Source: a virus
IMG/VR virus record: IMGVR_UViG_3300043399_000633
Location: 32,887 to 96,886 of that record
DNA length: 64,000 bases
Reading direction: 5' to 3' (one strand)
In this document: positions 1 through 64,000 of the stretch, in pieces
How the letters are laid out: the number at the start of each line of letters is the position of its first letter
Position numbering within the stretch: position 1 is the stretch's first letter
Program-made: the position numbers and the translations under genes
The notes under the pieces: model-generated
Seen by the model: only the letters and a program-made list of their open reading frames with translations
Database searches by the model: none
Told to the model about the DNA's origin: nothing

Positions 1-809
1 TGGTGGCCAGCCTAAAAGCCAATGGTAAAATCCTTCGTGAATTCAAGGATACTGTTTACTGCCCATTCGGAGCAGAATACTCAATCTTACTCAAGAACCT
101 AAATACAGTTCGTGCAGTTGTCAATGTTTACATTGATGGTGAAGATATGTTGCCAGGAGGTCTTGTTCTAAACGCAGGACAAGAAGTTGACCTAGAGCGT
201 TCGATTAAAAACGGTAACTTGATGGAGGGTAATCGTTTTAAGTTCATTGAGCGTACTAGTGCAATCGAACAATTCCGTGGTGTCAAACTAGAAGATGGTT
301 TGATTCGTATAGAATTTCAATTTGAAATGCCTAAGATAACAACATATATCAACGATACTTGGCAAAACAAAGAATGGATGCCAGGTCATTGGCGTGATAA
401 ACCATATTATGTAGGTGGAATATTGCGTAGTGTTGACTATAGTGCAGGGGAAAATACTAGAATCTCTGCAACTTCTGCAATGAATTCTACACTACAACTC
501 ATGAATCTTAGTGCTAAGGCAGAAGTTCATGATGGAATGGCTACTATGGATTGGTGTGCGAATGAAACTGGTATTACTGTACCGGGTAGCAAAAGTGAGC
601 AGAAGTTCCAAACAACTACGATCAGTGCTTTAGATCCACAAAAGTATAGTATAATTCTTAAGCTACTAGGTGAAACACCAAATAATGAACCGATACGCAC
701 ACCAATCACCACTAAATATAAACCTAAGTGCGTAACATGTGGTAAACAAAATAAAGCTAATGCTAAATTTTGTACTGAGTGCGGCACTGCACTAGAAATA
801 TTTGCGTAA
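1..809 (+). CDS. Zinc-ribbon phage protein, 5' end cut by window
   Basis: The frame is open from the window edge; a GTG at base 3 could be a start but the gene more likely begins upstream. About 268 residues are visible. The last 35 carry two CxxC pairs (CVTCGKQ and CTECGTA), a C-terminal zinc ribbon. The body is beta-rich without a motif I recognise. It ends 55 bp before the AhpC gene. Structural or regulatory roles are both possible; function unknown. Confidence 0.7.
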   Translation, partial: VASLKANGKILREFKDTVYCPFGAEYSILLKNLNTVRAVVNVYIDGEDMLPGGLVLNAGQEVDLERSIKNGNLMEGNRFKFIERTSAIEQFRGVKLEDGLIRIEFQFEMPKITTYINDTWQNKEWMPGHWRDKPYYVGGILRSVDYSAGENTRISATSAMNSTLQLMNLSAKAEVHDGMATMDWCANETGITVPGSKSEQKFQTTTISALDPQKYSIILKLLGETPNNEPIRTPITTKYKPKCVTCGKQNKANAKFCTECGTALEIFA

Positions 810-864
810 AGATACACAAAGTAAATAATAGATCATTATATACACACAGAAAAGGAGCTTATAA

Positions 865-1431
865 ATGAAAACAGTTGGTAATAAATTAGAAGCATTTGTC
901 GTAACAGGCGTCAATCCCGGTAGCGATCAATTCTTTGACATTACGGAAAAGAGTTTTGAAGGTAAGTGGAAAGTAATTGTCTTTTACCCAAAAGATTTTA
1001 CTTTCGTATGTCCAACCGAAATTGTTGCATATGACAAGTTGTTCCAAGACTTTGCAGATCGTGATGCAGTACTGTTAACTGGTAGTACAGATAATGAATT
1101 CTGCAAGTTGGCTTGGCAAAGTGCTCATCCTGATTTAAAGAAGATTAGGCATATTCAATTTGCCGATACACAACGTGGTCATTGGAAAGGCGATACATTT
1201 GTAAACTTGAGCTTGTCAGAAAATTTAGGTATTTTCAGTCCCAAACACGGTGCGGTACTTCGTGCAACATTCATTGTTGATCCAGACAATGTGATTCAAC
1301 ATGTTACTGTTAATAACCTAGATGTTGGTCGTAGCCCAGAAGAAACATTGCGTGTTCTAGATGCTCTACAAACTGGGGAACTTTGTCCTTGCAGCCGTCC
1401 CGTTGGCGGAGACACTTTGAGAACCGCATAA
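865..1431 (+). CDS. ahpC: Peroxiredoxin, AhpC/TSA family
   Basis: 188 residues, normal for a typical 2-Cys peroxiredoxin that reduces hydrogen peroxide and organic peroxides in the cytoplasm. The peroxidatic cysteine lies in FYPKDFTFVCPTE near residue 50 and the resolving cysteine in GELCPCSRP near the C-terminus. The start is fixed by AAAGGAG nine bases before the ATG. AhpD, its possible reductant partner, lies 3.8 kb downstream. In a phage it would protect the infected cell from oxidative stress. Confidence 0.92.
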   Translation: MKTVGNKLEAFVVTGVNPGSDQFFDITEKSFEGKWKVIVFYPKDFTFVCPTEIVAYDKLFQDFADRDAVLLTGSTDNEFCKLAWQSAHPDLKKIRHIQFADTQRGHWKGDTFVNLSLSENLGIFSPKHGAVLRATFIVDPDNVIQHVTVNNLDVGRSPEETLRVLDALQTGELCPCSRPVGGDTLRTA

Positions 1432-1439
1432 AATAGTAA

Positions 1440-2078
1440 ATGGCACATTTAATAGCAAATTTGCCACCTATACATTCTTTTGTTCGTCGTGAATTTTTGT
1501 ATGATTTTACTAAAGGTCATAACGAATATGAACCTTGTGTTTGGGTAAGTATCAAAAGTTTACGTGGTCAGGCATTTAGAATAGAGGCATATTTGCCGCA
1601 GTACGGCGCGTTATATGATAAATTGCCGTTGAACGCTTTTGTTAGTAGAAACAACAATCTAAATCCAGAAAATTTTCTGGATTTAGATGTATTACAAATC
1701 TGGGATTGTTTTAGTTATGATTTCACAATCATACAAAAAGCATTTCTTAGGAACTTGAGTTGCAAATTTTACGCAAAGGATAAAAATTTTTACATGGGAA
1801 ATTATTTGTTTACGGTAGATCACTGCGCCCCGGATTTAAATATAATCGATACTAGCTACGCTGAGTGGCCCGAAGATCATAAAAGTTTCAATTTTATCGA
1901 ACTAGACAACGGACAATATGCAGCACAGCCAAACAATCGTTGTATATTTTTAGATGCCTCGAGTAATCCAACAGAATTAAAATTTCCCGATTTTAAGGTA
2001 TGTACAAAAAAGTATGTCGTAGAGACTAATCCTAAATGGGCGCTCGGAGATACTGATACAGTCATGTACACTAAGTAA
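1440..2078 (+). CDS. Conserved hypothetical phage protein
   Basis: 212 residues, starting 9 bp after the peroxiredoxin stop, so probably co-transcribed with it. No signal peptide or membrane segment. Aromatic-rich soluble protein with a well-conserved-looking N-terminus (PPIHSFVRREFLYDF). I recognise no catalytic motif. Confidence 0.7.
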   Translation: MAHLIANLPPIHSFVRREFLYDFTKGHNEYEPCVWVSIKSLRGQAFRIEAYLPQYGALYDKLPLNAFVSRNNNLNPENFLDLDVLQIWDCFSYDFTIIQKAFLRNLSCKFYAKDKNFYMGNYLFTVDHCAPDLNIIDTSYAEWPEDHKSFNFIELDNGQYAAQPNNRCIFLDASSNPTELKFPDFKVCTKKYVVETNPKWALGDTDTVMYTK

Positions 2079-2104
2079 CACATTATAAAATTTAAGGTAA
2101 TAAA

Positions 2105-2719
2105 ATGCTTGAAACAATTGGCGAGCTTTTTCAAGAAGCATATAAACGAAATTGGATTACTGCTAGAGATGGCAATGCTAGTATCCGCTGGCATGACCGT
2201 GATCATTTCTATGTAACACCAAGCGGCGTTCGCAAACAGATGTTACAACCGGAAATGTTCAAAAAAATGAGTTTAGATGGGCTTACCAGTATGTCATATA
2301 CTGAAATTAGCTCTAATCTAAGGCCTAGTGGTGAATTACCCATGCACATGGCACTTCAGAGCAAGATTGATACTGAGGTTAGAGTTGTATTGCACTTTCA
2401 TCCTACGTATACTGTGGCTGCTATGTATGCTGGAATTCAGCTTCCTGATCTATTAAAAGAGTTTCCAGAACTAAGCCGGTATACAACAGTGGCACCTAAT
2501 GTTCCATTGATCCCGCCGATTACTAAAGAGTTGGCCGATGCTTGTGTTAAAAATATTGGCTATCATCCAGTAACTGGTAAAGTCAAATACAACATTGTTG
2601 GTATGGATAGGCATGGAGTAGTAGCGGTTGACACTAGTCCGTGGAGAGCATTTGAACATATTGAACGATTAGAACATATTTGCAAAATAGTTTTAACTAG
2701 TGGAAAAGTAAATGTCTAA
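2105..2719 (+). CDS. Class II aldolase/adducin-family protein
   Basis: 204 residues, the length of single-domain class II (zinc) aldolases such as fuculose-phosphate aldolase. The N-terminal GNASIR segment matches the family's phosphate-binding region and LHFHPTY supplies a histidine pair for metal. It opens an overlapping run of sugar-nucleotide genes, so it may supply or isomerise the sugar phosphate entering the ADP-heptose steps that follow. Exact substrate is not readable. Confidence 0.8.
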   Translation: MLETIGELFQEAYKRNWITARDGNASIRWHDRDHFYVTPSGVRKQMLQPEMFKKMSLDGLTSMSYTEISSNLRPSGELPMHMALQSKIDTEVRVVLHFHPTYTVAAMYAGIQLPDLLKEFPELSRYTTVAPNVPLIPPITKELADACVKNIGYHPVTGKVKYNIVGMDRHGVVAVDTSPWRAFEHIERLEHICKIVLTSGKVNV

Positions 2720-3104
2720 AATTTTTGTCAACGGTACGTTCGATGTATTACATGTAGGTCACATTTATTTGTTAAACTTTGCAAAGAGTTTAGGAAAACA
2801 CTTGACAGTAGCAATTGACTCTGATGAACGTGTTACTAGATTGAAGGGGGCAAACAGGCCTATCAATAACGTGTATGAACGTAGCGTCATGCTACAAAAT
2901 TTAAAGGCTGTAGATGACGTTAAAGTTTTTGACACAGATGAAGATTTAATTGATATCATAAAAACCTGTGATATAATGGTCAAAGGTGGAGATTATAGTA
3001 ACCTACCTATTATAGGTAATGAACATATTGAAGTGATTTTGTTCGAAAGAATACATGGATATTCCAGCACACAAAAGATTCAAGATATTATTAATCGGGG
3101 ATAA
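2712..3104 (+). CDS. HldE-type cytidylyltransferase-like (heptose-1-phosphate adenylyltransferase)
   Basis: 130 residues with the nucleotidyltransferase signature GTFDVLHVGH at residue 8 and a C-terminal GYSSTQKI like the adenylyltransferase half of HldE/RfaE. In the family this domain joins heptose-1-phosphate to AMP, giving ADP-heptose. It overlaps the aldolase gene by 8 bp and the kinase gene by 50 bp. HldE is usually one fused protein; here the two halves are separate genes in reversed order. Confidence 0.82.
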   Translation: MSKIFVNGTFDVLHVGHIYLLNFAKSLGKHLTVAIDSDERVTRLKGANRPINNVYERSVMLQNLKAVDDVKVFDTDEDLIDIIKTCDIMVKGGDYSNLPIIGNEHIEVILFERIHGYSSTQKIQDIINRG

Positions 3105-3822
3105 TTGTAAGGATACATATGTTTACGGAAACGTAAACCGTTTAAGTCCAGAAGCTCCTGTTCCGATATTTCAACCTAATTCAGAAATTGTGTTAGAGGG
3201 TATGGCTGGAAATGTCCGTAAGAACCTCGAAGCACTGCATTGTGAAGTAAGGTTTTATCACAGTGAAATTAGTGAAAAGAAAAGGTTAATCGACCAGCGC
3301 AGCAAACAGCATCTAATTAGAATAGACAATGATGCTAAATGTACTCCGATATTGGGTGCATTCATTGAAACTGCAGAGTTGAATACATATCAAGCAGTGG
3401 TTGTCAGTGATTATAATAAAGGTACGGTACCTACATCTCTTATTGAATGGCTGCGAAAAGAGTACAACGGTCCTATCTTTATAGATACTAAAAAAACAGA
3501 CTTACAACGATTTAACGGATGTTATATCAAAATTAATCAACTAGAAAGAAGTTTAGCAAAAACGTTACCTGATGATGAATGGTTGATAGTTACTAAAGGT
3601 GAAAAGGGCGCAGAATATTTAGGATATACCATTGCACCTGACGTAAGTGACGATGTTATTGATGTTTGTGGAGCCGGAGATACATTTCTAGCAGCATTAG
3701 TTTACAGGTATTTAGACACTAAAGACATTCGTAAATCTATTATTTTTGCTAATAAAGCAGCAGGCATTACAGTACAACACGTAGGAGTATATGCTCCTAA
3801 ACTAGAGGAATTAATACCATGA
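3055..3822 (+). CDS. PfkB/RfaE-type sugar kinase (HldE kinase half)
   Basis: 255 residues, ribokinase-like. The N-terminus has GDNCKDTYVYGNVNRLSPEAP, very like the RfaE/HldE kinase domain, and the C-terminus has the PfkB signature CGAGDTF containing the catalytic aspartate. Expected reaction: ATP-dependent phosphorylation of heptose-7-phosphate at C1. The start lies 50 bp inside the preceding gene in another frame; a later start is possible but would remove conserved sequence. Confidence 0.82.
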   Translation: MDIPAHKRFKILLIGDNCKDTYVYGNVNRLSPEAPVPIFQPNSEIVLEGMAGNVRKNLEALHCEVRFYHSEISEKKRLIDQRSKQHLIRIDNDAKCTPILGAFIETAELNTYQAVVVSDYNKGTVPTSLIEWLRKEYNGPIFIDTKKTDLQRFNGCYIKINQLERSLAKTLPDDEWLIVTKGEKGAEYLGYTIAPDVSDDVIDVCGAGDTFLAALVYRYLDTKDIRKSIIFANKAAGITVQHVGVYAPKLEELIP

Positions 3823-4178
3823 GTAGATTAGAAGGTTATGTAGAAAAAGGCTGGGGTCATGAATTTATATTTGCAACTAATGACAAATATTGCGGAAAGA
3901 TTCTCAAGTTCAACAAAGACGCAAAGTTCAGTATGCATTTTCATGCAGAAAAAGACGAGACATGGTTTGTACTACATGGTAAATTTATTGTCAAATACAT
4001 AGACACTAATACAGCTACTGAACACCAACAAGAATTAAATCCAAATGATGTATGGAGAAATTTACCATTGTTCCCACACCAAGTTATTTGTTTAGAAGAA
4101 GGTGTTATAATTGAAGTATCTACACCGGATAGTGTAGAAGATAATTATAGGATAGCAAAAGGGGACAGTCAAAAATGA
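3819..4178 (+). CDS. Cupin-domain protein
   Basis: 119 residues, a single cupin barrel. MHFHAEKDETWFVLHGKF is cupin motif 1 (two His and a Glu as metal ligands) and FPHQV supplies the motif 2 histidine. Similar to the cupin half of mannose-6-phosphate isomerase/GMP enzymes, so a sugar-phosphate isomerase-like role is likely given the neighbours. Starts 4 bp inside the kinase gene (ATGA overlap). Confidence 0.8.
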   Translation: MSRLEGYVEKGWGHEFIFATNDKYCGKILKFNKDAKFSMHFHAEKDETWFVLHGKFIVKYIDTNTATEHQQELNPNDVWRNLPLFPHQVICLEEGVIIEVSTPDSVEDNYRIAKGDSQK

Positions 4179-4471
4179 GTGTTTATATGGTTGATATAGA
4201 TAACACTATTTGTATTAGTAAAGGTAGTGATTATGCTAACAGTGAACCAATAACCAATCGGATTAAACAAGTCAATGAATTATATGATGCAGGGCATAAA
4301 ATAATATATTGGACAGCCAGAGGTGGTAACAGTGGTATAGATTGGACTGATACAACTCATAATCAATTAGCAGCTTGGGGCTGCAAATATAATGAAATAC
4401 GCATGGGCAAACCTGTGTATGATATTTGGATTGATGATAAAGCTATTAATTCTGACGATTTTTTTAAATGA
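4175..4471 (+). CDS. Small HAD-superfamily phosphatase-like protein
   Basis: 98 residues. HAD motif I is MVDIDNTI, motif II WTARGG, and motif III/IV the terminal KPVYDIWIDDKA. No cap domain. In this operon it could remove the C7 phosphate from heptose-1,7-bisphosphate (the GmhB step), although it is shorter than GmhB; this is context-based inference. Overlaps both neighbours by 4 bp. Confidence 0.78.
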   Translation: MSVYMVDIDNTICISKGSDYANSEPITNRIKQVNELYDAGHKIIYWTARGGNSGIDWTDTTHNQLAAWGCKYNEIRMGKPVYDIWIDDKAINSDDFFK

Positions 4472-5259
4472 AAATTTTACTTACAGGTCACAGGGGTTTT
4501 ATTGGGTCAAACATGCTAAAGACTTTAGCAGGCCACGATGTAACTACATTTGAATGGGGAGACACATTGCCTAATGTTAGTGGGCACGATTGGGTAATTC
4601 ATATGGGAGCAAATAGTTCTACAGTTGAACGCAACATCGAAAAAATTATGATGCAAAATGTTGACTTCAGTGTATGGTTACTTAAACAATGCATAGAAAA
4701 TGGTATCGATTTTCAATATTCTAGCAGTGCTAGCGTATATGGACTACGTAAAAATAACTTCAAGGAAGACGCACCAGTAGATCCTAGAAATCCATATGCA
4801 TGGACTAAGTATCTATTTGAGCGGCACGTTAACAATATAACACCCAAAGCATTAAAAGGAATACGTGTACAGGGTTTTAGATATTTCAACGTATATGGAC
4901 CTAATGAAGATCATAAGCAAGATCAAGCAAGTCCATATCATAAGTTTACCAAGCAATTTCGTGAAACAGGTAAAATAAAACTATTTGAAAACAGCGACAA
5001 GTATTACAGAGATTTTGTACCCGTCGAGCAAGTATGTCAGACACATATTGATTTTTTTGATGTAAGAGAATCCGGTGTATGGAATGTCGGTACAGGAACC
5101 CCTAAAAGCTTTTTAGATGTTGCATTAAGCATAGCACCTGCAGACTGCATTGAGTACATTCCCATGCCTGATATATTACGCGATAACTATCAAGAATACA
5201 CATGTGCAGACATGACAAAAACACTAGAGAGTCTTAGAAACAAAGGAGAAAAATTATGA
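4468..5259 (+). CDS. HldD-like NAD(P)-dependent sugar epimerase
   Basis: 263-residue extended short-chain dehydrogenase. GHRGFIGSN is the Rossmann loop, SSASVYG carries the catalytic Ser, YAWTKY the Tyr-Lys pair. GFRYFNVYGPNE followed by HK, then RDFVPVEQV, closely follows ADP-L-glycero-D-manno-heptose-6-epimerase (HldD). With the kinase, nucleotidyltransferase and phosphatase upstream it completes an ADP-heptose route. About 50 residues shorter than cellular HldD. Confidence 0.85.
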   Translation: MKILLTGHRGFIGSNMLKTLAGHDVTTFEWGDTLPNVSGHDWVIHMGANSSTVERNIEKIMMQNVDFSVWLLKQCIENGIDFQYSSSASVYGLRKNNFKEDAPVDPRNPYAWTKYLFERHVNNITPKALKGIRVQGFRYFNVYGPNEDHKQDQASPYHKFTKQFRETGKIKLFENSDKYYRDFVPVEQVCQTHIDFFDVRESGVWNVGTGTPKSFLDVALSIAPADCIEYIPMPDILRDNYQEYTCADMTKTLESLRNKGEKL

Positions 5260-5813
5260 CAACGGTAACAAGTATGCCACCTGTAACAATAGGTGGCAAT
5301 TGGCTAGAGCAGGTTAAGGCAAGTATTCCTGATCATGCTAAAGATATTAAGCTTAACTTAGATGCAGTTATTAATCGCAGTGGCCTAGATCCGGTAGATA
5401 CACATGCTATTGCATATGCGTCTGCAATTGCTGCGGGCAATGGTGGTTTGGCATTTGAAATCGAACACAATGGTCCACTATTTACTGCTGAAAAAGAACG
5501 CGAAGCAGCTAAAACAGCAGCAGCACTTATGGGTATGAATAATATATACTATCCATTTGTAGAAATGACACAAGATCCAGACTTAAAAGGACTACCACCC
5601 GGACTGCGTATGAATGCATATGCTACACACGGTGGAGTTTCAAAAAAGAAATTTGAAATGTATGCACTAGCTGCAAGTATTGTCGGTAAATGTCATTTCT
5701 GTGTTAAGAACCACTACGATGTTCTTAAGAAGGAAGGCATGACTGTGCAAGAATTACAGATGGTTGGTAAAATTGCTAGCGTTATTAATGCAGTCGGTAA
5801 AATTGCCATATAA
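5256..5813 (+). CDS. ahpD: Alkylhydroperoxidase AhpD-like protein
   Basis: 185 residues, close to AhpD length. The all-helical carboxymuconolactone-decarboxylase/AhpD core carries CHFCVKNHYDVLKKEG near residue 150, with the CxxC redox pair and nearby His expected of AhpD. AhpD reduces AhpC through a lipoyl carrier. Overlaps the epimerase gene by 4 bp and is followed at once by the next gene. The AhpC gene is upstream in the same orientation. Confidence 0.85.
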   Translation: MTTVTSMPPVTIGGNWLEQVKASIPDHAKDIKLNLDAVINRSGLDPVDTHAIAYASAIAAGNGGLAFEIEHNGPLFTAEKEREAAKTAAALMGMNNIYYPFVEMTQDPDLKGLPPGLRMNAYATHGGVSKKKFEMYALAASIVGKCHFCVKNHYDVLKKEGMTVQELQMVGKIASVINAVGKIAI

Positions 5814-6428
5814 ATGAATACTCAATACGCCGTGCAATTGCCCATTGTAATACAATGGATGAATGCATTACGAAAAATTCCTGCTGCTGATAGAGAAAGA
5901 GCACTAGAAGGATTTTGGGACACACAACTAACTAGTAAGTGTTGGATAATCAATACTATTCTAGAGCATAACTTAAACGCTAAGTGTGTTTATGTGTTTG
6001 GTGGCTGGACCGGCGTATTGAGTAGTTTACTTTTATCTAACGAAAATTTAAAAGTAGATAAAGCATATAGCATTGATATTGATCCGTGGTGCAGACCTAT
6101 AGCTAAAAATATGTGTGATAATAATATAAGATTTGCTGCTGTAACTGCTGACATGGGAACATATAAATACTCCACTAATCCTACATTAGTTATAAATACG
6201 AGTACTGAACATGTTAGTCAAGAAGTTTATGACCAGTGGTATGACAATATACCCGATTCTACTACAGTATTGATACAAGGTAACAATTTCTTTTCATGCC
6301 CCGAGCATGTTCGTTGTACAAACTCACTTGATGAATTTTTGAAAATAAATAAAGCATTCGATGTAGTGTATGCAGGCTCATTGGTTAATCCGCAGTACAC
6401 TAGATATATGTCAATATTTAAAAAGTAA
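5814..6428 (+). CDS. Class I SAM methyltransferase-like protein
   Basis: 204 residues. A Rossmann-like stretch (VYVFGGWTGVLSSLL then YSIDIDPWC) matches motif I and the acidic motif II of class I methyltransferases. The glycine-rich loop is atypical, so it could be an inactive or nucleotide-binding relative. Substrate unknown. It abuts the AhpD stop and is 2 bp from the next gene. Confidence 0.65.
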   Translation: MNTQYAVQLPIVIQWMNALRKIPAADRERALEGFWDTQLTSKCWIINTILEHNLNAKCVYVFGGWTGVLSSLLLSNENLKVDKAYSIDIDPWCRPIAKNMCDNNIRFAAVTADMGTYKYSTNPTLVINTSTEHVSQEVYDQWYDNIPDSTTVLIQGNNFFSCPEHVRCTNSLDEFLKINKAFDVVYAGSLVNPQYTRYMSIFKK

Positions 6429-6430
6429 CT

Positions 6431-7279
6431 ATGACGGTGTGGAGTTTTTGTCCCGATCAAATTAAAGATACACTATCCAAAGTAATTCAAAAAAATAAAG
6501 GTGACTATGACGATTTAATCGCATATCGCAATAATTGGATTGATTGGATACATAACTTTAGTGGGTGTGAGAATAAAAAACAGTGGGCTGTATGCAATGG
6601 TATTCATGATGCGCTTATCAATCAAGTAAGCTATAAACATAAATCTGTTAACAAGTTTTATGCATTCATCACTGACTATAGATTTTATCACGCGATATTA
6701 CGACCCTATAATCATCAATTAATACTTCCACAACACATTAACAAAATTGAACCTAATAGTTATGTGTTGGTGAGTCAACCCAATCATGAGGGTAAAATTA
6801 CAGACTGGTTTCCACTACTAGTAGAACATTGCAAAAAGGTAAATACGTCTATATTTTTAGATTGCGCTTTTTATGGAACCACCTTTGACACACTCGACAC
6901 TAGTGATTATATTTTTGATTCAGTAGCATTTAGTCTCAGTAAGAATTTTTTACTAGGTGGATTGAGGGCAGGAATTGTGTTTAGTGATAGTCTAGCTGAA
7001 ACGCTTACGATACCTATTAGTACTCATTTTACTTATAACTATTTTAATAGTCAGGCTGTGCTTTCAGCAAATGCTATTTTACCTAAATATAAATCATCCT
7101 ATATTACTGAATTTGCTAAACCTAGACAATTACAATATTGCGCACAGAACAACTTAAAACCAGCAGACATCTGGATGTGGGCTTTTGATTGTAATGGTCG
7201 TAAAATATGTATTACTGAACATATCAAACAAGAAATTCAACTAGATTTAAACAATAGGTACCCGATCCTTATCGACTGA
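6431..7279 (+). CDS. PLP-dependent aminotransferase-like protein (fold type I)
   Basis: 282 residues. SIFLDCAFYG looks like the Asp that holds the PLP pyridine nitrogen, and SLSKNFLLGGLRAG looks like the Schiff-base lysine segment of class I/II aminotransferases. Shorter than typical (about 370-400), so the C-terminal domain is reduced. Its 3' end overlaps the convergent gene on the other strand by 33 bp. Confidence 0.6.
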   Translation: MTVWSFCPDQIKDTLSKVIQKNKGDYDDLIAYRNNWIDWIHNFSGCENKKQWAVCNGIHDALINQVSYKHKSVNKFYAFITDYRFYHAILRPYNHQLILPQHINKIEPNSYVLVSQPNHEGKITDWFPLLVEHCKKVNTSIFLDCAFYGTTFDTLDTSDYIFDSVAFSLSKNFLLGGLRAGIVFSDSLAETLTIPISTHFTYNYFNSQAVLSANAILPKYKSSYITEFAKPRQLQYCAQNNLKPADIWMWAFDCNGRKICITEHIKQEIQLDLNNRYPILID

Positions 7280-7747
7280 TCCCATTAAATGTAGTCGATG
7301 TTCGTCAGAGCAATTCATAAAAGTGTGTTGTTTAGTAGTGTCAACATAATACACAAGACCTTTAGGTAAATGTTGTATGGTTCCGGCACGAAACACAAAA
7401 TAACATTCAGGATTGGTGATTATTGGTATGTGTATTCTAGGAGTAGAATCTCTATGCATACTATAACAAGACCACGGTGATACCATCATTAAACGAGTTC
7501 TTTTTAATTGAAATTTATCAATAAGGTTTTCAACGATAGTTCCGGTAAAAAATTCATTTAATATATTGAATTCTAAGTCAGATCCATAACCTTTGCCCAG
7601 CCCACTAGTGTTTTTATCGTCACCCAACTTGTATTGAATACTTACTTGTTTACCTTTACCGTAATCTACCCATATTAATTCATCTTTAACTGACTCATAA
7701 TATTTTAGTAACGTATCAACTTCTATTCTATCAATTATTTTGATCAT
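7247..7747 (-). CDS. Aspartyl/asparaginyl-hydroxylase-like 2OG-Fe(II) protein
   Basis: 166 residues. SMHRDSTPRIHIPI gives the HxD-like metal pair plus the 2-oxoglutarate arginine context, and KQHTFMNCSDEHRLHLMG gives the distal His and Arg. This is the pattern of the Asp/Asn beta-hydroxylase cupin fold. Substrate unknown. Reads leftward and overlaps the upstream minus-strand gene by 17 bp. Confidence 0.72.
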   Translation of the reverse strand: MIKIIDRIEVDTLLKYYESVKDELIWVDYGKGKQVSIQYKLGDDKNTSGLGKGYGSDLEFNILNEFFTGTIVENLIDKFQLKRTRLMMVSPWSCYSMHRDSTPRIHIPIITNPECYFVFRAGTIQHLPKGLVYYVDTTKQHTFMNCSDEHRLHLMGSVDKDRVPIV

Positions 7748-8369
7748 TTTTGTCTATCCTAAATCGTAAAGAAATACCTGTCTTTTCACCAGTGAAATTG
7801 GAGGTTGCATGTAATTTTCTACAATCAAATACTATGATGCTTCCGATTTCAAATGGGTATGCGTTTCCATTCAATCCAAACAATGTATGTTCTGGATATT
7901 GCGGCAAGTAACTACGTAGCTCTGGGTCTATCTGTTTGCCGGTTAATTTTTTTACTGGATACTCATAAGGGCATCCTTTTACTCCTATGTTTATTTCGAA
8001 ACTTTGAACACGATATTGCATACACCACGTTGTGCTATCAAGATGCCACTCTTGATCAAACACAATTAAATATGGCAAAGATTGTGTATACTCTAAAGGT
8101 ATAACAACATTTATTTCATTTTTTAAATGTGGTTTGTAGTCTGTATGAGGTAAGTAAGGAATCGAATGTTTGTAAAAATTTCCAGTGCAATAGGTAATGT
8201 TATAATCAAATAGACTCTGAACATAAGGAACTAACATTTTTAAACATTCGTTAGGTCCTGCTTTGTTCATTGTAACAGTGTCATATTTTTCTTTATTTTT
8301 ATACTCGATAAGGCATTGTTGTATGACATCATTTGGTATAAAATTATGTTTTTGAAAGCTGGGTATCAT
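7731..8369 (-). CDS. 2OG-Fe(II) oxygenase (prolyl-hydroxylase-like)
   Basis: 212 residues. HTDYKPHLKNEINVVIPL carries the HxD metal pair, and RKLHATSNFTGEKTGISLRFR the distal His and the 2OG-binding Arg, as in P4Hc-type dioxygenases. Starts with an ATG whose upstream region on the minus strand has a T4-late-type TATAAATA (8383-8376). Divergent from the radical-SAM gene at 8401. Confidence 0.75.
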   Translation of the reverse strand: MIPSFQKHNFIPNDVIQQCLIEYKNKEKYDTVTMNKAGPNECLKMLVPYVQSLFDYNITYCTGNFYKHSIPYLPHTDYKPHLKNEINVVIPLEYTQSLPYLIVFDQEWHLDSTTWCMQYRVQSFEINIGVKGCPYEYPVKKLTGKQIDPELRSYLPQYPEHTLFGLNGNAYPFEIGSIIVFDCRKLHATSNFTGEKTGISLRFRIDKNDQNN

Positions 8370-8375
8370 AAATAT

Positions 8376-8383
8376 TATTTATA
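8376..8383 (-). promoter_or_regulatory. Late-type promoter TATAAATA (minus strand)
   Basis: Reads TATAAATA on the minus strand, 6 bp before the start of the oxygenase gene. It matches the T4 late -10 box, which has no -35 box. Position implies a leaderless or nearly leaderless mRNA. Confidence 0.5.
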
Positions 8384-8400
8384 CACTAAACTTTACTCTA

Positions 8401-9417
8401 ATGAAATGTATCTGGATTGAAAATAGAATAAGTATCGAAACTGATGGGTACACAAGACCATGTTGTTTAGAAACCGATAATCTTGCACGTATCGACAAGA
8501 TAGATAATGGAATTCTGCATAGCTTCAACCACTCAAAATTATTATCGCTAAGAGAAAATTTAAAAGATGGTTATGGACCACTAACTAAACGTTATTGCCA
8601 TAGATGTGAAGATTTAGAAACAAAAGGACAACCTAGTCTAAGAACAATAAGCGGCAATGCAGAAGGTCCGAGAAAACTCAAATATATACAGTTTAAGTTA
8701 AGCAATCAATGTCAGTTGGCTTGTGTTCATTGTGCCAGTGGCCGTAGCAGCACATGGGCAAAACTTAATGGTGAATCGCCCCATGTTAAGAAGGCATTTC
8801 AAATTACCGATGCCTTCATTGATGAACTGAAAATGCTGTTACCTGATATCGAAACATTGAAATTTTCGGGTGGCGAACCTTTTCTTCAACCTGAACATTG
8901 GAAACTCTTAGAAGTATTAAAATCAGAGAATCGTAGTCATTGCAAGTTAGAGTACATAACTAACGGGATTAGTCCAATACGACCTGATCTTTGGGAAGGA
9001 TGGAAATCAATAGATTGTTCTATAAGTGCAGATGGATTTGAGGATACGTATGAATGGTTTAGACGAGGTAGTAGTTGGTCAGAGTTACTAAGTAATATTA
9101 AAATCATTGAGCAATACAGTAATGTGTCTATAAATTTTGCAGTCACACCCTACACTGTTAGCGACTATTTACAGTCTAAAGAATTTTGGTCTGATAAGTA
9201 TCACTTTAGTGAATTCCCTGTCGTCTATCCGGCATATTGCAGTATGCTCAAATTCCCAACAGAATATATACAACAGTTAGATAGGTATACTGAAATTCCA
9301 TTCACTAGTGGATGCAGTCCAACAGGTGATATAAATATTTTTCGAAATTGGGCTAACAAAATTGATACAATGTGGAATACTGTTGGAAAAGCAAAACAAT
9401 TATTTTGGTGGATGTAG
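8401..9417 (+). CDS. Radical-SAM protein with N-terminal cysteine-rich (twitch-like) region
   Basis: 338 residues. CQLACVHC near residue 103 is a CxxxCxxC radical-SAM cluster loop, and FSGGEPF the SAM-binding GGE. Upstream cysteines (RPCCLE, CHRCED) suggest an auxiliary iron-sulfur site placed before the core. Such enzymes often modify peptides or RNA. Its 3' end overlaps the long frame of the next gene, whose likely start is 8 bp after this stop. Confidence 0.8.
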   Translation: MKCIWIENRISIETDGYTRPCCLETDNLARIDKIDNGILHSFNHSKLLSLRENLKDGYGPLTKRYCHRCEDLETKGQPSLRTISGNAEGPRKLKYIQFKLSNQCQLACVHCASGRSSTWAKLNGESPHVKKAFQITDAFIDELKMLLPDIETLKFSGGEPFLQPEHWKLLEVLKSENRSHCKLEYITNGISPIRPDLWEGWKSIDCSISADGFEDTYEWFRRGSSWSELLSNIKIIEQYSNVSINFAVTPYTVSDYLQSKEFWSDKYHFSEFPVVYPAYCSMLKFPTEYIQQLDRYTEIPFTSGCSPTGDINIFRNWANKIDTMWNTVGKAKQLFWWM

Positions 9418-9424
9418 TAAAAAC

Positions 9425-10627
9425 ATGAATGAAACCTTTTGCATATTGCCCTGGTTACATCTCTATGTACACACCGATGGTAATGTTTTTCCTTGCTGTA
9501 CTAGTTGGGCAGGAAAAGATTCAGCAGTATTGGGTAGTATAAAATCAGAATCATTAGAACACATATTCAATACAGATAAAATAAAGCAGTTAAGGTTAGA
9601 TATGTTATCTAACAAACACCGCAATGATGTATGCTTTAAGTGCTATACTCAAGAAAAACATGGTTATAATAGTCCTAGAATCGCACATAATCAACGTTTT
9701 CAGCATCTAACGAAAAATTTAATTAGTAGTACAGCAACTAATGGAGAAGTTTCTCCTAACATAAAATCTATTGATATTAGACTTACCAATACATGCAACT
9801 TAAAATGCAGAAAGTGTAATCCACAATTGAGTTCAGCTATCGAGGCTGAGCAAAAAAATAAAACCATATTAATACAAGATGAAACATCTATCGAGATTTT
9901 AGAAGAACAATATCCTAACATAGAACACATATACTTTGCCGGCGGGGAACCTAGTCTAATGAAATATCAGTATGATATTTTAGTAAAATTAATAGATTTG
10001 GGCAGAGCCCACGAAGTATCTCTTGATTATAATATCAATGGAACAAACTTAAAATACAAATCTCTTGACCTATTGTCACTTTGGTCTAAATTTAAAAGAG
10101 TTAATGTACTAGTAAGTATTGATGGGATAGACGAACATGCAGAATACATTAGACATGGGTTCAAGTGGCAATTGATATTAAAAAATATTCATAAGTTAAT
10201 GGAATATCAAAAAACATCTAACAATTTTCATTTGGGATATTTTTGTACAGTTGATATACTAAATGTACACCATATCATTGATCTAACAGAGTACTTCAAA
10301 AATACTGGATTAATTACAGATGACATCAATATGTCATACCATATTTTGATGTTGCCTAGATATTACAACATAGATATATTACCGGCAAAAATTAAACTAG
10401 ATTTGGTTACCAAAATAAATACCTATGTTGATACTAACAAAACAACTAACAATTTAAGTTTTTTTGAAACACTAAAATTGCAGCTCATGAAAAATCATGA
10501 CAAAGATTTTAGTAATGAACTTAAAGAGTTCAAAAAAGTCACTATGAATTTAGACAGGATAAGAGGTGAGAATTTTTGCAATACGTTCCCGTATTATAAA
10601 GAGATGTGGGATAATATTACCATTTAA
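9425..10627 (+). CDS. Twitch-domain radical-SAM protein
   Basis: 400 residues from the ATG at 9425; the frame is open further upstream but overlaps the preceding gene. FCILPWLHLYVHTDGNVFPCC is the N-terminal twitch/SPASM-like motif seen in many phage radical-SAM proteins, CNLKCRKC the cluster-binding loop, and FAGGEPSL the GGE motif. Paralogous in design to the gene at 8401. Substrate unknown. Confidence 0.82.
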   Translation: MNETFCILPWLHLYVHTDGNVFPCCTSWAGKDSAVLGSIKSESLEHIFNTDKIKQLRLDMLSNKHRNDVCFKCYTQEKHGYNSPRIAHNQRFQHLTKNLISSTATNGEVSPNIKSIDIRLTNTCNLKCRKCNPQLSSAIEAEQKNKTILIQDETSIEILEEQYPNIEHIYFAGGEPSLMKYQYDILVKLIDLGRAHEVSLDYNINGTNLKYKSLDLLSLWSKFKRVNVLVSIDGIDEHAEYIRHGFKWQLILKNIHKLMEYQKTSNNFHLGYFCTVDILNVHHIIDLTEYFKNTGLITDDINMSYHILMLPRYYNIDILPAKIKLDLVTKINTYVDTNKTTNNLSFFETLKLQLMKNHDKDFSNELKEFKKVTMNLDRIRGENFCNTFPYYKEMWDNITI

Positions 10628-10639
10628 TGTATATACCAA

Positions 10640-11206
10640 ATGAAATTTGCTTATTTAAACCTTCCTAAGTTACCAGAAGAATATGTTCAGTTGTGTCTAG
10701 ACAAAGTACCATTGGCCTGGTCTGATCCAAAATTGATAGAACTAAACAAAAAAGAAGGTATAAGTCATAGCATATCATATCTACCCAGTGAAGTAATAGT
10801 TTGGTTGATGCGCAACATTGTTCCTCTTATTGATCCCGTAAATGAACATCCTGAACTAAGATCAAAAATGATGTTACATATCAATGAATACATAGAGCAT
10901 GAAGAAGGCAACGGTGTGCACCCTATGCATTTGGATTATGGTAGAAAATACGCATTTAACTATGTACTAACTCCAGGCGCAGATATATTACCTACTACGA
11001 CATGGTACGAAAACGATAAGAAAACGATTATAGAACAACATCAAATTGAAGCAAAACGTTGGCATATTATCGCAGTTAATCCAGTATGGCATGGGGTAAA
11101 GGGGCAAGAAAAAGACAAATTGAGAACAATAGTTAGTTTATGTTATGATCCTATAGATTTAAATACGTTCGACATACGACAACATTTTGGACATTTAATT
11201 CAATGA
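10640..11206 (+). CDS. 2OG-Fe(II) oxygenase-like protein
   Basis: 188 residues. HPMHLDYGRKYAFNYVL provides HxD and WHGVKGQEKDKLRTIVSL the distal His and Arg. Placed between the radical-SAM gene and another hydroxylase with 4-bp overlap to the latter. Substrate unknown. Confidence 0.72.
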   Translation: MKFAYLNLPKLPEEYVQLCLDKVPLAWSDPKLIELNKKEGISHSISYLPSEVIVWLMRNIVPLIDPVNEHPELRSKMMLHINEYIEHEEGNGVHPMHLDYGRKYAFNYVLTPGADILPTTTWYENDKKTIIEQHQIEAKRWHIIAVNPVWHGVKGQEKDKLRTIVSLCYDPIDLNTFDIRQHFGHLIQ

Positions 11207-11718
11207 GATACTACAAATTGAATACAGTTTCAACTGTAAGTAATCTGTTACTAGAGTACACTATCCATTCTAAAGAATGGGAAAACAAAAACAGTTTTGA
11301 TCTTATCACAGTGCCCTACGAGTTGATTAAAACTGATATTACTCTAGACTACTTTTATCGTATATTAAAGGCATATCCAGTAATACTTAGGATGGAGCCA
11401 TATAGTTTCTATAGGTTTCATATTGACGAAAAGCGTAAATGTGCAATAAACATGTTACTAGATGGATTTGACAGTCACTGTTATTTTGCCGATCCCACAG
11501 ACTCTGAAGATGTGTTCAACAATGTTGAAGAATTAGTATATGAGCCTAATACGTATTACTTATTGAACACTACAAAGAAACATGCAGTGATGAATCGTAG
11601 TAAAACGAGATACATGTTTAGTATGGGTACTACTGCCCTCGATCATTCAATAGTTATGAATTTTTATGAAAAACTTCACTCTGCTTTAATTGACACCCAA
11701 TCGAAATCCCAATCGTAA
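11203..11718 (+). CDS. Aspartyl/asparaginyl-hydroxylase-like 2OG-Fe(II) protein
   Basis: 171 residues. YRFHIDEKRKCAINML carries HxD and the following Arg, HAVMNRSKTRYMFSMG the distal His-x-x-x-N and Arg. Same design as the genes at 7247, 12278, 17076 and 21667. Its 3' end overlaps a convergent gene by 43 bp. Confidence 0.72.
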   Translation: MRYYKLNTVSTVSNLLLEYTIHSKEWENKNSFDLITVPYELIKTDITLDYFYRILKAYPVILRMEPYSFYRFHIDEKRKCAINMLLDGFDSHCYFADPTDSEDVFNNVEELVYEPNTYYLLNTTKKHAVMNRSKTRYMFSMGTTALDHSIVMNFYEKLHSALIDTQSKSQS

Positions 11719-12278
11719 AATTTTTCATAGATTCCCCATTGTTTCGTATGCTGTATAATTATAGGGAAATCAATTTCTAACAAACCGTTATAAAACAAAT
11801 GATGCGGTTGTCTGGTAGAAATGCGATCATACATTTCACCCAATCTTCTACGTTTAAATACTTGAATTAGATTTTTGTTGTAGTCATTGAATGACAACAT
11901 CATCAATTTCATTTGATTTTGTATAGCCCAACGTTTACATGAAGGTAGTAAACTTTCTCTGAGAATGGACAAATGTCTATACTTTTCGTCAGTCCATGTT
12001 CTCACTCCTCCTATTGCTACATAGTTATTAAACTCACTCCTATACACTCCACCGCATGCTATAATTTTTGAATCTTCGAATAAGATTTGGTATTCACCGT
12101 TGATTCCATTAAAACGATCAGTTTTTTCTAGTATATACGGCAATGTGTGCTTTTCTTTTGGCCAGTCATCGTTCCACATATTTTGATATGATAATCTATT
12201 AGACGATATTTCCTTAAGGTACTTGAAAAAAGTTACTCTTTCGGGCTCTGACAATAAATGATACGTTTTAAATTCCAT
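11676..12278 (-). CDS. GNAT-like acetyltransferase
   Basis: 200 residues. A central beta strand (IIACGGVYR) followed by GGVRTWTDEKYRHLSI resembles the GNAT core and pyrophosphate-binding turn, though the usual Q/RxxGxG is loose. Its start overlaps the stop of the upstream minus-strand hydroxylase by 1 bp, so they form a two-gene unit. Confidence 0.6.
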   Translation of the reverse strand: MEFKTYHLLSEPERVTFFKYLKEISSNRLSYQNMWNDDWPKEKHTLPYILEKTDRFNGINGEYQILFEDSKIIACGGVYRSEFNNYVAIGGVRTWTDEKYRHLSILRESLLPSCKRWAIQNQMKLMMLSFNDYNKNLIQVFKRRRLGEMYDRISTRQPHHLFYNGLLEIDFPIIIQHTKQWGIYEKFYDWDFDWVSIKAE

Positions 12279-12799
12279 TATGAAATGTCGGTATTGAACA
12301 ACTTATTCTTAGAATGTAAATCCATTAGTTCAGTGTATGTATGTGTTTTTATCCCTATACTTAACATGATTCTATGTGAATTAGTAGTTTTATTCATTAC
12401 TGAGTGAGGTTCAGACACATTTAGAATAGTAAATTGATTTTTTACGTAGTTAACTACATGCTGGTTGAATTTTTTTTCTCGAAGATTTATTTCATATACT
12501 GACGTTATAAAGTTTTCATTTGGCTCAACCATTAACATGTTTAAAGCCACTATCCTAAAAGTATCTTTATGAGTAGGATATTGTGACTTGGGGAAATTTT
12601 TTAAGAATCCGGCATCCGATATCGGGACGTTGATAAATTTGGTAAAAAAACTTTTCAGAAAGGGACTTACGTCGCAACGAAATACCGGTGGCACTGCAGG
12701 GCTCCAATAGTAATTTTTTTCTACTTGCGATTCTAAGTACAGTTGATCCAATATTTTTTCAGGTTGGATTCCGGTATTGTAAAACAAATTGGAAGTCAT
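12278..12799 (-). CDS. Aspartyl/asparaginyl-hydroxylase-like 2OG-Fe(II) protein
   Basis: 173 residues. YPTHKDTFRIVALNML (HxD plus Arg) and PHSVMNKTTNSHRIMLSIG (distal His, Arg). It diverges from the gene at 12820, and both starts lie beside a shared palindromic TTTATAAATA that reads as a late promoter in both directions. Confidence 0.7.
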   Translation of the reverse strand: MTSNLFYNTGIQPEKILDQLYLESQVEKNYYWSPAVPPVFRCDVSPFLKSFFTKFINVPISDAGFLKNFPKSQYPTHKDTFRIVALNMLMVEPNENFITSVYEINLREKKFNQHVVNYVKNQFTILNVSEPHSVMNKTTNSHRIMLSIGIKTHTYTELMDLHSKNKLFNTDIS

Positions 12800-12803
12800 C
12801 TTT

Positions 12804-12815
12804 TATTTATAAATA
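12804..12815. promoter_or_regulatory. Bidirectional late-type promoter
   Basis: The sequence TATTTATAAATA contains TATAAATA on both strands, with divergent start codons 4-5 bp away on each side. T4-type late promoters consist of this box alone. Both transcripts would be almost leaderless. Confidence 0.5.
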
Positions 12816-12819
12816 CATA

Positions 12820-13371
12820 ATGATTTACTATCAAAAATTAGATATTGAAAATTTTGAAGTAATAATAGATGAAATTTTGAGATTTGCTGCTCCTAAGATT
12901 CCTCTGACTCAGAGGTATTTGGATGCAAATCCATTAGATATTTATAGATACACACCAAAATTATTTTGTTTTCTTCGTGAAAATTTTCACAAATTTCCTA
13001 TACTATTTAGGTTCTATAATAGCCCTCCGTATTACCAAATGCCACCTCATATTGACAATCATCCGGAAGCTGAGAATAAAATTGGGTTTAACATTCCATT
13101 GCTAGGTACAAAAGACACCACGATGAATTACTATTCAACCCCGGATGACAATTTAAGACTCACGTATACAGGATTTGCTAACATGCCAGCGCAAACGTTG
13201 AAAGACTATAGTAAACTAACCCTTTTAGCTAGCTTTGAACTTGATAAACCTACATTAGTCAGAACAGATATAATTCATGACATCGTTAATCAAAAAGATT
13301 CAAACAGACTGATTTTGGGTATGAAATGTTTAGGCACTACCTTCGAAGAAGTATATAAATTTAAATCATGA
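12820..13371 (+). CDS. 2OG-Fe(II) hydroxylase-like protein
   Basis: 183 residues from the ATG at 12820; a longer frame reads back through the divergent gene and is rejected. MPPHIDNHPEAENKIGFNIPL holds HxD, and IIHDIVNQKDSNRLILGMKC the distal His and Arg of the Asp/Asn hydroxylase fold. Overlaps the desaturase gene by 4 bp. Confidence 0.68.
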   Translation: MIYYQKLDIENFEVIIDEILRFAAPKIPLTQRYLDANPLDIYRYTPKLFCFLRENFHKFPILFRFYNSPPYYQMPPHIDNHPEAENKIGFNIPLLGTKDTTMNYYSTPDDNLRLTYTGFANMPAQTLKDYSKLTLLASFELDKPTLVRTDIIHDIVNQKDSNRLILGMKCLGTTFEEVYKFKS

Positions 13372-14132
13372 ATAACTATTTTTCAGCCACTCCAAAGTCT
13401 TTATTTATCCTACAACTAGTTTCGATGATGATACTAGTATTAGGAACTCCCCATGTAGATTTAAATTGGGTATACGTTATTTTATCTGTCATATTTTTTT
13501 ATTTATACAGTATCATAGGCGTAAGTATGATGTTACACCGATATTATAGTCACAAAAGTTTTAATCTCAATTTTTATCTTAAATGGGTATTGACTATTTT
13601 TGCATTACTGGCGAGCCGTGGAAGTCCATTGGGTTGGGTATATATACATAGAATTCACCACGCTACTAGTGATACTGAAAAAGATCCACATAGCCCACAT
13701 TGTGACAATTTCAGGTTTATAGGGTTCAGCCCAAATTATGACGATACCAAAAAAATAAACTATTTTATCGTCAAAGACCTATTAACACCTGCGCACATAA
13801 ACATTGACAAATATTACATGTTAATCATAATTGGATTCTTGCTAATGTTGGGTTTGATAAACTACAATCTAGTAGTTTACATATGGGCATTGCCTGTGCT
13901 TATGGTTAGCATAAGTCAAACAGCATTTAATTATTTTGCACACATGCACGGTTATAGAAATTTTGAGACCAGAGATCGTAGTACAAACAATGTTTACTTG
14001 TGGCCATTTATACTAGGTGATGCCTGGCATAATAATCATCATGCTCATGCAGAAAAATTGTCTACTAAAGTAAAACCATATGAACTAGATCCATTGGCTA
14101 GTATAATTACTTGGTTCAAGCTTGATAAATAA
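13368..14132 (+). CDS. Membrane fatty-acid desaturase, delta-9 type
   Basis: 254 residues, hydrophobic with about four membrane segments. Three histidine boxes: HRYYSH, HRIHH and HNNHH, the di-iron ligands of acyl-CoA/acyl-lipid desaturases (DesC/OLE1 group). These insert a cis double bond in membrane acyl chains. Shorter than bacterial homologues (about 300). A second desaturase follows directly. Confidence 0.88.
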   Translation: MNNYFSATPKSLFILQLVSMMILVLGTPHVDLNWVYVILSVIFFYLYSIIGVSMMLHRYYSHKSFNLNFYLKWVLTIFALLASRGSPLGWVYIHRIHHATSDTEKDPHSPHCDNFRFIGFSPNYDDTKKINYFIVKDLLTPAHINIDKYYMLIIIGFLLMLGLINYNLVVYIWALPVLMVSISQTAFNYFAHMHGYRNFETRDRSTNNVYLWPFILGDAWHNNHHAHAEKLSTKVKPYELDPLASIITWFKLDK

Positions 14133-14136
14133 CATC

Positions 14137-14910
14137 ATGATAAAATATATGGCCAGCAGCACAAAAGGTGCACAACTGTTTCAAATTACTGCATTAGTGG
14201 GTACCCTTATAGCGATTGCATTATATGGGCTATCGATTCAGTCTATATTGCTAATACTATTGGGTTACTTCCTATACGGTTGTCTGGGAATAGTAATAAC
14301 ATTTCATCGATACTTAACTCACAGAAGTTATGAAACTCATCCATGGCTAATAAAGATTTTTAGCCTATTGGGTTGTTTTTCGGTTACCGGTAGTCCATTA
14401 GCTTGGGTAGCGATACATATCAATCATCATTTAAAGAGTGACAAACCCGATGATCCGCATAGCCCATTATACAAGGGTTGGAAAATTTTCACACTTGATT
14501 ATGTCACACAAGTAGATAAAGATACTAAATGGCGAATGCGTGGACTAGTAACTGACAAGTATCAACAGTTTTTGCACCGTTATTACTTTCTACTAAACCT
14601 GTTGTATAGTTTAATGTTGTTTTTGATAGGTGGATTTTATCTTATGGTTTTCCTACACTGGGCTCCTGCTATAGTTACTGCGTTAATGAGCAACGTTGTA
14701 AACTATGTAGGGCATAAACCAAATTGGATCGGTGGATTCAGAACTTACAATTTACAAGATCAAAGCTCCAACAACTGGATATGGGCGATTCCTAGTTGGG
14801 GCGAGTCATGGCACAACAATCATCATAGATATCCTAAACGTTCATTTTTTGGAGAAAAATGGTATCAATTAGATATATCTGGTCTAATAATCAAACTTAT
14901 TAAACAGTAA
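14137..14910 (+). CDS. Membrane fatty-acid desaturase, delta-9 type (paralogue)
   Basis: 257 residues from the ATG at 14137. Histidine boxes HRYLTH, HINHH and HNNHH and several hydrophobic spans match the preceding gene. The middle box has Asn for Arg/Ile relative to the paralogue. ATAAATA lies 6 bp before the start. Two adjacent desaturases may differ in position or acyl carrier, or form a heteromer; not decidable here. Confidence 0.85.
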   Translation: MIKYMASSTKGAQLFQITALVGTLIAIALYGLSIQSILLILLGYFLYGCLGIVITFHRYLTHRSYETHPWLIKIFSLLGCFSVTGSPLAWVAIHINHHLKSDKPDDPHSPLYKGWKIFTLDYVTQVDKDTKWRMRGLVTDKYQQFLHRYYFLLNLLYSLMLFLIGGFYLMVFLHWAPAIVTALMSNVVNYVGHKPNWIGGFRTYNLQDQSSNNWIWAIPSWGESWHNNHHRYPKRSFFGEKWYQLDISGLIIKLIKQ

Positions 14911-14934
14911 TACTGTAAAACAAAACTCAATTCT

Positions 14935-15750
14935 ATGTTTTTAGCTCATAAAAATTCCATTGGACAAAATTCTTATCATGTGTTGAATCAATATGATAAG
15001 AAAAAAGTCCTTGTCAAATCAGAAAACTTTTCTCTAGTATCAAACATATGTCCACACCAACAAAGTTTACTATCTGTAAAAAATGGAACAGGTAATCGAG
15101 TGTGTCCTTACCATAATTGGTCATTCACTATAGGTGGAAGTCCTATTACTAGCGGAAGAACTGGGTACTATTGTCAAAACAATACTGCATTAAAAACAGA
15201 ACAAGTTTATGAATGGAATAGTTTATTGTTTTCCACCGACGTCGATTTTAAATGTGACCACGATTTTAGTAAATTGATATTGATGGAACATAGGATCGAC
15301 AGTGTAAAAGCAGATTATAGAAACATTATGGACTTGTTTCTAGATGTAGATCATATTCCTACTGTACACGCAGGTGTTTATGATATGATAGGTATAACTG
15401 ATACTAACGTGAATTGGCAATTCTATCATAACGGTAGTATTCAAACTGTAGCCCAAGGCGCGTCTTGGATTGCATTGTATCCAAATACTATGATTGAATG
15501 GCAAAAGGGTTCACTTTTTGTTACCGTTGCATTACCGATTGACAATAATTTGTCAAAAGTTTGTGTCTATAAATATATGGATTACACCTATTCCACATTG
15601 TGGAATATAAACGAAAAAGTCTGGGAAACTGCTTGGGCTCAAGACAAAGCACAAGCCGAATTGATAACTAAGTTTTCAGAAAACTTAAGCAACTTAGAGC
15701 CCCAAAAAATACACTACAGAGATTTTTTACGATCACATGGAACTAATTAA
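14935..15750 (+). CDS. Rieske non-haem iron oxygenase, alpha-subunit type
   Basis: 271 residues. Rieske cluster ligands: ICPHQ and CPYHNW near residues 40-65. The mononuclear iron site is NIMDLFLDVDHIPTVH (two His), with a later acidic ligand expected. Such enzymes hydroxylate or demethylate small substrates using a separate reductase, which I do not see here. Short for the family (350+). Overlaps the next gene by 14 bp. Confidence 0.8.
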   Translation: MFLAHKNSIGQNSYHVLNQYDKKKVLVKSENFSLVSNICPHQQSLLSVKNGTGNRVCPYHNWSFTIGGSPITSGRTGYYCQNNTALKTEQVYEWNSLLFSTDVDFKCDHDFSKLILMEHRIDSVKADYRNIMDLFLDVDHIPTVHAGVYDMIGITDTNVNWQFYHNGSIQTVAQGASWIALYPNTMIEWQKGSLFVTVALPIDNNLSKVCVYKYMDYTYSTLWNINEKVWETAWAQDKAQAELITKFSENLSNLEPQKIHYRDFLRSHGTN

Positions 15751-16645
15751 AGATAACTATTTATATGGTACTGGGCACGGTGATACGTGGCATGTAAATA
15801 TTGATCCACCAAAAAGACAAGTAAAAACCTATTTTGAAGAAACGCTAGAAGCAGTTGAATATGTATATGCTAATAAAACTGGAAAATTTCAAGTACTTTA
15901 CAGTGGTGGTATAGATAGTCAGTATGTCTGTGAAGTTTTGCTGCATTTGGGTATAGTGTTTGATCCTGTAATTATTGAATTGAAAAACTCAAATGGTGAG
16001 GTACTTAATATGCATGATATAAAATATGCATATGAGTTTTGCCAATCTAAAAATTTAACCCCGACAATTTATGATTTTGATTTTACTAAATTTTTGGATA
16101 GCGGAAAAAATGTTGAAATCGCTGAATCCGTGACATGTTGTTCATTTGCATTACCTGCAACTATGTATGTTGCTAGTCAATTAGACGGATTTACTTTGTT
16201 AGGAAATGATCCTCCCTACATGAGATTAGAACCAAACAATGTTTGGGTTTTAGAAGAATTAGAGTACATTCATAGTCTATTAAGATTTTATAAAAAATAT
16301 AAAGTTAACGGATGTCCGTTTTTACTATCATATACCCCCGAAATGATGTTATCGTTTCTGATGGACCCCAGTATTGTTGCATTGGGTACTGGTAAGATGC
16401 CAGGCAAGAAAGGCACAAACTCTACGAAGGCACAAGTTTTTAACAATGGCTCTAATTTTAATATACCTTCGTATGATTTTGTATCTAAAACACGTGTTAA
16501 ACAAACCGGGTATGAACAAATCTATCATTCAGAATTGCGCGAACATCCTAATATGAAAATATTTGAGGAGTTCAAAACTAAATGGAACGGAGAATATCTA
16601 GAACCATATGTTGATGTAGTGAAACGTTTATCGGTAAACCAATGA
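15737..16645 (+). CDS. PP-loop ATPase (N-type ATP pyrophosphatase)
   Basis: 302 residues. LYSGGIDSQYV near residue 53 is the SGGxDS pyrophosphate loop of asparagine synthetase, QueC and related enzymes, which adenylate a carboxylate or carbonyl before amide/thio transfer. No glutaminase domain. First gene of a five-gene overlapping run (PP-loop, GNAT, hydroxylase, PP-loop, TctC). Confidence 0.8.
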   Translation: MELIKDNYLYGTGHGDTWHVNIDPPKRQVKTYFEETLEAVEYVYANKTGKFQVLYSGGIDSQYVCEVLLHLGIVFDPVIIELKNSNGEVLNMHDIKYAYEFCQSKNLTPTIYDFDFTKFLDSGKNVEIAESVTCCSFALPATMYVASQLDGFTLLGNDPPYMRLEPNNVWVLEELEYIHSLLRFYKKYKVNGCPFLLSYTPEMMLSFLMDPSIVALGTGKMPGKKGTNSTKAQVFNNGSNFNIPSYDFVSKTRVKQTGYEQIYHSELREHPNMKIFEEFKTKWNGEYLEPYVDVVKRLSVNQ

Positions 16646-17079
16646 ATCATTTAGAAATCTTAGACACATACAAAAATTATCAATACGTGTACATGGACAA
16701 TTGCGAAGAATTGTCTAAAGAATATGACAGAATGTATGGTATCATTAAAGCTAGTGGTCATGCATTGGCTTCAGACGCATGGCCACTAGATGGTGGAATC
16801 TTATTGAAAAATGACAACGAAGTCATTGCCGGCGCATTCTTTAACTTATCTAAAAGTCGTGGATCACTATTAATACATATTATCTTTGTTGAAGAACAAC
16901 ATAGAAAACAAGGTATATACATTAAAATGCATTCTTTGATAGACCAAATTGGTAAAAAATTGGATCGTTCATCTATCTATTCATATATACACGCAGATAA
17001 TGAAGTTATGCAAAACCATATCATTACAAAAGTAGGATACAAAACAGTTATGCAATTGGTAAAAAGAGAAATCAAATGA
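16642..17079 (+). CDS. GNAT N-acetyltransferase
   Basis: 145 residues. FVEEQHRKQGIYIKMH is a GNAT motif A region (Q/RxxG). It sits between a PP-loop ATPase and a hydroxylase with 4-bp overlaps on both sides, implying one transcript and a shared small-molecule or peptide substrate. Confidence 0.75.
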   Translation: MNHLEILDTYKNYQYVYMDNCEELSKEYDRMYGIIKASGHALASDAWPLDGGILLKNDNEVIAGAFFNLSKSRGSLLIHIIFVEEQHRKQGIYIKMHSLIDQIGKKLDRSSIYSYIHADNEVMQNHIITKVGYKTVMQLVKREIK

Positions 17080-17588
17080 CTGATGAACTATTTTATAAAA
17101 TAGAGCAAGATGTAATTTTCTTAGACAAAGTGCGAGAATTTGCATCTACTGCTGAGTGGAAATGGGTACCATTCATGCATATCTCTCCCAACTTTCAAAA
17201 AACTTTGGGATTAGAATTGACCAAGCAAGATTCTTTATTAAGCAAATTGCAAAACAAATTTAACAGTACATTGCGTTTATATATGTTTCCTAGCATGACA
17301 GTATATAATTGGCACAGAGATGCTGAAATGGGATGCTCATTAAATCTAGTTATGGAAGACTATGACTCACATACCTTGTTTAACCCAAGCGACAACAAAG
17401 AAATTATAGATAATGTGATTGAATTAAAATATGAAAAAAACAAATGGCATTTATTCAACTCGCAGATTTTACATACTGTTTTGAATTTGGGATCTAATAA
17501 TAGAATATTATTGACTGTTACGTTCCCCAAACAAGTTAAATATCAAGAAGTACTTGAATATCTTAAAATAGAAGGATTAGTACCATGA
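17076..17588 (+). CDS. Aspartyl/asparaginyl-hydroxylase-like 2OG-Fe(II) protein
   Basis: 170 residues. YNWHRDAEMGCSLNLVM (HxD) and ILHTVLNLGSNNRILLTVTF (distal His, Arg). Linked by 4-bp overlaps to GNAT and PP-loop genes. The same hydroxylase, PP-loop, TctC order occurs in the minus-strand cassette at 21.7-24.3 kb. Confidence 0.75.
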   Translation: MTDELFYKIEQDVIFLDKVREFASTAEWKWVPFMHISPNFQKTLGLELTKQDSLLSKLQNKFNSTLRLYMFPSMTVYNWHRDAEMGCSLNLVMEDYDSHTLFNPSDNKEIIDNVIELKYEKNKWHLFNSQILHTVLNLGSNNRILLTVTFPKQVKYQEVLEYLKIEGLVP

Positions 17589-18811
17589 ATACTAAATTAG
17601 GTTATTACAAAGTAGGTCACCATGTATTCTACAACAAGCTACAAGCTATATTGTACGCCAATCCTAGTAAAGCAGACATCACCTGGCATTTTAACAATGA
17701 AATATTCGACAGTTATGATTGGACTAATGAACCTCCTATGTCTTTAGACATTATTTACGCAGAACGTGCTAAACAGATAAGAGAACAGTTTGACTACCTT
17801 ATAATTATGGCTAGCGGCGGCGCGGATAGTACTAATGTCATCTACAGTTTTTTAAACAATAATATTATTGTTGATGAAATTATTGCAGCCGCGCCAATGA
17901 GCGGTTTAAAAAATTGGCATATTGATCTATCCGACAAGTCTGCAAATAATACTGTTACAGAAACACTAGTAACGCAGCTTCCTTTAATGGATAAAATATC
18001 CAAAACACATCCCGGCATAAAATTAACACTGCATGATTATTTTGATGACATTCTTAAGATGAAAACTGATGAATGGATTTATGAATCATCTGCACATTGG
18101 ATTCATTTTTCAGGATCAACACGACATTCACTAGATAAGTTTTCACATATTAAAGATATGGCTGAGGCAGGTAAAAGGATAGGTGTTATATATGGAATAG
18201 ACAAGCCCATTATATGCAGAGCAGAATCAGGTAACTTGTATACGGTAGTAATGGATCCGGTTGTCAACGTAGTGACACCGCATTTTAAAGATAGATACCC
18301 CAATGTCGAATCTGTGTTGTTTTATTATTCTCCCGACATGCCAGAACTGATGATCAAACAGGCTCATGAAGTATGCAGGTGGATATATCGACCTGAAAAC
18401 TCCTACGCCAAATCTGTGTTATGGGATAAATCAAAATCATTCGAATTCAATACTAATATCGAGAGAGGAAGTAACTGGCAACGTGCTATAATTCCTTGTA
18501 TTTACCCTTCTATCAGAAGTCAACACGGTGTTTGGCAAGCAGCAAAACAGGGATTAGGATTTAGAGGTGGGTTTCAATTAGATCAATGGATATTAAAATT
18601 ATATGGACAGGAAAAATTTGTACAAATGGTTGAAAGCGACTTGAAACTGTTTATTAAAAAAATAGATATGAAATATATAATTAGCGACAACAAAGCGGAC
18701 GGATTTATTCGCTTTTACCACTATTGGAAAATTGGTCATGAGCGTGAATTTTATCCCACATCGATAGACGATATAAATATCAACTATGCTAACTTTAAGG
18801 AAAAGATATGA
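17585..18811 (+). CDS. PP-loop ATPase, long form
   Basis: 408 residues. IIMASGGADSTNVI near residue 75 is the PP-loop. The order N-terminal region, PP-loop, long C-terminal helical half matches the protein at 22272-23474 (400 residues), which is clearly a paralogue. Overlaps the hydroxylase and TctC genes by 4 bp. Confidence 0.8.
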   Translation: MNTKLGYYKVGHHVFYNKLQAILYANPSKADITWHFNNEIFDSYDWTNEPPMSLDIIYAERAKQIREQFDYLIIMASGGADSTNVIYSFLNNNIIVDEIIAAAPMSGLKNWHIDLSDKSANNTVTETLVTQLPLMDKISKTHPGIKLTLHDYFDDILKMKTDEWIYESSAHWIHFSGSTRHSLDKFSHIKDMAEAGKRIGVIYGIDKPIICRAESGNLYTVVMDPVVNVVTPHFKDRYPNVESVLFYYSPDMPELMIKQAHEVCRWIYRPENSYAKSVLWDKSKSFEFNTNIERGSNWQRAIIPCIYPSIRSQHGVWQAAKQGLGFRGGFQLDQWILKLYGQEKFVQMVESDLKLFIKKIDMKYIISDNKADGFIRFYHYWKIGHEREFYPTSIDDININYANFKEKI

Positions 18812-19701
18812 AAAAAATATTGGCACTAATGGCTTTGATGATAGGATCTATTGCTAATGCAGGAATAACTGTTCCAGTATACTGGCCGTTTGCGGCCGGC
18901 AGCTCGCAAGCAAACATGGTTAGATCAATGATCGATAACGCAAATACACAGCAAAATAAATATCAGTTTATATTTGTACACAAACCCGGTGCAGGAGGCT
19001 CAGTAGCAGCTAACTCTGTTTTGGAATCAAAAGATTTAGCTATTCTAGCGTCTACCAGTAGTTTCTATATTAGACCAATGTTGTTTAAAGAAAGTCACAA
19101 CATAGATGATTTTAATATGGTTTCTTTAGTTTGTACTGCTCAACCGTTGGCTATATACTCTAAGAAGATTAGTCGCCTTTCAGATGTTCAGGGCAGAGAA
19201 ATTTCGTTAGGTGTCATTCCCGGCTCTATCACTACATTAGTTACGAGAGCAATCAAACGAGAGAATCCAGACATTAGAATATTAGAGGTGCCATACAAAG
19301 GAACACCAGAAGCTACAAGTGACATGTTGGGAGGACATATCGACGGAAGTGTTGATTTTATTGGTACTTCAGTGACTGCACGATTTAGTAATGATATTAA
19401 AGTTTTAGGCATTACGGGTAGAAGAAACATAAACAATTATCCTACCTTTCAGTCATTAAAAGTTAATGGACTAGAAAATATTACGAATGACTATTTTTAT
19501 TTTGTTAGTAAATCAATAGATAGGTCAACTAGACAGGAATTAAATAGAATTTTAAACAATGCTTACACTGAAAGAACAAAGTTTTTATGTGAAGATGATT
19601 TCGGGGAACTAGTTAAATCCCCGTTCAATCAAATAGACATCATACATCAGGCTAATAAGTCCCGTTGGGAAAAGTTAACAGATGGGTTCAATAAAGAGTA
19701 A
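18808..19701 (+). CDS. Tripartite tricarboxylate transporter binding protein (TctC/Bug family)
   Basis: 297 residues with an N-terminal signal peptide (MKKILALMALMIGSIANAG), so periplasmic. WPFAAGSSQANMVR and HKPGAGGSVAAN are the ligand-pocket loops of Bug/TctC proteins, which bind carboxylates and are greatly expanded in Betaproteobacteria. No TctA/TctB permease is visible, so the phage protein may feed a host permease or have a new role. Confidence 0.85.
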   Translation: MKKILALMALMIGSIANAGITVPVYWPFAAGSSQANMVRSMIDNANTQQNKYQFIFVHKPGAGGSVAANSVLESKDLAILASTSSFYIRPMLFKESHNIDDFNMVSLVCTAQPLAIYSKKISRLSDVQGREISLGVIPGSITTLVTRAIKRENPDIRILEVPYKGTPEATSDMLGGHIDGSVDFIGTSVTARFSNDIKVLGITGRRNINNYPTFQSLKVNGLENITNDYFYFVSKSIDRSTRQELNRILNNAYTERTKFLCEDDFGELVKSPFNQIDIIHQANKSRWEKLTDGFNKE

Positions 19702-19734
19702 TAAATACTACAATAACCTAGAGGAGTAAAGAAA

Positions 19735-20019
19735 ATGCCAATAGAAATAACATTAGTTTTTATTAGACCTTCTGCGGCAGTGCCGTGGTTTCATGAAACA
19801 TGGCCCCCTTCGCATGCAGAGTACATTAAAACTCATTATAAAGATACTGGAAAATTTGAAGGGTCAAGTGAACAAATCGGCGAAACAACACTAATTAACA
19901 CTTTTCGTTTTGCTAGTCCGGAAGCTATGGAAGAATTCATCAGTGATCCTTATTTAGTATCGATGAAAGAAGCTAGAGATATCTATAACCGTACTAATAA
20001 TATAGAACTATTGGGGTAA
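19735..20019 (+). CDS. Small conserved protein, unknown function
   Basis: 94 residues with a good ribosome site (GAGGAGTAAAG). The pattern (short beta strand, TWPPSHAEY, helix with ASPEAMEEFISDP) hints at a ferredoxin-like dimeric alpha-beta barrel domain, but this is a weak guess. Follows TctC by 33 bp and ends just before the convergent cassette. Confidence 0.65.
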   Translation: MPIEITLVFIRPSAAVPWFHETWPPSHAEYIKTHYKDTGKFEGSSEQIGETTLINTFRFASPEAMEEFISDPYLVSMKEARDIYNRTNNIELLG

Positions 20020-20041
20020 TATGGACGTCATTTTGAGTTGA

Positions 20042-21670
20042 TTAAATACTACTATATAGTTCCGTATTGACAAATTCTAAATTTTTTTTAGTCCACTCAT
20101 ATACCGAAATTAATCTATTTGATTCTAACATACCTATACTACTAAACTTTTGATAGTATAAGTAACTACAATCGATTAAGTTTTGTACTTTATGTTTATT
20201 TTTAAATAGATTTCTTTCAGTGTTGTATGTGACCTGGTATGAATTTCTACTGTTGTAGATGTAAAATAATATCATTCCTTCATACCATTCACGTTCATTC
20301 ATTGAATATGTGCTCACTACAGCTTTGGGTATTACCCAATTTTTTTGAATTTGATTATTAAATGCTTCTCCATGTCCTACGATTTCTATTTTTTTAATTA
20401 CTAATTTAAATTTGTCAATATAAGACTGATTTGCGGCAGGGGTATTAGGTAAAATTTCAAATGGCAAATGGTGAGCAAACATGTCCAACGTACCTGCTTC
20501 TGCCATATTATTCTCTAAATTTTTCAATGTTTGTCCTGGTAACCCCCAAATAAAAGTAAGTCTATTGGTATATTTTATGTGTGAAATATTCCCATACTTG
20601 TTTTTAATATTAATAATTAACTGTTTGTGGTCTGGCCACGGTACCTCTGGTCTGTTGATATTTTCGAGTACAGTTTTATCTAAATCTTGAAGATCAAATT
20701 TATATCCTTTAGTGACTTCGGCTTCTATCATCTTATCAAGTAAATAGAATACTTTTTGCTTATTCAATTTACTCCACTGGGGATTGAAAATCTCAGGACC
20801 TTTATTGTTATTATTTATTTTTTTCTCGCACCAATACTCTATGATGTGTTCGTCTTGAGGCGTTAATCCAACGTTTGGATTAGTCCAATACACAAAAGAT
20901 AAATTCCATTCAAAAAAAAGGTCTATTTCTTTTCTCCATAATGGTTCTAATTCATCCTTACCCCATATTCTTACTTTGTTGTGTAACCCGGAACTCCAAT
21001 CACAAAAACTACATGCATATGGGCATCCTTTTGTCGTTTCCCAAACTATTAGTAATTTGTGATCAATATTATCTACGGGAAAATAGGTTTTAAAATACTC
21101 TTTAATATCTTCCAAAAAAGAGAAAATTTCATTCTTATATTCAATATAAGGACTCTTACTAAGTGTTTTTTTATTAACGAACACCTCATGAGGGTAAACT
21201 GTTGTACTATCAGCCGCATTTATAAGTTTTACATCATGCCCGGCTAAAAAATCTAGTATTTTAGTAAATGCATCTTCACCGTCACCGTATACGGCAAAAT
21301 CTATGTAATAGTTATCTACAAAAAAACTTGAATTTTTATGAGCATCTATCTCGGGTCCTCCCACAATGATTATTAAATTCTCAAATAGTGACTTTAACTG
21401 TTTTGCTAGACTAAAGAAAAATTCACGATTCCATACATAAACACTAAATGCTAAAATGTCAATTTTTTCTTTGATAATCAGATCAGTTAGTATTTTTAAA
21501 TTGTCTTCAATATGATTCAGTAAAAACAATGGAGAAGTCCAAATATATTGATTTTTAGATAACCCCGTTGTTTGATGATTTATTTTCAAAAACCAATGTA
21601 TTGGTGACACATAATACTGAAGCGTCGCCGGACATGAGCTTGTAATTGTTTTTATTTTTTTCATGATCAA
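20042..21670 (-). CDS. B12-binding-domain radical-SAM protein
   Basis: 542 residues. An N-terminal Rossmann-like domain (DILAFSVYVWNR; IVGGPEI) resembles the cobalamin-binding domain of B12 radical-SAM enzymes; CPYACSFCDW near residue 215 is the CxxxCxxC loop. Such enzymes methylate unactivated carbons or rearrange substrates. It overlaps the upstream hydroxylase gene by 4 bp and is the last gene of the minus cassette. Confidence 0.85.
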   Translation of the reverse strand: MIMKKIKTITSSCPATLQYYVSPIHWFLKINHQTTGLSKNQYIWTSPLFLLNHIEDNLKILTDLIIKEKIDILAFSVYVWNREFFFSLAKQLKSLFENLIIIVGGPEIDAHKNSSFFVDNYYIDFAVYGDGEDAFTKILDFLAGHDVKLINAADSTTVYPHEVFVNKKTLSKSPYIEYKNEIFSFLEDIKEYFKTYFPVDNIDHKLLIVWETTKGCPYACSFCDWSSGLHNKVRIWGKDELEPLWRKEIDLFFEWNLSFVYWTNPNVGLTPQDEHIIEYWCEKKINNNNKGPEIFNPQWSKLNKQKVFYLLDKMIEAEVTKGYKFDLQDLDKTVLENINRPEVPWPDHKQLIINIKNKYGNISHIKYTNRLTFIWGLPGQTLKNLENNMAEAGTLDMFAHHLPFEILPNTPAANQSYIDKFKLVIKKIEIVGHGEAFNNQIQKNWVIPKAVVSTYSMNEREWYEGMILFYIYNSRNSYQVTYNTERNLFKNKHKVQNLIDCSYLYYQKFSSIGMLESNRLISVYEWTKKNLEFVNTELYSSI

Positions 21671-22263
21671 GTAAGCAAGTGTGGGTATTTTTTAACGAAG
21701 TCATGAAAAGTCAAATTAAAGAAAGAAAGAGTAAAGATTATTCGTGTATTTTCAATATTTTCAATGCTGTGTGCCTGCCTAACACTCAAAGCATACCATT
21801 TATTGATTTCTAAATGATACTCTTTGTCTACTGTCAAATCTTCATATTTAAATACATTTCCTGTACCTGGCCCGGATTTAAAATCTCCATGTGTAGTGTA
21901 CATTACAGTTTTAACATCTTTCCCTCCATCTTTGATATAAAAATTCAATGCAAAAATCCTTACCCGATCTGCATGCGGAGGCCAACATGCATATTGAAAT
22001 TCTTCTTCTCTTATGTTTTTAATTACACCGACTGCTGCTTTGAAATCCTCTTCGAAGAAATTTTCAAATTCTTTCTTTGCTAAGTAATTTAACTCCATGT
22101 CATCTTCAACAAATTTTCTAGAAACACTGTTTTTTTTGTAATCTTGTATTTTGTCATGCATTGCCTTTAACTCTAACTCTAATGGAGCAGAGTTAGCGAT
22201 TCGGTACGCTGCATTTATAATATCCTCTGAGGGCATTGGAATATTTTTTAATTCTATAATCAT
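21667..22263 (-). CDS. 2OG-Fe(II) hydroxylase-like protein
   Basis: 198 residues. WPPHADRVRIFALNFYI (HxD plus Arg) and QAHSIENIENTRIIFTLSF (distal His, Arg). Middle gene of the minus-strand cassette PP-loop, hydroxylase, B12 radical-SAM. Confidence 0.72.
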   Translation of the reverse strand: MIIELKNIPMPSEDIINAAYRIANSAPLELELKAMHDKIQDYKKNSVSRKFVEDDMELNYLAKKEFENFFEEDFKAAVGVIKNIREEEFQYACWPPHADRVRIFALNFYIKDGGKDVKTVMYTTHGDFKSGPGTGNVFKYEDLTVDKEYHLEINKWYALSVRQAHSIENIENTRIIFTLSFFNLTFHDFVKKYPHLLT

Positions 22264-22271
22264 GTCAATAT

Positions 22272-23474
22272 TTATGTCATCGGGATAGGCTTACTATGCA
22301 TTTCTATAAATTTTAATGGTTTGCCGGTCGAATCGTAGTTAATAAATTTGGGGTTAATGCCATGGATCATCTCCATTACCTGTCCATAATGAAAATCTCT
22401 TTCTTTTTGTGATACCAGTGGGCTTTTGAAAAACCAATTACTATGCTCTTGGAAAAAATATCCTGATGGTTTTTCAGCTTGGAAAATAAATTCTGACCAT
22501 TGTTCGTATAATATTTTTTTAAAGAATATGTCATGGACGAGAAAAGCATCTGCTCCGCTAGGAGTTTTGACCGTAATTTTGTCATAAAAATCACATTTAA
22601 TTTCTCGATTACATATAGGTTCCATTATCCTTTTTAAAATAAAACACTGCTTTTGCCACAATTCCGGCATGTCTACTGTATAATAAAAATGCTCTGTTTT
22701 TGGCTTAAATCCAGCAAAAGCAGCACTGTTGTAATTTCCCCAAACAGTAGTGACGTCATCAAAATATACATAGAATTTTTTATTACCTGGATAAAAAGCC
22801 ATCCTTGGTTTATCACACCCTGTTAATAATGCGGTACTACCTTTATCATTATATTTTCTCAGTAGTTCTCCTATCAAGTTGTGACCTGCCAAGCTGGGGG
22901 ATGCTCCTAGTCCTGAAACCGGAAGTGTATGTAATTTGTTTTGCAGAATTAAATCAATAGCATGGGTAGTGTGATCTAAACATGATATTTTAATTTTTGG
23001 AAATTTGTTGGCAATTTCTTTAAGTTTAGGTTCGGCGGCCTCGCTGTATTCAAATATCAAATTAGATGCTTTTCTATTAGTTCTATCAAAATAAGGTTTT
23101 AATTTTTCTATGGCCTGTATGGGATAGGTCGTTACAATCTCATCAATGTGAATACCATTGTCTAAAAAACTATCTATAACATTGTTACTATCAGCTCCGC
23201 CGCTGTACGCAACGACAATGAAATCATACTTACTTCTTAACTGCTCTGCTCTATCTTTATACAATGTTTTTAGTGATAGCGGGCTTTCATTTTTCCAATT
23301 TAAAGAAGAATAAAAAGAGTCAAAATAATGGTATTTGACTTCTATACTATTACAAGAAGATGCATATCGCAAACATTCAGCTTTATCGAAAAAGTAGTGG
23401 TTATTGGAGCTCCAATAACCACTACTAGTTTGTAAAGCAATATTTTCTGCTTCGAAAACGTTCGTCAGCATCAT
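22272..23474 (-). CDS. PP-loop ATPase, long form (paralogue)
   Basis: 400 residues. VVAYSGGADSNNVIDSFLDN is the PP-loop and parallels ASGGADSTNVIYSFLNN in the protein at 17585. Starts 4 bp inside the TctC-like gene. Together the two loci look like a duplicated cassette pointing towards each other. Confidence 0.8.
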   Translation of the reverse strand: MMLTNVFEAENIALQTSSGYWSSNNHYFFDKAECLRYASSCNSIEVKYHYFDSFYSSLNWKNESPLSLKTLYKDRAEQLRSKYDFIVVAYSGGADSNNVIDSFLDNGIHIDEIVTTYPIQAIEKLKPYFDRTNRKASNLIFEYSEAAEPKLKEIANKFPKIKISCLDHTTHAIDLILQNKLHTLPVSGLGASPSLAGHNLIGELLRKYNDKGSTALLTGCDKPRMAFYPGNKKFYVYFDDVTTVWGNYNSAAFAGFKPKTEHFYYTVDMPELWQKQCFILKRIMEPICNREIKCDFYDKITVKTPSGADAFLVHDIFFKKILYEQWSEFIFQAEKPSGYFFQEHSNWFFKSPLVSQKERDFHYGQVMEMIHGINPKFINYDSTGKPLKFIEMHSKPIPMT

Positions 23475-24307
23475 AGACCGTATTTTTTCATTGTTTCGAC
23501 ATACAATTCCAAAGCCTCTTCTTTTTCTTTTCCTTGCAATTGAACTGGACCAGCACCCATGGCTTTTAGTTCTTCAGTCCAACCTGAATGTTTAATTGCA
23601 GTTTCTAAGCAACTAATTGCTTTTTGTTTTTGTTCCGGTGTTGCATTTTTGTGTATAAATGCTCCATTGAAACTTACGCTTTGTAATTTTACATTTCCTC
23701 TTACGTAAGGTTTGTTAAATTCAACTCTAAACAGTTCTTTGATTTCTTTAAATTGATTTAACCAATTTAAACCACTAGTGGCACTAATAAAATATACATC
23801 TAAATCTCCATTCATGATTAAAGGTAATGCTTTAGCATCACCTCCAGTGGGAATAATTTGTATGTTAGGGTTTTGTTCTTTTAATTGAAGGGCCATGATA
23901 TGATGTGAAGTTCCTAATCCCGGAATTCCTATATTAATTTTTTGTGTTAATAACGCATCCCAGTCTATAGCCTCCTTCTTTGCTAATGCAAGAACAGGCG
24001 CAGCTATCAAAATCTTATATAGTTCAATCGGTGGATTTTTTACTGGGCTTTTGTTACCAAATAAAACAGGTGAGCCCAAATATATCATGTTAGGAAAATC
24101 TCCTATAAAATTGACAGCAGGCACTGACATTCCTCCTGGTCTATAGAATACTTGAAATTCAGAATTATATTTTTGTAATAATCTTGCATATCTATCAGAT
24201 GTGCCTCCGGGAGGGAAATCTATAACGACACCGCATCCATGTGTTTGTTGTGCATGACTGCTCATAGTTGCCCATAACAATACAAAAATTGCTAAAATTT
24301 TCTTCAT
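23471..24307 (-). CDS. TctC/Bug-type periplasmic binding protein
   Basis: 278 residues with a signal peptide (MKKILAIFVLLWATMSSHA). DFPPGGTSDRYARLLQ and YRPGGMSVPAVNFI are family pocket loops, GIPGLGTSHHIMALQL a further one. Divergent paralogue of the protein at 18808. Ribosome site AAAGGAAG precedes the ATG. First gene of the minus-strand cassette. Confidence 0.85.
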   Translation of the reverse strand: MKKILAIFVLLWATMSSHAQQTHGCGVVIDFPPGGTSDRYARLLQKYNSEFQVFYRPGGMSVPAVNFIGDFPNMIYLGSPVLFGNKSPVKNPPIELYKILIAAPVLALAKKEAIDWDALLTQKINIGIPGLGTSHHIMALQLKEQNPNIQIIPTGGDAKALPLIMNGDLDVYFISATSGLNWLNQFKEIKELFRVEFNKPYVRGNVKLQSVSFNGAFIHKNATPEQKQKAISCLETAIKHSGWTEELKAMGAGPVQLQGKEKEEALELYVETMKKYGL

Positions 24308-24376
24308 AAAAACTTCCTTTAAAACTTTATTTATTTGGTACCAACAGTTGAATTAAAAAAAACGGGTAAACAAAAA

Positions 24377-24405
24377 GTTGACAAATATCGAAAACAATGC
24401 TATTG
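24377..24405 (+). promoter_or_regulatory. Sigma70-type promoter with inverted repeat
   Basis: TTGACA, 17 bp, TATTGT. The palindrome GAAAACAATGCTATTGTTTC overlaps the spacer and -10 box and could be an operator. Reads into the small frame at 24445 and away from the minus-strand cassette. Confidence 0.6.
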
Positions 24406-24444
24406 TTTCAACGTAATTTTTTACCAGGACTAAATAAAGATACT

Positions 24445-24585
24445 ATGAATAACTTTACTTGTAACAATATACTAAAACATGAAGGATTATGGTTTATTGC
24501 AGCCATGACAACCTTTGCGCCGGTATATCCTACAAGTATCCGTGGCTCAGAGGATAACCAAAGAGGTAGCCCGGGGACTAGGTAA
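24445..24585 (+). CDS. Possible small protein
   Basis: 46 codons downstream of a good promoter and upstream of a strong terminator, but with no convincing ribosome site. Contains a short hydrophobic stretch. It could instead be part of an untranslated small RNA running to the terminator at 24645. Confidence 0.3.
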   Translation: MNNFTCNNILKHEGLWFIAAMTTFAPVYPTSIRGSEDNQRGSPGTR

Positions 24586-24612
24586 AGTCTAACATAGAAA
24601 AGATTTATCTAA

Positions 24613-24645
24613 CCCCTGGGAAACTAAAAAGTCCCAGGGGTTTTT
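24613..24645 (+). terminator. Rho-independent terminator
   Basis: CCCCTGGGA and TCCCAGGGG form a 9-bp stem followed by TTTTT. It separates the left gene block from the RNA cluster. Confidence 0.85.
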
Positions 24646-24653
24646 AGTTTGTG

Positions 24654-24682
24654 TTGACAATAAATGGAGAATAGACTAGAAT
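24654..24682 (+). promoter_or_regulatory. Sigma70 promoter, first of three tandem copies
   Basis: TTGACA, 17 bp, TAGAAT. The spacer AATAAATGGAGAA-like sequence is repeated in the next two promoters. Confidence 0.7.
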
Positions 24683-24738
24683 ATGGAAAGTTGACAGTCA
24701 CACTTAAGTGTGAATGGCAAAAAGGTAAAAAGAAAAAT

Positions 24739-24767
24739 TTGACAATAAATGGAGAACAGAATAGAAT
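24739..24767 (+). promoter_or_regulatory. Sigma70 promoter, second tandem copy
   Basis: TTGACA, 17 bp, TAGAAT, with spacer ATAAATGGAGAACAGAA. 85 bp after the first copy. Confidence 0.7.
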
Positions 24768-24822
24768 ATGGATCGTTGACAGATACAAATTCGAATCTGT
24801 TCAAAAAGATAGAAAAAAACTC

Positions 24823-24851
24823 TTGACAAAAAATGGAGAAAAGATTAGAAT
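24823..24851 (+). promoter_or_regulatory. Sigma70 promoter, third tandem copy
   Basis: TTGACA, 17 bp, TAGAAT, with spacer AAAAATGGAGAAAAGAT. 84 bp after the second; the regular spacing points to unit duplication. Confidence 0.7.
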
Positions 24852-24859
24852 ACAAAACT

Positions 24860-25132
24860 TACAAATTTACAGATTGGTCCAAGCATCTATATCTAACGGA
24901 ACAGCAACGCAAGCAATTGATCGCTGAGAAGTTAGAAAGAGCAAGGATTCAATATCTCGCTACGCAAAGGTCACCTCATAAAGTGGCTCAGTAGCAAAGT
25001 GTGAATGGGAAACGTGGTCCCGAGGCGCACTTAAAACATGTCTCAAACGGGCGGACTGTAGGATGAAGCCTCTTGTGTGAGGTGAAAAATTACAGGCTAG
25101 GGTATAACCCTAGCATAGCGTAGAAATACGCT
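24860..25132 (+). ncRNA. Unidentified structured transcript leader
   Basis: No credible CDS. Hairpins GCTAGGGT/ACCCTAGC (25095-25113) and AGCGTA-GAAA-TACGCT (25117-25132) close it; the second resembles the boxB-like hairpins of the other RNA-operon leaders. The rest contains short complementary stretches but matches no RNA family I know. Confidence 0.4.
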
Positions 25133-25209
25133 ATTCTATAGTGTACTGAACGAACAATGCCCCATGCTTTTGGCGCATGGATCGGCCCTCAGTGTACTAT
25201 AGAATAGTG
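25129..25209 (+). repeat. CATT/AGTG-family long stem, copy 1 (divergent)
   Basis: 21-bp stem (CGCTATTCTATAGTGTACTGA with its partner) around a 39-nt cargo that folds as CCATGC/GCATGG. It lies just before a tRNA-Gln. The lower stem differs in sequence from other copies but stays paired. Confidence 0.6.
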
Positions 25210-25214
25210 TATAT

Positions 25215-25289
25215 AGGGGGTTCGCCAAGTGGTAAGGCATCTGATTTTGATTCAGACATTCGGTGGTTCGATCCCATCACCCTCTGCCA
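25215..25289 (+). tRNA. tRNA-Gln(TTG)
   Basis: 75 nt. Acceptor AGGGGGT/ACCCTCT, D arm, anticodon loop TTTTGAT, T loop TTCGATC, encoded CCA. Confidence 0.93.
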
Positions 25290-25290
25290 A

Positions 25291-25430
25291 TCTAATATAT
25301 TCTAGCACTTAGAGAATGACTGCACGGGACTGTGGAGCAAAGCAGGAACCCGGCGGCAATAATTGGGTGGTAGCTTGAACCCTACTTCTTGATTCTCATT
25401 CTGGTTCACTGAGTGCTAGAATATATTAGA
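25291..25430 (+). repeat. CATT/AGTG-family long stem, copy 2
   Basis: 21-bp terminal stem (TCTAATATATTCTAGCACTTA with partner, one wobble) around a roughly 98-nt structured cargo. It fills the whole gap between tRNA-Gln and tRNA-Ile. Confidence 0.65.
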
Positions 25431-25435
25431 TACAA

Positions 25436-25510
25436 GCCTGGTTAGCTCAGCGGTAGAGCAGCGTCTTGATAAGGCGTTGGTCGGTGGTTCGACCCCACCA
25501 CTAGGCACCA
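25436..25510 (+). tRNA. tRNA-Ile(GAT)
   Basis: Canonical cloverleaf; anticodon loop TTGATAA, T loop TTCGACC, encoded CCA. Confidence 0.93.
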
Positions 25511-25518
25511 CAAATTAT

Positions 25519-25595
25519 GGGCCATTAGTTCAGTTGGTAGAACGCCTGCCTTGCAAGTAGGATGTCGTGGGTTCGATTCCCACATGTGTCCACCA
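25519..25595 (+). tRNA. tRNA-Ala(TGC)
   Basis: Anticodon stem-loop GCCTGCCTTGCAAGTAGG-like gives TGC. D and T arms are normal, CCA encoded. The acceptor stem has two mismatches and one extra 3' base. Confidence 0.85.
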
Positions 25596-25694
25596 AAAAC
25601 AAACTGGGATTATTGTCAGTCAGGTCAGACGGCTCAGTTCGAAGTAACCGTTCAACATTCTTCGTTTGTGATAAATACATCAAGGAGAATAAGT

Positions 25695-26159
25695 ATGTTA
25701 CTTCAATCATCTAAAATCAAGTGCAGGCACTGTGAGAAATTAATTTTTCCGCATAGTGTCACCAGGCACGATGCGGTGTGTCATCTTCACCCGGACAATA
25801 TAAGACTATGTAAGATATGTAACGAGCCAATTTTTAATTGGCGAGAATCAAAGGGAACATGTTCACATGCATGTGCTAATAAGCTGTTCAGAACAGGTGA
25901 AAATCATGGGAATTGGAAACCAGAACGGTATCAAACTACTTGTTTTGAACACCATGAAAGAAAATGTGTAGTATGTGGGGAAGATAAAGTAGTTGCGGTC
26001 CATCATCTAGACCATAGCAAGAAAAATAATCACCCTTCAAACCTGATTCCAATGTGCCCGACGCATCACCAATATTGGCATAGTAAGTATAGAACATTAA
26101 TTGAGGATAAGGTTCTATCTTACATAGAATCTTGGAAGAAAAAGAATAACTCTCTATAG
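25695..26159 (+). CDS. HNH homing endonuclease with zinc fingers
   Basis: 154 residues. Start set by CAAGGAGAATAAGT before the ATG; upstream codons lie in tRNA-Ala. Three CxxC-type finger pairs precede an HNH core (VHHLDHSKKNNHPSNLIPMCPTHHQ, given here in two parts: VHHLDHSKKNNHPSNL and PMCPTHHQ). Free-standing endonucleases of this sort spread by cutting alleles that lack them. The stop codon lies inside the acceptor stem of tRNA-Pro. Confidence 0.85.
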   Translation: MLLQSSKIKCRHCEKLIFPHSVTRHDAVCHLHPDNIRLCKICNEPIFNWRESKGTCSHACANKLFRTGENHGNWKPERYQTTCFEHHERKCVVCGEDKVVAVHHLDHSKKNNHPSNLIPMCPTHHQYWHSKYRTLIEDKVLSYIESWKKKNNSL

Positions 26160-26225
26160 CGTAACCAGGTAGCGTTCCTGATTTGGGGTCAGGAGGTCGG
26201 GGTTCGAATCCTCGTAGGGAGACCA
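26150..26225 (+). tRNA. tRNA-Pro(TGG)
   Basis: Acceptor CTCTCTA/TAGGGAG; anticodon loop TTTGGGG; CCA encoded. The first 10 nt overlap the 3' end of the HNH gene. Confidence 0.92.
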
Positions 26226-26231
26226 AACATT

Positions 26232-26326
26232 GGAAAGTAATGCAGGCATATTGGTGTGCCGACTAGTTTCGAAAGCTAGGTTCCCATGTGACATGGGATG
26301 GGGTTCGATTCCTCTGCTTTCCGCCA
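26232..26326 (+). tRNA. tRNA-Ser(CGA)
   Basis: Type II tRNA with long variable arm (CCCATG/CATGGG). Anticodon loop TTCGAAA; discriminator G; CCA encoded. Confidence 0.92.
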
Positions 26327-26331
26327 GTTTT

Positions 26332-26391
26332 AGGATGCTAACAGCAAATTTTAACATCAAACTGCTAATTTGAAACGTTAAAACGCATCCT
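26332..26391 (+). ncRNA. ACAGCAA element 1 (stand-alone hairpin)
   Basis: AGGATGC pairs with GCATCCT; the 5' internal loop is TAACAGCAAA; then TTTTAAC/GTTAAAA and TCAAA/TTTGA stems. 60 nt. Same architecture as elements 2 and 9. Confidence 0.75.
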
Positions 26392-26404
26392 GTGATATAT
26401 CTGT

Positions 26405-26481
26405 TGGGGTGACATACGACGGGAAGTATACTGGGCTTTGAACTCAGGTCTTAGTCGGTTCGAATCCGACCACCCTTGCCA
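26405..26481 (+). tRNA. tRNA-Gln(TTG), second copy
   Basis: Anticodon loop CTTTGAA on a 5-bp stem; T loop TTCGAAT; discriminator G and CCA. T1 opposite T72 is unusual. Confidence 0.85.
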
Positions 26482-26518
26482 AATTTTTTGTCAGCATAGT
26501 TTGTCACTAAATAGTGAT

Positions 26519-27343
26519 ATGAATATTTCCTATGCTGATAATGGATGGACTGTGTTCATCAACGATGATCTAACCACATTGTCTAACGACGAAATAAAGC
26601 AAGTTGCTAAATTCGTTGTTACAAATATGGTTGTTGTGTTCAAAAAACAAAACCTTACTCCAGAACAGGAATTAAAATTCTGTAGAGTGATAGGCAATCA
26701 CCAGTACTACCCTGCTTCGTATGAACGAGGAAAGCATATCAGATTGAATGACGGTATACTTAGGGTGACTGGTAAAAAAAATGAATATGGCGAACCTGGA
26801 CTTTTTGGCCATACTTCTGCACTTGATTGGCATGCCAATCAACCTAGTAACAAAGAACGTAAGCCATTGATTTGGTTGTACGGTGCAGAAGGGACTAAGG
26901 GTTCAAGAACAAGCTGGCTCAACAATATTGCTAGCTATCAGGATTTGCCCACTGATCTCAAAAATGAAATTGATAGTCTACAAGTTTTTTGTGGATACGC
27001 AAAAGGCAAGTATTCTAATAGTTCTTATTTTGTAGAACATGTCAATGAGTCTAATCCCATTGATCTTGTTCAAACAAACAAAGAAGGTAAGAAGGGATTG
27101 TTTTTTCCATTCTTACAAATATTCGGCTTTAAAGATAAAGACGAACAGTATTTCAACAAAATAATGCAACAATTGATCGATCATGTCGTTCAAGAAAAGT
27201 ACATGTATCATCATGATTGGGATGACGGAGATGTTGTCATTTCAGAACAAATATTAAGCATCCACAAACGTTGGGCTTTTGATGATATGGAAAATCGTGT
27301 GTTGCATAGAATTGCGTTTGACTATTCAAACGTATACAAATAA
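26519..27343 (+). CDS. TauD/TfdA-like 2OG-Fe(II) dioxygenase
   Basis: 274 residues from the ATG at 26519; the longer frame runs back into the tRNA. VVFKKQNLTPEQELKFC is the TauD-family N-terminus; LDWHANQPS is where HxD is expected but shows His-Ala-Asn, and HKRWAF/HRIAFDY supply distal His and Arg. The Asn at the third ligand may lower activity. Expected to hydroxylate or desaturate a small molecule; substrate unknown. Sits between tRNAs. Confidence 0.75.
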   Translation: MNISYADNGWTVFINDDLTTLSNDEIKQVAKFVVTNMVVVFKKQNLTPEQELKFCRVIGNHQYYPASYERGKHIRLNDGILRVTGKKNEYGEPGLFGHTSALDWHANQPSNKERKPLIWLYGAEGTKGSRTSWLNNIASYQDLPTDLKNEIDSLQVFCGYAKGKYSNSSYFVEHVNESNPIDLVQTNKEGKKGLFFPFLQIFGFKDKDEQYFNKIMQQLIDHVVQEKYMYHHDWDDGDVVISEQILSIHKRWAFDDMENRVLHRIAFDYSNVYK

Positions 27344-27348
27344 TCATT

Positions 27349-27423
27349 GCTCGGTTCGTCTATCGGTTAGGACGCTGGCCTTTCACGCCGGAAAGAGGGG
27401 TTCGACTCCCCTACCGAGTACCA
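27349..27423 (+). tRNA. tRNA-Glu(TTC)
   Basis: Acceptor GCTCGGT/ACCGAGT; anticodon loop CTTTCAC; CCA encoded. Confidence 0.93.
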
Positions 27424-27432
27424 AACAATTTT

Positions 27433-27508
27433 GCCGCTTTAGCTGATGTGGTCATAGCAACGGTTTGAAGCATCGTGGAACTAGGTTCGATCCCTAGAGG
27501 CGGCACCA
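27433..27508 (+). tRNA. tRNA-Phe(GAA)
   Basis: Acceptor GCCGCTT/AGGCGGC; anticodon loop TTGAAGC; T loop TTCGATC; CCA encoded. Confidence 0.92.
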
Positions 27509-27514
27509 AACATT

Positions 27515-27590
27515 GCCCGCGAAGTATTAGCTGGTGGTATGCCGCCTTCGTAACGCGGAGGATTCAGTTCGAGGCTGAACGCGGGCACCA
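27515..27590 (+). tRNA. tRNA-Thr(CGT)
   Basis: Acceptor GCCCGCG/CGCGGGC; anticodon loop TTCGTAA; CCA encoded. One mismatch at the top of the anticodon stem. Confidence 0.88.
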
Positions 27591-27593
27591 ATA

Positions 27594-27681
27594 GTGAGAT
27601 GCCAGAGTTGGTCTATTGGCACTGATTGGAAATCAGTTGGTCGGAAACGGCACAAGGGTTCGAATCCCTTTCTCACTGCCA
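27594..27681 (+). tRNA. tRNA-Ser(GGA)
   Basis: Type II; anticodon stem-loop ACTGA-TTGGAAA-TCAGT; long variable arm; CCA encoded. Confidence 0.93.
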
Positions 27682-27684
27682 AAT

Positions 27685-27713
27685 TTGACAACAAATGCAC
27701 TTGGTGATATACT
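27685..27713 (+). promoter_or_regulatory. Sigma70 promoter of RNA operon A
   Basis: TTGACA, 17 bp, TATACT, starting 4 bp after the tRNA-Ser CCA. Confidence 0.85.
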
Positions 27714-27722
27714 ATGTGCATA

Positions 27723-27753
27723 CGCTGAGAAATCAGCGACGATCTTTAAAAAG
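27723..27753 (+). promoter_or_regulatory. boxB-like hairpin plus boxA-like element (operon A leader)
   Basis: CGCTGA-GAAA-TCAGCG (6 bp, GNRA loop) followed by GATCTTTAAAAAG. Order and sequence resemble rRNA-operon antitermination sites read by NusB/NusE. Confidence 0.6.
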
Positions 27754-27756
27754 TTG

Positions 27757-27937
27757 TGTTCTTAAGGCTGATGACGGCAATCGTCAGAAGGCTTTAATCC
27801 AACCCCGAGCAGAGTAGCTTTGCCGAGCGAAGTGTTAGGGAGTCTCTATCATTTAGCGGATAGGATACCGGCTCATCGAGCGGGTCACGGTGGGTTCGAA
27901 TCCCCCTAGAGTTTATTGGACGTCAGCCTTAAGAACA
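27757..27937 (+). ncRNA. Long-stem element enclosing a degenerate tRNA-like sequence
   Basis: A perfect 15-bp stem (TGTTCTTAAGGCTGA and its complement) encloses about 150 nt. Inside, a T arm (TTCGAAT loop) and a hairpin with loop ATCGAGC suggest a tRNA-Ser(CGA)-like body, but no CCA follows and the acceptor pairs poorly. Confidence 0.5.
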
Positions 27938-27945
27938 TATAGTAT

Positions 27946-28020
27946 ACACCGTGAGGCAGCTGGAGTGGCCGATAGTCCTTCAAACTATTGAGATGGGATC
28001 AAAACCCATACGGTGTACCA
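27946..28020 (+). tRNA. tRNA-like gene, anticodon uncertain
   Basis: Acceptor ACACCGT/ACGGTGT is perfect and CCA is encoded. The anticodon loop CCTTCAA would read TTC but has C at position 33. The T loop is ATCAAAA instead of TTCRANN and the D arm is odd. Confidence 0.6.
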
Positions 28021-28027
28021 ATCACAT

Positions 28028-28103
28028 GCCGTAGAGTCCACCTGGGGGTGATACTTCACTGTCTATGAAGCAGCGGCGGGTTCGATTCCCGTCTACGGCG
28101 CCA
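28028..28103 (+). tRNA. tRNA-Asp(GTC)
   Basis: Acceptor GCCGTAG/CTACGGC, anticodon loop CTGTCTA, discriminator G, CCA. Confidence 0.92.
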
Positions 28104-28173
28104 AAATTGAGAACTTCAATGAACACGAGGAGTTTAATTCATGAAGCGTCCTTCATGGTCTCATTCAATTTCT
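28104..28173 (+). ncRNA. Structured spacer RNA
   Basis: AAATTGA pairs with TCAATTT at the ends, and CATGAAG-CGTC-CTTCATG is an internal hairpin. Unknown role. Confidence 0.4.
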
Positions 28174-28175
28174 AT

Positions 28176-28254
28176 TCCGCGGAATCCGAGCGTGGTGCAC
28201 GGACTTGACTGTTAATCAATGACTAGCTGGGATCGTCACCCAGACGCGGAGCCA
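28176..28254 (+). tRNA. tRNA-Asn(GTT)
   Basis: Acceptor TCCGCGG/ACGCGGA, anticodon loop CTGTTAA, discriminator G, CCA. T loop ATCGTCA departs from consensus. Confidence 0.82.
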
Positions 28255-28261
28255 AACATTA

Positions 28262-28289
28262 AGACTTTAAATAATCATACTTAAAGTCT
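28262..28289 (+). other. Hairpin, possible terminator or processing site
   Basis: Perfect AGACTTTAA/TTAAAGTCT stem, 10-nt loop, no U run. Lies just before the next promoter. Confidence 0.5.
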
Positions 28290-28298
28290 GACTAATGG

Positions 28299-28327
28299 TT
28301 GACAATAATTCGTGCAGGTGCTACAAT
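28299..28327 (+). promoter_or_regulatory. Sigma70 promoter of RNA operon B
   Basis: TTGACA, 17 bp, TACAAT. Confidence 0.82.
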
Positions 28328-28336
28328 ACATGCATG

Positions 28337-28365
28337 AGTTGAGAAATCAACTAGTTCTTTATACA
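28337..28365 (+). promoter_or_regulatory. boxB-like hairpin plus boxA-like element (operon B leader)
   Basis: AGTTGA-GAAA-TCAACT then GTTCTTTATACAATTT. The stem differs from operon A but keeps pairing and the GAAA loop, which supports selection on the structure. Confidence 0.6.
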
Positions 28366-28380
28366 ATTTAACGGTTTCAA

Positions 28381-28439
28381 GGTATTACGTTAAAGAGACA
28401 CTGGGTTTTCACTAGTGTTCGTTGACGTAACGTGATACC
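28381..28439 (+). ncRNA. Short stem RNA in operon B leader
   Basis: GGTATTACGTT pairs with AACGTGATACC (one wobble); inside, ACACT/AGTGT. Overlaps by 2 nt the next stem element. Confidence 0.55.
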
Positions 28440-28534
28440 ATATTTCAACGCATTAGTGGAGGTTTGCTCAGTAATAGCAACCTTTAAATGAGATGGCTCT
28501 GATCTTATCACGCCAATAGTGTGTTGAAATATGG
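28438..28534 (+). repeat. CATT/AGTG-family long stem, copy 3
   Basis: CCATATTTCAACGCATTA pairs with TAGTGTGTTGAAATATGG; cargo about 61 nt with GGTTTGC/GCAACC. Five bases before tRNA-Tyr. Confidence 0.75.
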
Positions 28535-28539
28535 TATCG

Positions 28540-28623
28540 GGAGGTTTGGCAGAGCGGTCGATTGCGCCTGACTGTAAATCAGGTCTTAACAGCACGGTGG
28601 TTCGAATCCATCAGCCTCCACCA
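28540..28623 (+). tRNA. tRNA-Tyr(GTA), canonical
   Basis: Type II, acceptor GGAGGTT/AGCCTCC, anticodon stem-loop CCTGA-CTGTAAA-TCAGG, CCA. Serves as the normal reference for the two rearranged Tyr genes below. Confidence 0.93.
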
Positions 28624-28629
28624 ATTATC

Positions 28630-28728
28630 GGGCACGTAAGCATCTAGCGGAAGATGCTACTCGCTGTGTTGCCATGAATACAGCAAATAAGGAGGAGAGT
28701 GCAGGTTCGAGTCCTGTCGTGTCCACCA
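28630..28728 (+). tRNA. Atypical tRNA with enlarged D and anticodon stems
   Basis: Acceptor GGGCACG/CGTGTCC and T arm (TTCGAGT) are normal and CCA is encoded. The D stem is 7 bp (AGCATCT/AGATGCT). The anticodon region forms 8 bp (GCTGTGTT/AATACAGC) with loop GCCATG. Identity (Trp, Gly or Met) cannot be assigned. Confidence 0.65.
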
Positions 28729-28735
28729 AAACAAT

Positions 28736-28806
28736 CCTTGAGTTTGACTGGTCTGCGCGCGGCTTGTTAATAGTTGGGAATGTCACTTTCGACAGTGACC
28801 TCAAGG
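28736..28806 (+). ncRNA. Structured spacer RNA
   Basis: CCTTGAG/CTCAAGG closes a 71-nt unit containing GTCACT/AGTGAC. The 48 nt after it, up to the next tRNA-like gene, show nothing clear. Confidence 0.45.
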
Positions 28807-28854
28807 GCCCCAAGTTATGGAGATAGAAACTGACAGATTGAATTAAGTCCTCGT

Positions 28855-28934
28855 GGAGGCGGATACTGGTTCAATGGTCAGCGGATAACGTGGACGGCGT
28901 ATGGGTCATGCCTATACGCAGGCGGTCTCCACCA
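28855..28934 (+). tRNA. tRNA-like gene apparently lacking a T arm (CAT loop)
   Basis: Acceptor GGAGGCG/GGTCTCC plus ACCA, a D-like arm (GGTTCAATGGTCAG) and an 8-bp hairpin with loop GTCATGC. Only three bases separate that hairpin from the 3' acceptor strand, so no T arm is present. Confidence 0.5.
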
Positions 28935-28940
28935 AGATAT

Positions 28941-29016
28941 AGGCTTTAGAGTGATTGGAAATCCTATCTCTTTCATGAGGAGATGTTGCGAGGTTTGAAT
29001 CCTCGATAGCCCACAC
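28941..29016 (+). tRNA. tRNA-Met-like (CAT), no encoded CCA
   Basis: Anticodon stem-loop TCTCT-TTCATGA-GGAGA, T arm with loop TTTGAAT. Acceptor AGGCTTT/ATAGCCC has two mismatches and the 3' end reads ACAC rather than ACCA. D arm is short. Confidence 0.55.
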
Positions 29017-29021
29017 AAGTA

Positions 29022-29105
29022 TCCCACACACATCGAATGGTGCGGTAAGGAATCAAGAGATTCTGTCGTGGGAAGTCTAGCAAAAAGCCGTGACGGCTAG
29101 ACACC
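29022..29105 (+). ncRNA. Two-hairpin RNA ending in ACCA
   Basis: TCCCAC/GTGGGA hairpin, then a 7-bp GTCTAGC/GCTAGAC stem followed by A-CCA. The second unit looks like a tRNA acceptor minihelix. The CCA is also the first base triplet of the next long stem. Confidence 0.5.
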
Positions 29106-29179
29106 ATAGTTCAGCACATTTTGAAGAAACCCGAGGTCTTCTACGACGGGACGGGGCTCTTAGTGTGCTGAACTATGGT
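29103..29179 (+). repeat. CATT/AGTG-family long stem, copy 4
   Basis: ACCATAGTTCAGCACATT pairs with AGTGTGCTGAACTATGGT; cargo about 40 nt with GAAGA/TCTTC. Confidence 0.78.
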
Positions 29180-29222
29180 AAAGGAGTAATTAACCTCAAC
29201 CATACTCGGAAGTCATGACTCC

Positions 29223-29287
29223 GAGGACCCGTGGTAGTTTAATGGCAAAATGAGAGAGATGATGGGTTCGTGACCCATCCGTCCTTA
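29223..29287 (+). tRNA. tRNA-like fragment, one arm missing
   Basis: Acceptor-like GAGGACC/CGTCCTT, a D-like arm, then a single arm ATGGG-TTCGTGA-CCCAT which could be a T arm or a Thr(CGT) anticodon arm. No CCA. Confidence 0.35.
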
Positions 29288-29290
29288 GTC

Positions 29291-29345
29291 GGGGCGTAGG
29301 TTAAGTGTAAACCGCAGACAGATGAGGGTTTCGAAACCCCTCCCA
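29291..29345 (+). tRNA. tRNA-like fragment lacking an anticodon arm
   Basis: D-like arm GGTTAAGTGTAAACC, 11-nt linker, then T-like arm GAGGG-TTTCGAAAC-CCCTC and CCA. Nearly the same layout as the fragment at 30125, on the other side of the HNH gene. Confidence 0.4.
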
Positions 29346-29355
29346 CAATGGGTTA
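29342..29355 (+). repeat. Direct repeat flanking HNH gene, left copy
   Basis: CCCACAATGGGTTA, exactly repeated at 30179-30192. The two copies bracket the HNH gene and follow similar tRNA-like fragments. Confidence 0.7.
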
Positions 29356-29373
29356 ATATTCAAATTGCTAAAG

Positions 29374-29432
29374 TAAAATGCTAAAAACCTCAAGTAAATG
29401 ATAAATAGTTACACAACTACTATAGCATTTTA
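29374..29432 (+). promoter_or_regulatory. Inverted repeat before HNH start
   Basis: TAAAATGCTA (29374-29383) and TAGCATTTTA (29423-29432) pair perfectly, ending 2 bp before the ATG, and would hide the start region in long transcripts. A late-type GATAAATA (29399-29406) lies in the loop. T4-like homing endonuclease genes are known to be controlled this way. Confidence 0.55.
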
Positions 29433-29434
29433 CT

Positions 29435-30139
29435 ATGAATTACAAGAACATTTACCATACTCTGATTACTAGAGGCAAAGAAAGAAAGATTGAATCTGAA
29501 TATAAGGAAATACACCATATTATTCCTCGTTGTTTGGGTGGATCAGATGAGATAGAGAATCTGGTCGAACTAACTCCAGAAGAACATTATGTTGCCCATC
29601 AACTCTTGATAAAAATCTATCCAGATAATCATTCTTTAATTTACGCAGCAAGGATGATGATTGTCAATCGTCCATCAAATAAATTGTATGGCTGGCTTAG
29701 AAGAAAATACGCCGAAGCGGTGTCAATAAATCAAACTGCCGAAGGGAATTCTCAACACGGAACTAAATGGATAACAAATTTACAGGGCGAACAAAAGAAA
29801 ATAGAAAAAAGTTTGGTAATTCCCGAAGGATGGGTTGCAGGTAGAAAAAAATTGAGCACTTGTAAATATTGTAACGCATCGTATCTAAAAATTACTAATA
29901 CAATATTTTGTTCAGTGATTTGTAAATCATCTTATACTCAGGAAATATTGAGTACTCGGATGAGTAGTAATAACCCAATGAAGGACCCATCTGTTGCTAA
30001 AAAGCAAGCAGATAAGGTAAGAGGTAAGAAAAAGAGCCCACACAAGAGAAAACGAACAGAGGATCACAATCAAAAATTATCGGTTGCGTCGAAGTTGGTC
30101 TGGGAAAAAAGAAAACAATCTAAAGTGGCGGTAGACTAA
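29435..30139 (+). CDS. HNH homing endonuclease
   Basis: 234 residues. The N-terminus has HHIIPRCLGGSDEIENLVEL then TPEEHYVAHQLL, an HNH core of the type seen in phage intron/free-standing endonucleases. A middle CxxC/C pair and a basic C-terminus (KKKSPHKRKR) likely bind DNA. Paralogue of the gene at 32253. The last 15 bp overlap a tRNA-like fragment. Confidence 0.88.
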   Translation: MNYKNIYHTLITRGKERKIESEYKEIHHIIPRCLGGSDEIENLVELTPEEHYVAHQLLIKIYPDNHSLIYAARMMIVNRPSNKLYGWLRRKYAEAVSINQTAEGNSQHGTKWITNLQGEQKKIEKSLVIPEGWVAGRKKLSTCKYCNASYLKITNTIFCSVICKSSYTQEILSTRMSSNNPMKDPSVAKKQADKVRGKKKSPHKRKRTEDHNQKLSVASKLVWEKRKQSKVAVD

Positions 30140-30182
30140 TTGGATAAGTCGCGGCGAAATGGTGGTTTCGAAGTCCACCCCA
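30125..30182 (+). tRNA. tRNA-like fragment lacking an anticodon arm (right copy)
   Basis: D arm GACTAATTGGATAAGTC, 11-nt linker, T-like arm GGTGG-TTTCGAAGT-CCACC, CCA. Matches the layout left of the HNH gene. Confidence 0.4.
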
Positions 30183-30192
30183 CAATGGGTTA
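30179..30192 (+). repeat. Direct repeat flanking HNH gene, right copy
   Basis: CCCACAATGGGTTA, identical to 29342-29355. Confidence 0.7.
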
Positions 30193-30194
30193 TT

Positions 30195-30288
30195 ATATTT
30201 CAGCGCATTAGCACTGGCTGCTACCACAGTCAGACGTATTGGTAGATATGCTGGGCAACAACGCCGCCCGGGTAGTGTGCTGAAATAT
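30195..30288 (+). repeat. CATT/AGTG-family long stem, copy 5
   Basis: ATATTTCAGCGCATTA with TAGTGTGCTGAAATAT; cargo about 60 nt with CTACC/GGTAG. Confidence 0.75.
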
Positions 30289-30292
30289 GGTA

Positions 30293-30395
30293 AGCCTTAA
30301 TCCAACTGAGGAACAAAAGATCGTCAGAGTCGCGTCTGGTAAAGATCAAGTAGTTCCAATTAGGTGACTCAAGGCTGGTTCCCGGCGGGGAGCCA
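30293..30395 (+). ncRNA. Structured RNA between long stems
   Basis: AGCCTT/AAGGCT encloses nested GGAAC/GTTCC, GATC/GATC and CAGA/TCTG. A GGTTCCC/GGGAGCC hairpin and CCA follow. No CDS. Confidence 0.45.
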
Positions 30396-30527
30396 TATTG
30401 AAGCACATTTCTTGGCTAGTAGCGGAAAGAATACTTAATCGGGTCAACGAGCCTTTACTCCTCCCGAAGAACGGTATCGTAAAGATATAAGGACCGTCTA
30501 TGTATTGTGAAGTGTGTTTCAATATGG
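30393..30527 (+). repeat. CATT/AGTG-family long stem, copy 6
   Basis: CCATATTGAAGCACATTT with AAGTGTGTTTCAATATGG; cargo about 99 nt containing ACGGT/ACCGT. Confidence 0.76.
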
Positions 30528-30632
30528 TATGAGAGCCTCTTCAACGACCAGAGTGTCTATTATTGTTGTGGAGATAAAATAGTAGACCGATCTAGATTGG
30601 GCAGTGTCCACTACTCATAATTTGCTCATACC
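30526..30632 (+). ncRNA. Structured RNA between long stems
   Basis: GGTATGAG/CTCATACC terminal stem; inside, a 9-bp GTCTATTAT/ATAGTAGAC stem. Starts on the last bases of the preceding long stem. Confidence 0.5.
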
Positions 30633-30637
30633 ATTTA

Positions 30638-30724
30638 CCATATTAAAACACATTAGCCTACCTCCACCGAGAGGTAGTTAAAGATAATGACAAGCAACAG
30701 CCAGTGTGTTTCATCGAGACATGG
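30638..30724 (+). repeat. CATT/AGTG-family long stem, copy 7 (imperfect)
   Basis: The 5' arm CCATATTAAAACACATTA is identical to copy 8; the 3' arm has CAGTGTGTTT then a changed base (ATCGAGACATGG). Cargo has CTACCTC/GAGGTAG. Confidence 0.6.
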
Positions 30725-30816
30725 TCTTACTCAAGGATCGCGGTGTTGGGAAGAACGGGAATACATAACCGTCTGTAAGCAATCCTGCACATTGAGAGGG
30801 GGTGGAATTCCCCCAC
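30725..30816 (+). ncRNA. tRNA-like or structured RNA ending in ACCA
   Basis: TTAC/GTAA and GGGGG/CCCCC pairings, ending CCCCC-ACCA at the start of the next stem. Not a recognisable cloverleaf. Confidence 0.3.
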
Positions 30817-30970
30817 CATATTAAAACACATTAGCCTACCCAAGGGCTTGTAGACAGTGGTTGGAAGGATCTACACAAGTGCTATCGCAAGAGGCAGGAA
30901 CCATCCAGGTGGTGCTGGACCCTGCGGGGGCTTCGAAATCCTCAGATAAGCCGTAGTGTGTTTTAATATG
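30817..30970 (+). repeat. CATT/AGTG-family long stem, copy 8, with tRNA-like cargo
   Basis: CATATTAAAACACATTA pairs perfectly with TAGTGTGTTTTAATATG. The cargo has a 7-bp acceptor-like stem GGCTTGT/ATAAGCC, a T-like arm with TTCGAAA, and a GCAGG/CCTGC arm, so it may be a caged tRNA-like molecule. Confidence 0.7.
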
Positions 30971-31078
30971 ATAAGGATACATATGTTGTATGATATTTGA
31001 TGGAACACCATGCTTTCTCATGTCATATAGCAAAAGTGGCAGGTTTGTAGCGTACCTGTTGTATAAAAACGCTATGAT
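30971..31078 (+). other. Spacer with small hairpins
   Basis: CAGGT/ACCTG and AGCGT/ACGCT hairpins; no CDS or tRNA that I can support. Confidence 0.35.
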
Positions 31079-31150
31079 CATATTGAAACACATTGATCCT
31101 AACGATTGTTTAGGAAGACTGGCGATTGTTCAGCAGTGTGTTTCAATATG
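31079..31150 (+). repeat. CATT/AGTG-family long stem, copy 9
   Basis: CATATTGAAACACATTG with CAGTGTGTTTCAATATG; cargo is a TCCTAA/TTAGGA hairpin plus tail. Confidence 0.78.
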
Positions 31151-31151
31151 G

Positions 31152-31264
31152 TAAATGCGTAGGCTGATACGCAACTTTGAGTTCGGTGCGGCAAGCCACA
31201 CAGGTAAAGCTGGTGGCATGGCTCTTCAAAAATCCAGCATGCGGGAGATCAGCACCCGCTACCA
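31152..31264 (+). ncRNA. tRNA-like structured RNA ending in ACCA
   Basis: Hairpins TGCGT/ACGCA, CCAC/GTGG, GCATG/CATGC (loop CTCTTCAAAAAT region) and GCGGG/CCCGC, then TACCA. Arms resemble a tRNA but in no standard order. Confidence 0.4.
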
Positions 31265-31332
31265 TAGTTCAACACATTTCTAATGTACAAACAACTACCC
31301 GGGTTAAGTTGGGAAGTGTGTTGAACTATGGT
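31261..31332 (+). repeat. CATT/AGTG-family long stem, copy 10
   Basis: ACCATAGTTCAACACATTT with AAGTGTGTTGAACTATGGT; its first four bases are the ACCA end of the preceding RNA. Cargo about 34 nt. Confidence 0.78.
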
Positions 31333-31422
31333 GAATAGGGCCTCGCTCACTAAGGTCCGTTAAGAGCGAGCAATGCCAGCAGGACGGATCTGAGATAGCG
31401 AAGGAAAGTGGGCAGAGGCTGG
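31333..31422 (+). other. Structured spacer
   Basis: GCTCGC pairing with GCGAGC (CTCGCTC/GAGCGAG) forms a hairpin near the start; nothing else recognised. Confidence 0.35.
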
Positions 31423-31515
31423 CTTCCATAGTTCAACACATTCTACCCTACCTCGGCTGGAACGGCTGTGCGAGGATAGGCGAACAGACCCGTTTGAGTG
31501 TGTTGAACTATGGAA
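31423..31515 (+). repeat. CATT/AGTG-family long stem, copy 11
   Basis: TTCCATAGTTCAACACATTC with GAGTGTGTTGAACTATGGAA (20 bp); cargo has CCTCG/CGAGG. Ends 1 bp before the next promoter. Confidence 0.8.
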
Positions 31516-31516
31516 C

Positions 31517-31545
31517 TTGACACAAATTAGTAAGAGTGCTATACT
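31517..31545 (+). promoter_or_regulatory. Sigma70 promoter of RNA operon C
   Basis: TTGACA, 17 bp, TATACT. Confidence 0.85.
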
Positions 31546-31555
31546 GTGTATCTGT

Positions 31556-31589
31556 TGTTGAGTGATCAGCACAAATTCTTTAAAAACTT
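31556..31589 (+). promoter_or_regulatory. boxB-like hairpin plus boxA-like element (operon C leader)
   Basis: TGTTGA-GTGA-TCAGCA (GNRA loop) then AATTCTTTAAAAACTT. Confidence 0.6.
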
Positions 31590-31602
31590 AATTACAATAC
31601 TT

Positions 31603-31714
31603 CTTAGTATTGTTGAGCATACTAGGCTATATCGGTATACTTAATTGGAACCGTACTCCTATGTTAGCATGACGGCTAGGCATCATGTGCTATAGTGTGT
31701 TCAACAATGTTAAG
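31603..31714 (+). repeat. CATT/AGTG-family long stem, copy 12
   Basis: CTTAGTATTGTTGAGCATA with TAGTGTGTTCAACAATGTTAAG, directly after boxA. The lower stem is shared with copy 17 in the operon E leader. Confidence 0.72.
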
Positions 31715-31720
31715 ATTTTT

Positions 31721-31809
31721 GGGTGTTGCTCCCTGTTGCCGGCTGTAACCCGGTAGGCGTTGTTAAGCAGGGCGGTTGCCAAATGGTTCGACTCCTTCAA
31801 CACCCACCA
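31721..31809 (+). tRNA. Rearranged tRNA-Tyr(GTA), copy 1
   Basis: Acceptor GGGTGTT/AACACCC and CCA are perfect; the anticodon arm is GCCGG-CTGTAAC-CCGGT. A CCCTG/CAGGG pair encloses the anticodon arm instead of preceding it, and GGTTG lies after it, so D-arm parts are split around the anticodon arm. T arm weak. Same layout at 37535. Confidence 0.65.
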
Positions 31810-31819
31810 AAAATTTAAT

Positions 31820-31939
31820 GGGGCCTTAGTGTAATGGTAGCATGTTTAAAGACGGTTATCCTGATAGGATACGGACAGCAAACTTTCTCAATTCCACGAT
31901 AAGGAAAAGGTCCAGGTTCGAATCCTGGGGGCTCCACCA
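31820..31939 (+). tRNA. tRNA with about 44-nt insertion carrying ACAGCAA element 5
   Basis: 120 nt. Acceptor GGGGCCT/GGGCTCC, D arm TGTAATGGTAGCAT, T arm CCAGG/CCTGG and CCA are normal. Between D and T arms lie TATCCT-GAT-AGGATA, then CGGACAGCAAAC, then a TTCC-ACGATAA-GGAA hairpin. If the last is the anticodon arm it reads GAT with C33; the first hairpin also shows CTGATAG. Likely Ile, uncertain. Confidence 0.65.
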
Positions 31940-31947
31940 AAGTTATT

Positions 31948-32023
31948 GCCCTCTTGGAGCAGCGGAGTGCTCGTCGCCCTGTCACGGCGAAGGCCACGGG
32001 TTCGAATCCCGTAGGGGGCGCCA
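31948..32023 (+). tRNA. tRNA-Asp(GTC), second copy
   Basis: Anticodon stem-loop TCGCC-CTGTCAC-GGCGA, acceptor GCCCTCT/AGGGGGC, CCA. Confidence 0.93.
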
Positions 32024-32028
32024 AATTT

Positions 32029-32083
32029 AGGATGCTAACAGCAAATTTTACTCAACTTTCAATTGGTGAAAAAAATGCATCCT
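32029..32083 (+). ncRNA. ACAGCAA element 2 (stand-alone hairpin)
   Basis: AGGATGC/GCATCCT with 5' loop TAACAGCAA and a short AT-rich inner stem. The first 23 nt equal element 1. Confidence 0.75.
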
Positions 32084-32095
32084 GTCATTTTTAAT

Positions 32096-32169
32096 GGTGT
32101 CTTTAGTGTAGTGGAAGCAAAACTGACTGTGAATCAGTAGGCGAGGGTTCGATTCCCCAAGACACCCCA
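32096..32169 (+). tRNA. tRNA-His(GTG)
   Basis: Acceptor GGTGTCT/AGACACC, anticodon stem-loop ACTGA-CTGTGAA-TCAGT. The encoded 3' end CCCA is one base short of C73 plus CCA. Confidence 0.88.
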
Positions 32170-32177
32170 AACAATTT

Positions 32178-32217
32178 GCCCCAGTAACTCAGTGGACTAG
32201 AGTACTGTGCTACGAAC
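32178..32217 (+). tRNA. 5' half of a tRNA-Arg(ACG), interrupted
   Basis: GCCCCAG, D arm (ACTCAGTGGACTAGAGT) and the start of an anticodon arm with CTACGAA. It then breaks into the HNH leader; no matching 3' acceptor is present nearby. Confidence 0.6.
32209..32217 (+). repeat. Direct repeat GCTACGAAC, left copy
   Basis: The Arg(ACG) anticodon-loop sequence, repeated at 32943-32951, with the HNH gene between the copies. Confidence 0.6.
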
Positions 32218-38045: not shown

Positions 38046-38132
38046 ATATTATAGTACATACTGTTTCGCTGGTGGATACCCAGAGATAGTCAGATCCAGA
38101 CTGAAGAACGGTTTAAGTGTACTATAATATGG
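38043..38132 (+). repeat. CATT/AGTG-family long stem, copy 15
   Basis: CCATATTATAGTACATAC with AAGTGTACTATAATATGG; 5' foot is the tRNA-Leu CCA. Cargo about 54 nt. The box reads CATA rather than CATT. Confidence 0.7.
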
Positions 38133-38137
38133 TTAAA

Positions 38138-38145
38138 GATAAATA
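38138..38145 (+). promoter_or_regulatory. Late-type promoter GATAAATA
   Basis: One mismatch to T4 late TATAAATA, 4 bp before an ATG; implies a leaderless message. Confidence 0.4.
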
Positions 38146-38149
38146 ACTG

Positions 38150-38776
38150 ATGCGCTATAAAGAATTTTTAATTGAAAGAGTACTGAATCTTCATACACCT
38201 GAAGAAAAGATGCCATACGCAGAAATTGTATGGGATATGCTTCAGCGTAGTTATAAAAAGATAGGTGGCTTCAAAAGTGTTGCTAACATGGAAGAGTTGG
38301 TCAATGAGCCAGGTTATTGGAAGTTGGTCAAACGTGATGGAAAAATTACATCCGTTAACATCTATAAAAAATCACCGAAAACTAAAAATTTCAAAGTTAT
38401 TGCTAGTGCAACAGAAACCGACTACGATCCGGAAAAAGACAAGTATAAAGCAACACCTAAAGGTCTTAGTGACTACGAGATGATTAAAAAAAGTGATATT
38501 AAAATGAAGCGTAGTTGGGCAGAGGTAAGTGGTCCCGCAGAAATCTTGATGAAAAGAAGCGGTGCAACTCCTATACCAAACGAGTATGCAGAGTTATTGA
38601 CTGGTAAAAATATACTAGATTTCAATGATGATGGATATCATTACACTAGGTTAATTCACGGCGAACCTCATGAAAAAGTAATATATGGCTTTGTCAAATT
38701 AAGTGACGAAGGACGAGAAGAATTAGAATCTAGGGGTATCAATATCAAAAAACTTCCTAAAAACATAGAAATTTGA
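38150..38776 (+). CDS. Hypothetical phage protein
   Basis: 208 residues. The N-terminus MRYKEFLIER resembles openings of many T4-like phage proteins; the middle (PGYWKLVKRDGKITSVNIYK) has a GNAT-like beta pattern but no clear acetyl-CoA motif. No membrane segments. Unknown function. Confidence 0.7.
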   Translation: MRYKEFLIERVLNLHTPEEKMPYAEIVWDMLQRSYKKIGGFKSVANMEELVNEPGYWKLVKRDGKITSVNIYKKSPKTKNFKVIASATETDYDPEKDKYKATPKGLSDYEMIKKSDIKMKRSWAEVSGPAEILMKRSGATPIPNEYAELLTGKNILDFNDDGYHYTRLIHGEPHEKVIYGFVKLSDEGREELESRGINIKKLPKNIEI

Positions 38777-38801
38777 CGATAAATCCAAACTGTGATATAG
38801 T
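38773..38801 (+). promoter_or_regulatory. Sigma70 promoter
   Basis: TTGACG, 17 bp, TATAGT, overlapping the previous stop; drives the esterase gene. Confidence 0.75.
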
Positions 38802-38832
38802 GTCATTAAGTTATGAAAAGATTGGGGGTTTT

Positions 38833-39414
38833 ATGATTGTTTATCTACATGGATTTGCAAGTTCAGGTTCTAGTCCAAAGGTCGGTGCATTGCGCGCCCG
38901 GTTTGGTACTGACTCTGTAGTAGCGCCTGATCTACCCTTTGATCCAGCATTAGTTAGGCAATTAGGTTTTGATTTGGTCAACCGGTATGTTAAAACACGA
39001 GCAGCAAATGAAAAATTAATCTTCGTTGGAACTAGTCTAGGTGCATTCTATGCAAGTTATTTTGGTCACGTATATGACTGTCCAATTGTTATTGTAAATC
39101 CTAGTGGTAAGCCTAGCGAAACATTAAAGGCAAAACTAGGCACTAATGTAAATTACGTGACTGGTGATGAGTTTATGGTTTCTTTAGCGCACTTGGATGA
39201 GTTGGCAAATATGCGTAAGTATGTTGCTGAGAATTATTCAGGTTCGTTGGTAAGTTTGTTTGTAGCACGTGATGACGAGGTTATCCCCTTCGAATCTATG
39301 ATCGAAAGTTTTCCGTATACCAGCAAGATGGTTATAATGGATGACGGTGGTCACCGATTCACAAAACACTGGGATCTAGTTGTTGATCGTGTGGCAGAAA
39401 TAATGAACTATTGA
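38833..39414 (+). CDS. YqiA-like alpha/beta-hydrolase (esterase)
   Basis: 193 residues from ATG 38833. YLHGFASSG is the oxyanion-hole region, FVGTSLGAFYA the nucleophile elbow (Ser), ARDDEVIP the Asp and GGHRFTKH the His, the layout of the YqiA/UPF0227 esterases. Its cellular role in phage is unknown. Confidence 0.8.
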   Translation: MIVYLHGFASSGSSPKVGALRARFGTDSVVAPDLPFDPALVRQLGFDLVNRYVKTRAANEKLIFVGTSLGAFYASYFGHVYDCPIVIVNPSGKPSETLKAKLGTNVNYVTGDEFMVSLAHLDELANMRKYVAENYSGSLVSLFVARDDEVIPFESMIESFPYTSKMVIMDDGGHRFTKHWDLVVDRVAEIMNY

Positions 39415-39419
39415 TAGGC

Positions 39420-40007
39420 ATGGATCAGTCTGCAAGAATAAAAAAATATTTATCACAAATACCCAAAAATTTAAATTGGGTAGATGTAGCTTGCGGAAAT
39501 GGGTGCCTATCAAAAATTTTAGTAGATCACGCTGATGCAAATGTTTTGGCTATCGACGCCAGAGATTATTTTCAGTTTAAAACTTATGCTAGGATAAACT
39601 TCATAACAAAAAATATAGAAGATGCCGATTTCTTCGACATAATTAAAACATACGATGCTATTCTATATTTAGGGCATTTTTATCATACTATCAAAAATGA
39701 AGAAATCGTAAAAATCTTTAGCGAGTCAACAGCAAAATATCTATTATTAGAAAGTAAGGTGCATAATTTTAACTCTGCTACCTCCAAAAAAGAAACTGTA
39801 AATTTTTACGTAGAGTCAACCTCTAACAACTATCAGCCTTACTCTGACTCTAATAAAGAGTTATCTATATGTCAACCCAATTTACCATGGACTTTATCTA
39901 TATTAAATAAATATGGTTGGACTATAAATGATTATGATTGTGTAATAGCAAAGTCATCTATAGATGGAAAAATTTTCCAAAGTTACTTGATATTTGCTCA
40001 AAGATGA
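39420..40007 (+). CDS. Class I SAM methyltransferase
   Basis: 195 residues from ATG 39420 (an in-frame TTG lies 9 bp upstream). VDVACGNGCLSKIL is motif I, LAIDARDYF motif II, and DAILYLGHFYHT a motif IV region. Target unknown; position in the RNA cluster makes RNA a candidate, but that is only inference. Confidence 0.75.
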   Translation: MDQSARIKKYLSQIPKNLNWVDVACGNGCLSKILVDHADANVLAIDARDYFQFKTYARINFITKNIEDADFFDIIKTYDAILYLGHFYHTIKNEEIVKIFSESTAKYLLLESKVHNFNSATSKKETVNFYVESTSNNYQPYSDSNKELSICQPNLPWTLSILNKYGWTINDYDCVIAKSSIDGKIFQSYLIFAQR

Positions 40008-40015
40008 TGTATAAT
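39987..40015 (+). promoter_or_regulatory. Sigma70 promoter for tRNA-Gly
   Basis: TTGATA, 17 bp, TATAAT, 15 bp before tRNA-Gly(TCC). Confidence 0.75.
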
Positions 40016-40030
40016 GAAACAAATTTGAAT

Positions 40031-40108
40031 GCGGGTATAGTGTTTAACGGCTAGCACGTAAGTCTTCCAAACTTGAAGTGAGGAGTTCGAATCTCCCTAC
40101 CCGCTCCA
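40031..40108 (+). tRNA. tRNA-Gly(TCC)
   Basis: Acceptor GCGGGTA/TACCCGC, anticodon loop CTTCCAA, T loop TTCGAAT, CCA. Confidence 0.92.
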
Positions 40109-40119
40109 ATAAGAAAATG

Positions 40120-40170
40120 GTCAACAATTCTAAAAAAGTTGTTGACAAATAAATCGAAAGCATGTAGAAT
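40120..40170 (+). promoter_or_regulatory. Sigma70 promoter of RNA operon E with inverted repeat
   Basis: TTGACA (40142), 17 bp, TAGAAT. GTCAACAA (40120) and TTGTTGAC (40139) pair across the -35 box: operator or upstream terminator. Confidence 0.75.
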
Positions 40171-40180
40171 GCTTGCATAC

Positions 40181-40210
40181 GCTGAGAAATCAGCAACGTT
40201 CTTTAAAAAG
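40181..40210 (+). promoter_or_regulatory. boxB-like hairpin plus boxA-like element (operon E leader)
   Basis: GCTGA-GAAA-TCAGC followed by GTTCTTTAAAAAG. Confidence 0.62.
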
Positions 40211-40222
40211 TAAATGCAATGT

Positions 40223-40308
40223 TTCTTAACATTGTTGAATACATTGCTCACGGTGCGTACAACGGGCTACGGGTGAGGTAACAACAGTGTGTTCAACAAT
40301 GTTAAGAA
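40223..40308 (+). repeat. CATT/AGTG-family long stem, copy 16
   Basis: TTCTTAACATTGTTGAATACATTG with a full-length partner (24 positions), starting right after boxA. Cargo has CTCAC/GTGAG. Confidence 0.75.
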
Positions 40309-41200
40309 TTCAAGGGCAGCTTAATGTCCTACACGGTATGGTTCGCCCAGCTGTGTGAAGAATAAGTCAGGTGACTGACCCAAAGGAGGTAAGCCTACAT
40401 AACTCCGCTAGTAATAGTTCATTTAAGCAAGCCTGCTCACACCCGCGAGGGTGCGTTCACTGAGAAGACCGGTGGATGTAACAATGAAGCAAGTGTGTTG
40501 GAAAGAATGTCTGTTTAAGTCCCCGCAAGGGTAAGACAGGCAGACAGAGAGTAACAGGTGGTGCTGACCTCAACACAAAACCAACTTGCGAATTGGTATG
40601 AGAAAGGGTAGTATTATGATCCGAAGGGTCGCACCTAAGGGTTGTAGTGCAGTATGAGTGGTTAGTGGGCATGTAGTAATACATGTACACCGATCGCAAA
40701 ATACGACTGAGTAGTCCGCGAGACAAAAGGTACGTGGTGTGTTGTATTGAGTAGAGCAAAACTTTATTCAGCAACTGAGGCAGCACATCATAGTAGGTCA
40801 AATGTAGATCAATGGTAGATCGTCTGTATGATGAACAGAATGCTGTCGGTTCAAGTCCGATCATTTTAACAAAAACGCAAAGACTGCCTCGGTTGTATGT
40901 GAAAAACATCTAATACTTGACTCTTCGGAGAATCAAGTCTGACGTAACTCGCAAGGTGAAATCAGTTTATGCAGGATATTTCGTAGCCCGCAAGGCTTAA
41001 TGGACCGCAAGTTCAACGGAATGGAAAGCGTAGAATAGCATACAATGTCAAGTCTACTGCCTGACTCTAAACGGCGATGTTGGTAACAGACTAGGTTACT
41101 GTGTAATAACAGGGCTTAGTGGATATCTAGAGAAGGTTGGCTCGCAAGGCTAACTATAATGCTAGAGGTGTTACTCGGTAAGGATGTAATCTCAGTCCTC
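40309..41200 (+). ncRNA. GOLLD-like giant ornate RNA
   Basis: About 890 nt without a supportable CDS, transcribed from the operon E leader. It contains many hairpins with GNRA or UUCG loops (ACCC-GCGA-GGGT, CCC-CGCAAG-GG, several CGCAAG loops, CTC-TTCG-GAG). A complete tRNA-like body is embedded at 40798. Size, phage setting, tRNA neighbourhood and embedded tRNA fit GOLLD RNAs; ROOL is shorter and less likely. A covariance-model search would decide. Confidence 0.6.
40798..40869 (+). tRNA. tRNA-Ile-like (GAT) embedded in the giant RNA
   Basis: D arm GATC/GATC, anticodon stem TCTGT/ACAGA with loop ATGATGA, T arm GTCGG-TTCAAGT-CCGAT, acceptor TCAAATG/CATTTTA. No CCA. Flanked by GAGGCAG/CTGCCTC, a stem of the host RNA. 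Confidence 0.65.
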
Positions 41201-41202
41201 CA

Positions 41203-41242
41203 CTATTCTAAAGCGCATTAATATTAGTGTGTTTCAGAATAG
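41203..41242 (+). repeat. CATT/AGTG-family long stem, copy 17 (empty)
   Basis: CTATTCTAAAGCGCATTA pairs with TAGTGTGTTTCAGAATAG around a 4-nt ATAT loop. No cargo at all, which shows the stem alone is the conserved unit. Confidence 0.82.
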
Positions 41243-41262
41243 TAGCATAAATAAAATTTATT

Positions 41263-41339
41263 GCCCCGGTGACGGAATTGGTATACGTGTTGGTCTTAGA
41301 AGCCAAATTTTAGGAGTTCGACTCTCCTCTGGGGCACCA
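41263..41339 (+). tRNA. tRNA-Leu(TAG)
   Basis: Acceptor GCCCCGG/CTGGGGC, anticodon stem-loop TTGGT-CTTAGAA-GCCAA, CCA. Confidence 0.9.
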
Positions 41340-41354
41340 ATTAAGTTAGCAATT

Positions 41355-41762
41355 ATGATAAAAATAAATAGCGATAGGTCTTGTGGTGAATGTACTATGT
41401 GCTGTCAAGGTCACTTGACAGGATCTGCACATGGATTTGAATTCGGTCCTAACAAACCATGTCATTGGATAAGAGACAGTGGCTGCGGGATCTATCCTTA
41501 CAGACCTGATACACCTTGCAAATCGTTTAAATGTGAATGGAAAGTCAATAAAGAAATTCCTGAAGAATTTAGACCTGACAAATGTAAGGCTATTTTTGTC
41601 AAAAGGCCTATATCTGAAACAGAATACAGATTAGATGTAGTAGAATCAGGCGGCACACTAAGCGCCGATATATTGCATTTAATTATGATTTTATTTCAAA
41701 GTCATAAATACGATCATGTTCAATATCAGCGAAATGGTGCTTGGTATGAATTAAAAAGATAA
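41355..41762 (+). CDS. YkgJ-family cysteine-cluster protein
   Basis: 135 residues. CGECTMCCQG plus CHWIRDSGCGIYPYRPDTPC match the CxxCxxCC...C...RPxxC pattern of YkgJ-type putative zinc or iron-sulfur proteins. Function of the family is unknown. The first codons follow tRNA-Leu; no strong ribosome site is seen. Confidence 0.75.
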   Translation: MIKINSDRSCGECTMCCQGHLTGSAHGFEFGPNKPCHWIRDSGCGIYPYRPDTPCKSFKCEWKVNKEIPEEFRPDKCKAIFVKRPISETEYRLDVVESGGTLSADILHLIMILFQSHKYDHVQYQRNGAWYELKR

Positions 41763-41764
41763 TT

Positions 41765-41840
41765 GGGGGATTAGCTCATCTGGGAGAGCGACGGTTTTGC
41801 AAGCCGTAGGTGATCGGTTCGAGTCCGATATCTTCCACCA
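41765..41840 (+). tRNA. tRNA-Ala(TGC), second copy
   Basis: Acceptor GGGGGAT/ATCTTCC, anticodon stem-loop ACGGT-TTTGCAA-GCCGT, CCA. Confidence 0.9.
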
Positions 41841-41846
41841 GACAAT

Positions 41847-41922
41847 TGCGGCGTGGAGAAATGGTATCTCATCAGTCTCATAAGCTGAAGGTAGTTGGTT
41901 CGATTCCAACCGTTCGCAACCA
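41847..41922 (+). tRNA. tRNA-Met(CAT)
   Basis: Anticodon stem-loop TCAGT-CTCATAA-GCTGA, T arm GTTGG/CCAAC, CCA. Acceptor has two mismatches. Confidence 0.8.
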
Positions 41923-41968
41923 AATAAATAAAATTTTATATGTTAACTAATTTAGCCTGGAGCAAAAA

Positions 41969-42100
41969 ATGGCAAAAAGCGTAAGTGAACGAAAGATTGT
42001 AATGAAGCGTACTAGTCAAGGTGGAAATAAACCCAAAACTAGTTCAATGACTAAAAGCCAAAAGAACTCTCATAAAAAGTATAGGGGCCAAGGAAAATGA
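41969..42100 (+). CDS. Small basic protein
   Basis: 43 residues rich in Lys, Ser and Gln, with GGAGC before the ATG. Its stop overlaps the next start (ATGA). Possibly nucleic-acid binding by composition only. Confidence 0.65.
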   Translation: MAKSVSERKIVMKRTSQGGNKPKTSSMTKSQKNSHKKYRGQGK

Positions 42101-42282
42101 GTGGCAAAGGTAGCAGACCGCGCCCATTTAGTGTTTCGCAAGAAGAATACGAAAAACGATGGGATGCTATTTTTGGTCGAGATTTGGAAAATGAAACGGT
42201 CAATGAATACGAAGATGAAGCATTAAAAGATGCTTTCAAGCAGTCAAAATTACAGCAAGAAATTAATTCAAAAAATAAATAA
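42097..42282 (+). CDS. Small hypothetical protein
   Basis: 61 residues, overlapping the preceding gene by 4 bp and so translationally coupled. Helical, acidic middle (ENETVNEYEDEALKDAF). No known motif. Confidence 0.65.
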   Translation: MSGKGSRPRPFSVSQEEYEKRWDAIFGRDLENETVNEYEDEALKDAFKQSKLQQEINSKNK

Positions 42283-42286
42283 ATTT

Positions 42287-42362
42287 GGGTAGTTGAGCAG
42301 AGAGGTTATGCACCTCCCTTACAAGGAGGACGATGTTGGTTCGAGTCCAACACTACCCACCA
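42287..42362 (+). tRNA. tRNA-Val(TAC)
   Basis: Acceptor GGGTAGT/ACTACCC, anticodon stem-loop CCTCC-CTTACAA-GGAGG, CCA. Confidence 0.94.
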
Positions 42363-42369
42363 AACATAT

Positions 42370-42400
42370 ATGTTAGCAGAGAATAATGTCTGCTTAACAT
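42370..42400 (+). other. Hairpin between tRNAs
   Basis: ATGTTAGCAGA pairs with TCTGCTTAACAT (one bulge), 7-nt loop; likely a processing stem. Confidence 0.5.
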
Positions 42401-42408
42401 TGCACAAT

Positions 42409-42482
42409 GCGGGATTAGTTTATCGGTAAAACGAAACCTTGCCAAGGTTTAGTGACCAGTTCGATTCTGGTATCCCGCTCCA
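42409..42482 (+). tRNA. tRNA-Gly(GCC)
   Basis: Acceptor GCGGGAT/ATCCCGC, anticodon stem-loop AAACC-TTGCCAA-GGTTT, CCA. Confidence 0.94.
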
Positions 42483-42505
42483 AAATTATCAACTAAGGAA
42501 ATGTA

Positions 42506-42721
42506 ATGACCGAAAGTCGAGCAAGATATTCAAACGAAAAAGCCAGTGACATGATTGGTAACAAGTTTGATTTAGTGCTTATCGCAGCCCTCAGAATACG
42601 AGAATTGAAAAAGGGCGTTAAACCTAAAATTCAATGTAATGATGGTCCAACAGTGACCGCACTTAAAGAGATAGAACAAGGCCTAGTAGGTCGAGATTAT
42701 CTGAAAAGAATTCGAAAATAA
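42506..42721 (+). CDS. rpoZ: RNA polymerase omega subunit homologue
   Basis: 71 residues, typical omega size. NKFDLVLIAALRIRELKKG matches the omega core helix (family pattern NRFELVLxAAxRARQL), and PTVTALKEIEQGLV matches the conserved PTVxALREIAxG. Omega clamps the C-terminal part of beta-prime and aids assembly. A phage copy could replace host omega or alter promoter choice. Follows tRNA-Gly by 23 bp with AAGGAAATGTA before the ATG. Confidence 0.85.
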   Translation: MTESRARYSNEKASDMIGNKFDLVLIAALRIRELKKGVKPKIQCNDGPTVTALKEIEQGLVGRDYLKRIRK

Positions 42722-42736
42722 CTTTACCCAAAATGA

Positions 42737-42765
42737 TTGATTGCAATACGTGTGTAGTGTATACT
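42737..42765 (+). promoter_or_regulatory. Sigma70 promoter of the DUF2828 operon
   Basis: TTGATT, 17 bp, TATACT, 20 bp before the first ACAGCAA RNA. Confidence 0.75.
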
Positions 42766-42784
42766 TCATGTATTGAATGATTTA

Positions 42785-42941
42785 AGGATCGGTACAGCAA
42801 CATTCTGCTATTATAGTGAATGGTCTGGATACGGTATGGTGTTAGCTGGAGGGGTCACCCTGTGAAGGCTAACATTGAAATACTACCGGACGAACTCAGA
42901 GTGATGGCCTGAGTATAATAAAAGCAGTCGAAAACGATCCT
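42785..42941 (+). ncRNA. ACAGCAA element 7, about 157-nt structured RNA
   Basis: AGGATCG/CGATCCT closes it; GTACAGCAACATT follows the 5' strand. Next is a long CTGCTATTATA stem with TATAATA...GCAG, then CGGTAT/ATAC-ACCG, GTTAGC/GCTAAC and CTCAG/CTGAG arms. First RNA after the promoter. Confidence 0.7.
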
Positions 42942-42955
42942 GTTGTTTTTGTTTT

Positions 42956-43187
42956 AGGATGATTACAGCAAACTAAAAAAAATATCTACTCCAGTTAATG
43001 CAGTAGAAGATGGCCCGGAAGGCAAGTGGAAACACTTCTAGTAGAAATACTAGCGTTAAAGGAACTGATGACCTTGGAAAGACAAGTATGCGCCATCGCA
43101 GACGCAAGGATGGATAGGCTTGAGGAACTGAACCGATGTACTGGGGATGAGGTCAAGCAGAAAATAAAAACCAGTTCCGTTCATCCT
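42956..43187 (+). ncRNA. ACAGCAA element 8, about 232-nt structured RNA
   Basis: AGGATGA/TCATCCT terminal stem; ATTACAGCAAAC after the 5' strand. Inner helices: GGAACTG/CAGTTCC, CTACT/AGTAG, AAGTG-GAAA-CACTT, CTAGTA-GAAA-TACTAG. A short frame across it has no ribosome site and is rejected. Confidence 0.7.
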
Positions 43188-43198
43188 GTTAGATTAAT

Positions 43199-43258
43199 TG
43201 AATGCTAACAGCAATTTTTAAAAACTCAAATCGCAACTTTGATCTAAAAACGCATTCA
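43199..43258 (+). ncRNA. ACAGCAA element 9, 5'-leader hairpin
   Basis: TGAATGC/GCATTCA with TAACAGCAA on the 5' side and an inner TTTTTA/TAAAAA plus TCAAA/TTTGA stem, as in elements 1 and 2. It ends 2 nt before the AAAGGA ribosome site of the DUF2828 gene. Confidence 0.78.
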
Positions 43259-43272
43259 GAAAGGAAAATAAA

Positions 43273-44688
43273 ATGAACGCATTTGTTAACGCAGTAGCAA
43301 ACCAAGAAGCACGTACCGCTAACGGTATGAAGGCTCGTAAGTCTAGTGCTAACGCACTGGTCGATCTGTTCTACAACATCGGTGCAAGCCGTGGTAAGAA
43401 CATTGTTCCGGCATTCACTGCTGCCTATGTCCAAGATAAGGACTTGGCATTGCGTATCGCATTGTGGGCGCGTGATGCCCGTAGTGGTGCAGGTGAACGT
43501 CAACTGTTCCGTGATATCTTGACTCATCTTGAAAAGACTGATCCCGATGCGGCAGTTCGTTTGATGAACAAGATTCCTGAACTTGGTCGTTTTGATGACC
43601 TGTTGGTCTTCAAGTCTAAGGACATGAAGGCTAAGGCTTACACGCTGCTTGGTGACAACCTTCGTGCTAAGAATGGACTTGCGGCAAAGTGGACTCCTCG
43701 TAAGGGTGAAGTCGCACGTGAAATCCGTGAATTCTTTGGCATGACTCCAAAGCAATACCGTAAGACTTTGGTTGGAATGACCAGTGTCGTTGAATCGCGA
43801 ATGTGTGCCAACGACTGGGATAACATCAACTTCAGCCACGTTCCTTCACAGGCTGCACGTATTTACAAGAAGGCGTTCAACCGTCATTCTGTAAAGTTTG
43901 CAGAATACGTACAGAAGTTGGTCAGCGGCGATAAGACCGTTAAGGTCAATGCCGGTGCAGTTTTCCCGCACGAAGTTTTGAAGGACATCGTTACCCCTTA
44001 TGGTCGTACGACCTTGGGTAAGACTGAGTTGGATCACTTGACCGCTCAGTGGGATGCGCTTCCTAACTACATGAACGATGCGAACATTCTGCCTATGGTA
44101 GACGTTTCGGGTTCTATGACCTGCCCTGCAGGCAAGGACACTAGCGTTACCTGCTTGAATGTTGCAGTATCGTTGGGTCTGTATCTTGCTGATAAGAACA
44201 AGGGTGCCTTCAAGGATACTTTCTTGACTTTCAGCGGCTCACCTGAACTGTTGACCCTAAAGGGCAACATTGTTCAAAAGGTTGATCAAATGATCAAGTC
44301 TAAGTGGGCAATGGATACTAACCTGCACAAGGCTTTCGACAAGATCCTAAGCGTGGCTGTTGCGAACAATGTTCCTGACACTGACATGCCTAAGATGGTG
44401 TTGATCCTTTCGGACATGCAGTTCAACCAATGTGTTGATCACGATGATTCTGCTATGCAGATGATCGAACGCAAGTACCGTAACGCAGGTTACACTGTGC
44501 CTAGCGTGGTCTTCTGGAACCTAAACTCAAGTGGTAACGTTCCAGTCAAGAGTGACAAGTCTGGTGCGGCTCTAGTCTCTGGCTTCAGCCCAAGCATCAT
44601 GGCAAGCATTCTTGGTGCAGACCCTCAGGAGTTCACTCCTGAAGGCATGATGTTGAAGACCATCATGGCAGATCGCTACAACTGCTAA
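43273..44688 (+). CDS. DUF2828 protein (Ro60/TROVE-like helical repeats plus vWA)
   Basis: 471 residues. The N-terminal two-thirds is helical (RDARSGAGERQLFRDIL, IPELGRFDDLL, NINFSHVPSQAARIYKKAF), the DUF2828 pattern related to TROVE domains of Ro60-type RNA-binding proteins. The C-terminal third is a von Willebrand A domain with MIDAS DVSGSMT near residue 279. Ro proteins bind structured small RNAs and misfolded RNA. Here three structured RNAs with a shared motif precede it in one operon. Codons are more GC-rich than in neighbours, suggesting high expression or transfer. Confidence 0.85.
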   Translation: MNAFVNAVANQEARTANGMKARKSSANALVDLFYNIGASRGKNIVPAFTAAYVQDKDLALRIALWARDARSGAGERQLFRDILTHLEKTDPDAAVRLMNKIPELGRFDDLLVFKSKDMKAKAYTLLGDNLRAKNGLAAKWTPRKGEVAREIREFFGMTPKQYRKTLVGMTSVVESRMCANDWDNINFSHVPSQAARIYKKAFNRHSVKFAEYVQKLVSGDKTVKVNAGAVFPHEVLKDIVTPYGRTTLGKTELDHLTAQWDALPNYMNDANILPMVDVSGSMTCPAGKDTSVTCLNVAVSLGLYLADKNKGAFKDTFLTFSGSPELLTLKGNIVQKVDQMIKSKWAMDTNLHKAFDKILSVAVANNVPDTDMPKMVLILSDMQFNQCVDHDDSAMQMIERKYRNAGYTVPSVVFWNLNSSGNVPVKSDKSGAALVSGFSPSIMASILGADPQEFTPEGMMLKTIMADRYNC

Positions 44689-44703
44689 GGCAGTTTGACG
44701 ACG

Positions 44704-44727
44704 AAATAGGGGCTTCGGCCCCTATTT
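44704..44727 (+). terminator. Rho-independent terminator
   Basis: AAATAGGGGC-TTCG-GCCCCTATTT, a UUCG-capped stem ending the DUF2828 operon. Confidence 0.88.
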
Positions 44728-44734
44728 CCATATG

Positions 44735-44763
44735 TTGACAATAAATGGATATTGTGCTATCAT
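44735..44763 (+). promoter_or_regulatory. Sigma70 early-type promoter
   Basis: TTGACA, 17 bp (ATAAATGG-type spacer), TATCAT; ATG only 6 bp downstream. Confidence 0.75.
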
Positions 44764-44768
44764 AACAA

Positions 44769-44987
44769 ATGATGTACAAGATAAATGAATTAGAATTTTT
44801 AGACTTAGAGTCCGCAATGGACTATGCTAAGTCATTGAACGAATTTGTTACCATTGTGGGTGACGGGTTCGAAGTTTGTGGTCGATTCGGAGTAGATTCA
44901 GTACGTGACGGTAAGTGCCCAGATGGCATTGCATATGACTGGAACAAGGCTAGTCGAATCGGCCGTGTAAGAAAGGAGAGAGTATAA
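44769..44987 (+). CDS. Small hypothetical protein
   Basis: 72 residues. Start 6 bp after a -10 box with no ribosome site implies a leaderless message (second ATG at 44772 equally possible). Acidic, no motif. Overlaps the phosphoesterase start by 1 bp, after GAAAGGAGAG. Confidence 0.7.
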   Translation: MMYKINELEFLDLESAMDYAKSLNEFVTIVGDGFEVCGRFGVDSVRDGKCPDGIAYDWNKASRIGRVRKERV

Positions 44988-45571
44988 TGCCTAGCGTTTT
45001 CTTAGTAAGCGACACTCACTTTGGTCATCTCGGGGTCTGCAAGTTCATGGGGCCCGACGGTGTGACTAAGCTCCGTCCTTGGGATACTCCTGAGGATATG
45101 GACGAAGAAATGATCAAGCGTTGGAATGAAACCGTAAAGCCCAACGACAAAGTTTATCACCTCGGTGATGTTGTAATCAATCGTAAAGCCCTCAAGACTC
45201 TTGCGAGGCTGAACGGTGATAAGATCCTGATCAAGGGCAACCATGATATCTTTAAACTTGAGGAATACCTTCCTTACTTTAGGGATATTCGTGCATATCA
45301 TGTGATGAATGGATGCATCCTCAGTCATATTCCTATGCACACTGACAACCTTGGTCGTTTCGGTACTAACATTCATGGACATACTCATGCACACCGTGTC
45401 ATGCGTGACAATGGATACCGTGGTCAAGAGATTGATCCTAGGTTTCATTGTGTCTGTGTAGAACAAACTGACTTTAGACCTATCCTCTTTGAAGATGTTG
45501 TAAAGAGGATCAAAGAAGAAGGTGGACAAGTTAGCATGAAAAGTCGAGAAGAGGTCTATGGACCAGGATAA
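44987..45571 (+). CDS. Calcineurin-like metallophosphoesterase
   Basis: 194 residues. SDTHFGH, YHLGDVV, IKGNHD and NIHGHTHAH are the di-metal motifs of the family. Likely a nucleotide or nucleic-acid phosphoesterase; similar small proteins are common in phages. A UUCG terminator follows. Confidence 0.9.
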   Translation: MPSVFLVSDTHFGHLGVCKFMGPDGVTKLRPWDTPEDMDEEMIKRWNETVKPNDKVYHLGDVVINRKALKTLARLNGDKILIKGNHDIFKLEEYLPYFRDIRAYHVMNGCILSHIPMHTDNLGRFGTNIHGHTHAHRVMRDNGYRGQEIDPRFHCVCVEQTDFRPILFEDVVKRIKEEGGQVSMKSREEVYGPG

Positions 45572-45597
45572 AAAAGGGGGCTTCGGCCCCTTTTTTT
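45571..45597 (+). terminator. Rho-independent terminator
   Basis: AAAAAGGGGGC-TTCG-GCCCC then TTTTTTT. Confidence 0.9.
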
Positions 45598-45613
45598 GTG
45601 GCTAAATAAATCT

Positions 45614-46042
45614 ATGATTAGATTTATTTACGAAACAGACAAATACAACAAAGACAGAGAAATTGTCGCAATCAATGTTTTTAGGATAGCCAAAACATTA
45701 TTGACACTTCCTACGGAGATAGAAGTAGAGTTTTGTCAGCTAGAGTATATCTATGGGGAATTGTTACTTGATTACAGGTTCAGTAAAAGAATAAGACTAG
45801 ACGAAAATTTATCTAGCAAAGAAATTATCATACCTTTTTTACATGAACTTATACACCTAGATCAAGTGCAAACTAATAGATTGAAGCCTGCAAGGCATGG
45901 AGTTATATGGGACAACAAATTTCATGATGAAAAAATGATTAGTTTGGATCGTCATATTTGGTCCAAACTTCCCTGGGAAGTTGATGTACGTGAAAGACAA
46001 CCCAGGCTACTTCAAAAATTGCTGGAAGCTGGTTTATCCTAA
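45614..46042 (+). CDS. Putative zinc metalloprotease (HExxH)
   Basis: 142 residues from ATG 45614, just after a late-type CTAAATAAAT. FLHELIHLDQVQ near residue 90 is an HExxH zinc site, in a SprT-like small protein. Target unknown. Confidence 0.65.
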   Translation: MIRFIYETDKYNKDREIVAINVFRIAKTLLTLPTEIEVEFCQLEYIYGELLLDYRFSKRIRLDENLSSKEIIIPFLHELIHLDQVQTNRLKPARHGVIWDNKFHDEKMISLDRHIWSKLPWEVDVRERQPRLLQKLLEAGLS

Positions 46043-46044
46043 GG

Positions 46045-46073
46045 TTGACAATAAATGGGTTTGGGCATACAAT
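46045..46073 (+). promoter_or_regulatory. Sigma70 early-type promoter
   Basis: TTGACA, ATAAATGGGTTTGGGCA spacer, TACAAT. Confidence 0.8.
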
Positions 46074-46103
46074 ATGCGTATTGATTGATTGACGGAGCTT
46101 GAA

Positions 46104-46412
46104 ATGACCAAATTCGTGAAAGAGCAGTTTACGTCGGGTGAGTATGCTATGTACAACGGCAGGTTTGTCGCCCGATTCAAGCGCGGTGGTCGAGCTAGTT
46201 TTCTGAGCTTCCTCGTCAAAAACTTCACGGTCGAAGAATACTTCCAAAAACTGGAAGGTGAGAAGATGGCTCCCCTGACGATTCTGGAATCCAAGGGTTA
46301 CCTTCTGCCCCATATCAAAAAGTGGCTCAAGGAAGGTGGGTACGAAGTTACCCCGGCTGGTTTCCGAAAGATGATCGAAGACCAAATTTCGGCTCGTCAG
46401 GCCAAGGCTTGA
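46104..46412 (+). CDS. Hypothetical protein
   Basis: 102 residues from ATG 46104 behind CGGAGCTTGAA. Basic and helical with KRGGRASFLSFL; no recognised domain. Confidence 0.68.
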   Translation: MTKFVKEQFTSGEYAMYNGRFVARFKRGGRASFLSFLVKNFTVEEYFQKLEGEKMAPLTILESKGYLLPHIKKWLKEGGYEVTPAGFRKMIEDQISARQAKA

Positions 46413-46437
46413 CAATAAATGGGTTTGGGTATATAAT
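46409..46437 (+). promoter_or_regulatory. Sigma70 early-type promoter
   Basis: TTGACA, ATAAATGGGTTTGGGTA spacer, TATAAT; nearly the same as the promoter at 46045. The next ATG is 6 bp downstream. Confidence 0.82.
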
Positions 46438-46443
46438 ACATGC

Positions 46444-46782
46444 ATGGACTCGAAAAACACCCGTAAGCGCAGGACCGATCGTAATCAGGTCATCTACTTC
46501 ATTCAGGATGTAGTGACCCATGAGTATTACATCGGCCTTACGGCTATGTGTTTCAAAGGCAATGTGCGTAAAACCCTGACTCGTCGCATGCAAAAGCATA
46601 TGCAACGGGCTATGACTGAGAACAAGGACTGGGGTCTGTCGCGTGCCTTGCGCGCCCGTGGCGCTGAACGTTTCATTTTCGGTGTTATTGAGATTGTTCG
46701 TGGTAAGCGTCCTGCTCATGCACGTGAAACCGAACTGATCAACACCCTGCAACCCAGTCTCAATACGTTTGGTGTCAAGTGA
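46444..46782 (+). CDS. GIY-YIG endonuclease-like protein
   Basis: 112 residues. VIYFIQDVVTHEYYIGLTAM is a variant GIY-YIG start (first Y-strand, then YIG), with RRMQKH for the catalytic Arg region and ETELINTLQPSLN typical of the family C-terminus. Single-domain, so probably a nicking or homing-related enzyme. Leaderless start likely. Confidence 0.75.
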   Translation: MDSKNTRKRRTDRNQVIYFIQDVVTHEYYIGLTAMCFKGNVRKTLTRRMQKHMQRAMTENKDWGLSRALRARGAERFIFGVIEIVRGKRPAHARETELINTLQPSLNTFGVK

Positions 46783-46979
46783 CTAACACTAGCTATCAAC
46801 CTACCCGTAGCCAACACTTAATGTTGGCTGCAGCAGTAGCAGAAAAGTATGGTAAGCGTTCACCCTACGAACGTATTATTGTACACTATGTACTTAAGGA
46901 TACTACATTGGTATTGCATCTTCAAATTGAGAGGCAGTGTCCTGAATTTGGTATTCATTTTGAACGTCTTTATCTATGA
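46779..46979 (+). CDS. Small hypothetical protein
   Basis: 66 residues, overlapping the previous gene by 4 bp. No motif recognised. Confidence 0.6.
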   Translation: MTNTSYQPTRSQHLMLAAAVAEKYGKRSPYERIIVHYVLKDTTLVLHLQIERQCPEFGIHFERLYL

Positions 46980-46988
46980 AGGTAAATA

Positions 46989-47204
46989 ATGAAAAACATT
47001 AATACAAAGCTTCCCCCGCCAGAGGCTCTTATGGCATTGGATCATCCAACTGCTCGTAAGTTTGAGAAATTTTGGAATACGTATCTGAATGACCATCAAG
47101 GAATGAATGCCTGGATACAAGATAACCCCGAGGAAGCACAAGAACTTCGGGATTTTGTACAGGAATTTCAAGGTCAATATAACCAAATTAAAAACAATGA
47201 ATAG
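46989..47204 (+). CDS. Small hypothetical protein
   Basis: 71 residues, helical and acidic, behind AAGGTAAATA. Overlaps the next gene start by 8 bp. No motif recognised. Confidence 0.6.
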   Translation: MKNINTKLPPPEALMALDHPTARKFEKFWNTYLNDHQGMNAWIQDNPEEAQELRDFVQEFQGQYNQIKNNE

Positions 47205-47463
47205 CCAACAAATTCAACTTTCAGTGTATTCATACCTCGCTGCCCGTGGGAATGAATTTGATGCACCTTATGGTATTCTTCAAGGTGAACACACCAACAA
47301 GAAGGGTGTTAAGTACAAGTCCGTGACATTTGGTCGCGCCCGTACACTGGATGCAACGGTGGAAATCTATAACAGAAATTTCATGATCTTGCGTACTAGT
47401 CGGCATGGTAGCCAGGTATATAAGAATTATGATGAACTGAAGGAATTTTTGAATTCACTATAA
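47197..47463 (+). CDS. Hypothetical protein
   Basis: 88 residues from the ATG inside the end of the upstream gene. Beta-rich (KKGVKYKSVTFGRARTLDA). Unknown. Confidence 0.62.
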   Translation: MNSQQIQLSVYSYLAARGNEFDAPYGILQGEHTNKKGVKYKSVTFGRARTLDATVEIYNRNFMILRTSRHGSQVYKNYDELKEFLNSL

Positions 47464-47476
47464 CAGGAACAGACTA

Positions 47477-47503
47477 AAATACGGGCTCAGGTTCCGTATT
47501 TTT
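47477..47503 (+). terminator. Terminator overlapping next promoter
   Basis: AATACGG/CCGTATT hairpin and a T run that merges with the -35 box at 47502. Confidence 0.7.
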
Positions 47504-47530
47504 GACAATAAATCCGTTTGGTGTTATACT
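47502..47530 (+). promoter_or_regulatory. Sigma70 early-type promoter
   Basis: TTGACA, ATAAATCCGTTTGGTGT, TATACT. Confidence 0.87.
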
Positions 47531-47561
47531 ATATTCAAGTTAGAAAACAGGAGTAGATGAA

Positions 47562-47696
47562 ATGAACAAGGGCATTAAGAAGGGTCGTTACGCAAAGGCT
47601 CGGGCCGAGTTTGCCCAGTATGGTCTTCCCTTGCGAATGGTCATGTGCGGCAAAGTTGTCAACGGTCGTTTCTATCTCACCAACCGTACCAAGTAA
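47562..47696 (+). CDS. Small basic protein, duplicated copy 1
   Basis: 44 residues, rich in Lys/Arg (KKGRYAKARAEFAQYG). Almost identical at protein and DNA level to the gene at 48373. Ribosome site GGAGTAGATGA. Function unknown. Confidence 0.72.
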   Translation: MNKGIKKGRYAKARAEFAQYGLPLRMVMCGKVVNGRFYLTNRTK

Positions 47697-47708
47697 GGAG
47701 TAGACGAA

Positions 47709-47918
47709 ATGAGCGACATGACCCTTGAAACCCGCCAAGACCTTGTTAGCAGACTCACTGGCGCACTGTTCATAATCAAGGATTGTGCTTCACTGGATCA
47801 ACGATTGACTCACGCCGCTCATCAATCGGACTATTACCGCGATCTGATCCAGCGTGTTGAAGATCTCTTGGCAGCAGAACGGGCACTGCTCAAGCGCCAG
47901 CAAACAATCGGGCGATAG
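47709..47918 (+). CDS. Small helical protein
   Basis: 69 residues behind AAGGAGTAGACGA. Predicted all-helical, coiled-coil-like C-terminus (RVEDLLAAERALLKRQQ). Confidence 0.68.
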   Translation: MSDMTLETRQDLVSRLTGALFIIKDCASLDQRLTHAAHQSDYYRDLIQRVEDLLAAERALLKRQQTIGR

Positions 47919-47926
47919 CCTACCAC

Positions 47927-47955
47927 TTGACAGGGTCTTTGCGGGATGCTATACT
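47927..47955 (+). promoter_or_regulatory. Sigma70 early-type promoter
   Basis: TTGACA, GGGTCTTTGCGGGATGC, TATACT; repeated with one change at 48323. Confidence 0.87.
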
Positions 47956-47984
47956 GCAAGAACAATAGTAAACAGGAGTAAACG

Positions 47985-48311
47985 ATGTTTTTTCACTTCA
48001 ATCAAAACAATTACGGCGGAAGTTTTGACATCGATGAAAACGTGGCACACCATGTGATCATCGAGGCCTTCGGTGCCCATGATGCCAACCTAAGGGCTGA
48101 GAGTATCGGCATTTATTTCGACGGTGTCAACGACGGTTGGGATTGTCCCTGCTGTGGTGATCGGTGGCACAGTGCTTGGAGCAAGGGAGATGCTGAACCT
48201 TTGATCTACGGCGAGCCCCCTGAGCAGTATGTGGATATGTTTACCCGCAAGGGTGAGCCCTTCTGCCATATCTATTACTTGGATGGCCGAAAGGTCACCT
48301 ACCGAAAGTAA
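47985..48311 (+). CDS. Hypothetical protein
   Basis: 108 residues. Acidic; a CPCC cluster with following His (WDCPCCGDRWH) may bind metal. Unknown function. Confidence 0.68.
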   Translation: MFFHFNQNNYGGSFDIDENVAHHVIIEAFGAHDANLRAESIGIYFDGVNDGWDCPCCGDRWHSAWSKGDAEPLIYGEPPEQYVDMFTRKGEPFCHIYYLDGRKVTYRK

Positions 48312-48322
48312 TAACCCACCCC

Positions 48323-48351
48323 TTGACAGGGTCTTTGCGGGGTGCTATACT
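48323..48351 (+). promoter_or_regulatory. Sigma70 early-type promoter
   Basis: TTGACA, GGGTCTTTGCGGGGTGC, TATACT. Confidence 0.87.
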
Positions 48352-48372
48352 GCAAGAACAGGAGCAGAAGAA

Positions 48373-48507
48373 ATGAAGAAGGGCATCAAGAAGGGTCGTT
48401 ACGCAAAGGCTCGGGCCGAGTTTGCCCAGTATGGTCTTCCCTTGCGAATGGTCATGTGCGGCAAAGTTGTCAACGGTCGTTTCTATCTCACTAACCGTAC
48501 CAAGTAA
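48373..48507 (+). CDS. Small basic protein, duplicated copy 2
   Basis: 44 residues, differing from 47562 only at residue 2 (Lys for Asn). The near-perfect DNA identity indicates a very recent duplication. Confidence 0.72.
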   Translation: MKKGIKKGRYAKARAEFAQYGLPLRMVMCGKVVNGRFYLTNRTK

Positions 48508-48517
48508 GGAGTAAGTG

Positions 48518-48694
48518 ATGACTACTGTAGCAAAAATGAAATTTACTCAACGAGTTCGTAACGATAAAATATATGTTACTGTTCGCGGGGACTTTGATTA
48601 CAACACTTTGGTTCGTGCCTTGTCTGAAAGATTTCCCGGTGTTCGTGTAACTTCTGGCGGAGCCTACACTTCAGTTACTGGAGTGTTGGTATGA
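48518..48694 (+). CDS. Small hypothetical protein
   Basis: 58 residues behind AAGGAGTAAGTG. Beta-alpha pattern, no motif. Overlaps the next start by 4 bp. Confidence 0.62.
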   Translation: MTTVAKMKFTQRVRNDKIYVTVRGDFDYNTLVRALSERFPGVRVTSGGAYTSVTGVLV

Positions 48695-48864
48695 TCAATC
48701 GGATTGATGATTTGGTTTTACGGGCAGCAATGTATTTAGAGGGTGGTGGTGATCCATTCTCTGACAACTTCCTGTCTGAAAATAAGGTTACTTTATCAGA
48801 AGCAATGACGATGGCTGAATATATAGCAAAAGCAATATATTATTATCATAAAAATAAGTCCTGA
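48691..48864 (+). CDS. Small hypothetical protein
   Basis: 57 residues, translationally coupled to the preceding gene (ATGA). Helical, acidic N-terminus, unknown. Confidence 0.6.
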   Translation: MINRIDDLVLRAAMYLEGGGDPFSDNFLSENKVTLSEAMTMAEYIAKAIYYYHKNKS

Positions 48865-48886
48865 CAGAACACTTAAAAATCATCAA

Positions 48887-48916
48887 TTGACAGGAATCCT
48901 TGTTTGGTGTTGTAAT
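48887..48916 (+). promoter_or_regulatory. Sigma70 promoter
   Basis: TTGACA, 18 bp, TGTAAT. Confidence 0.65.
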
Positions 48917-48945
48917 ACATACATCGCAGAAAAAAGGACAGTACA

Positions 48946-49176
48946 GTGATTCCAACCTATATCAAAGTTTTCCTGGTTGTCATGGTCTCTATTGGGCTAA
49001 TTGGGATCTTTCGACATCACTATCTGATGTGGACTGGTCGAGTGAATCGCTGGTCCTACGACTGGGGATGGAATAATTTGAGTCGTTTTGATCGGTGGTT
49101 GAGCATCATTGCTGTTGTGTGTGTATTGGGTTTGATTCCAGGAGTGGCTGCGGTCAGCCTGTTGTTTGGTAAATGA
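48946..49176 (+). CDS. Small membrane protein, GTG start
   Basis: 76 residues with two hydrophobic segments (about 5-22 and 52-72). GTG start behind AAAAGGACA. Unknown function; inner-membrane location likely. Confidence 0.65.
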   Translation: MIPTYIKVFLVVMVSIGLIGIFRHHYLMWTGRVNRWSYDWGWNNLSRFDRWLSIIAVVCVLGLIPGVAAVSLLFGK

Positions 49177-49192
49177 TATTGAGGAGCAAGTC

Positions 49193-49546
49193 ATGAGTAT
49201 GAACATCATGATTACCGCAAGTCGTAAGATCACCTTCAAGAAGAAGAACGGTAAGCGTGGCGGTGAGATTCAAACGGTCAAGTTCAATGAATGGCAAACT
49301 CCTACCCGTGTAACGAAAGAGATCCTCGCCAGTAAGGATCCTGCTCAAACCTACATTGATTGGATCCTTGCTGAATGTAGCATTGATATCGAGACACCTG
49401 TGTTTGCAGAAGATGACATTTTTCAAGAAGGTCCTCCGATCAGTACAGAAGTCTTCAATGCCGGCAAGGAGCATGTGGAAGAGTTCCGTACTTGGATCAA
49501 GGATGTGGAAGAGAACGGTTTCATTGTTAAATTTGAGATGATTTGA
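49193..49546 (+). CDS. Hypothetical protein
   Basis: 117 residues from ATG 49193 (GAGGAGCAAGTC before it). Basic N-terminus, acidic C-terminal half. Unknown. Confidence 0.66.
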   Translation: MSMNIMITASRKITFKKKNGKRGGEIQTVKFNEWQTPTRVTKEILASKDPAQTYIDWILAECSIDIETPVFAEDDIFQEGPPISTEVFNAGKEHVEEFRTWIKDVEENGFIVKFEMI

Positions 49547-49571
49547 CAATAAATCCGTTTAGTGTTATACT
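49543..49571 (+). promoter_or_regulatory. Sigma70 early-type promoter
   Basis: TTGACA, ATAAATCCGTTTAGTGT, TATACT, overlapping the previous stop codon. Confidence 0.87.
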
Positions 49572-49602
49572 GTATTCAAGTTAGAAAACAGGAATGAACG
49601 AA

Positions 49603-49959
49603 ATGGCAAGTAAGTTTGTTATCCGCGAGAAAACTACTAATACTTTTTGCACAAGCCAAAAGTTTGAACACTTCTCTCGGGACTTGCAGGATGCGGCACT
49701 ATTCGCCAGCCGTAACAATGCAGAAAAGGCTGTTCGCGGTATGCAGCCTAAGGAGATGAATCCCTACGGTGGGCACACTTGGAGCATCATGAATGAAAAT
49801 GATCGAGTTCAGGTTTTTCACAAAGCCTTTCTTAAAGAGTACATTGAGGAACTGGAGAAGCATCCTCATGCTGTTAAAAATGCCGACTACCTTAAAAAGC
49901 ATGGTGTCGAATTGGCGCAGGATCTAGAGGTTGTTGAAGTTAAACTGGTGATTGTGTAA
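49603..49959 (+). CDS. Hypothetical protein
   Basis: 118 residues from ATG 49603; an in-frame ATG 9 bp upstream would leave no room for the AGGA site. Helical C-terminus. Unknown. Confidence 0.65.
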   Translation: MASKFVIREKTTNTFCTSQKFEHFSRDLQDAALFASRNNAEKAVRGMQPKEMNPYGGHTWSIMNENDRVQVFHKAFLKEYIEELEKHPHAVKNADYLKKHGVELAQDLEVVEVKLVIV

Positions 49960-49960
49960 A

Positions 49961-50170
49961 ATGTTTTACGTTTTTGGCATCAATGTTTTTGCAATGTTGT
50001 TTGCACTCAGTGCGGCTTGTTGTTTCCTTTATGTCTACGATGTTATTCAAGGTCGTATGACAATGGGAACTAAGTGGCGGGATCTTACTGTGGAACAGTG
50101 GGTTTTCTCCATCGGCGTTTTTACAGCACCTATCTGGATCGTGGCTATGATGCTTACGGTTGACAAATAA
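49961..50170 (+). CDS. Small membrane protein
   Basis: 69 residues, two hydrophobic segments with a short polar loop. Starts 1 bp after the previous stop. Unknown. Confidence 0.63.
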   Translation: MFYVFGINVFAMLFALSAACCFLYVYDVIQGRMTMGTKWRDLTVEQWVFSIGVFTAPIWIVAMMLTVDK

Positions 50171-50188
50171 TCCTAACTCTGTTATACT
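50160..50188 (+). promoter_or_regulatory. Sigma70 early-type promoter
   Basis: TTGACA, AATAATCCTAACTCTGT, TATACT, overlapping the previous stop. Confidence 0.86.
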
Positions 50189-50218
50189 GTATTTCTAGTG
50201 AGCAATAAGGAACGTGTC

Positions 50219-50335
50219 GTGAAGTTCATCACCAATCGCATTCGTGTGTTTATGTTCGGAATTGCGGTCGCCTTTATCGGGCTGTATGATCCTAGTCTGG
50301 CACTGCGTAGTGCTCACAAGGTTCTTGACGTTTAA
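50219..50335 (+). CDS. Very small protein, GTG start
   Basis: 38 residues, one hydrophobic stretch (VFMFGIAVAFIGLY). AAGGAACGTGTC precedes the GTG. Ends next to the ribosome site of the following gene. Confidence 0.5.
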   Translation: MKFITNRIRVFMFGIAVAFIGLYDPSLALRSAHKVLDV

Positions 50336-50345
50336 GGAGTATATG

Positions 50346-50633
50346 ATGAAGGGAAAGTACAGTCCTACCGTATATGGTAGCGAGGTTGACGGTCCGTATG
50401 ACCGCAATGCCAAGGGTGAAACTCCTGCTCCTTGGGACGGTGATAACTATGACTCAGAGACCATGTTTCCCGGCTATGATGAACATGGTTATGATAGGTA
50501 TGGCTACAGTGCCTATGATGCCAAGGGAAAGTATGTAGGGTTGGGCGGATCAGGTGTAGATCGCAACGGTCTTACAGAATGGGACTATGCAATGATGTCC
50601 GACGAAGAATTTGACTCTTATCTTTGGCAATAA
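50346..50633 (+). CDS. Acidic Gly/Tyr-rich protein
   Basis: 95 residues, strongly acidic with repeats of YDxxGYD/YSAYDAKG. Looks disordered or repeat-based. ATG 50343 is an equal alternative start. Unknown. Confidence 0.62.
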   Translation: MKGKYSPTVYGSEVDGPYDRNAKGETPAPWDGDNYDSETMFPGYDEHGYDRYGYSAYDAKGKYVGLGGSGVDRNGLTEWDYAMMSDEEFDSYLWQ

Positions 50634-50652
50634 ATCCCAACTCTGTTATACT
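50624..50652 (+). promoter_or_regulatory. Sigma70 early-type promoter
   Basis: TTGGCA, ATAAATCCCAACTCTGT-type spacer, TATACT; the -35 lies in the end of the previous gene. Confidence 0.75.
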
Positions 50653-50687
50653 GCATTCAAGTTAGAAATTAACAGTAAGGAGCGCAT

Positions 50688-50942
50688 ATGGAAGATATCA
50701 TCCAAATTCTGCGGAATCGCTTGCAACCCATGGGTACTGCTCCCGTTGTTCTGCTTCGTCCCATCCACAGTGTGGGTATTGAAATGCATGTTGACTTCGT
50801 CCAGAAGTGTGTTGACGAATTGGAGCTGATGCCAATGCGAGTAGAGTTGGGACAGCCTCCCACGAACCTTGAAAAGCTGGCCTATCAACTGCTCCTGGAT
50901 AGTGCCTACATCGTGCCAAAGACAGGCGATGCAAATCAATAA
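50688..50942 (+). CDS. Hypothetical protein
   Basis: 84 residues behind AAGGAGCGCAT. Mixed alpha/beta, no motif. Confidence 0.65.
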   Translation: MEDIIQILRNRLQPMGTAPVVLLRPIHSVGIEMHVDFVQKCVDELELMPMRVELGQPPTNLEKLAYQLLLDSAYIVPKTGDANQ

Positions 50943-50971
50943 TTGACAATAAATCCCAACTTTGTTATACT
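50943..50971 (+). promoter_or_regulatory. Sigma70 early-type promoter
   Basis: TTGACA, ATAAATCCCAACTTTGT, TATACT. Confidence 0.88.
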
Positions 50972-51001
50972 GTATTTCTACTGAACGAACTGGAGCAAAA
51001 C

Positions 51002-51301
51002 ATGTACGCAAAGTTTTTCAATACTGAATCTGACGCACGTTCGGCCTGCCAGGCTTGGGTCGATCGGACTCGTGGTGACTGGTATATCAGTGATATTCAG
51101 GAGGTTATTCGCAATAAGCAAGACCTTGAAATCTTTGGTCCTTGGATGAGCCGGGATTGTGTTGCTCCTGCCGATCGTCATGAAATTCCCAATGTGCCTG
51201 TTCGCAGGTTGTATGTACGTGCATCCGGCGATTTTAGTCGGTATAGCGAAGACTATGGTGGAACGTCAAGTTCTAGTTTTACGGCAGTGTTTCCTGCCTA
51301 A
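51002..51301 (+). CDS. Hypothetical protein
   Basis: 99 residues; ribosome site TGGAGC. Ser/Tyr-rich tail (DYGGTSSSSF). Unknown. Confidence 0.65.
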   Translation: MYAKFFNTESDARSACQAWVDRTRGDWYISDIQEVIRNKQDLEIFGPWMSRDCVAPADRHEIPNVPVRRLYVRASGDFSRYSEDYGGTSSSSFTAVFPA

Positions 51302-51339
51302 ACATATTTTATTTCTACTGAACGAAAAGGAACAGACAA

Positions 51340-51804
51340 ATGGCTACTCGCTCAACAATCGCCCTTGAATTCGCAGACGGTACTGTCCAGCAGGTCTACT
51401 GCCACTGGGATGGCTATCTAAGTAACAACGGTAAGATTCTGCAAGAACACTATTCGGATCCGTTCAAACTTCGCAGTCTCATTGACCTGGGCGATATGAG
51501 TTCGCTGGGTCCGGAACTTGGCGAAAAGCATGATTTCGATAATCCGCACAAGTACGGCACTGATGAGTTTTTTGCTGAACAGGTTCGTCGTCGTAATTTC
51601 ACTACTTTTTACGGTCGTGATCGTGGTGAAACTGGTTGCGAAGCACGCCTCTTCCGTAATTATAAAGACTATCGTCAAAGTGCCCAATTTGAGGAATATA
51701 ACTACATTCTGCGCACTGACGGTAAGTGGTATGTTAAGTATGACGATATCACTGTGCCGCTGACCGAAGCCTTTGCTATCGAAGCACAAGGGGAAGAAGA
51801 ATGA
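51340..51804 (+). CDS. Conserved hypothetical (MATRSTIA family)
   Basis: 154 residues. The opening MATRSTIALEFADGTVQQVY then CHWDGYLSNNGKILQEHY is a pattern seen in many phages and bacteria, function unknown. Single domain. Overlaps the next gene by 4 bp. Confidence 0.78.
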   Translation: MATRSTIALEFADGTVQQVYCHWDGYLSNNGKILQEHYSDPFKLRSLIDLGDMSSLGPELGEKHDFDNPHKYGTDEFFAEQVRRRNFTTFYGRDRGETGCEARLFRNYKDYRQSAQFEEYNYILRTDGKWYVKYDDITVPLTEAFAIEAQGEEE

Positions 51805-51986
51805 TCAAGGTTATTACTAACAGCCTGGGCAGTGGCGATTGGATCCATATTAAGGACGGCGATCACACTATTTTTGAGGGTCATCGTCTAGGGGTACAGG
51901 ATTTGGTATTCGTCCTCGGACGCTTTGCTAATGCTAAACTAATCGAACTCACAGATGAAGAAATGGAAGAAGGGTGGGGTCTATGA
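51801..51986 (+). CDS. Small hypothetical protein
   Basis: 61 residues, coupled to the preceding gene. Beta-rich, acidic tail. Unknown. Confidence 0.62.
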   Translation: MIKVITNSLGSGDWIHIKDGDHTIFEGHRLGVQDLVFVLGRFANAKLIELTDEEMEEGWGL

Positions 51987-52147
51987 AGCAAGATTGGTGT
52001 TTTGTTTGGGATAATGAAAAATCCGAACTAACGCTTCATGATAAAACCAAAGAAGAAGCATTTGAAATTGCTCGATATTTTGGCTGGAGGCCGCGAGTTT
52101 GGTATCGTCCCAGTACATGGGGAAACGTGTTTCGTTCCTGGATTTGA
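51983..52147 (+). CDS. Small hypothetical protein
   Basis: 54 residues, aromatic-rich (WGNVFRSWI end). 4-bp overlap with the preceding gene; its stop lies in the next promoter's -35 box. Confidence 0.6.
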   Translation: MKQDWCFVWDNEKSELTLHDKTKEEAFEIARYFGWRPRVWYRPSTWGNVFRSWI

Positions 52148-52172
52148 CAATAAATCGGTACAGTGCTATACT
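52144..52172 (+). promoter_or_regulatory. Sigma70 early-type promoter
   Basis: TTGACA, ATAAATCGGTACAGTGC, TATACT. Confidence 0.88.
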
Positions 52173-52204
52173 GTATTTCTAGTGAACAGCAACAAGGAAA
52201 AATC

Positions 52205-52654
52205 ATGGGTTTCAAGGAATATAAGGTCAAGGTGTATTCGAATGGGGACAAAGAATGGTCCCTCAATGGTCTACGTCATCGAGAAGGTGGGCCTGCTCTT
52301 GAATATGCCAATGGGGACAAACTTTGGTGGATCGATGGCAACCGTCATCGTGAGGATGGTCCTGCCATTGAATTTGCTAATGGAGACAAACATTGGTTTC
52401 TCAATGGCAACCGTCATCGTGAGGATGGTCCTGCCATTGAATATGCTAGTGGGATCAAACATTGGTTCCTCAATGACAAACGTCACCGTGAAGATGGTCC
52501 TGCTGTTGAATATCCTAATGGGAACAAACGTTGGTGGATCGATGACAAGGAGTTGACAGAAGAGGAATTTCTTAGCCGCAAACGGGGGAATTCATGTGAT
52601 GGTAAGATTGTCGAAATCGATGGTGTTCGATATCAACTGAAGGTGGTGGAGTAA
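52205..52654 (+). CDS. MORN/YwqK-like repeat protein, copy 1
   Basis: 149 residues made of four to five 22-residue repeats of the form NGDKxWxxNGxRHREDGPA, then a unique tail (KIVEIDGVRYQLK). The repeats resemble MORN-type hairpins. Binding partner unknown. Tandem paralogue follows 3 bp later. Confidence 0.75.
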   Translation: MGFKEYKVKVYSNGDKEWSLNGLRHREGGPALEYANGDKLWWIDGNRHREDGPAIEFANGDKHWFLNGNRHREDGPAIEYASGIKHWFLNDKRHREDGPAVEYPNGNKRWWIDDKELTEEEFLSRKRGNSCDGKIVEIDGVRYQLKVVE

Positions 52655-52657
52655 ATC

Positions 52658-53041
52658 ATGAGTTTCAAGGAATATACAGTCAAAGTTTTTAAGAATGGGG
52701 GCAAAGAATGGTTTCTCAATGGAAAACGTCATCGAGAGGATGGGCCTGCTGTTGAATATGCTGATGGATACAACAAGGAATGGTGGATCAATGGCAAGCG
52801 TCATCGTGAGGATGGGCCTGCCATTGATTATGCTAATGGACACAAGGAATGGTATATCGAAGGAGTTCCCCATCGTGAAGATGGGCCTGCTGTTGAATAT
52901 GCTAATGGCTACAAGGAATGGTATCTCAATGGCAAAAAGTTGACAGAAGAGGAATTCCTTAGTCGCAAGAGAGGGAATTCATGTAGTGGTAAGATCGTTG
53001 AAATCGATGGTGTTCGATATCAACTGAAGGAAGTGGAGTAA
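52658..53041 (+). CDS. MORN/YwqK-like repeat protein, copy 2
   Basis: 127 residues with three to four of the same repeats and the same C-terminal tail. The two genes differ by one repeat, consistent with duplication and repeat slippage. Confidence 0.75.
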   Translation: MSFKEYTVKVFKNGGKEWFLNGKRHREDGPAVEYADGYNKEWWINGKRHREDGPAIDYANGHKEWYIEGVPHREDGPAVEYANGYKEWYLNGKKLTEEEFLSRKRGNSCSGKIVEIDGVRYQLKEVE

Positions 53042-53044
53042 ATC

Positions 53045-53257
53045 ATGAATATTCGCAAGTGGTTCAACCAACGTTTTTGCCGACATGATACAGTTGCCAT
53101 TGTTCGCTGGCATCCTAGTGCCCTGATTCCTGAAAACAAGGATAAGGTGGCATGGGTTGATACGCTTGGAGTGGCTAATCTGCTTCGTTGTGAGAAGTGC
53201 GGCAAGTGGTTGACGCCTTTTCGAATCGAGCATCTTCACGGTGAACGTGAACAATAA
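53045..53257 (+). CDS. Small CxxC zinc-binding protein
   Basis: 70 residues. One CxxC (RCEKCGKW) with an upstream Cys-His (FCRHD) could form a zinc site. Starts 3 bp after the repeat protein. Confidence 0.65.
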   Translation: MNIRKWFNQRFCRHDTVAIVRWHPSALIPENKDKVAWVDTLGVANLLRCEKCGKWLTPFRIEHLHGEREQ

Positions 53258-53268
53258 AGAGTTTGAAA

Positions 53269-53574
53269 ATGGACAAAATTCTAGTAGATAAGAGCGTGTT
53301 AGAGCAGGCGCTGATGGCCTTGACATGGATGTCGGACTGCTATGTTGGCGATGACGATGATTCAGGCGAATGCGCGTCCTGCCACGAACGTAGCTACATG
53401 CCGCATGCGCCAACCTGCAAGAAGCAGAACGCCATCAATACCCTCCAGTCTGTTCTGGCGCAGCAAGTGGCCGATCCCACAGACCCAGGCCACGATGTTG
53501 AGGTGTTGCGCGAACAGGTGAGGCACTTGGAGCGTCGCGTTCGCGAACTGCACGCGCCGTCGAGGCGGCGCTGA
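53269..53574 (+). CDS. Hypothetical protein of GC-rich island
   Basis: 101 residues from ATG 53269. CASCHERSYMPH plus a later Cys may bind zinc; C-terminal helix REQVRHLERRVREL is coiled-coil-like. Codon use is GC-rich compared with all neighbours, suggesting recent transfer from a GC-rich proteobacterial phage. Confidence 0.68.
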   Translation: MDKILVDKSVLEQALMALTWMSDCYVGDDDDSGECASCHERSYMPHAPTCKKQNAINTLQSVLAQQVADPTDPGHDVEVLREQVRHLERRVRELHAPSRRR

Positions 53575-53586
53575 AGGAGAAGAACC

Positions 53587-53838
53587 ATGACTGACCAACC
53601 CGAAGCCTTGCGGCTGGCTGATGCGCTTGGATCGCACTATGCGCACCTTACGGAAGTGCCCAGAATCAATAGAGAAGCCGCAGCCGAACTGCGCCGACTA
53701 CATAAGATGAATCAGGAACTGCTGGATACGTTGAAGCAGATAGCCGCCACAAAAGATTTTGCCAAAAACTTGAGGCTGAATGGTGCCCCGCTGCCACCGG
53801 CATGGTTCGGATGGCCCGTACTACCATCGCCGAAGTAG
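53587..53838 (+). CDS. Hypothetical protein of GC-rich island
   Basis: 83 residues behind GAAGGAGAAGAACC. PEALRLADALGSHYAHL and AAAELRRLHKMNQELL are familiar from small proteins of temperate proteobacterial phages; function unknown. Confidence 0.7.
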   Translation: MTDQPEALRLADALGSHYAHLTEVPRINREAAAELRRLHKMNQELLDTLKQIAATKDFAKNLRLNGAPLPPAWFGWPVLPSPK

Positions 53839-53851
53839 AGGGAGAAGAACA

Positions 53852-54265
53852 ATGAATGAGCGAGAACGCGCCGCGATACAGCAGGCGCTAGAGGTGTTAG
53901 AACAACTGCCTGTGGCTGAAGGTTATGTAGCTGATGTAGACGACGCCATCATCGCCCTCCGTGCCGCGCTGGAGCAGCCTTTAGATGATGTGACATCAAT
54001 CATGCTGGATGTGGTACCCGGCGCCGACGGTGAAGGCGTTGAGGTCTTCGCGAAGACCGTGGATGACGTAGTGCGCAAGCTGACCGAGATGGGTCAGCGC
54101 ATCGAAGAACTTGAATTGGGTCACTCACCCCGCCGTGAATGGCGGTCATTGAGTGAGCCGGATATTGAGGCATGCCTGCGCATACCAGCAGGGAGAGACG
54201 AACTATCTCGACTGGAGTTCGCCCGAGCTGTTGAGGCCAAGCTGAAGGAGAAGAATAATCGATAA
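53852..54265 (+). CDS. Hypothetical protein of GC-rich island
   Basis: 137 residues from ATG 53852 behind GGGAGAAGAACA. Repeats of QQALEVLEQL and AIIALRAALEQP are typical of the same phage gene pool. The C-terminus reads KLKEKNNR, echoing the upstream gene's linker codons. Confidence 0.68.
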   Translation: MNERERAAIQQALEVLEQLPVAEGYVADVDDAIIALRAALEQPLDDVTSIMLDVVPGADGEGVEVFAKTVDDVVRKLTEMGQRIEELELGHSPRREWRSLSEPDIEACLRIPAGRDELSRLEFARAVEAKLKEKNNR

Positions 54266-54282
54266 CTCGATGCACACAAAGG

Positions 54283-54311
54283 TTGACGTTTATTCGGCCT
54301 AGTGCTATACT
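54283..54311 (+). promoter_or_regulatory. Sigma70 early-type promoter
   Basis: TTGACG, TTTATTCGGCCTAGTGC, TATACT. Confidence 0.82.
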
Positions 54312-54345
54312 GTGTTGCTAGTGAGCAGCAACCAGGATCTGAGAA

Positions 54346-54594
54346 ATGTGGAAAGCTAAGTACATCATTCACGCTGAAAAGATTCCCATCGTGTTCCCCG
54401 AAATCATCAGCCATGCCGATATGGTTCGAAACATGAGGTGGAAGGGGGAAGATATCGTCGGAGCAGGATTCGTCTATGTTGATGATGATTCCTATAACTG
54501 CTACGGCGAAAGCGTCAGTCTCCATGTCAAGAGTCGTGGTGTAGAGGATGTAAAGATCCTCAACCGTTATCTCGGCGGTCGGGAGGATATTTAA
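54346..54594 (+). CDS. Hypothetical protein
   Basis: 82 residues. Mixed alpha/beta, no motif. Followed 2 bp later by a small secreted-type protein. Confidence 0.65.
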   Translation: MWKAKYIIHAEKIPIVFPEIISHADMVRNMRWKGEDIVGAGFVYVDDDSYNCYGESVSLHVKSRGVEDVKILNRYLGGREDI

Positions 54595-54596
54595 TC

Positions 54597-54779
54597 ATGA
54601 ATACCATGTTCGTACTAATTCTCTTCGCCCATGTTGGTGTGCTGGGTAACGGCAATTCCAACGCACTGACCGTGGCAGAGTTTACCAGCAAAGAGAGGTG
54701 CGAAGCCGCCGGAGTGGCAGCAAAAAAGCTGGCCACTGGCAGCGTCAAGAGCATTGAGTGGGTCTGTGTAGCCAAATAA
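54597..54779 (+). CDS. Small secreted or membrane-anchored protein
   Basis: 60 residues with a hydrophobic N-terminus (MFVLILFAHVGVLG) that may be a signal peptide, and two Cys in the mature part which could form a disulfide. Confidence 0.6.
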   Translation: MNTMFVLILFAHVGVLGNGNSNALTVAEFTSKERCEAAGVAAKKLATGSVKSIEWVCVAK

Positions 54780-54787
54780 CCAACCAA

Positions 54788-54816
54788 TTGACAAATAATC
54801 CATTCTGTCGTACACT
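54788..54816 (+). promoter_or_regulatory. Sigma70 early-type promoter
   Basis: TTGACA, AATAATCCATTCTGTCG, TACACT. Confidence 0.78.
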
Positions 54817-54845
54817 AACGGCACAGTAGATAAACGTAGCGAAAT

Positions 54846-55100
54846 ATGAAAATTAAGTTTTATTCTGATCCGGGTCATGGTTGGGGTGCAGTCAAGCGCC
54901 AAGTTTTGTTTGACCTGGGTATTGCCGACAAGATTTCTCTGTACAGTTACCAAAAGGGTGACACTGTTTACCTCGAGGAAGACTGTGACCTCGCAGAACT
55001 TGTCCGCGCCCTCAAACTCAAGGGTGAAACCGTCGAATGGGATGAACGGACCACTAACGACTATAGCCCTATTCGAAATTACGCTCGGTTCGTGGCTTGA
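54846..55100 (+). CDS. Hypothetical phage protein
   Basis: 84 residues. MKIKFYSDPGHGWGAVKRQ is a pattern seen in other phage proteins of unknown function. Confidence 0.68.
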   Translation: MKIKFYSDPGHGWGAVKRQVLFDLGIADKISLYSYQKGDTVYLEEDCDLAELVRALKLKGETVEWDERTTNDYSPIRNYARFVA

Positions 55101-55125
55101 CAATAAATCCTCTTGGGTGTATACT
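55097..55125 (+). promoter_or_regulatory. Sigma70 early-type promoter
   Basis: TTGACA, ATAAATCCTCTTGGGTG, TATACT. Confidence 0.88.
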
Positions 55126-55154
55126 GTAGTTACAGTAGATAGAAGGAGCAAAAA

Positions 55155-55598
55155 ATGAGAAAAGGCGAAATGCTAGGCAAGATGATTGTTCTAGTAACCA
55201 ATGCTCATGCTGGTCAATTTGACAAAGGCGGCAATCCTTATATCTTGCACCCACTCAAGGTTATGCACTACCTCAAGACTGACGACGAGGAGTTGATGTG
55301 CATGGCTCTAGGGCACGATGTTATTGAAGACACCAATGTCACTTACAAAGACTTGCGTGATGTTGGCATCAGTGAGCGTGTCATTGCCGGTATCAAGGCA
55401 TTGACTAAGGTTCCTGGTCAGACCTACGAAGAATATAAGGAAGGGGTGTTTGCGAACGAAGATGCTATGCGAGTAAAGATGGCAGACCTCCGACATAACA
55501 CTGACATTCGCCGACTAAAGGGAGTGACCGAAAAAGATATCGCCCGTATGGCAAAGTATCATCAATTTTACATGGAAATCAAGTCTAGACTTGGTTGA
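55155..55598 (+). CDS. HD-domain hydrolase, RelA/SpoT (MESH1)-like
   Basis: 147 residues. Metal ligands: H in NAHAGQFDKGG, HD in ALGHDVIEDT and D in MADLRHNT, the layout of SpoT/MESH1 hydrolase domains, which remove pyrophosphate from (p)ppGpp. No synthetase domain. A phage enzyme could blunt the host stringent response; substrate not proven. Confidence 0.85.
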   Translation: MRKGEMLGKMIVLVTNAHAGQFDKGGNPYILHPLKVMHYLKTDDEELMCMALGHDVIEDTNVTYKDLRDVGISERVIAGIKALTKVPGQTYEEYKEGVFANEDAMRVKMADLRHNTDIRRLKGVTEKDIARMAKYHQFYMEIKSRLG

Positions 55599-55623
55599 CA
55601 ATAAATCCAAATTGTCATATAAT
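55595..55623 (+). promoter_or_regulatory. Sigma70 early-type promoter
   Basis: TTGACA, ATAAATCCAAATTGTCA, TATAAT. Confidence 0.88.
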
Positions 55624-55654
55624 ATCGGTATAGTCTGAAACAACGGAGTGATAA

Positions 55655-56290
55655 ATGGCTCGCTATCAACGTCCCGATCTGAATCTCAATGCTTCCGATG
55701 TGTGGGGTGCCGCTTGCGCAGCCCAACGTATTAACGGTGCTTACCTCAAGACGATTGAGGAAGGTGTGAACACAGAGACCAATCGTCAAATCATTAACAA
55801 TTTCCTTGCTAACACGGACCTCATCACCGAGGCTGATCGTGAGCAAGGTGAAACCATTCGGACGTATTACAAAGGCTTTACTTTCAAGATCCTGCAAGGC
55901 AAGAAACTGAACGAATTTGATAACACCGCAATGGTAATTGCCAATCGTGATGTCATCCAAACCAACTATGACCTTGCAGTGATCGCAAGTCTGCCCAGTT
56001 GCTATGAACGTGCAGCCAAGCGTGACGACGCTAACCGTAAGCTTCAGCATGCCCGCGGCGGCTTTGTAGGTAGCATCGGCTCCAAGGTCAAGATCAACGT
56101 CGAGGTAGTGCGTAGTGTGTTTAGCCAGCAATGGGGTGTCTTTTTTGTCAGTGGTGTGACCCCCGAAGATCAGGCAGTTTTCTTCAGCTATCGTGAGTCG
56201 ATCCCGGTTGGTAAGTTGATTATCGCTCAGGGAACTGTCAAGGCTCATCGTGACAACAACACCCAACTTACCCGTGTGAAGGTAATCTAA
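55655..56290 (+). CDS. Hypothetical protein
   Basis: 211 residues. Helical N-terminal half, beta-rich C-terminal half (VGSIGSKVKINVEVV, VFFVSGVTPEDQAV) suggesting an OB-like domain. Overlaps the next start by 1 bp. Unknown function. Confidence 0.7.
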   Translation: MARYQRPDLNLNASDVWGAACAAQRINGAYLKTIEEGVNTETNRQIINNFLANTDLITEADREQGETIRTYYKGFTFKILQGKKLNEFDNTAMVIANRDVIQTNYDLAVIASLPSCYERAAKRDDANRKLQHARGGFVGSIGSKVKINVEVVRSVFSQQWGVFFVSGVTPEDQAVFFSYRESIPVGKLIIAQGTVKAHRDNNTQLTRVKVI

Positions 56291-56526
56291 TGATCACTGC
56301 AGATACTATACGTCGGTGCGCTTATCTCAGCACTGACCAACTGGAAAATATCCTTCGCAAGAGTTATCCGGAGGATAAAATTCTTCTAAGCACCTTTCTT
56401 GGGATAAACAATAGCGGAGAGTTTACATATGAGTGTATGTATTTCAACGATATCGAAGGTAAATACCAAGTCTGTAAGGTTTTTGTGCACGTTGACAACA
56501 CCAATACTATGATTGCGGATTACTGA
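56290..56526 (+). CDS. Hypothetical protein
   Basis: 78 residues. No motif recognised; ATG shares one base with the preceding stop. Confidence 0.63.
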   Translation: MITADTIRRCAYLSTDQLENILRKSYPEDKILLSTFLGINNSGEFTYECMYFNDIEGKYQVCKVFVHVDNTNTMIADY

Positions 56527-56527
56527 C

Positions 56528-56737
56528 ATGAAACTAAATCTTACGAGTAAACATCATCATTTAATTGCAGACCTGCTTTGGCAGGCTGAATCATTGCAAC
56601 AAGCCCAAACTATTACTAAAAGGTTTGGTGTCGATGGGCATATCGTATTTCATTTGATGATGGCTCATGTTTATGATGAAGTCAATGATACTGATTTGGC
56701 TGAGGAAGTTCTGAATAGGATTAAAAATGGGACTTGA
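56528..56737 (+). CDS. Small helical protein
   Basis: 69 residues from ATG 56528, two helices. Overlaps the next gene by 11 bp. Confidence 0.6.
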   Translation: MKLNLTSKHHHLIADLLWQAESLQQAQTITKRFGVDGHIVFHLMMAHVYDEVNDTDLAEEVLNRIKNGT

Positions 56738-57116
56738 TCAATACGCATATATTGCTAGTAAGGCAGGTGCTGCATATGATGATCCTAGTAGGCAAGAAAT
56801 TGCTTACTGGCGTAAACATCCAAACTTGCAAGGTTGGATGGAACGGCTGTGGTTATCCAAAGTAGGCAACGATACAGACACGTTTGGTATCTATGACGAT
56901 CCCTTCAATGGTGTAGAGTTGGAACTAGTTTGGGAAGATATCAGTAAACTTGAAGCTGATATTAAGTCTGGTGAAATGGCTAAGCTAGGAACTACAGGAT
57001 TTTTCTTCGGTAAACCTAGCGATGATCATTACTACGAGTATGACCTAGAATTTTGTGCTACGGCTAAGTCGGATCTTTTCTTAGGCCGCAAAGTGTTTTA
57101 TAATTCAAGTTGGTGA
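56727..57116 (+). CDS. Conserved hypothetical (MGLDQYAY family)
   Basis: 129 residues. The opening MGLDQYAYI and the WRKHPNLQGWME block are widespread in phages and bacteria, without known function. Confidence 0.75.
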   Translation: MGLDQYAYIASKAGAAYDDPSRQEIAYWRKHPNLQGWMERLWLSKVGNDTDTFGIYDDPFNGVELELVWEDISKLEADIKSGEMAKLGTTGFFFGKPSDDHYYEYDLEFCATAKSDLFLGRKVFYNSSW

Positions 57117-57125
57117 AGGAATAAA

Positions 57126-57302
57126 ATGATGAGTAAATTTTCTGAATGGTTTGGCCGCAATCGCAAACCTATTGGGTATACGATTGGTGTATTGAATCTG
57201 CTAGTCGCAGCCAATTATCTATTTACCGGCAATCCGGGCTTAGCCCTAGTGTGGTTTATATTAAGTATAACTATTCTGTTTGACACCTATGAATTTAAGT
57301 GA
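57126..57302 (+). CDS. Small membrane protein
   Basis: 58 residues with two hydrophobic segments (about 17-34 and 38-54). AAGGAATAAA precedes the ATG. Confidence 0.62.
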   Translation: MMSKFSEWFGRNRKPIGYTIGVLNLLVAANYLFTGNPGLALVWFILSITILFDTYEFK

Positions 57303-57307
57303 TACAA

Positions 57308-57667
57308 ATGAGTGGATATAGTCTAATATTGCAAATTCGCAGGCTTGAAGAAGAATGTGATAAGCTTGGCTTCATGATGTGCCACAGTAAGCACGGACAT
57401 CACCGTGAATTCGGTGATGTAGTCGCAATAAAGCCCAAGGATGCCGGTAGCCTTCCAATCTTTTCACGTGATTCTGAACTTTTTGTAGGCACTATCAATG
57501 AACTTTCAAAATGGCTTGAAGGTGTCAAATGGGCCCGCAATTATGATCGTATGCTGTTCGGCAAGGGCAATGATGCCAAGCGTGAACGCAAAGAACAAGA
57601 TTGGCGTAATAAACAGTTGATCAATATCCTCAAATCAACAGATGTAAACGACAACGAGGATAAATAA
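57308..57667 (+). CDS. Hypothetical protein
   Basis: 119 residues from ATG 57308. CHSKHGHHREFGD may bind metal; C-terminal half is very basic. Unknown. Confidence 0.65.
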   Translation: MSGYSLILQIRRLEEECDKLGFMMCHSKHGHHREFGDVVAIKPKDAGSLPIFSRDSELFVGTINELSKWLEGVKWARNYDRMLFGKGNDAKRERKEQDWRNKQLINILKSTDVNDNEDK

Positions 57668-57669
57668 AG

Positions 57670-57698
57670 TTGACAAAATAATCTTATTCTGCGATAAT
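57670..57698 (+). promoter_or_regulatory. Sigma70 promoter of the ligase gene
   Basis: TTGACA, AAATAATCTTATTCTGC, GATAAT. Confidence 0.82.
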
Positions 57699-57726
57699 AA
57701 AGTTCAATAACTACTGTGAGAAACAT

Positions 57727-59067
57727 ATGGGTGCTAGTTGGATTCGTAAACTAAATGAAAGTGATAGTCGCCTGCATAAGGAAGATGTTGTTCGCCAAGC
57801 CCTCGCGGCTAGTGTTCTAGGTAGCACTAGTGCTCAAATCTTTTTGGGTTTGACAAAAGCTTGTTACAATCCTTACGTTACCTTCAATGTTCGCCAAGTG
57901 CCCGATACTGTCGGCGTAACGGATGCAGAAAACCCATGGCAAGATTTCAATGAATTGTTGACTAAGCTCAGCAAACGCCAACTCACGGGTAACGCCGCAC
58001 GTGATGCTATCGAAGAAATGGCATATCGGTTTACTAGTGAAGAATGGAATACATTCTGTGCCCCTGTGATTAGGCGTGACCTTCGTGCAGGTATCAGTGA
58101 CAAGACCATTAATAAAATCTGTAAGAAAACTGAATACGAGATTCCAATCTTTGGTTGTCAACTTGCAACTAACAGCGAAGGTCGCCCTGAAATGAAGGGC
58201 ATCAAACGACTTGAGCCTAAGCTGGATGGTGTGCGTGTGTTGATGGTAGCGGTTTGGAGTGATGTCACCGAGGTTACTGTCACAAGTTATAGTCGCAACG
58301 GTAAGGTGTTTGAAAACTTTACTCACATCGAAGACCAGATCCGTACTGACTTTCTGAAACTAATTCGCAAAACCAAGATTGCCCAGCAACTTAGCTATGG
58401 CGTTGTGTTTGACGGCGAAGTGATTGGTAATAGTTTTCAGGAGCTGATGCGTCAAGCCCGACGCAAAGAAAATGTCCAAGCAGAGGACAGTGTGTTTAAT
58501 ATTTTTGACATTCTTCCGTTGCACGATTTCCGTCGAGGTCATTGGAATAGTCAACTTAGCAAACGTATTGAAGCACTTGAAGCAATGCGCCCTGTAATTG
58601 ATCACATGCCTAATGTTGAACTATTGCCCCACATTATGGTGGACCTTGACACCGCAGCCGGGCGTGACCAACTAGATCGATATGCTAAGGACCAAGTTAA
58701 CGCTGGATTCGAAGGCATCATGATCAAGGATGTGAACGCTCCTTACGAATGCAAACGCAATACGTTTTGGATGAAGTGGAAGCCCACGATTACTGTTGAC
58801 TTGACTGTGGTTGGTCTTGAAGAAGGCACAGGTCGTAATCAAGGTCGCCTCGGTGCTCTTGTGTGTGAGGGTACCGACGATGGTAAATTCATTCAAGTAA
58901 ATGTTGGTAGTGGTTATAGTGACGAGGATCGTGATAGCTATTGGGCTAATAGCAATCTGATTGTTGGTCGCACTGCTGAAGTACTGTGTGATGTTATCAC
59001 ACAAAATCAAGACGGTAGCTATAGCCTTCGTTTCCCTCGCTTTGTAAGGTTCCGTGATGACAAATAA
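57727..59067 (+). CDS. ATP-dependent DNA ligase
   Basis: 446 residues. Motif I is EPKLDGVRVL with the adenylated Lys near residue 163; motif III/IIIa FDGEVIG and FNIFDILPL; motif IV FEGIMIKD; motif V FWMKWKP. An N-terminal helical domain of about 150 residues precedes the nucleotidyltransferase and OB domains, as in T4 ligase. It seals nicks during phage replication. Own promoter; overlaps the next gene by 11 bp. Confidence 0.93.
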   Translation: MGASWIRKLNESDSRLHKEDVVRQALAASVLGSTSAQIFLGLTKACYNPYVTFNVRQVPDTVGVTDAENPWQDFNELLTKLSKRQLTGNAARDAIEEMAYRFTSEEWNTFCAPVIRRDLRAGISDKTINKICKKTEYEIPIFGCQLATNSEGRPEMKGIKRLEPKLDGVRVLMVAVWSDVTEVTVTSYSRNGKVFENFTHIEDQIRTDFLKLIRKTKIAQQLSYGVVFDGEVIGNSFQELMRQARRKENVQAEDSVFNIFDILPLHDFRRGHWNSQLSKRIEALEAMRPVIDHMPNVELLPHIMVDLDTAAGRDQLDRYAKDQVNAGFEGIMIKDVNAPYECKRNTFWMKWKPTITVDLTVVGLEEGTGRNQGRLGALVCEGTDDGKFIQVNVGSGYSDEDRDSYWANSNLIVGRTAEVLCDVITQNQDGSYSLRFPRFVRFRDDK

Positions 59068-59323
59068 AAGAATTGCTGAGTTGCGAGAACAGGCATTTGA
59101 ATTATGTAAAAAGTATGATGATGACTGTGGCTCGGACTTAGTAAAGACTGATGAAGTATTTCAGAAGTTCGCCGAGTTGATTGTCAAAGAAATGTGCGGA
59201 ATGATGGAGCAGACAGAAGATGATTTATATGCTATGGATCCTAGCGAACGACCAACTGAATACATCGAATGGTTATATTATTGGCGAACAAGATTTGAAC
59301 AACATTTCGGAGTTAAAGAATGA
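59057..59323 (+). CDS. Small protein with HFGVK tail, member 1
   Basis: 88 residues. FAELIVKEMC and terminal EQHFGVKE recur in genes at 59320 and 59672, so this is one of a small tandem family. Unknown function. Confidence 0.65.
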   Translation: MTNKRIAELREQAFELCKKYDDDCGSDLVKTDEVFQKFAELIVKEMCGMMEQTEDDLYAMDPSERPTEYIEWLYYWRTRFEQHFGVKE

Positions 59324-59496
59324 ACGAAGAATATAAACTTACTACAGACGTTGACGTTGATATGAACACTGTCCCAGAACATGCTACAGTGGATGATATT
59401 CGTTATTTTGAGGATAAAGTAAAACGAAATCCTTGGGATAATAAGGCTATACTACAATTAGCTATGATTAAGAAACATTTCGGAGTAAAAGAATGA
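59320..59496 (+). CDS. Small protein with HFGVK tail, member 2
   Basis: 58 residues, acidic, ending KKHFGVKE. 4-bp overlaps on both sides. Confidence 0.62.
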   Translation: MNEEYKLTTDVDVDMNTVPEHATVDDIRYFEDKVKRNPWDNKAILQLAMIKKHFGVKE

Positions 59497-59675
59497 TTTT
59501 GTATTTTATTTTATTTCTTATCTTATGGACAGTTGTTAGTGTTTGGTGGTTCTTCTATAATCTACCAAACAAAAACAAACCTGGTCGTTGGTATCAGTGG
59601 ATATTTGTGCCGCCTGGTCTGGCAATCGCATTTATAGTTGGAAAGGTCATAAAGTTCAGGAGTAAATTAAAATGA
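59493..59675 (+). CDS. Small membrane protein
   Basis: 60 residues, two hydrophobic segments separated by NLPNKNKPGRW. Coupled to both neighbours. Confidence 0.62.
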   Translation: MILYFILFLILWTVVSVWWFFYNLPNKNKPGRWYQWIFVPPGLAIAFIVGKVIKFRSKLK

Positions 59676-59917
59676 ACGAACGAATTAGAGAACTTTGGAC
59701 TAGTGTCTGTCAAAATGAAATGCCTGAATTAGATGAAACTTGTATGACTCTATCAAGACAAAGAAAGTTCGCCGAGTTGATTTTCCAGGAATGTATTCGA
59801 TGCTGTGAGGGTAATAGTGAATACAAAAACCACACTGATACGGAATGGGGAAAGGGTCTTGCTTCTGGTATCGGTTTGTGTAAAGAAGCAATGAAAACAC
59901 ATTTCGGAGTCAAATGA
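59672..59917 (+). CDS. Small protein with HFGVK tail, member 3
   Basis: 81 residues; RKFAELIFQECIRCC and terminal MKTHFGVK match member 1. Confidence 0.65.
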   Translation: MNERIRELWTSVCQNEMPELDETCMTLSRQRKFAELIFQECIRCCEGNSEYKNHTDTEWGKGLASGIGLCKEAMKTHFGVK

Positions 59918-60075
59918 TGAAAACGTTTATTTTACTTGTTGGATGTGTGTTTATGCCGTTCATTTACCTTGGATTCATCTTAGGTGGTGTATATACCCCA
60001 TTAGGATATTTGTATAAAAGTCTTTTTGAACATTACAAATTCACGGAGCCTTTTGGTTATTTTGACAAGAGTTAG
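59914..60075 (+). CDS. Small membrane protein
   Basis: 53 residues with a long hydrophobic N-terminal segment (FILLVGCVFMPFIYLGFIL). A second ATG lies one codon later. Confidence 0.6.
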   Translation: MMKTFILLVGCVFMPFIYLGFILGGVYTPLGYLYKSLFEHYKFTEPFGYFDKS

Positions 60076-60082
60076 ATGTAAT

Positions 60083-60292
60083 ATGAACATCGCAGAAGAA
60101 AATACAGCAAGAGCATTGAAGGATCAACCATTATTTGCTACCCGTCAATGGTGGTGTAAATTAGGAATCCATACTTGGTTGATGTGGGCTACACCAGAAA
60201 TAAACAAAAGAGGTGCCTATACTTTTGTTGAGCAATATCGTTCTTGCGGGTGCTGTGGCAAATTTGAAAGAAAAGTGTTGAGTAGGGATTAA
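60083..60292 (+). CDS. Small hypothetical protein
   Basis: 69 residues from ATG 60083. C-terminal CGCCGKF could be half of a zinc site. Unknown. Confidence 0.62.
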   Translation: MNIAEENTARALKDQPLFATRQWWCKLGIHTWLMWATPEINKRGAYTFVEQYRSCGCCGKFERKVLSRD

Positions 60293-60293
60293 T

Positions 60294-60572
60294 ATGGCAA
60301 GTTTAGCAGAATATTTTGAAAAGAACAGATACAAACCTAAATACTTCATCGGTGATAGAGTACGTGGCTTATGGAACGGAATACCATTCTCAGGTACTGT
60401 GGGCAACGATAGTGTAGTCATCGAATCAGAAGGTCCAAGAATCAGCGTATTCTTGGACTTGCCTATTAAGTATGACGGAAAATTTCATAATCTTATTTTT
60501 GTCAAGCACAAGGACATAAATAAAAATGGAAAATTACTCAATTATGAGTTAGGTAATACTTCTGATGCGTAA
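60294..60572 (+). CDS. Hypothetical protein
   Basis: 92 residues, beta-rich SH3-like pattern (FIGDRVRGLWNGIPFSGTVG). Unknown. Confidence 0.64.
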   Translation: MASLAEYFEKNRYKPKYFIGDRVRGLWNGIPFSGTVGNDSVVIESEGPRISVFLDLPIKYDGKFHNLIFVKHKDINKNGKLLNYELGNTSDA

Positions 60573-60786
60573 TTTAATAGGTAAATCTCACACATTTGAG
60601 GATGGTGATAGTATAACCATTATACAAGTAAAGGTCCGTGACGGTAATGAAAATTGGATAACTTATCACGTTCAACAAGGGCCCGGGGTGCCAAGAAAAT
60701 TAGTCATGCGAGAAGAAGAATTCGTTGACACCTACGGTCATTTGTTTGGTTTACTACCAGATGATAACGTGGAAAGGAAAGAATAA
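60565..60786 (+). CDS. Hypothetical protein
   Basis: 73 residues, small beta protein; overlaps the preceding gene by 8 bp and ends 8 bp before the membrane protein. Confidence 0.62.
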   Translation: MRNLIGKSHTFEDGDSITIIQVKVRDGNENWITYHVQQGPGVPRKLVMREEEFVDTYGHLFGLLPDDNVERKE

Positions 60787-60794
60787 ATATATAC

Positions 60795-64000: not shown

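What the first reader, a model, noticed from the sequence alone, without database searches (positions are those of the whole stretch)
31820..31939. tRNA carrying an ACAGCAA insertion between D and anticodon arms
The acceptor, D arm and T arm are intact, but 120 nt separate the ends. The insert contains TATCCT-GAT-AGGATA then CGGACAGCAAAC. Placement before the anticodon stem is not the site of known bacterial group I tRNA introns (anticodon loop), and no group I core is visible.
Basis: partly seen in the sequence, partly recalled or inferred. Interest (0 to 1): 0.72.

Follow-up and report, generated by a model that had tools for sequence, protein, structure and literature searches.

The report
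Phage tRNA carrying Ro60-type RNA handle
A phage tRNA gene has an extra hairpin built into it that probably serves as a docking handle for the phage's own Ro60-like RNA-binding protein, making it a tRNA/Y-RNA hybrid rather than a tRNA with an intron.

Summary
The tRNA at 31820-31939 keeps its acceptor, D, anticodon and T arms; a 47-base insert lies between the D and anticodon arms. Joining the flanks in silico gives tRNA-Ile(GAT), but with C at position 33.

The insert is one case of a recurrent "handle": a 6-8 bp stem followed by CAGCAA, with a G after the other strand. The same handle, with covarying stems, closes free anticodon hairpins and circularly permuted tRNAs in many phages.

A Ro60-like protein (DUF2828/DUF7788, predicted Ro60 fold) is encoded just downstream, with a handle in its leader. 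Handles also lie in or near this gene in most phages picked by the protein. PF11443 is in 34 of 50 handle-bearing records and 1 of 32 controls; that one also holds a handle.

Best reading: a tRNA/Y-RNA hybrid that keeps its insert and is bound by the phage Ro protein. Splicing is not excluded, but little here supports it. Phage Ro proteins and Y RNAs are known; whole tRNAs and loose anticodon arms carrying the handle appear new. Protein binding is inferred, not shown.

The parts
31820..31939 (+). the finding: tRNA-Ile(GAT)-like gene with internal handle; acceptor 31820-31826/31929-31935, D arm 31829-31843, T arm 31912-31928, CCA at the end
   Evidence: acceptor, D and T stems covary in 23 relatives
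31844..31890 (+). insert (47 nt): A-rich linker, handle hairpin TATCCT-GAT-AGGATA 31857-31871, CGG, ACAGCAA 31875-31881, linker
31891..31907 (+). anticodon arm ATTCC-ACGATAA-GGAAA (GAT, C33; four standard pairs, the outer A-A is not one)
33460..33587 (+). second tRNA with the handle between D and anticodon arm: His GTG arm 33539-33553, imperfect handle stem 33498-33505/33511-33518, GCAGCAA 33520-33526
   Evidence: Rfam tRNA 30.8 bits; relatives
26332..26392 (+). free anticodon hairpin closed by the handle: AGGATGC-TA-ACAGCAA / GCATCCT-G, loop CTGCTAA
32029..32084 (+). free hairpin closed by the handle (anticodon-like loop AATTGGT)
33236..33346 (+). permuted tRNA (T arm, acceptor closed by a 4-nt loop, D arm) closed by the handle GGGATAC-TT-ACAGCAA / GTATCCC-G
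   Evidence: (YrlA module 29.9 bits)
34589..34688 (+). longer handle-closed element with a T-arm-like part; here the 3' strand is not followed by G
42785..42942 (+). long handle-closed element AGGATCG...CGATCCT-G
42956..43188 (+). long handle-closed element AGGATGA...TCATCCT-G
43200..43259 (+). handle hairpin in the leader of the Ro-like gene, followed by AAAGG and ATG
43273..44688 (+). Ro60-like protein, 471 aa, DUF2828 + DUF7788 (vWA-type, DVSGSM)

Best explanation
The insert is a Ro-protein handle kept in the mature RNA. The phage makes a Ro60-like ring protein and a set of RNAs that all carry this handle: whole tRNAs with the handle between the D and anticodon arms (the finding), circularly permuted tRNAs, and loose anticodon arms. 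The protein holds the handle, so each RNA presents a tRNA or a tRNA part on a Ro particle, as bacterial Y RNAs do with their tRNA-like domain. The particle probably acts as bait or tether for a tRNA-acting enzyme (anticodon nuclease, exoribonuclease or modification enzyme). The same handle in the gene's own leader probably lets the protein shut down its own translation. Shown here: sequence, covariation, gene link, predicted Ro60 fold. Inferred: binding, retention of the insert, bait function, autoregulation.
For: The Ro-like gene is in the same record just downstream and its predicted fold matches Ro60: the best nine Foldseek hits are all Ro60/TROVE, and the top second-look hit has Z 18.1 over 399 aligned residues, rmsd 4.7. 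PF11443 is in 34 of 50 handle-bearing records, 15 of 16 over 100 kb, against 1 of 32 control records, which itself also holds a handle (L187). Of 56 non-redundant gene leaders, 43 have CAGCA; 37 of these 43 pair strongly, against 18% in a swapped-leader null. Of 13 named phages, 12 picked by the protein and one (Milchi) by an anticodon hairpin, six have the handle in the leader, six elsewhere in the fetched stretch, one (Serratia BF) none (read by eye). The tRNA with insert and the permuted tRNA are circular permutations of each other around the same handle. The permuted form matches the YrlA tRNA module. Anticodons differ among closely similar bodies (GAT, GTT, TGT, TGA), against a decoding role. 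PMC12282133 (passages) reports a Ro/Rsr-like protein in Listeria phage CKA15, found in virions, and very abundant RNAs within 2 kb of its gene; Listeria phage A511 has handles at that place.
Against: No binding or RNA data. The YrlA consensus of Rfam holds no CAGCAA and the elements do not reach the YrlA gathering score. Most handle records and leaders were picked by handle patterns, so the association counts are partly selected; in most elements the stems were also used to find them. The finding keeps CCA and a four-pair anticodon stem, so charging is possible. 16 of 50 handle-bearing records show no DUF2828 (most are fragments), one of them 249,606 bases long.
Confidence: 0.68

Rival explanations
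1. A new kind of tRNA intron: the insert is cut out and the D-arm and anticodon-arm halves are joined; in permuted genes the same junction is joined and the acceptor loop opened.
For: Joining gives a cloverleaf. Insert tRNAs and permuted tRNAs share one junction, as expected of permuted tRNA genes with a common splice site (algal and archaeal cases recalled, not looked up). Two of the named phages have an annotated RNA ligase gene nearby (LAh_9, BF).
Against: Free anticodon hairpins have no exons to join. Most permuted forms have no CCA and only a 4-5 nt loop at the acceptor end. The handle occurs in the Ro gene leader. C33, and anticodons that change among closely similar bodies.
Confidence: 0.15
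2. Functional tRNA with a tolerated extra arm: the insert stays and the tRNA is charged and decodes.
For: Acceptor, D and T arms intact and covarying, anticodon arm recognisable; encoded CCA. Named-phage relatives score 40.9-56.9 bits as tRNA.
Against: C33 against T33 in 41 of 41 ordinary tRNAs; an ordinary tRNA-Ile(GAT) is present at 25436; anticodons vary on the same body; in S13 (first gene), Ci1 (first gene) and LAh_9 the handle seems to lie inside or replace the anticodon loop (my reading).
Confidence: 0.1
3. Decayed tRNA gene with a random insertion.
For: The window holds several damaged or odd tRNA-like stretches.
Against: Same insert at the same place in many unlike phages; 16 of 22 counted pairs changed on both sides, 99.6% of cells paired (the D stem was not a search criterion and is 100% paired).
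Confidence: 0.03
4. The handle binds some other phage or host protein (for example a processing nuclease), and the link to the Ro gene is indirect because both sit in tRNA regions.
For: Handles and Ro genes both lie near tRNA arrays; binding untested.
Against: The handle is in the Ro gene's own leader in most non-redundant cases and next to it in phages of unrelated hosts; in KVP40 its 3' strand covers the start codon.
Confidence: 0.15

Closest known systems
Bacterial Y RNA YrlA (Rfam RF02553) with Ro60/Rsr
   Same: Permuted T arm, acceptor, D arm module closed by a stem; gene near a Ro-fold protein; tRNA mimic. Partial match at 33268-33324, 29.9 bits.
   Different: CAGCAA handle not in the YrlA consensus; here also whole tRNAs in normal order and loose anticodon arms; many copies per phage; below the gathering score of 69.
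Phage Ro60 proteins (Thermus phage phiLo structure 9l5y; 'Ro-like RNA binding protein' of mycobacteriophages; CKA15_055 of Listeria phage CKA15)
   Same: Predicted Ro60 fold; phage relatives in 682 of 50,697 records, some annotated Ro-like.
   Different: The window protein matches DUF2828/DUF7788 and not PF05731.
Permuted and intron-bearing tRNA genes (recalled from the literature, not looked up)
   Same: tRNA halves in reversed order, or an insert between arms.
   Different: No splicing evidence; acceptor end closed by a short loop; the handle is shared with RNAs that have no tRNA halves.
Group I tRNA introns of bacteria
   Same: Insert in a tRNA gene.
   Different: Other place, 47 nt, no Rfam match.

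Membership tests
Y RNA / YrlA | gene close to a Ro60-fold protein | tested here: met
   gene at 43273-44688, predicted Ro60 fold; array ends just upstream
Y RNA / YrlA | reaches the Rfam YrlA gathering score (69) | tested here: not met
   no match at the finding; 29.9 bits for 33268-33324
Y RNA / YrlA | 5' and 3' ends of the RNA pair to form the Ro-binding stem | tested here: not met
   in the finding the ends form a tRNA acceptor and the handle is internal; met by the permuted and hairpin elements
Y RNA / YrlA | bound by Ro protein | not testable with these tools
   needs binding data
tRNA gene | paired acceptor, D and T arms with CCA | tested here: met
tRNA gene | recognised as it stands by tRNA models | tested here: not met
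   ARAGORN none; no Rfam tRNA match listed at E up to 10
tRNA gene | U at position 33 | tested here: not met
   C33; T33 in 41 of 41 ordinary tRNAs of the window
group I intron | group I core and anticodon-loop position | tested here: not met
   no Rfam group I match; insert before the anticodon arm
archaeal-type (BHB) tRNA intron | bulge-helix-bulge at both splice sites | not tested
   not modelled
Ro60 / TROVE protein | Ro60 ring fold plus vWA domain | tested here: met
   Foldseek E 3.9e-10 to 9.4e-6 for nine Ro60/TROVE chains; Z 18.1 over 399 aligned, rmsd 4.7; DVSGSM
Ro60 / TROVE protein | Pfam TROVE PF05731 match | tested here: not met
   only the relative L231 touched vWA_Ro60 (E 0.0039, under cut-off)

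The most novel reading that the evidence does not exclude
Phages carry a modular bait system: one Ro60-like protein and a kit of RNAs that hang different parts of tRNA (whole tRNA, permuted tRNA, single anticodon arms with many anticodons) on one shared handle, to occupy host enzymes that cut or modify tRNAs during infection, with the protein tuning its own synthesis through the same handle.
Probability: 0.35. Interest if true: 0.88.

Novelty: new variant of a known kind. Interest (0 to 1): 0.76.

Why it matters
Phage Ro60 proteins are common but, as far as I could read, without a settled job. A recognisable handle turns their RNA partners into something that can be listed by sequence, including RNAs now annotated as odd or pseudo tRNAs in named phages, and links them to the question of how phages protect themselves against host enzymes that cut tRNAs. 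It also gives a plain test: does the protein bind CAGCAA handles, and what do the tRNA parts catch?

Tried and rejected
Group I intron: no Rfam match. YrlA membership of the finding: rejected on score and topology. TROVE PF05731 in the record: none, which first pointed away from Ro; DUF2828 was found through Pseudomonas phage Milchi. A sequence search of the PDB with the single protein gave nothing; with the profile only weak TROVE hits (E 0.0084). A copy of ACAGCAA at 28680 and others in coding sequence looked like chance and were left out. Deletion scan: many deletions give a tRNA call, so it does not locate the insert by itself. Handle pattern in genome contigs: 9 stretches, all metagenome-assembled, about what chance would give by my rough estimate (not computed by a tool); contexts not examined. 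Other ACAGCAA in the rest of the record: four, taken for chance without a closer look. Papers: the key Y RNA papers (Chen 2014; Sim 2020) are not held, so I cannot say whether CAGCAA was described there. Searches for the idea in print; none showed tRNAs or loose anticodon arms with a Ro handle in the titles, abstract starts or passages seen.

Rows dropped: of 44 raw hits, 23 were aligned; 21 were left out as near-duplicates (L070, L218, L220, L144), as other geometry (L031 first, L085 first, L200, L221, L246, L247, L255 twice) or as ill-fitting (L043, L051 second, L085 second, L116, L134, L175, L182, L196, L204). For one search I gave 50 of the 66 records that I had first named. (453 non-redundant raw elements) used loose rules and contains many chance hits in coding sequence; I use it only for examples. 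LAh_9, picked by the protein, had also appeared in the hairpin search.

Full report
Observation. The gene at 31820-31939 is a tRNA with intact acceptor, D and T arms and an encoded CCA. The insert thus runs from the end of the D arm to the anticodon arm (31844-31890, 47 nt, where an ordinary tRNA has one base or so). Joining D arm and anticodon arm in silico gives tRNA-Ile(gat) in ARAGORN; as it stands ARAGORN finds nothing. Position 33 is C, while all 41 ordinary tRNAs of the window have T.

Family. ACAGCAA is not private to this gene. On the + strand of the window it closes two free hairpins (26332, 32029), a permuted tRNA (33236), longer elements (34589, 42785, 42956) and a hairpin at 43200; a second tRNA, His(GTG) at 33460, has the same kind of insert at the same place. 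In each, a 6-8 bp stem is followed by one to four bases and CAGCAA, and nearly always a G follows the other strand. Scans of viral contigs gave at least 120 stretches for a hairpin pattern (capped), 16 for the hairpin-in-tRNA pattern and 15 for a D-arm pattern, three of them in coding sequence by the look of them; the same hairpin pattern gave 9 stretches in genome contigs. Many hairpins hold plain anticodon arms, for example TTTGA-CTTTTAA-TCAAA.

The two tRNA forms are circular permutations of one another. In the finding the order is D arm, stem strand, G-loop, stem strand, CAGCAA, anticodon arm. In the permuted elements it is stem, CAGCAA, anticodon arm or a small hairpin, T arm, acceptor closed in most by 4-5 bases, D arm, stem, G. 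This permuted order is that of the tRNA module of the Y RNA YrlA, and cmscan gives the window copy 29.9 bits there, under the gathering score of 69.

Covariation. In 23 hand-picked relatives, the finding included (of 44 raw hits), 16 of 22 counted pairs change on both sides, 99.6% of cells pair, and none of 500 shuffles reaches the observed score. The handle stem, acceptor and T stem were search criteria, so their pairing is partly built in; the D stem was not and is 100% paired. The handle stem itself changes on both sides at four of six pairs. Closely similar bodies carry different anticodons: GAT here, GTT in L018, TGT in L103, TGA in L188, which speaks against decoding.

Protein. Directly downstream lies a 471-residue protein with Pfam DUF2828 and DUF7788, PHROG 'RNA-binding protein'. 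Its predicted structure (mean pLDDT 79.3) matches Ro60: the nine best Foldseek hits are Ro60/TROVE chains (E 3.9e-10 to 9.4e-6), with Z 18.1, rmsd 4.7 over 399 aligned residues to 9kop and Z 16.9, rmsd 4.8 over 395 to the Ro60 of Thermus phage phiLo, while the first unrelated row has Z 11.2, rmsd 3.7 over 164 residues. Pfam TROVE itself does not match. Relatives are in 682 of 50,697 phage records.

Link between RNA and protein. Of 50 handle-bearing records 34 encode DUF2828, 15 of 16 above 100 kb (most are fragments). Of 32 control records, hit by an unrelated 16-mer or by the same letters in what looks like coding sequence, one does, and that record (L077/L187) also holds a handle. In the window a handle lies in the leader of the gene, just before AAAGG and ATG. 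Of 56 non-redundant leaders 43 contain CAGCA, and 37 of those pair strongly, against 18% in leaders with swapped halves; many of these records were found through handles, so this is partly selected. Twelve named phages were chosen by the protein and one, Milchi, through an anticodon hairpin. Six have the handle in the leader: KVP40, LAh_9, BUCT-ZZ01, A511, phiM12 and DLP_6; in KVP40 the 3' strand covers the start codon. In five it is elsewhere near the gene: Alf5, LeBron, S-CoN_Ph7, S13, Ci1. In Milchi it is further off in the array, and in Serratia BF none was seen (read by eye, permissive rules). S13 and Ci1 have long genes annotated tRNA-Ser, tRNA-OTHER or tRNA-Pseudo that are tRNAs with this insert, with tRNA scores up to 56.9 bits.

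Literature. PMC12282133 (passages only) describes Listeria phage CKA15: a Ro/Rsr-like protein present in virions and very abundant RNAs within 2 kb of its gene, suspected to be Y RNAs. In Listeria phage A511 three handle elements sit just upstream of the same gene. [quoted passage not shown] PMC7824862 (passages) notes a TROVE protein in some jumbo phages. The papers defining bacterial Y RNAs could not be read.

Mechanism. Most likely the insert stays and is the docking site for the phage Ro-like protein, so that the tRNA is shown on a Ro particle; free anticodon arms and permuted tRNAs are further payloads on the same handle, and the leader handle gives feedback. Binding, retention and bait function are inferred. 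Splicing at the shared junction is the main rival: it would explain insert-bearing and permuted tRNAs, but not free hairpins, the leader copies or the closed acceptor ends.

Noticed in passing
25129-25209, 28434-28538, 29100-29182, 30189-30294, 30389-30531, 30812-30975, 31074-31155, 31258-31335, 31422-31517, 34046-34157, 40225-40306: A second family of hairpins: long, near-perfect stems with differing arms (such as CCATAGTTCAACAC / GTGTTGAACTATGG) closing about 80-165 nt, many copies in the tRNA array; unexplained.
   Followed up: no
40734-41198: GOLLD RNA with a tRNA-Ile inside it.
   Followed up: no
32182-33003: A tRNA-Arg 5' half with loop CTACGAA, then an HNH ORF, then a tRNA-like stretch with the same loop and no D arm: looks like a homing endonuclease insertion with a second target copy.
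   Followed up: no
26232-26322, 28160-28254, 28626-28722, 31720-31806: Odd tRNA-like stretches with CC or CCA ends that ARAGORN does not call.
   Followed up: no
42785-43188: Two long handle-closed elements (about 160 and 230 nt) in tandem before the Ro-like gene leader; payload unlike tRNA; similar tandems in L044 and L125.
   Followed up: partly
L247:3364-3480: Aeromonas phage LAh_9 tRNA in which the handle and a small hairpin seem to replace the anticodon loop; several more handle elements nearby with different stems.
   Followed up: partly
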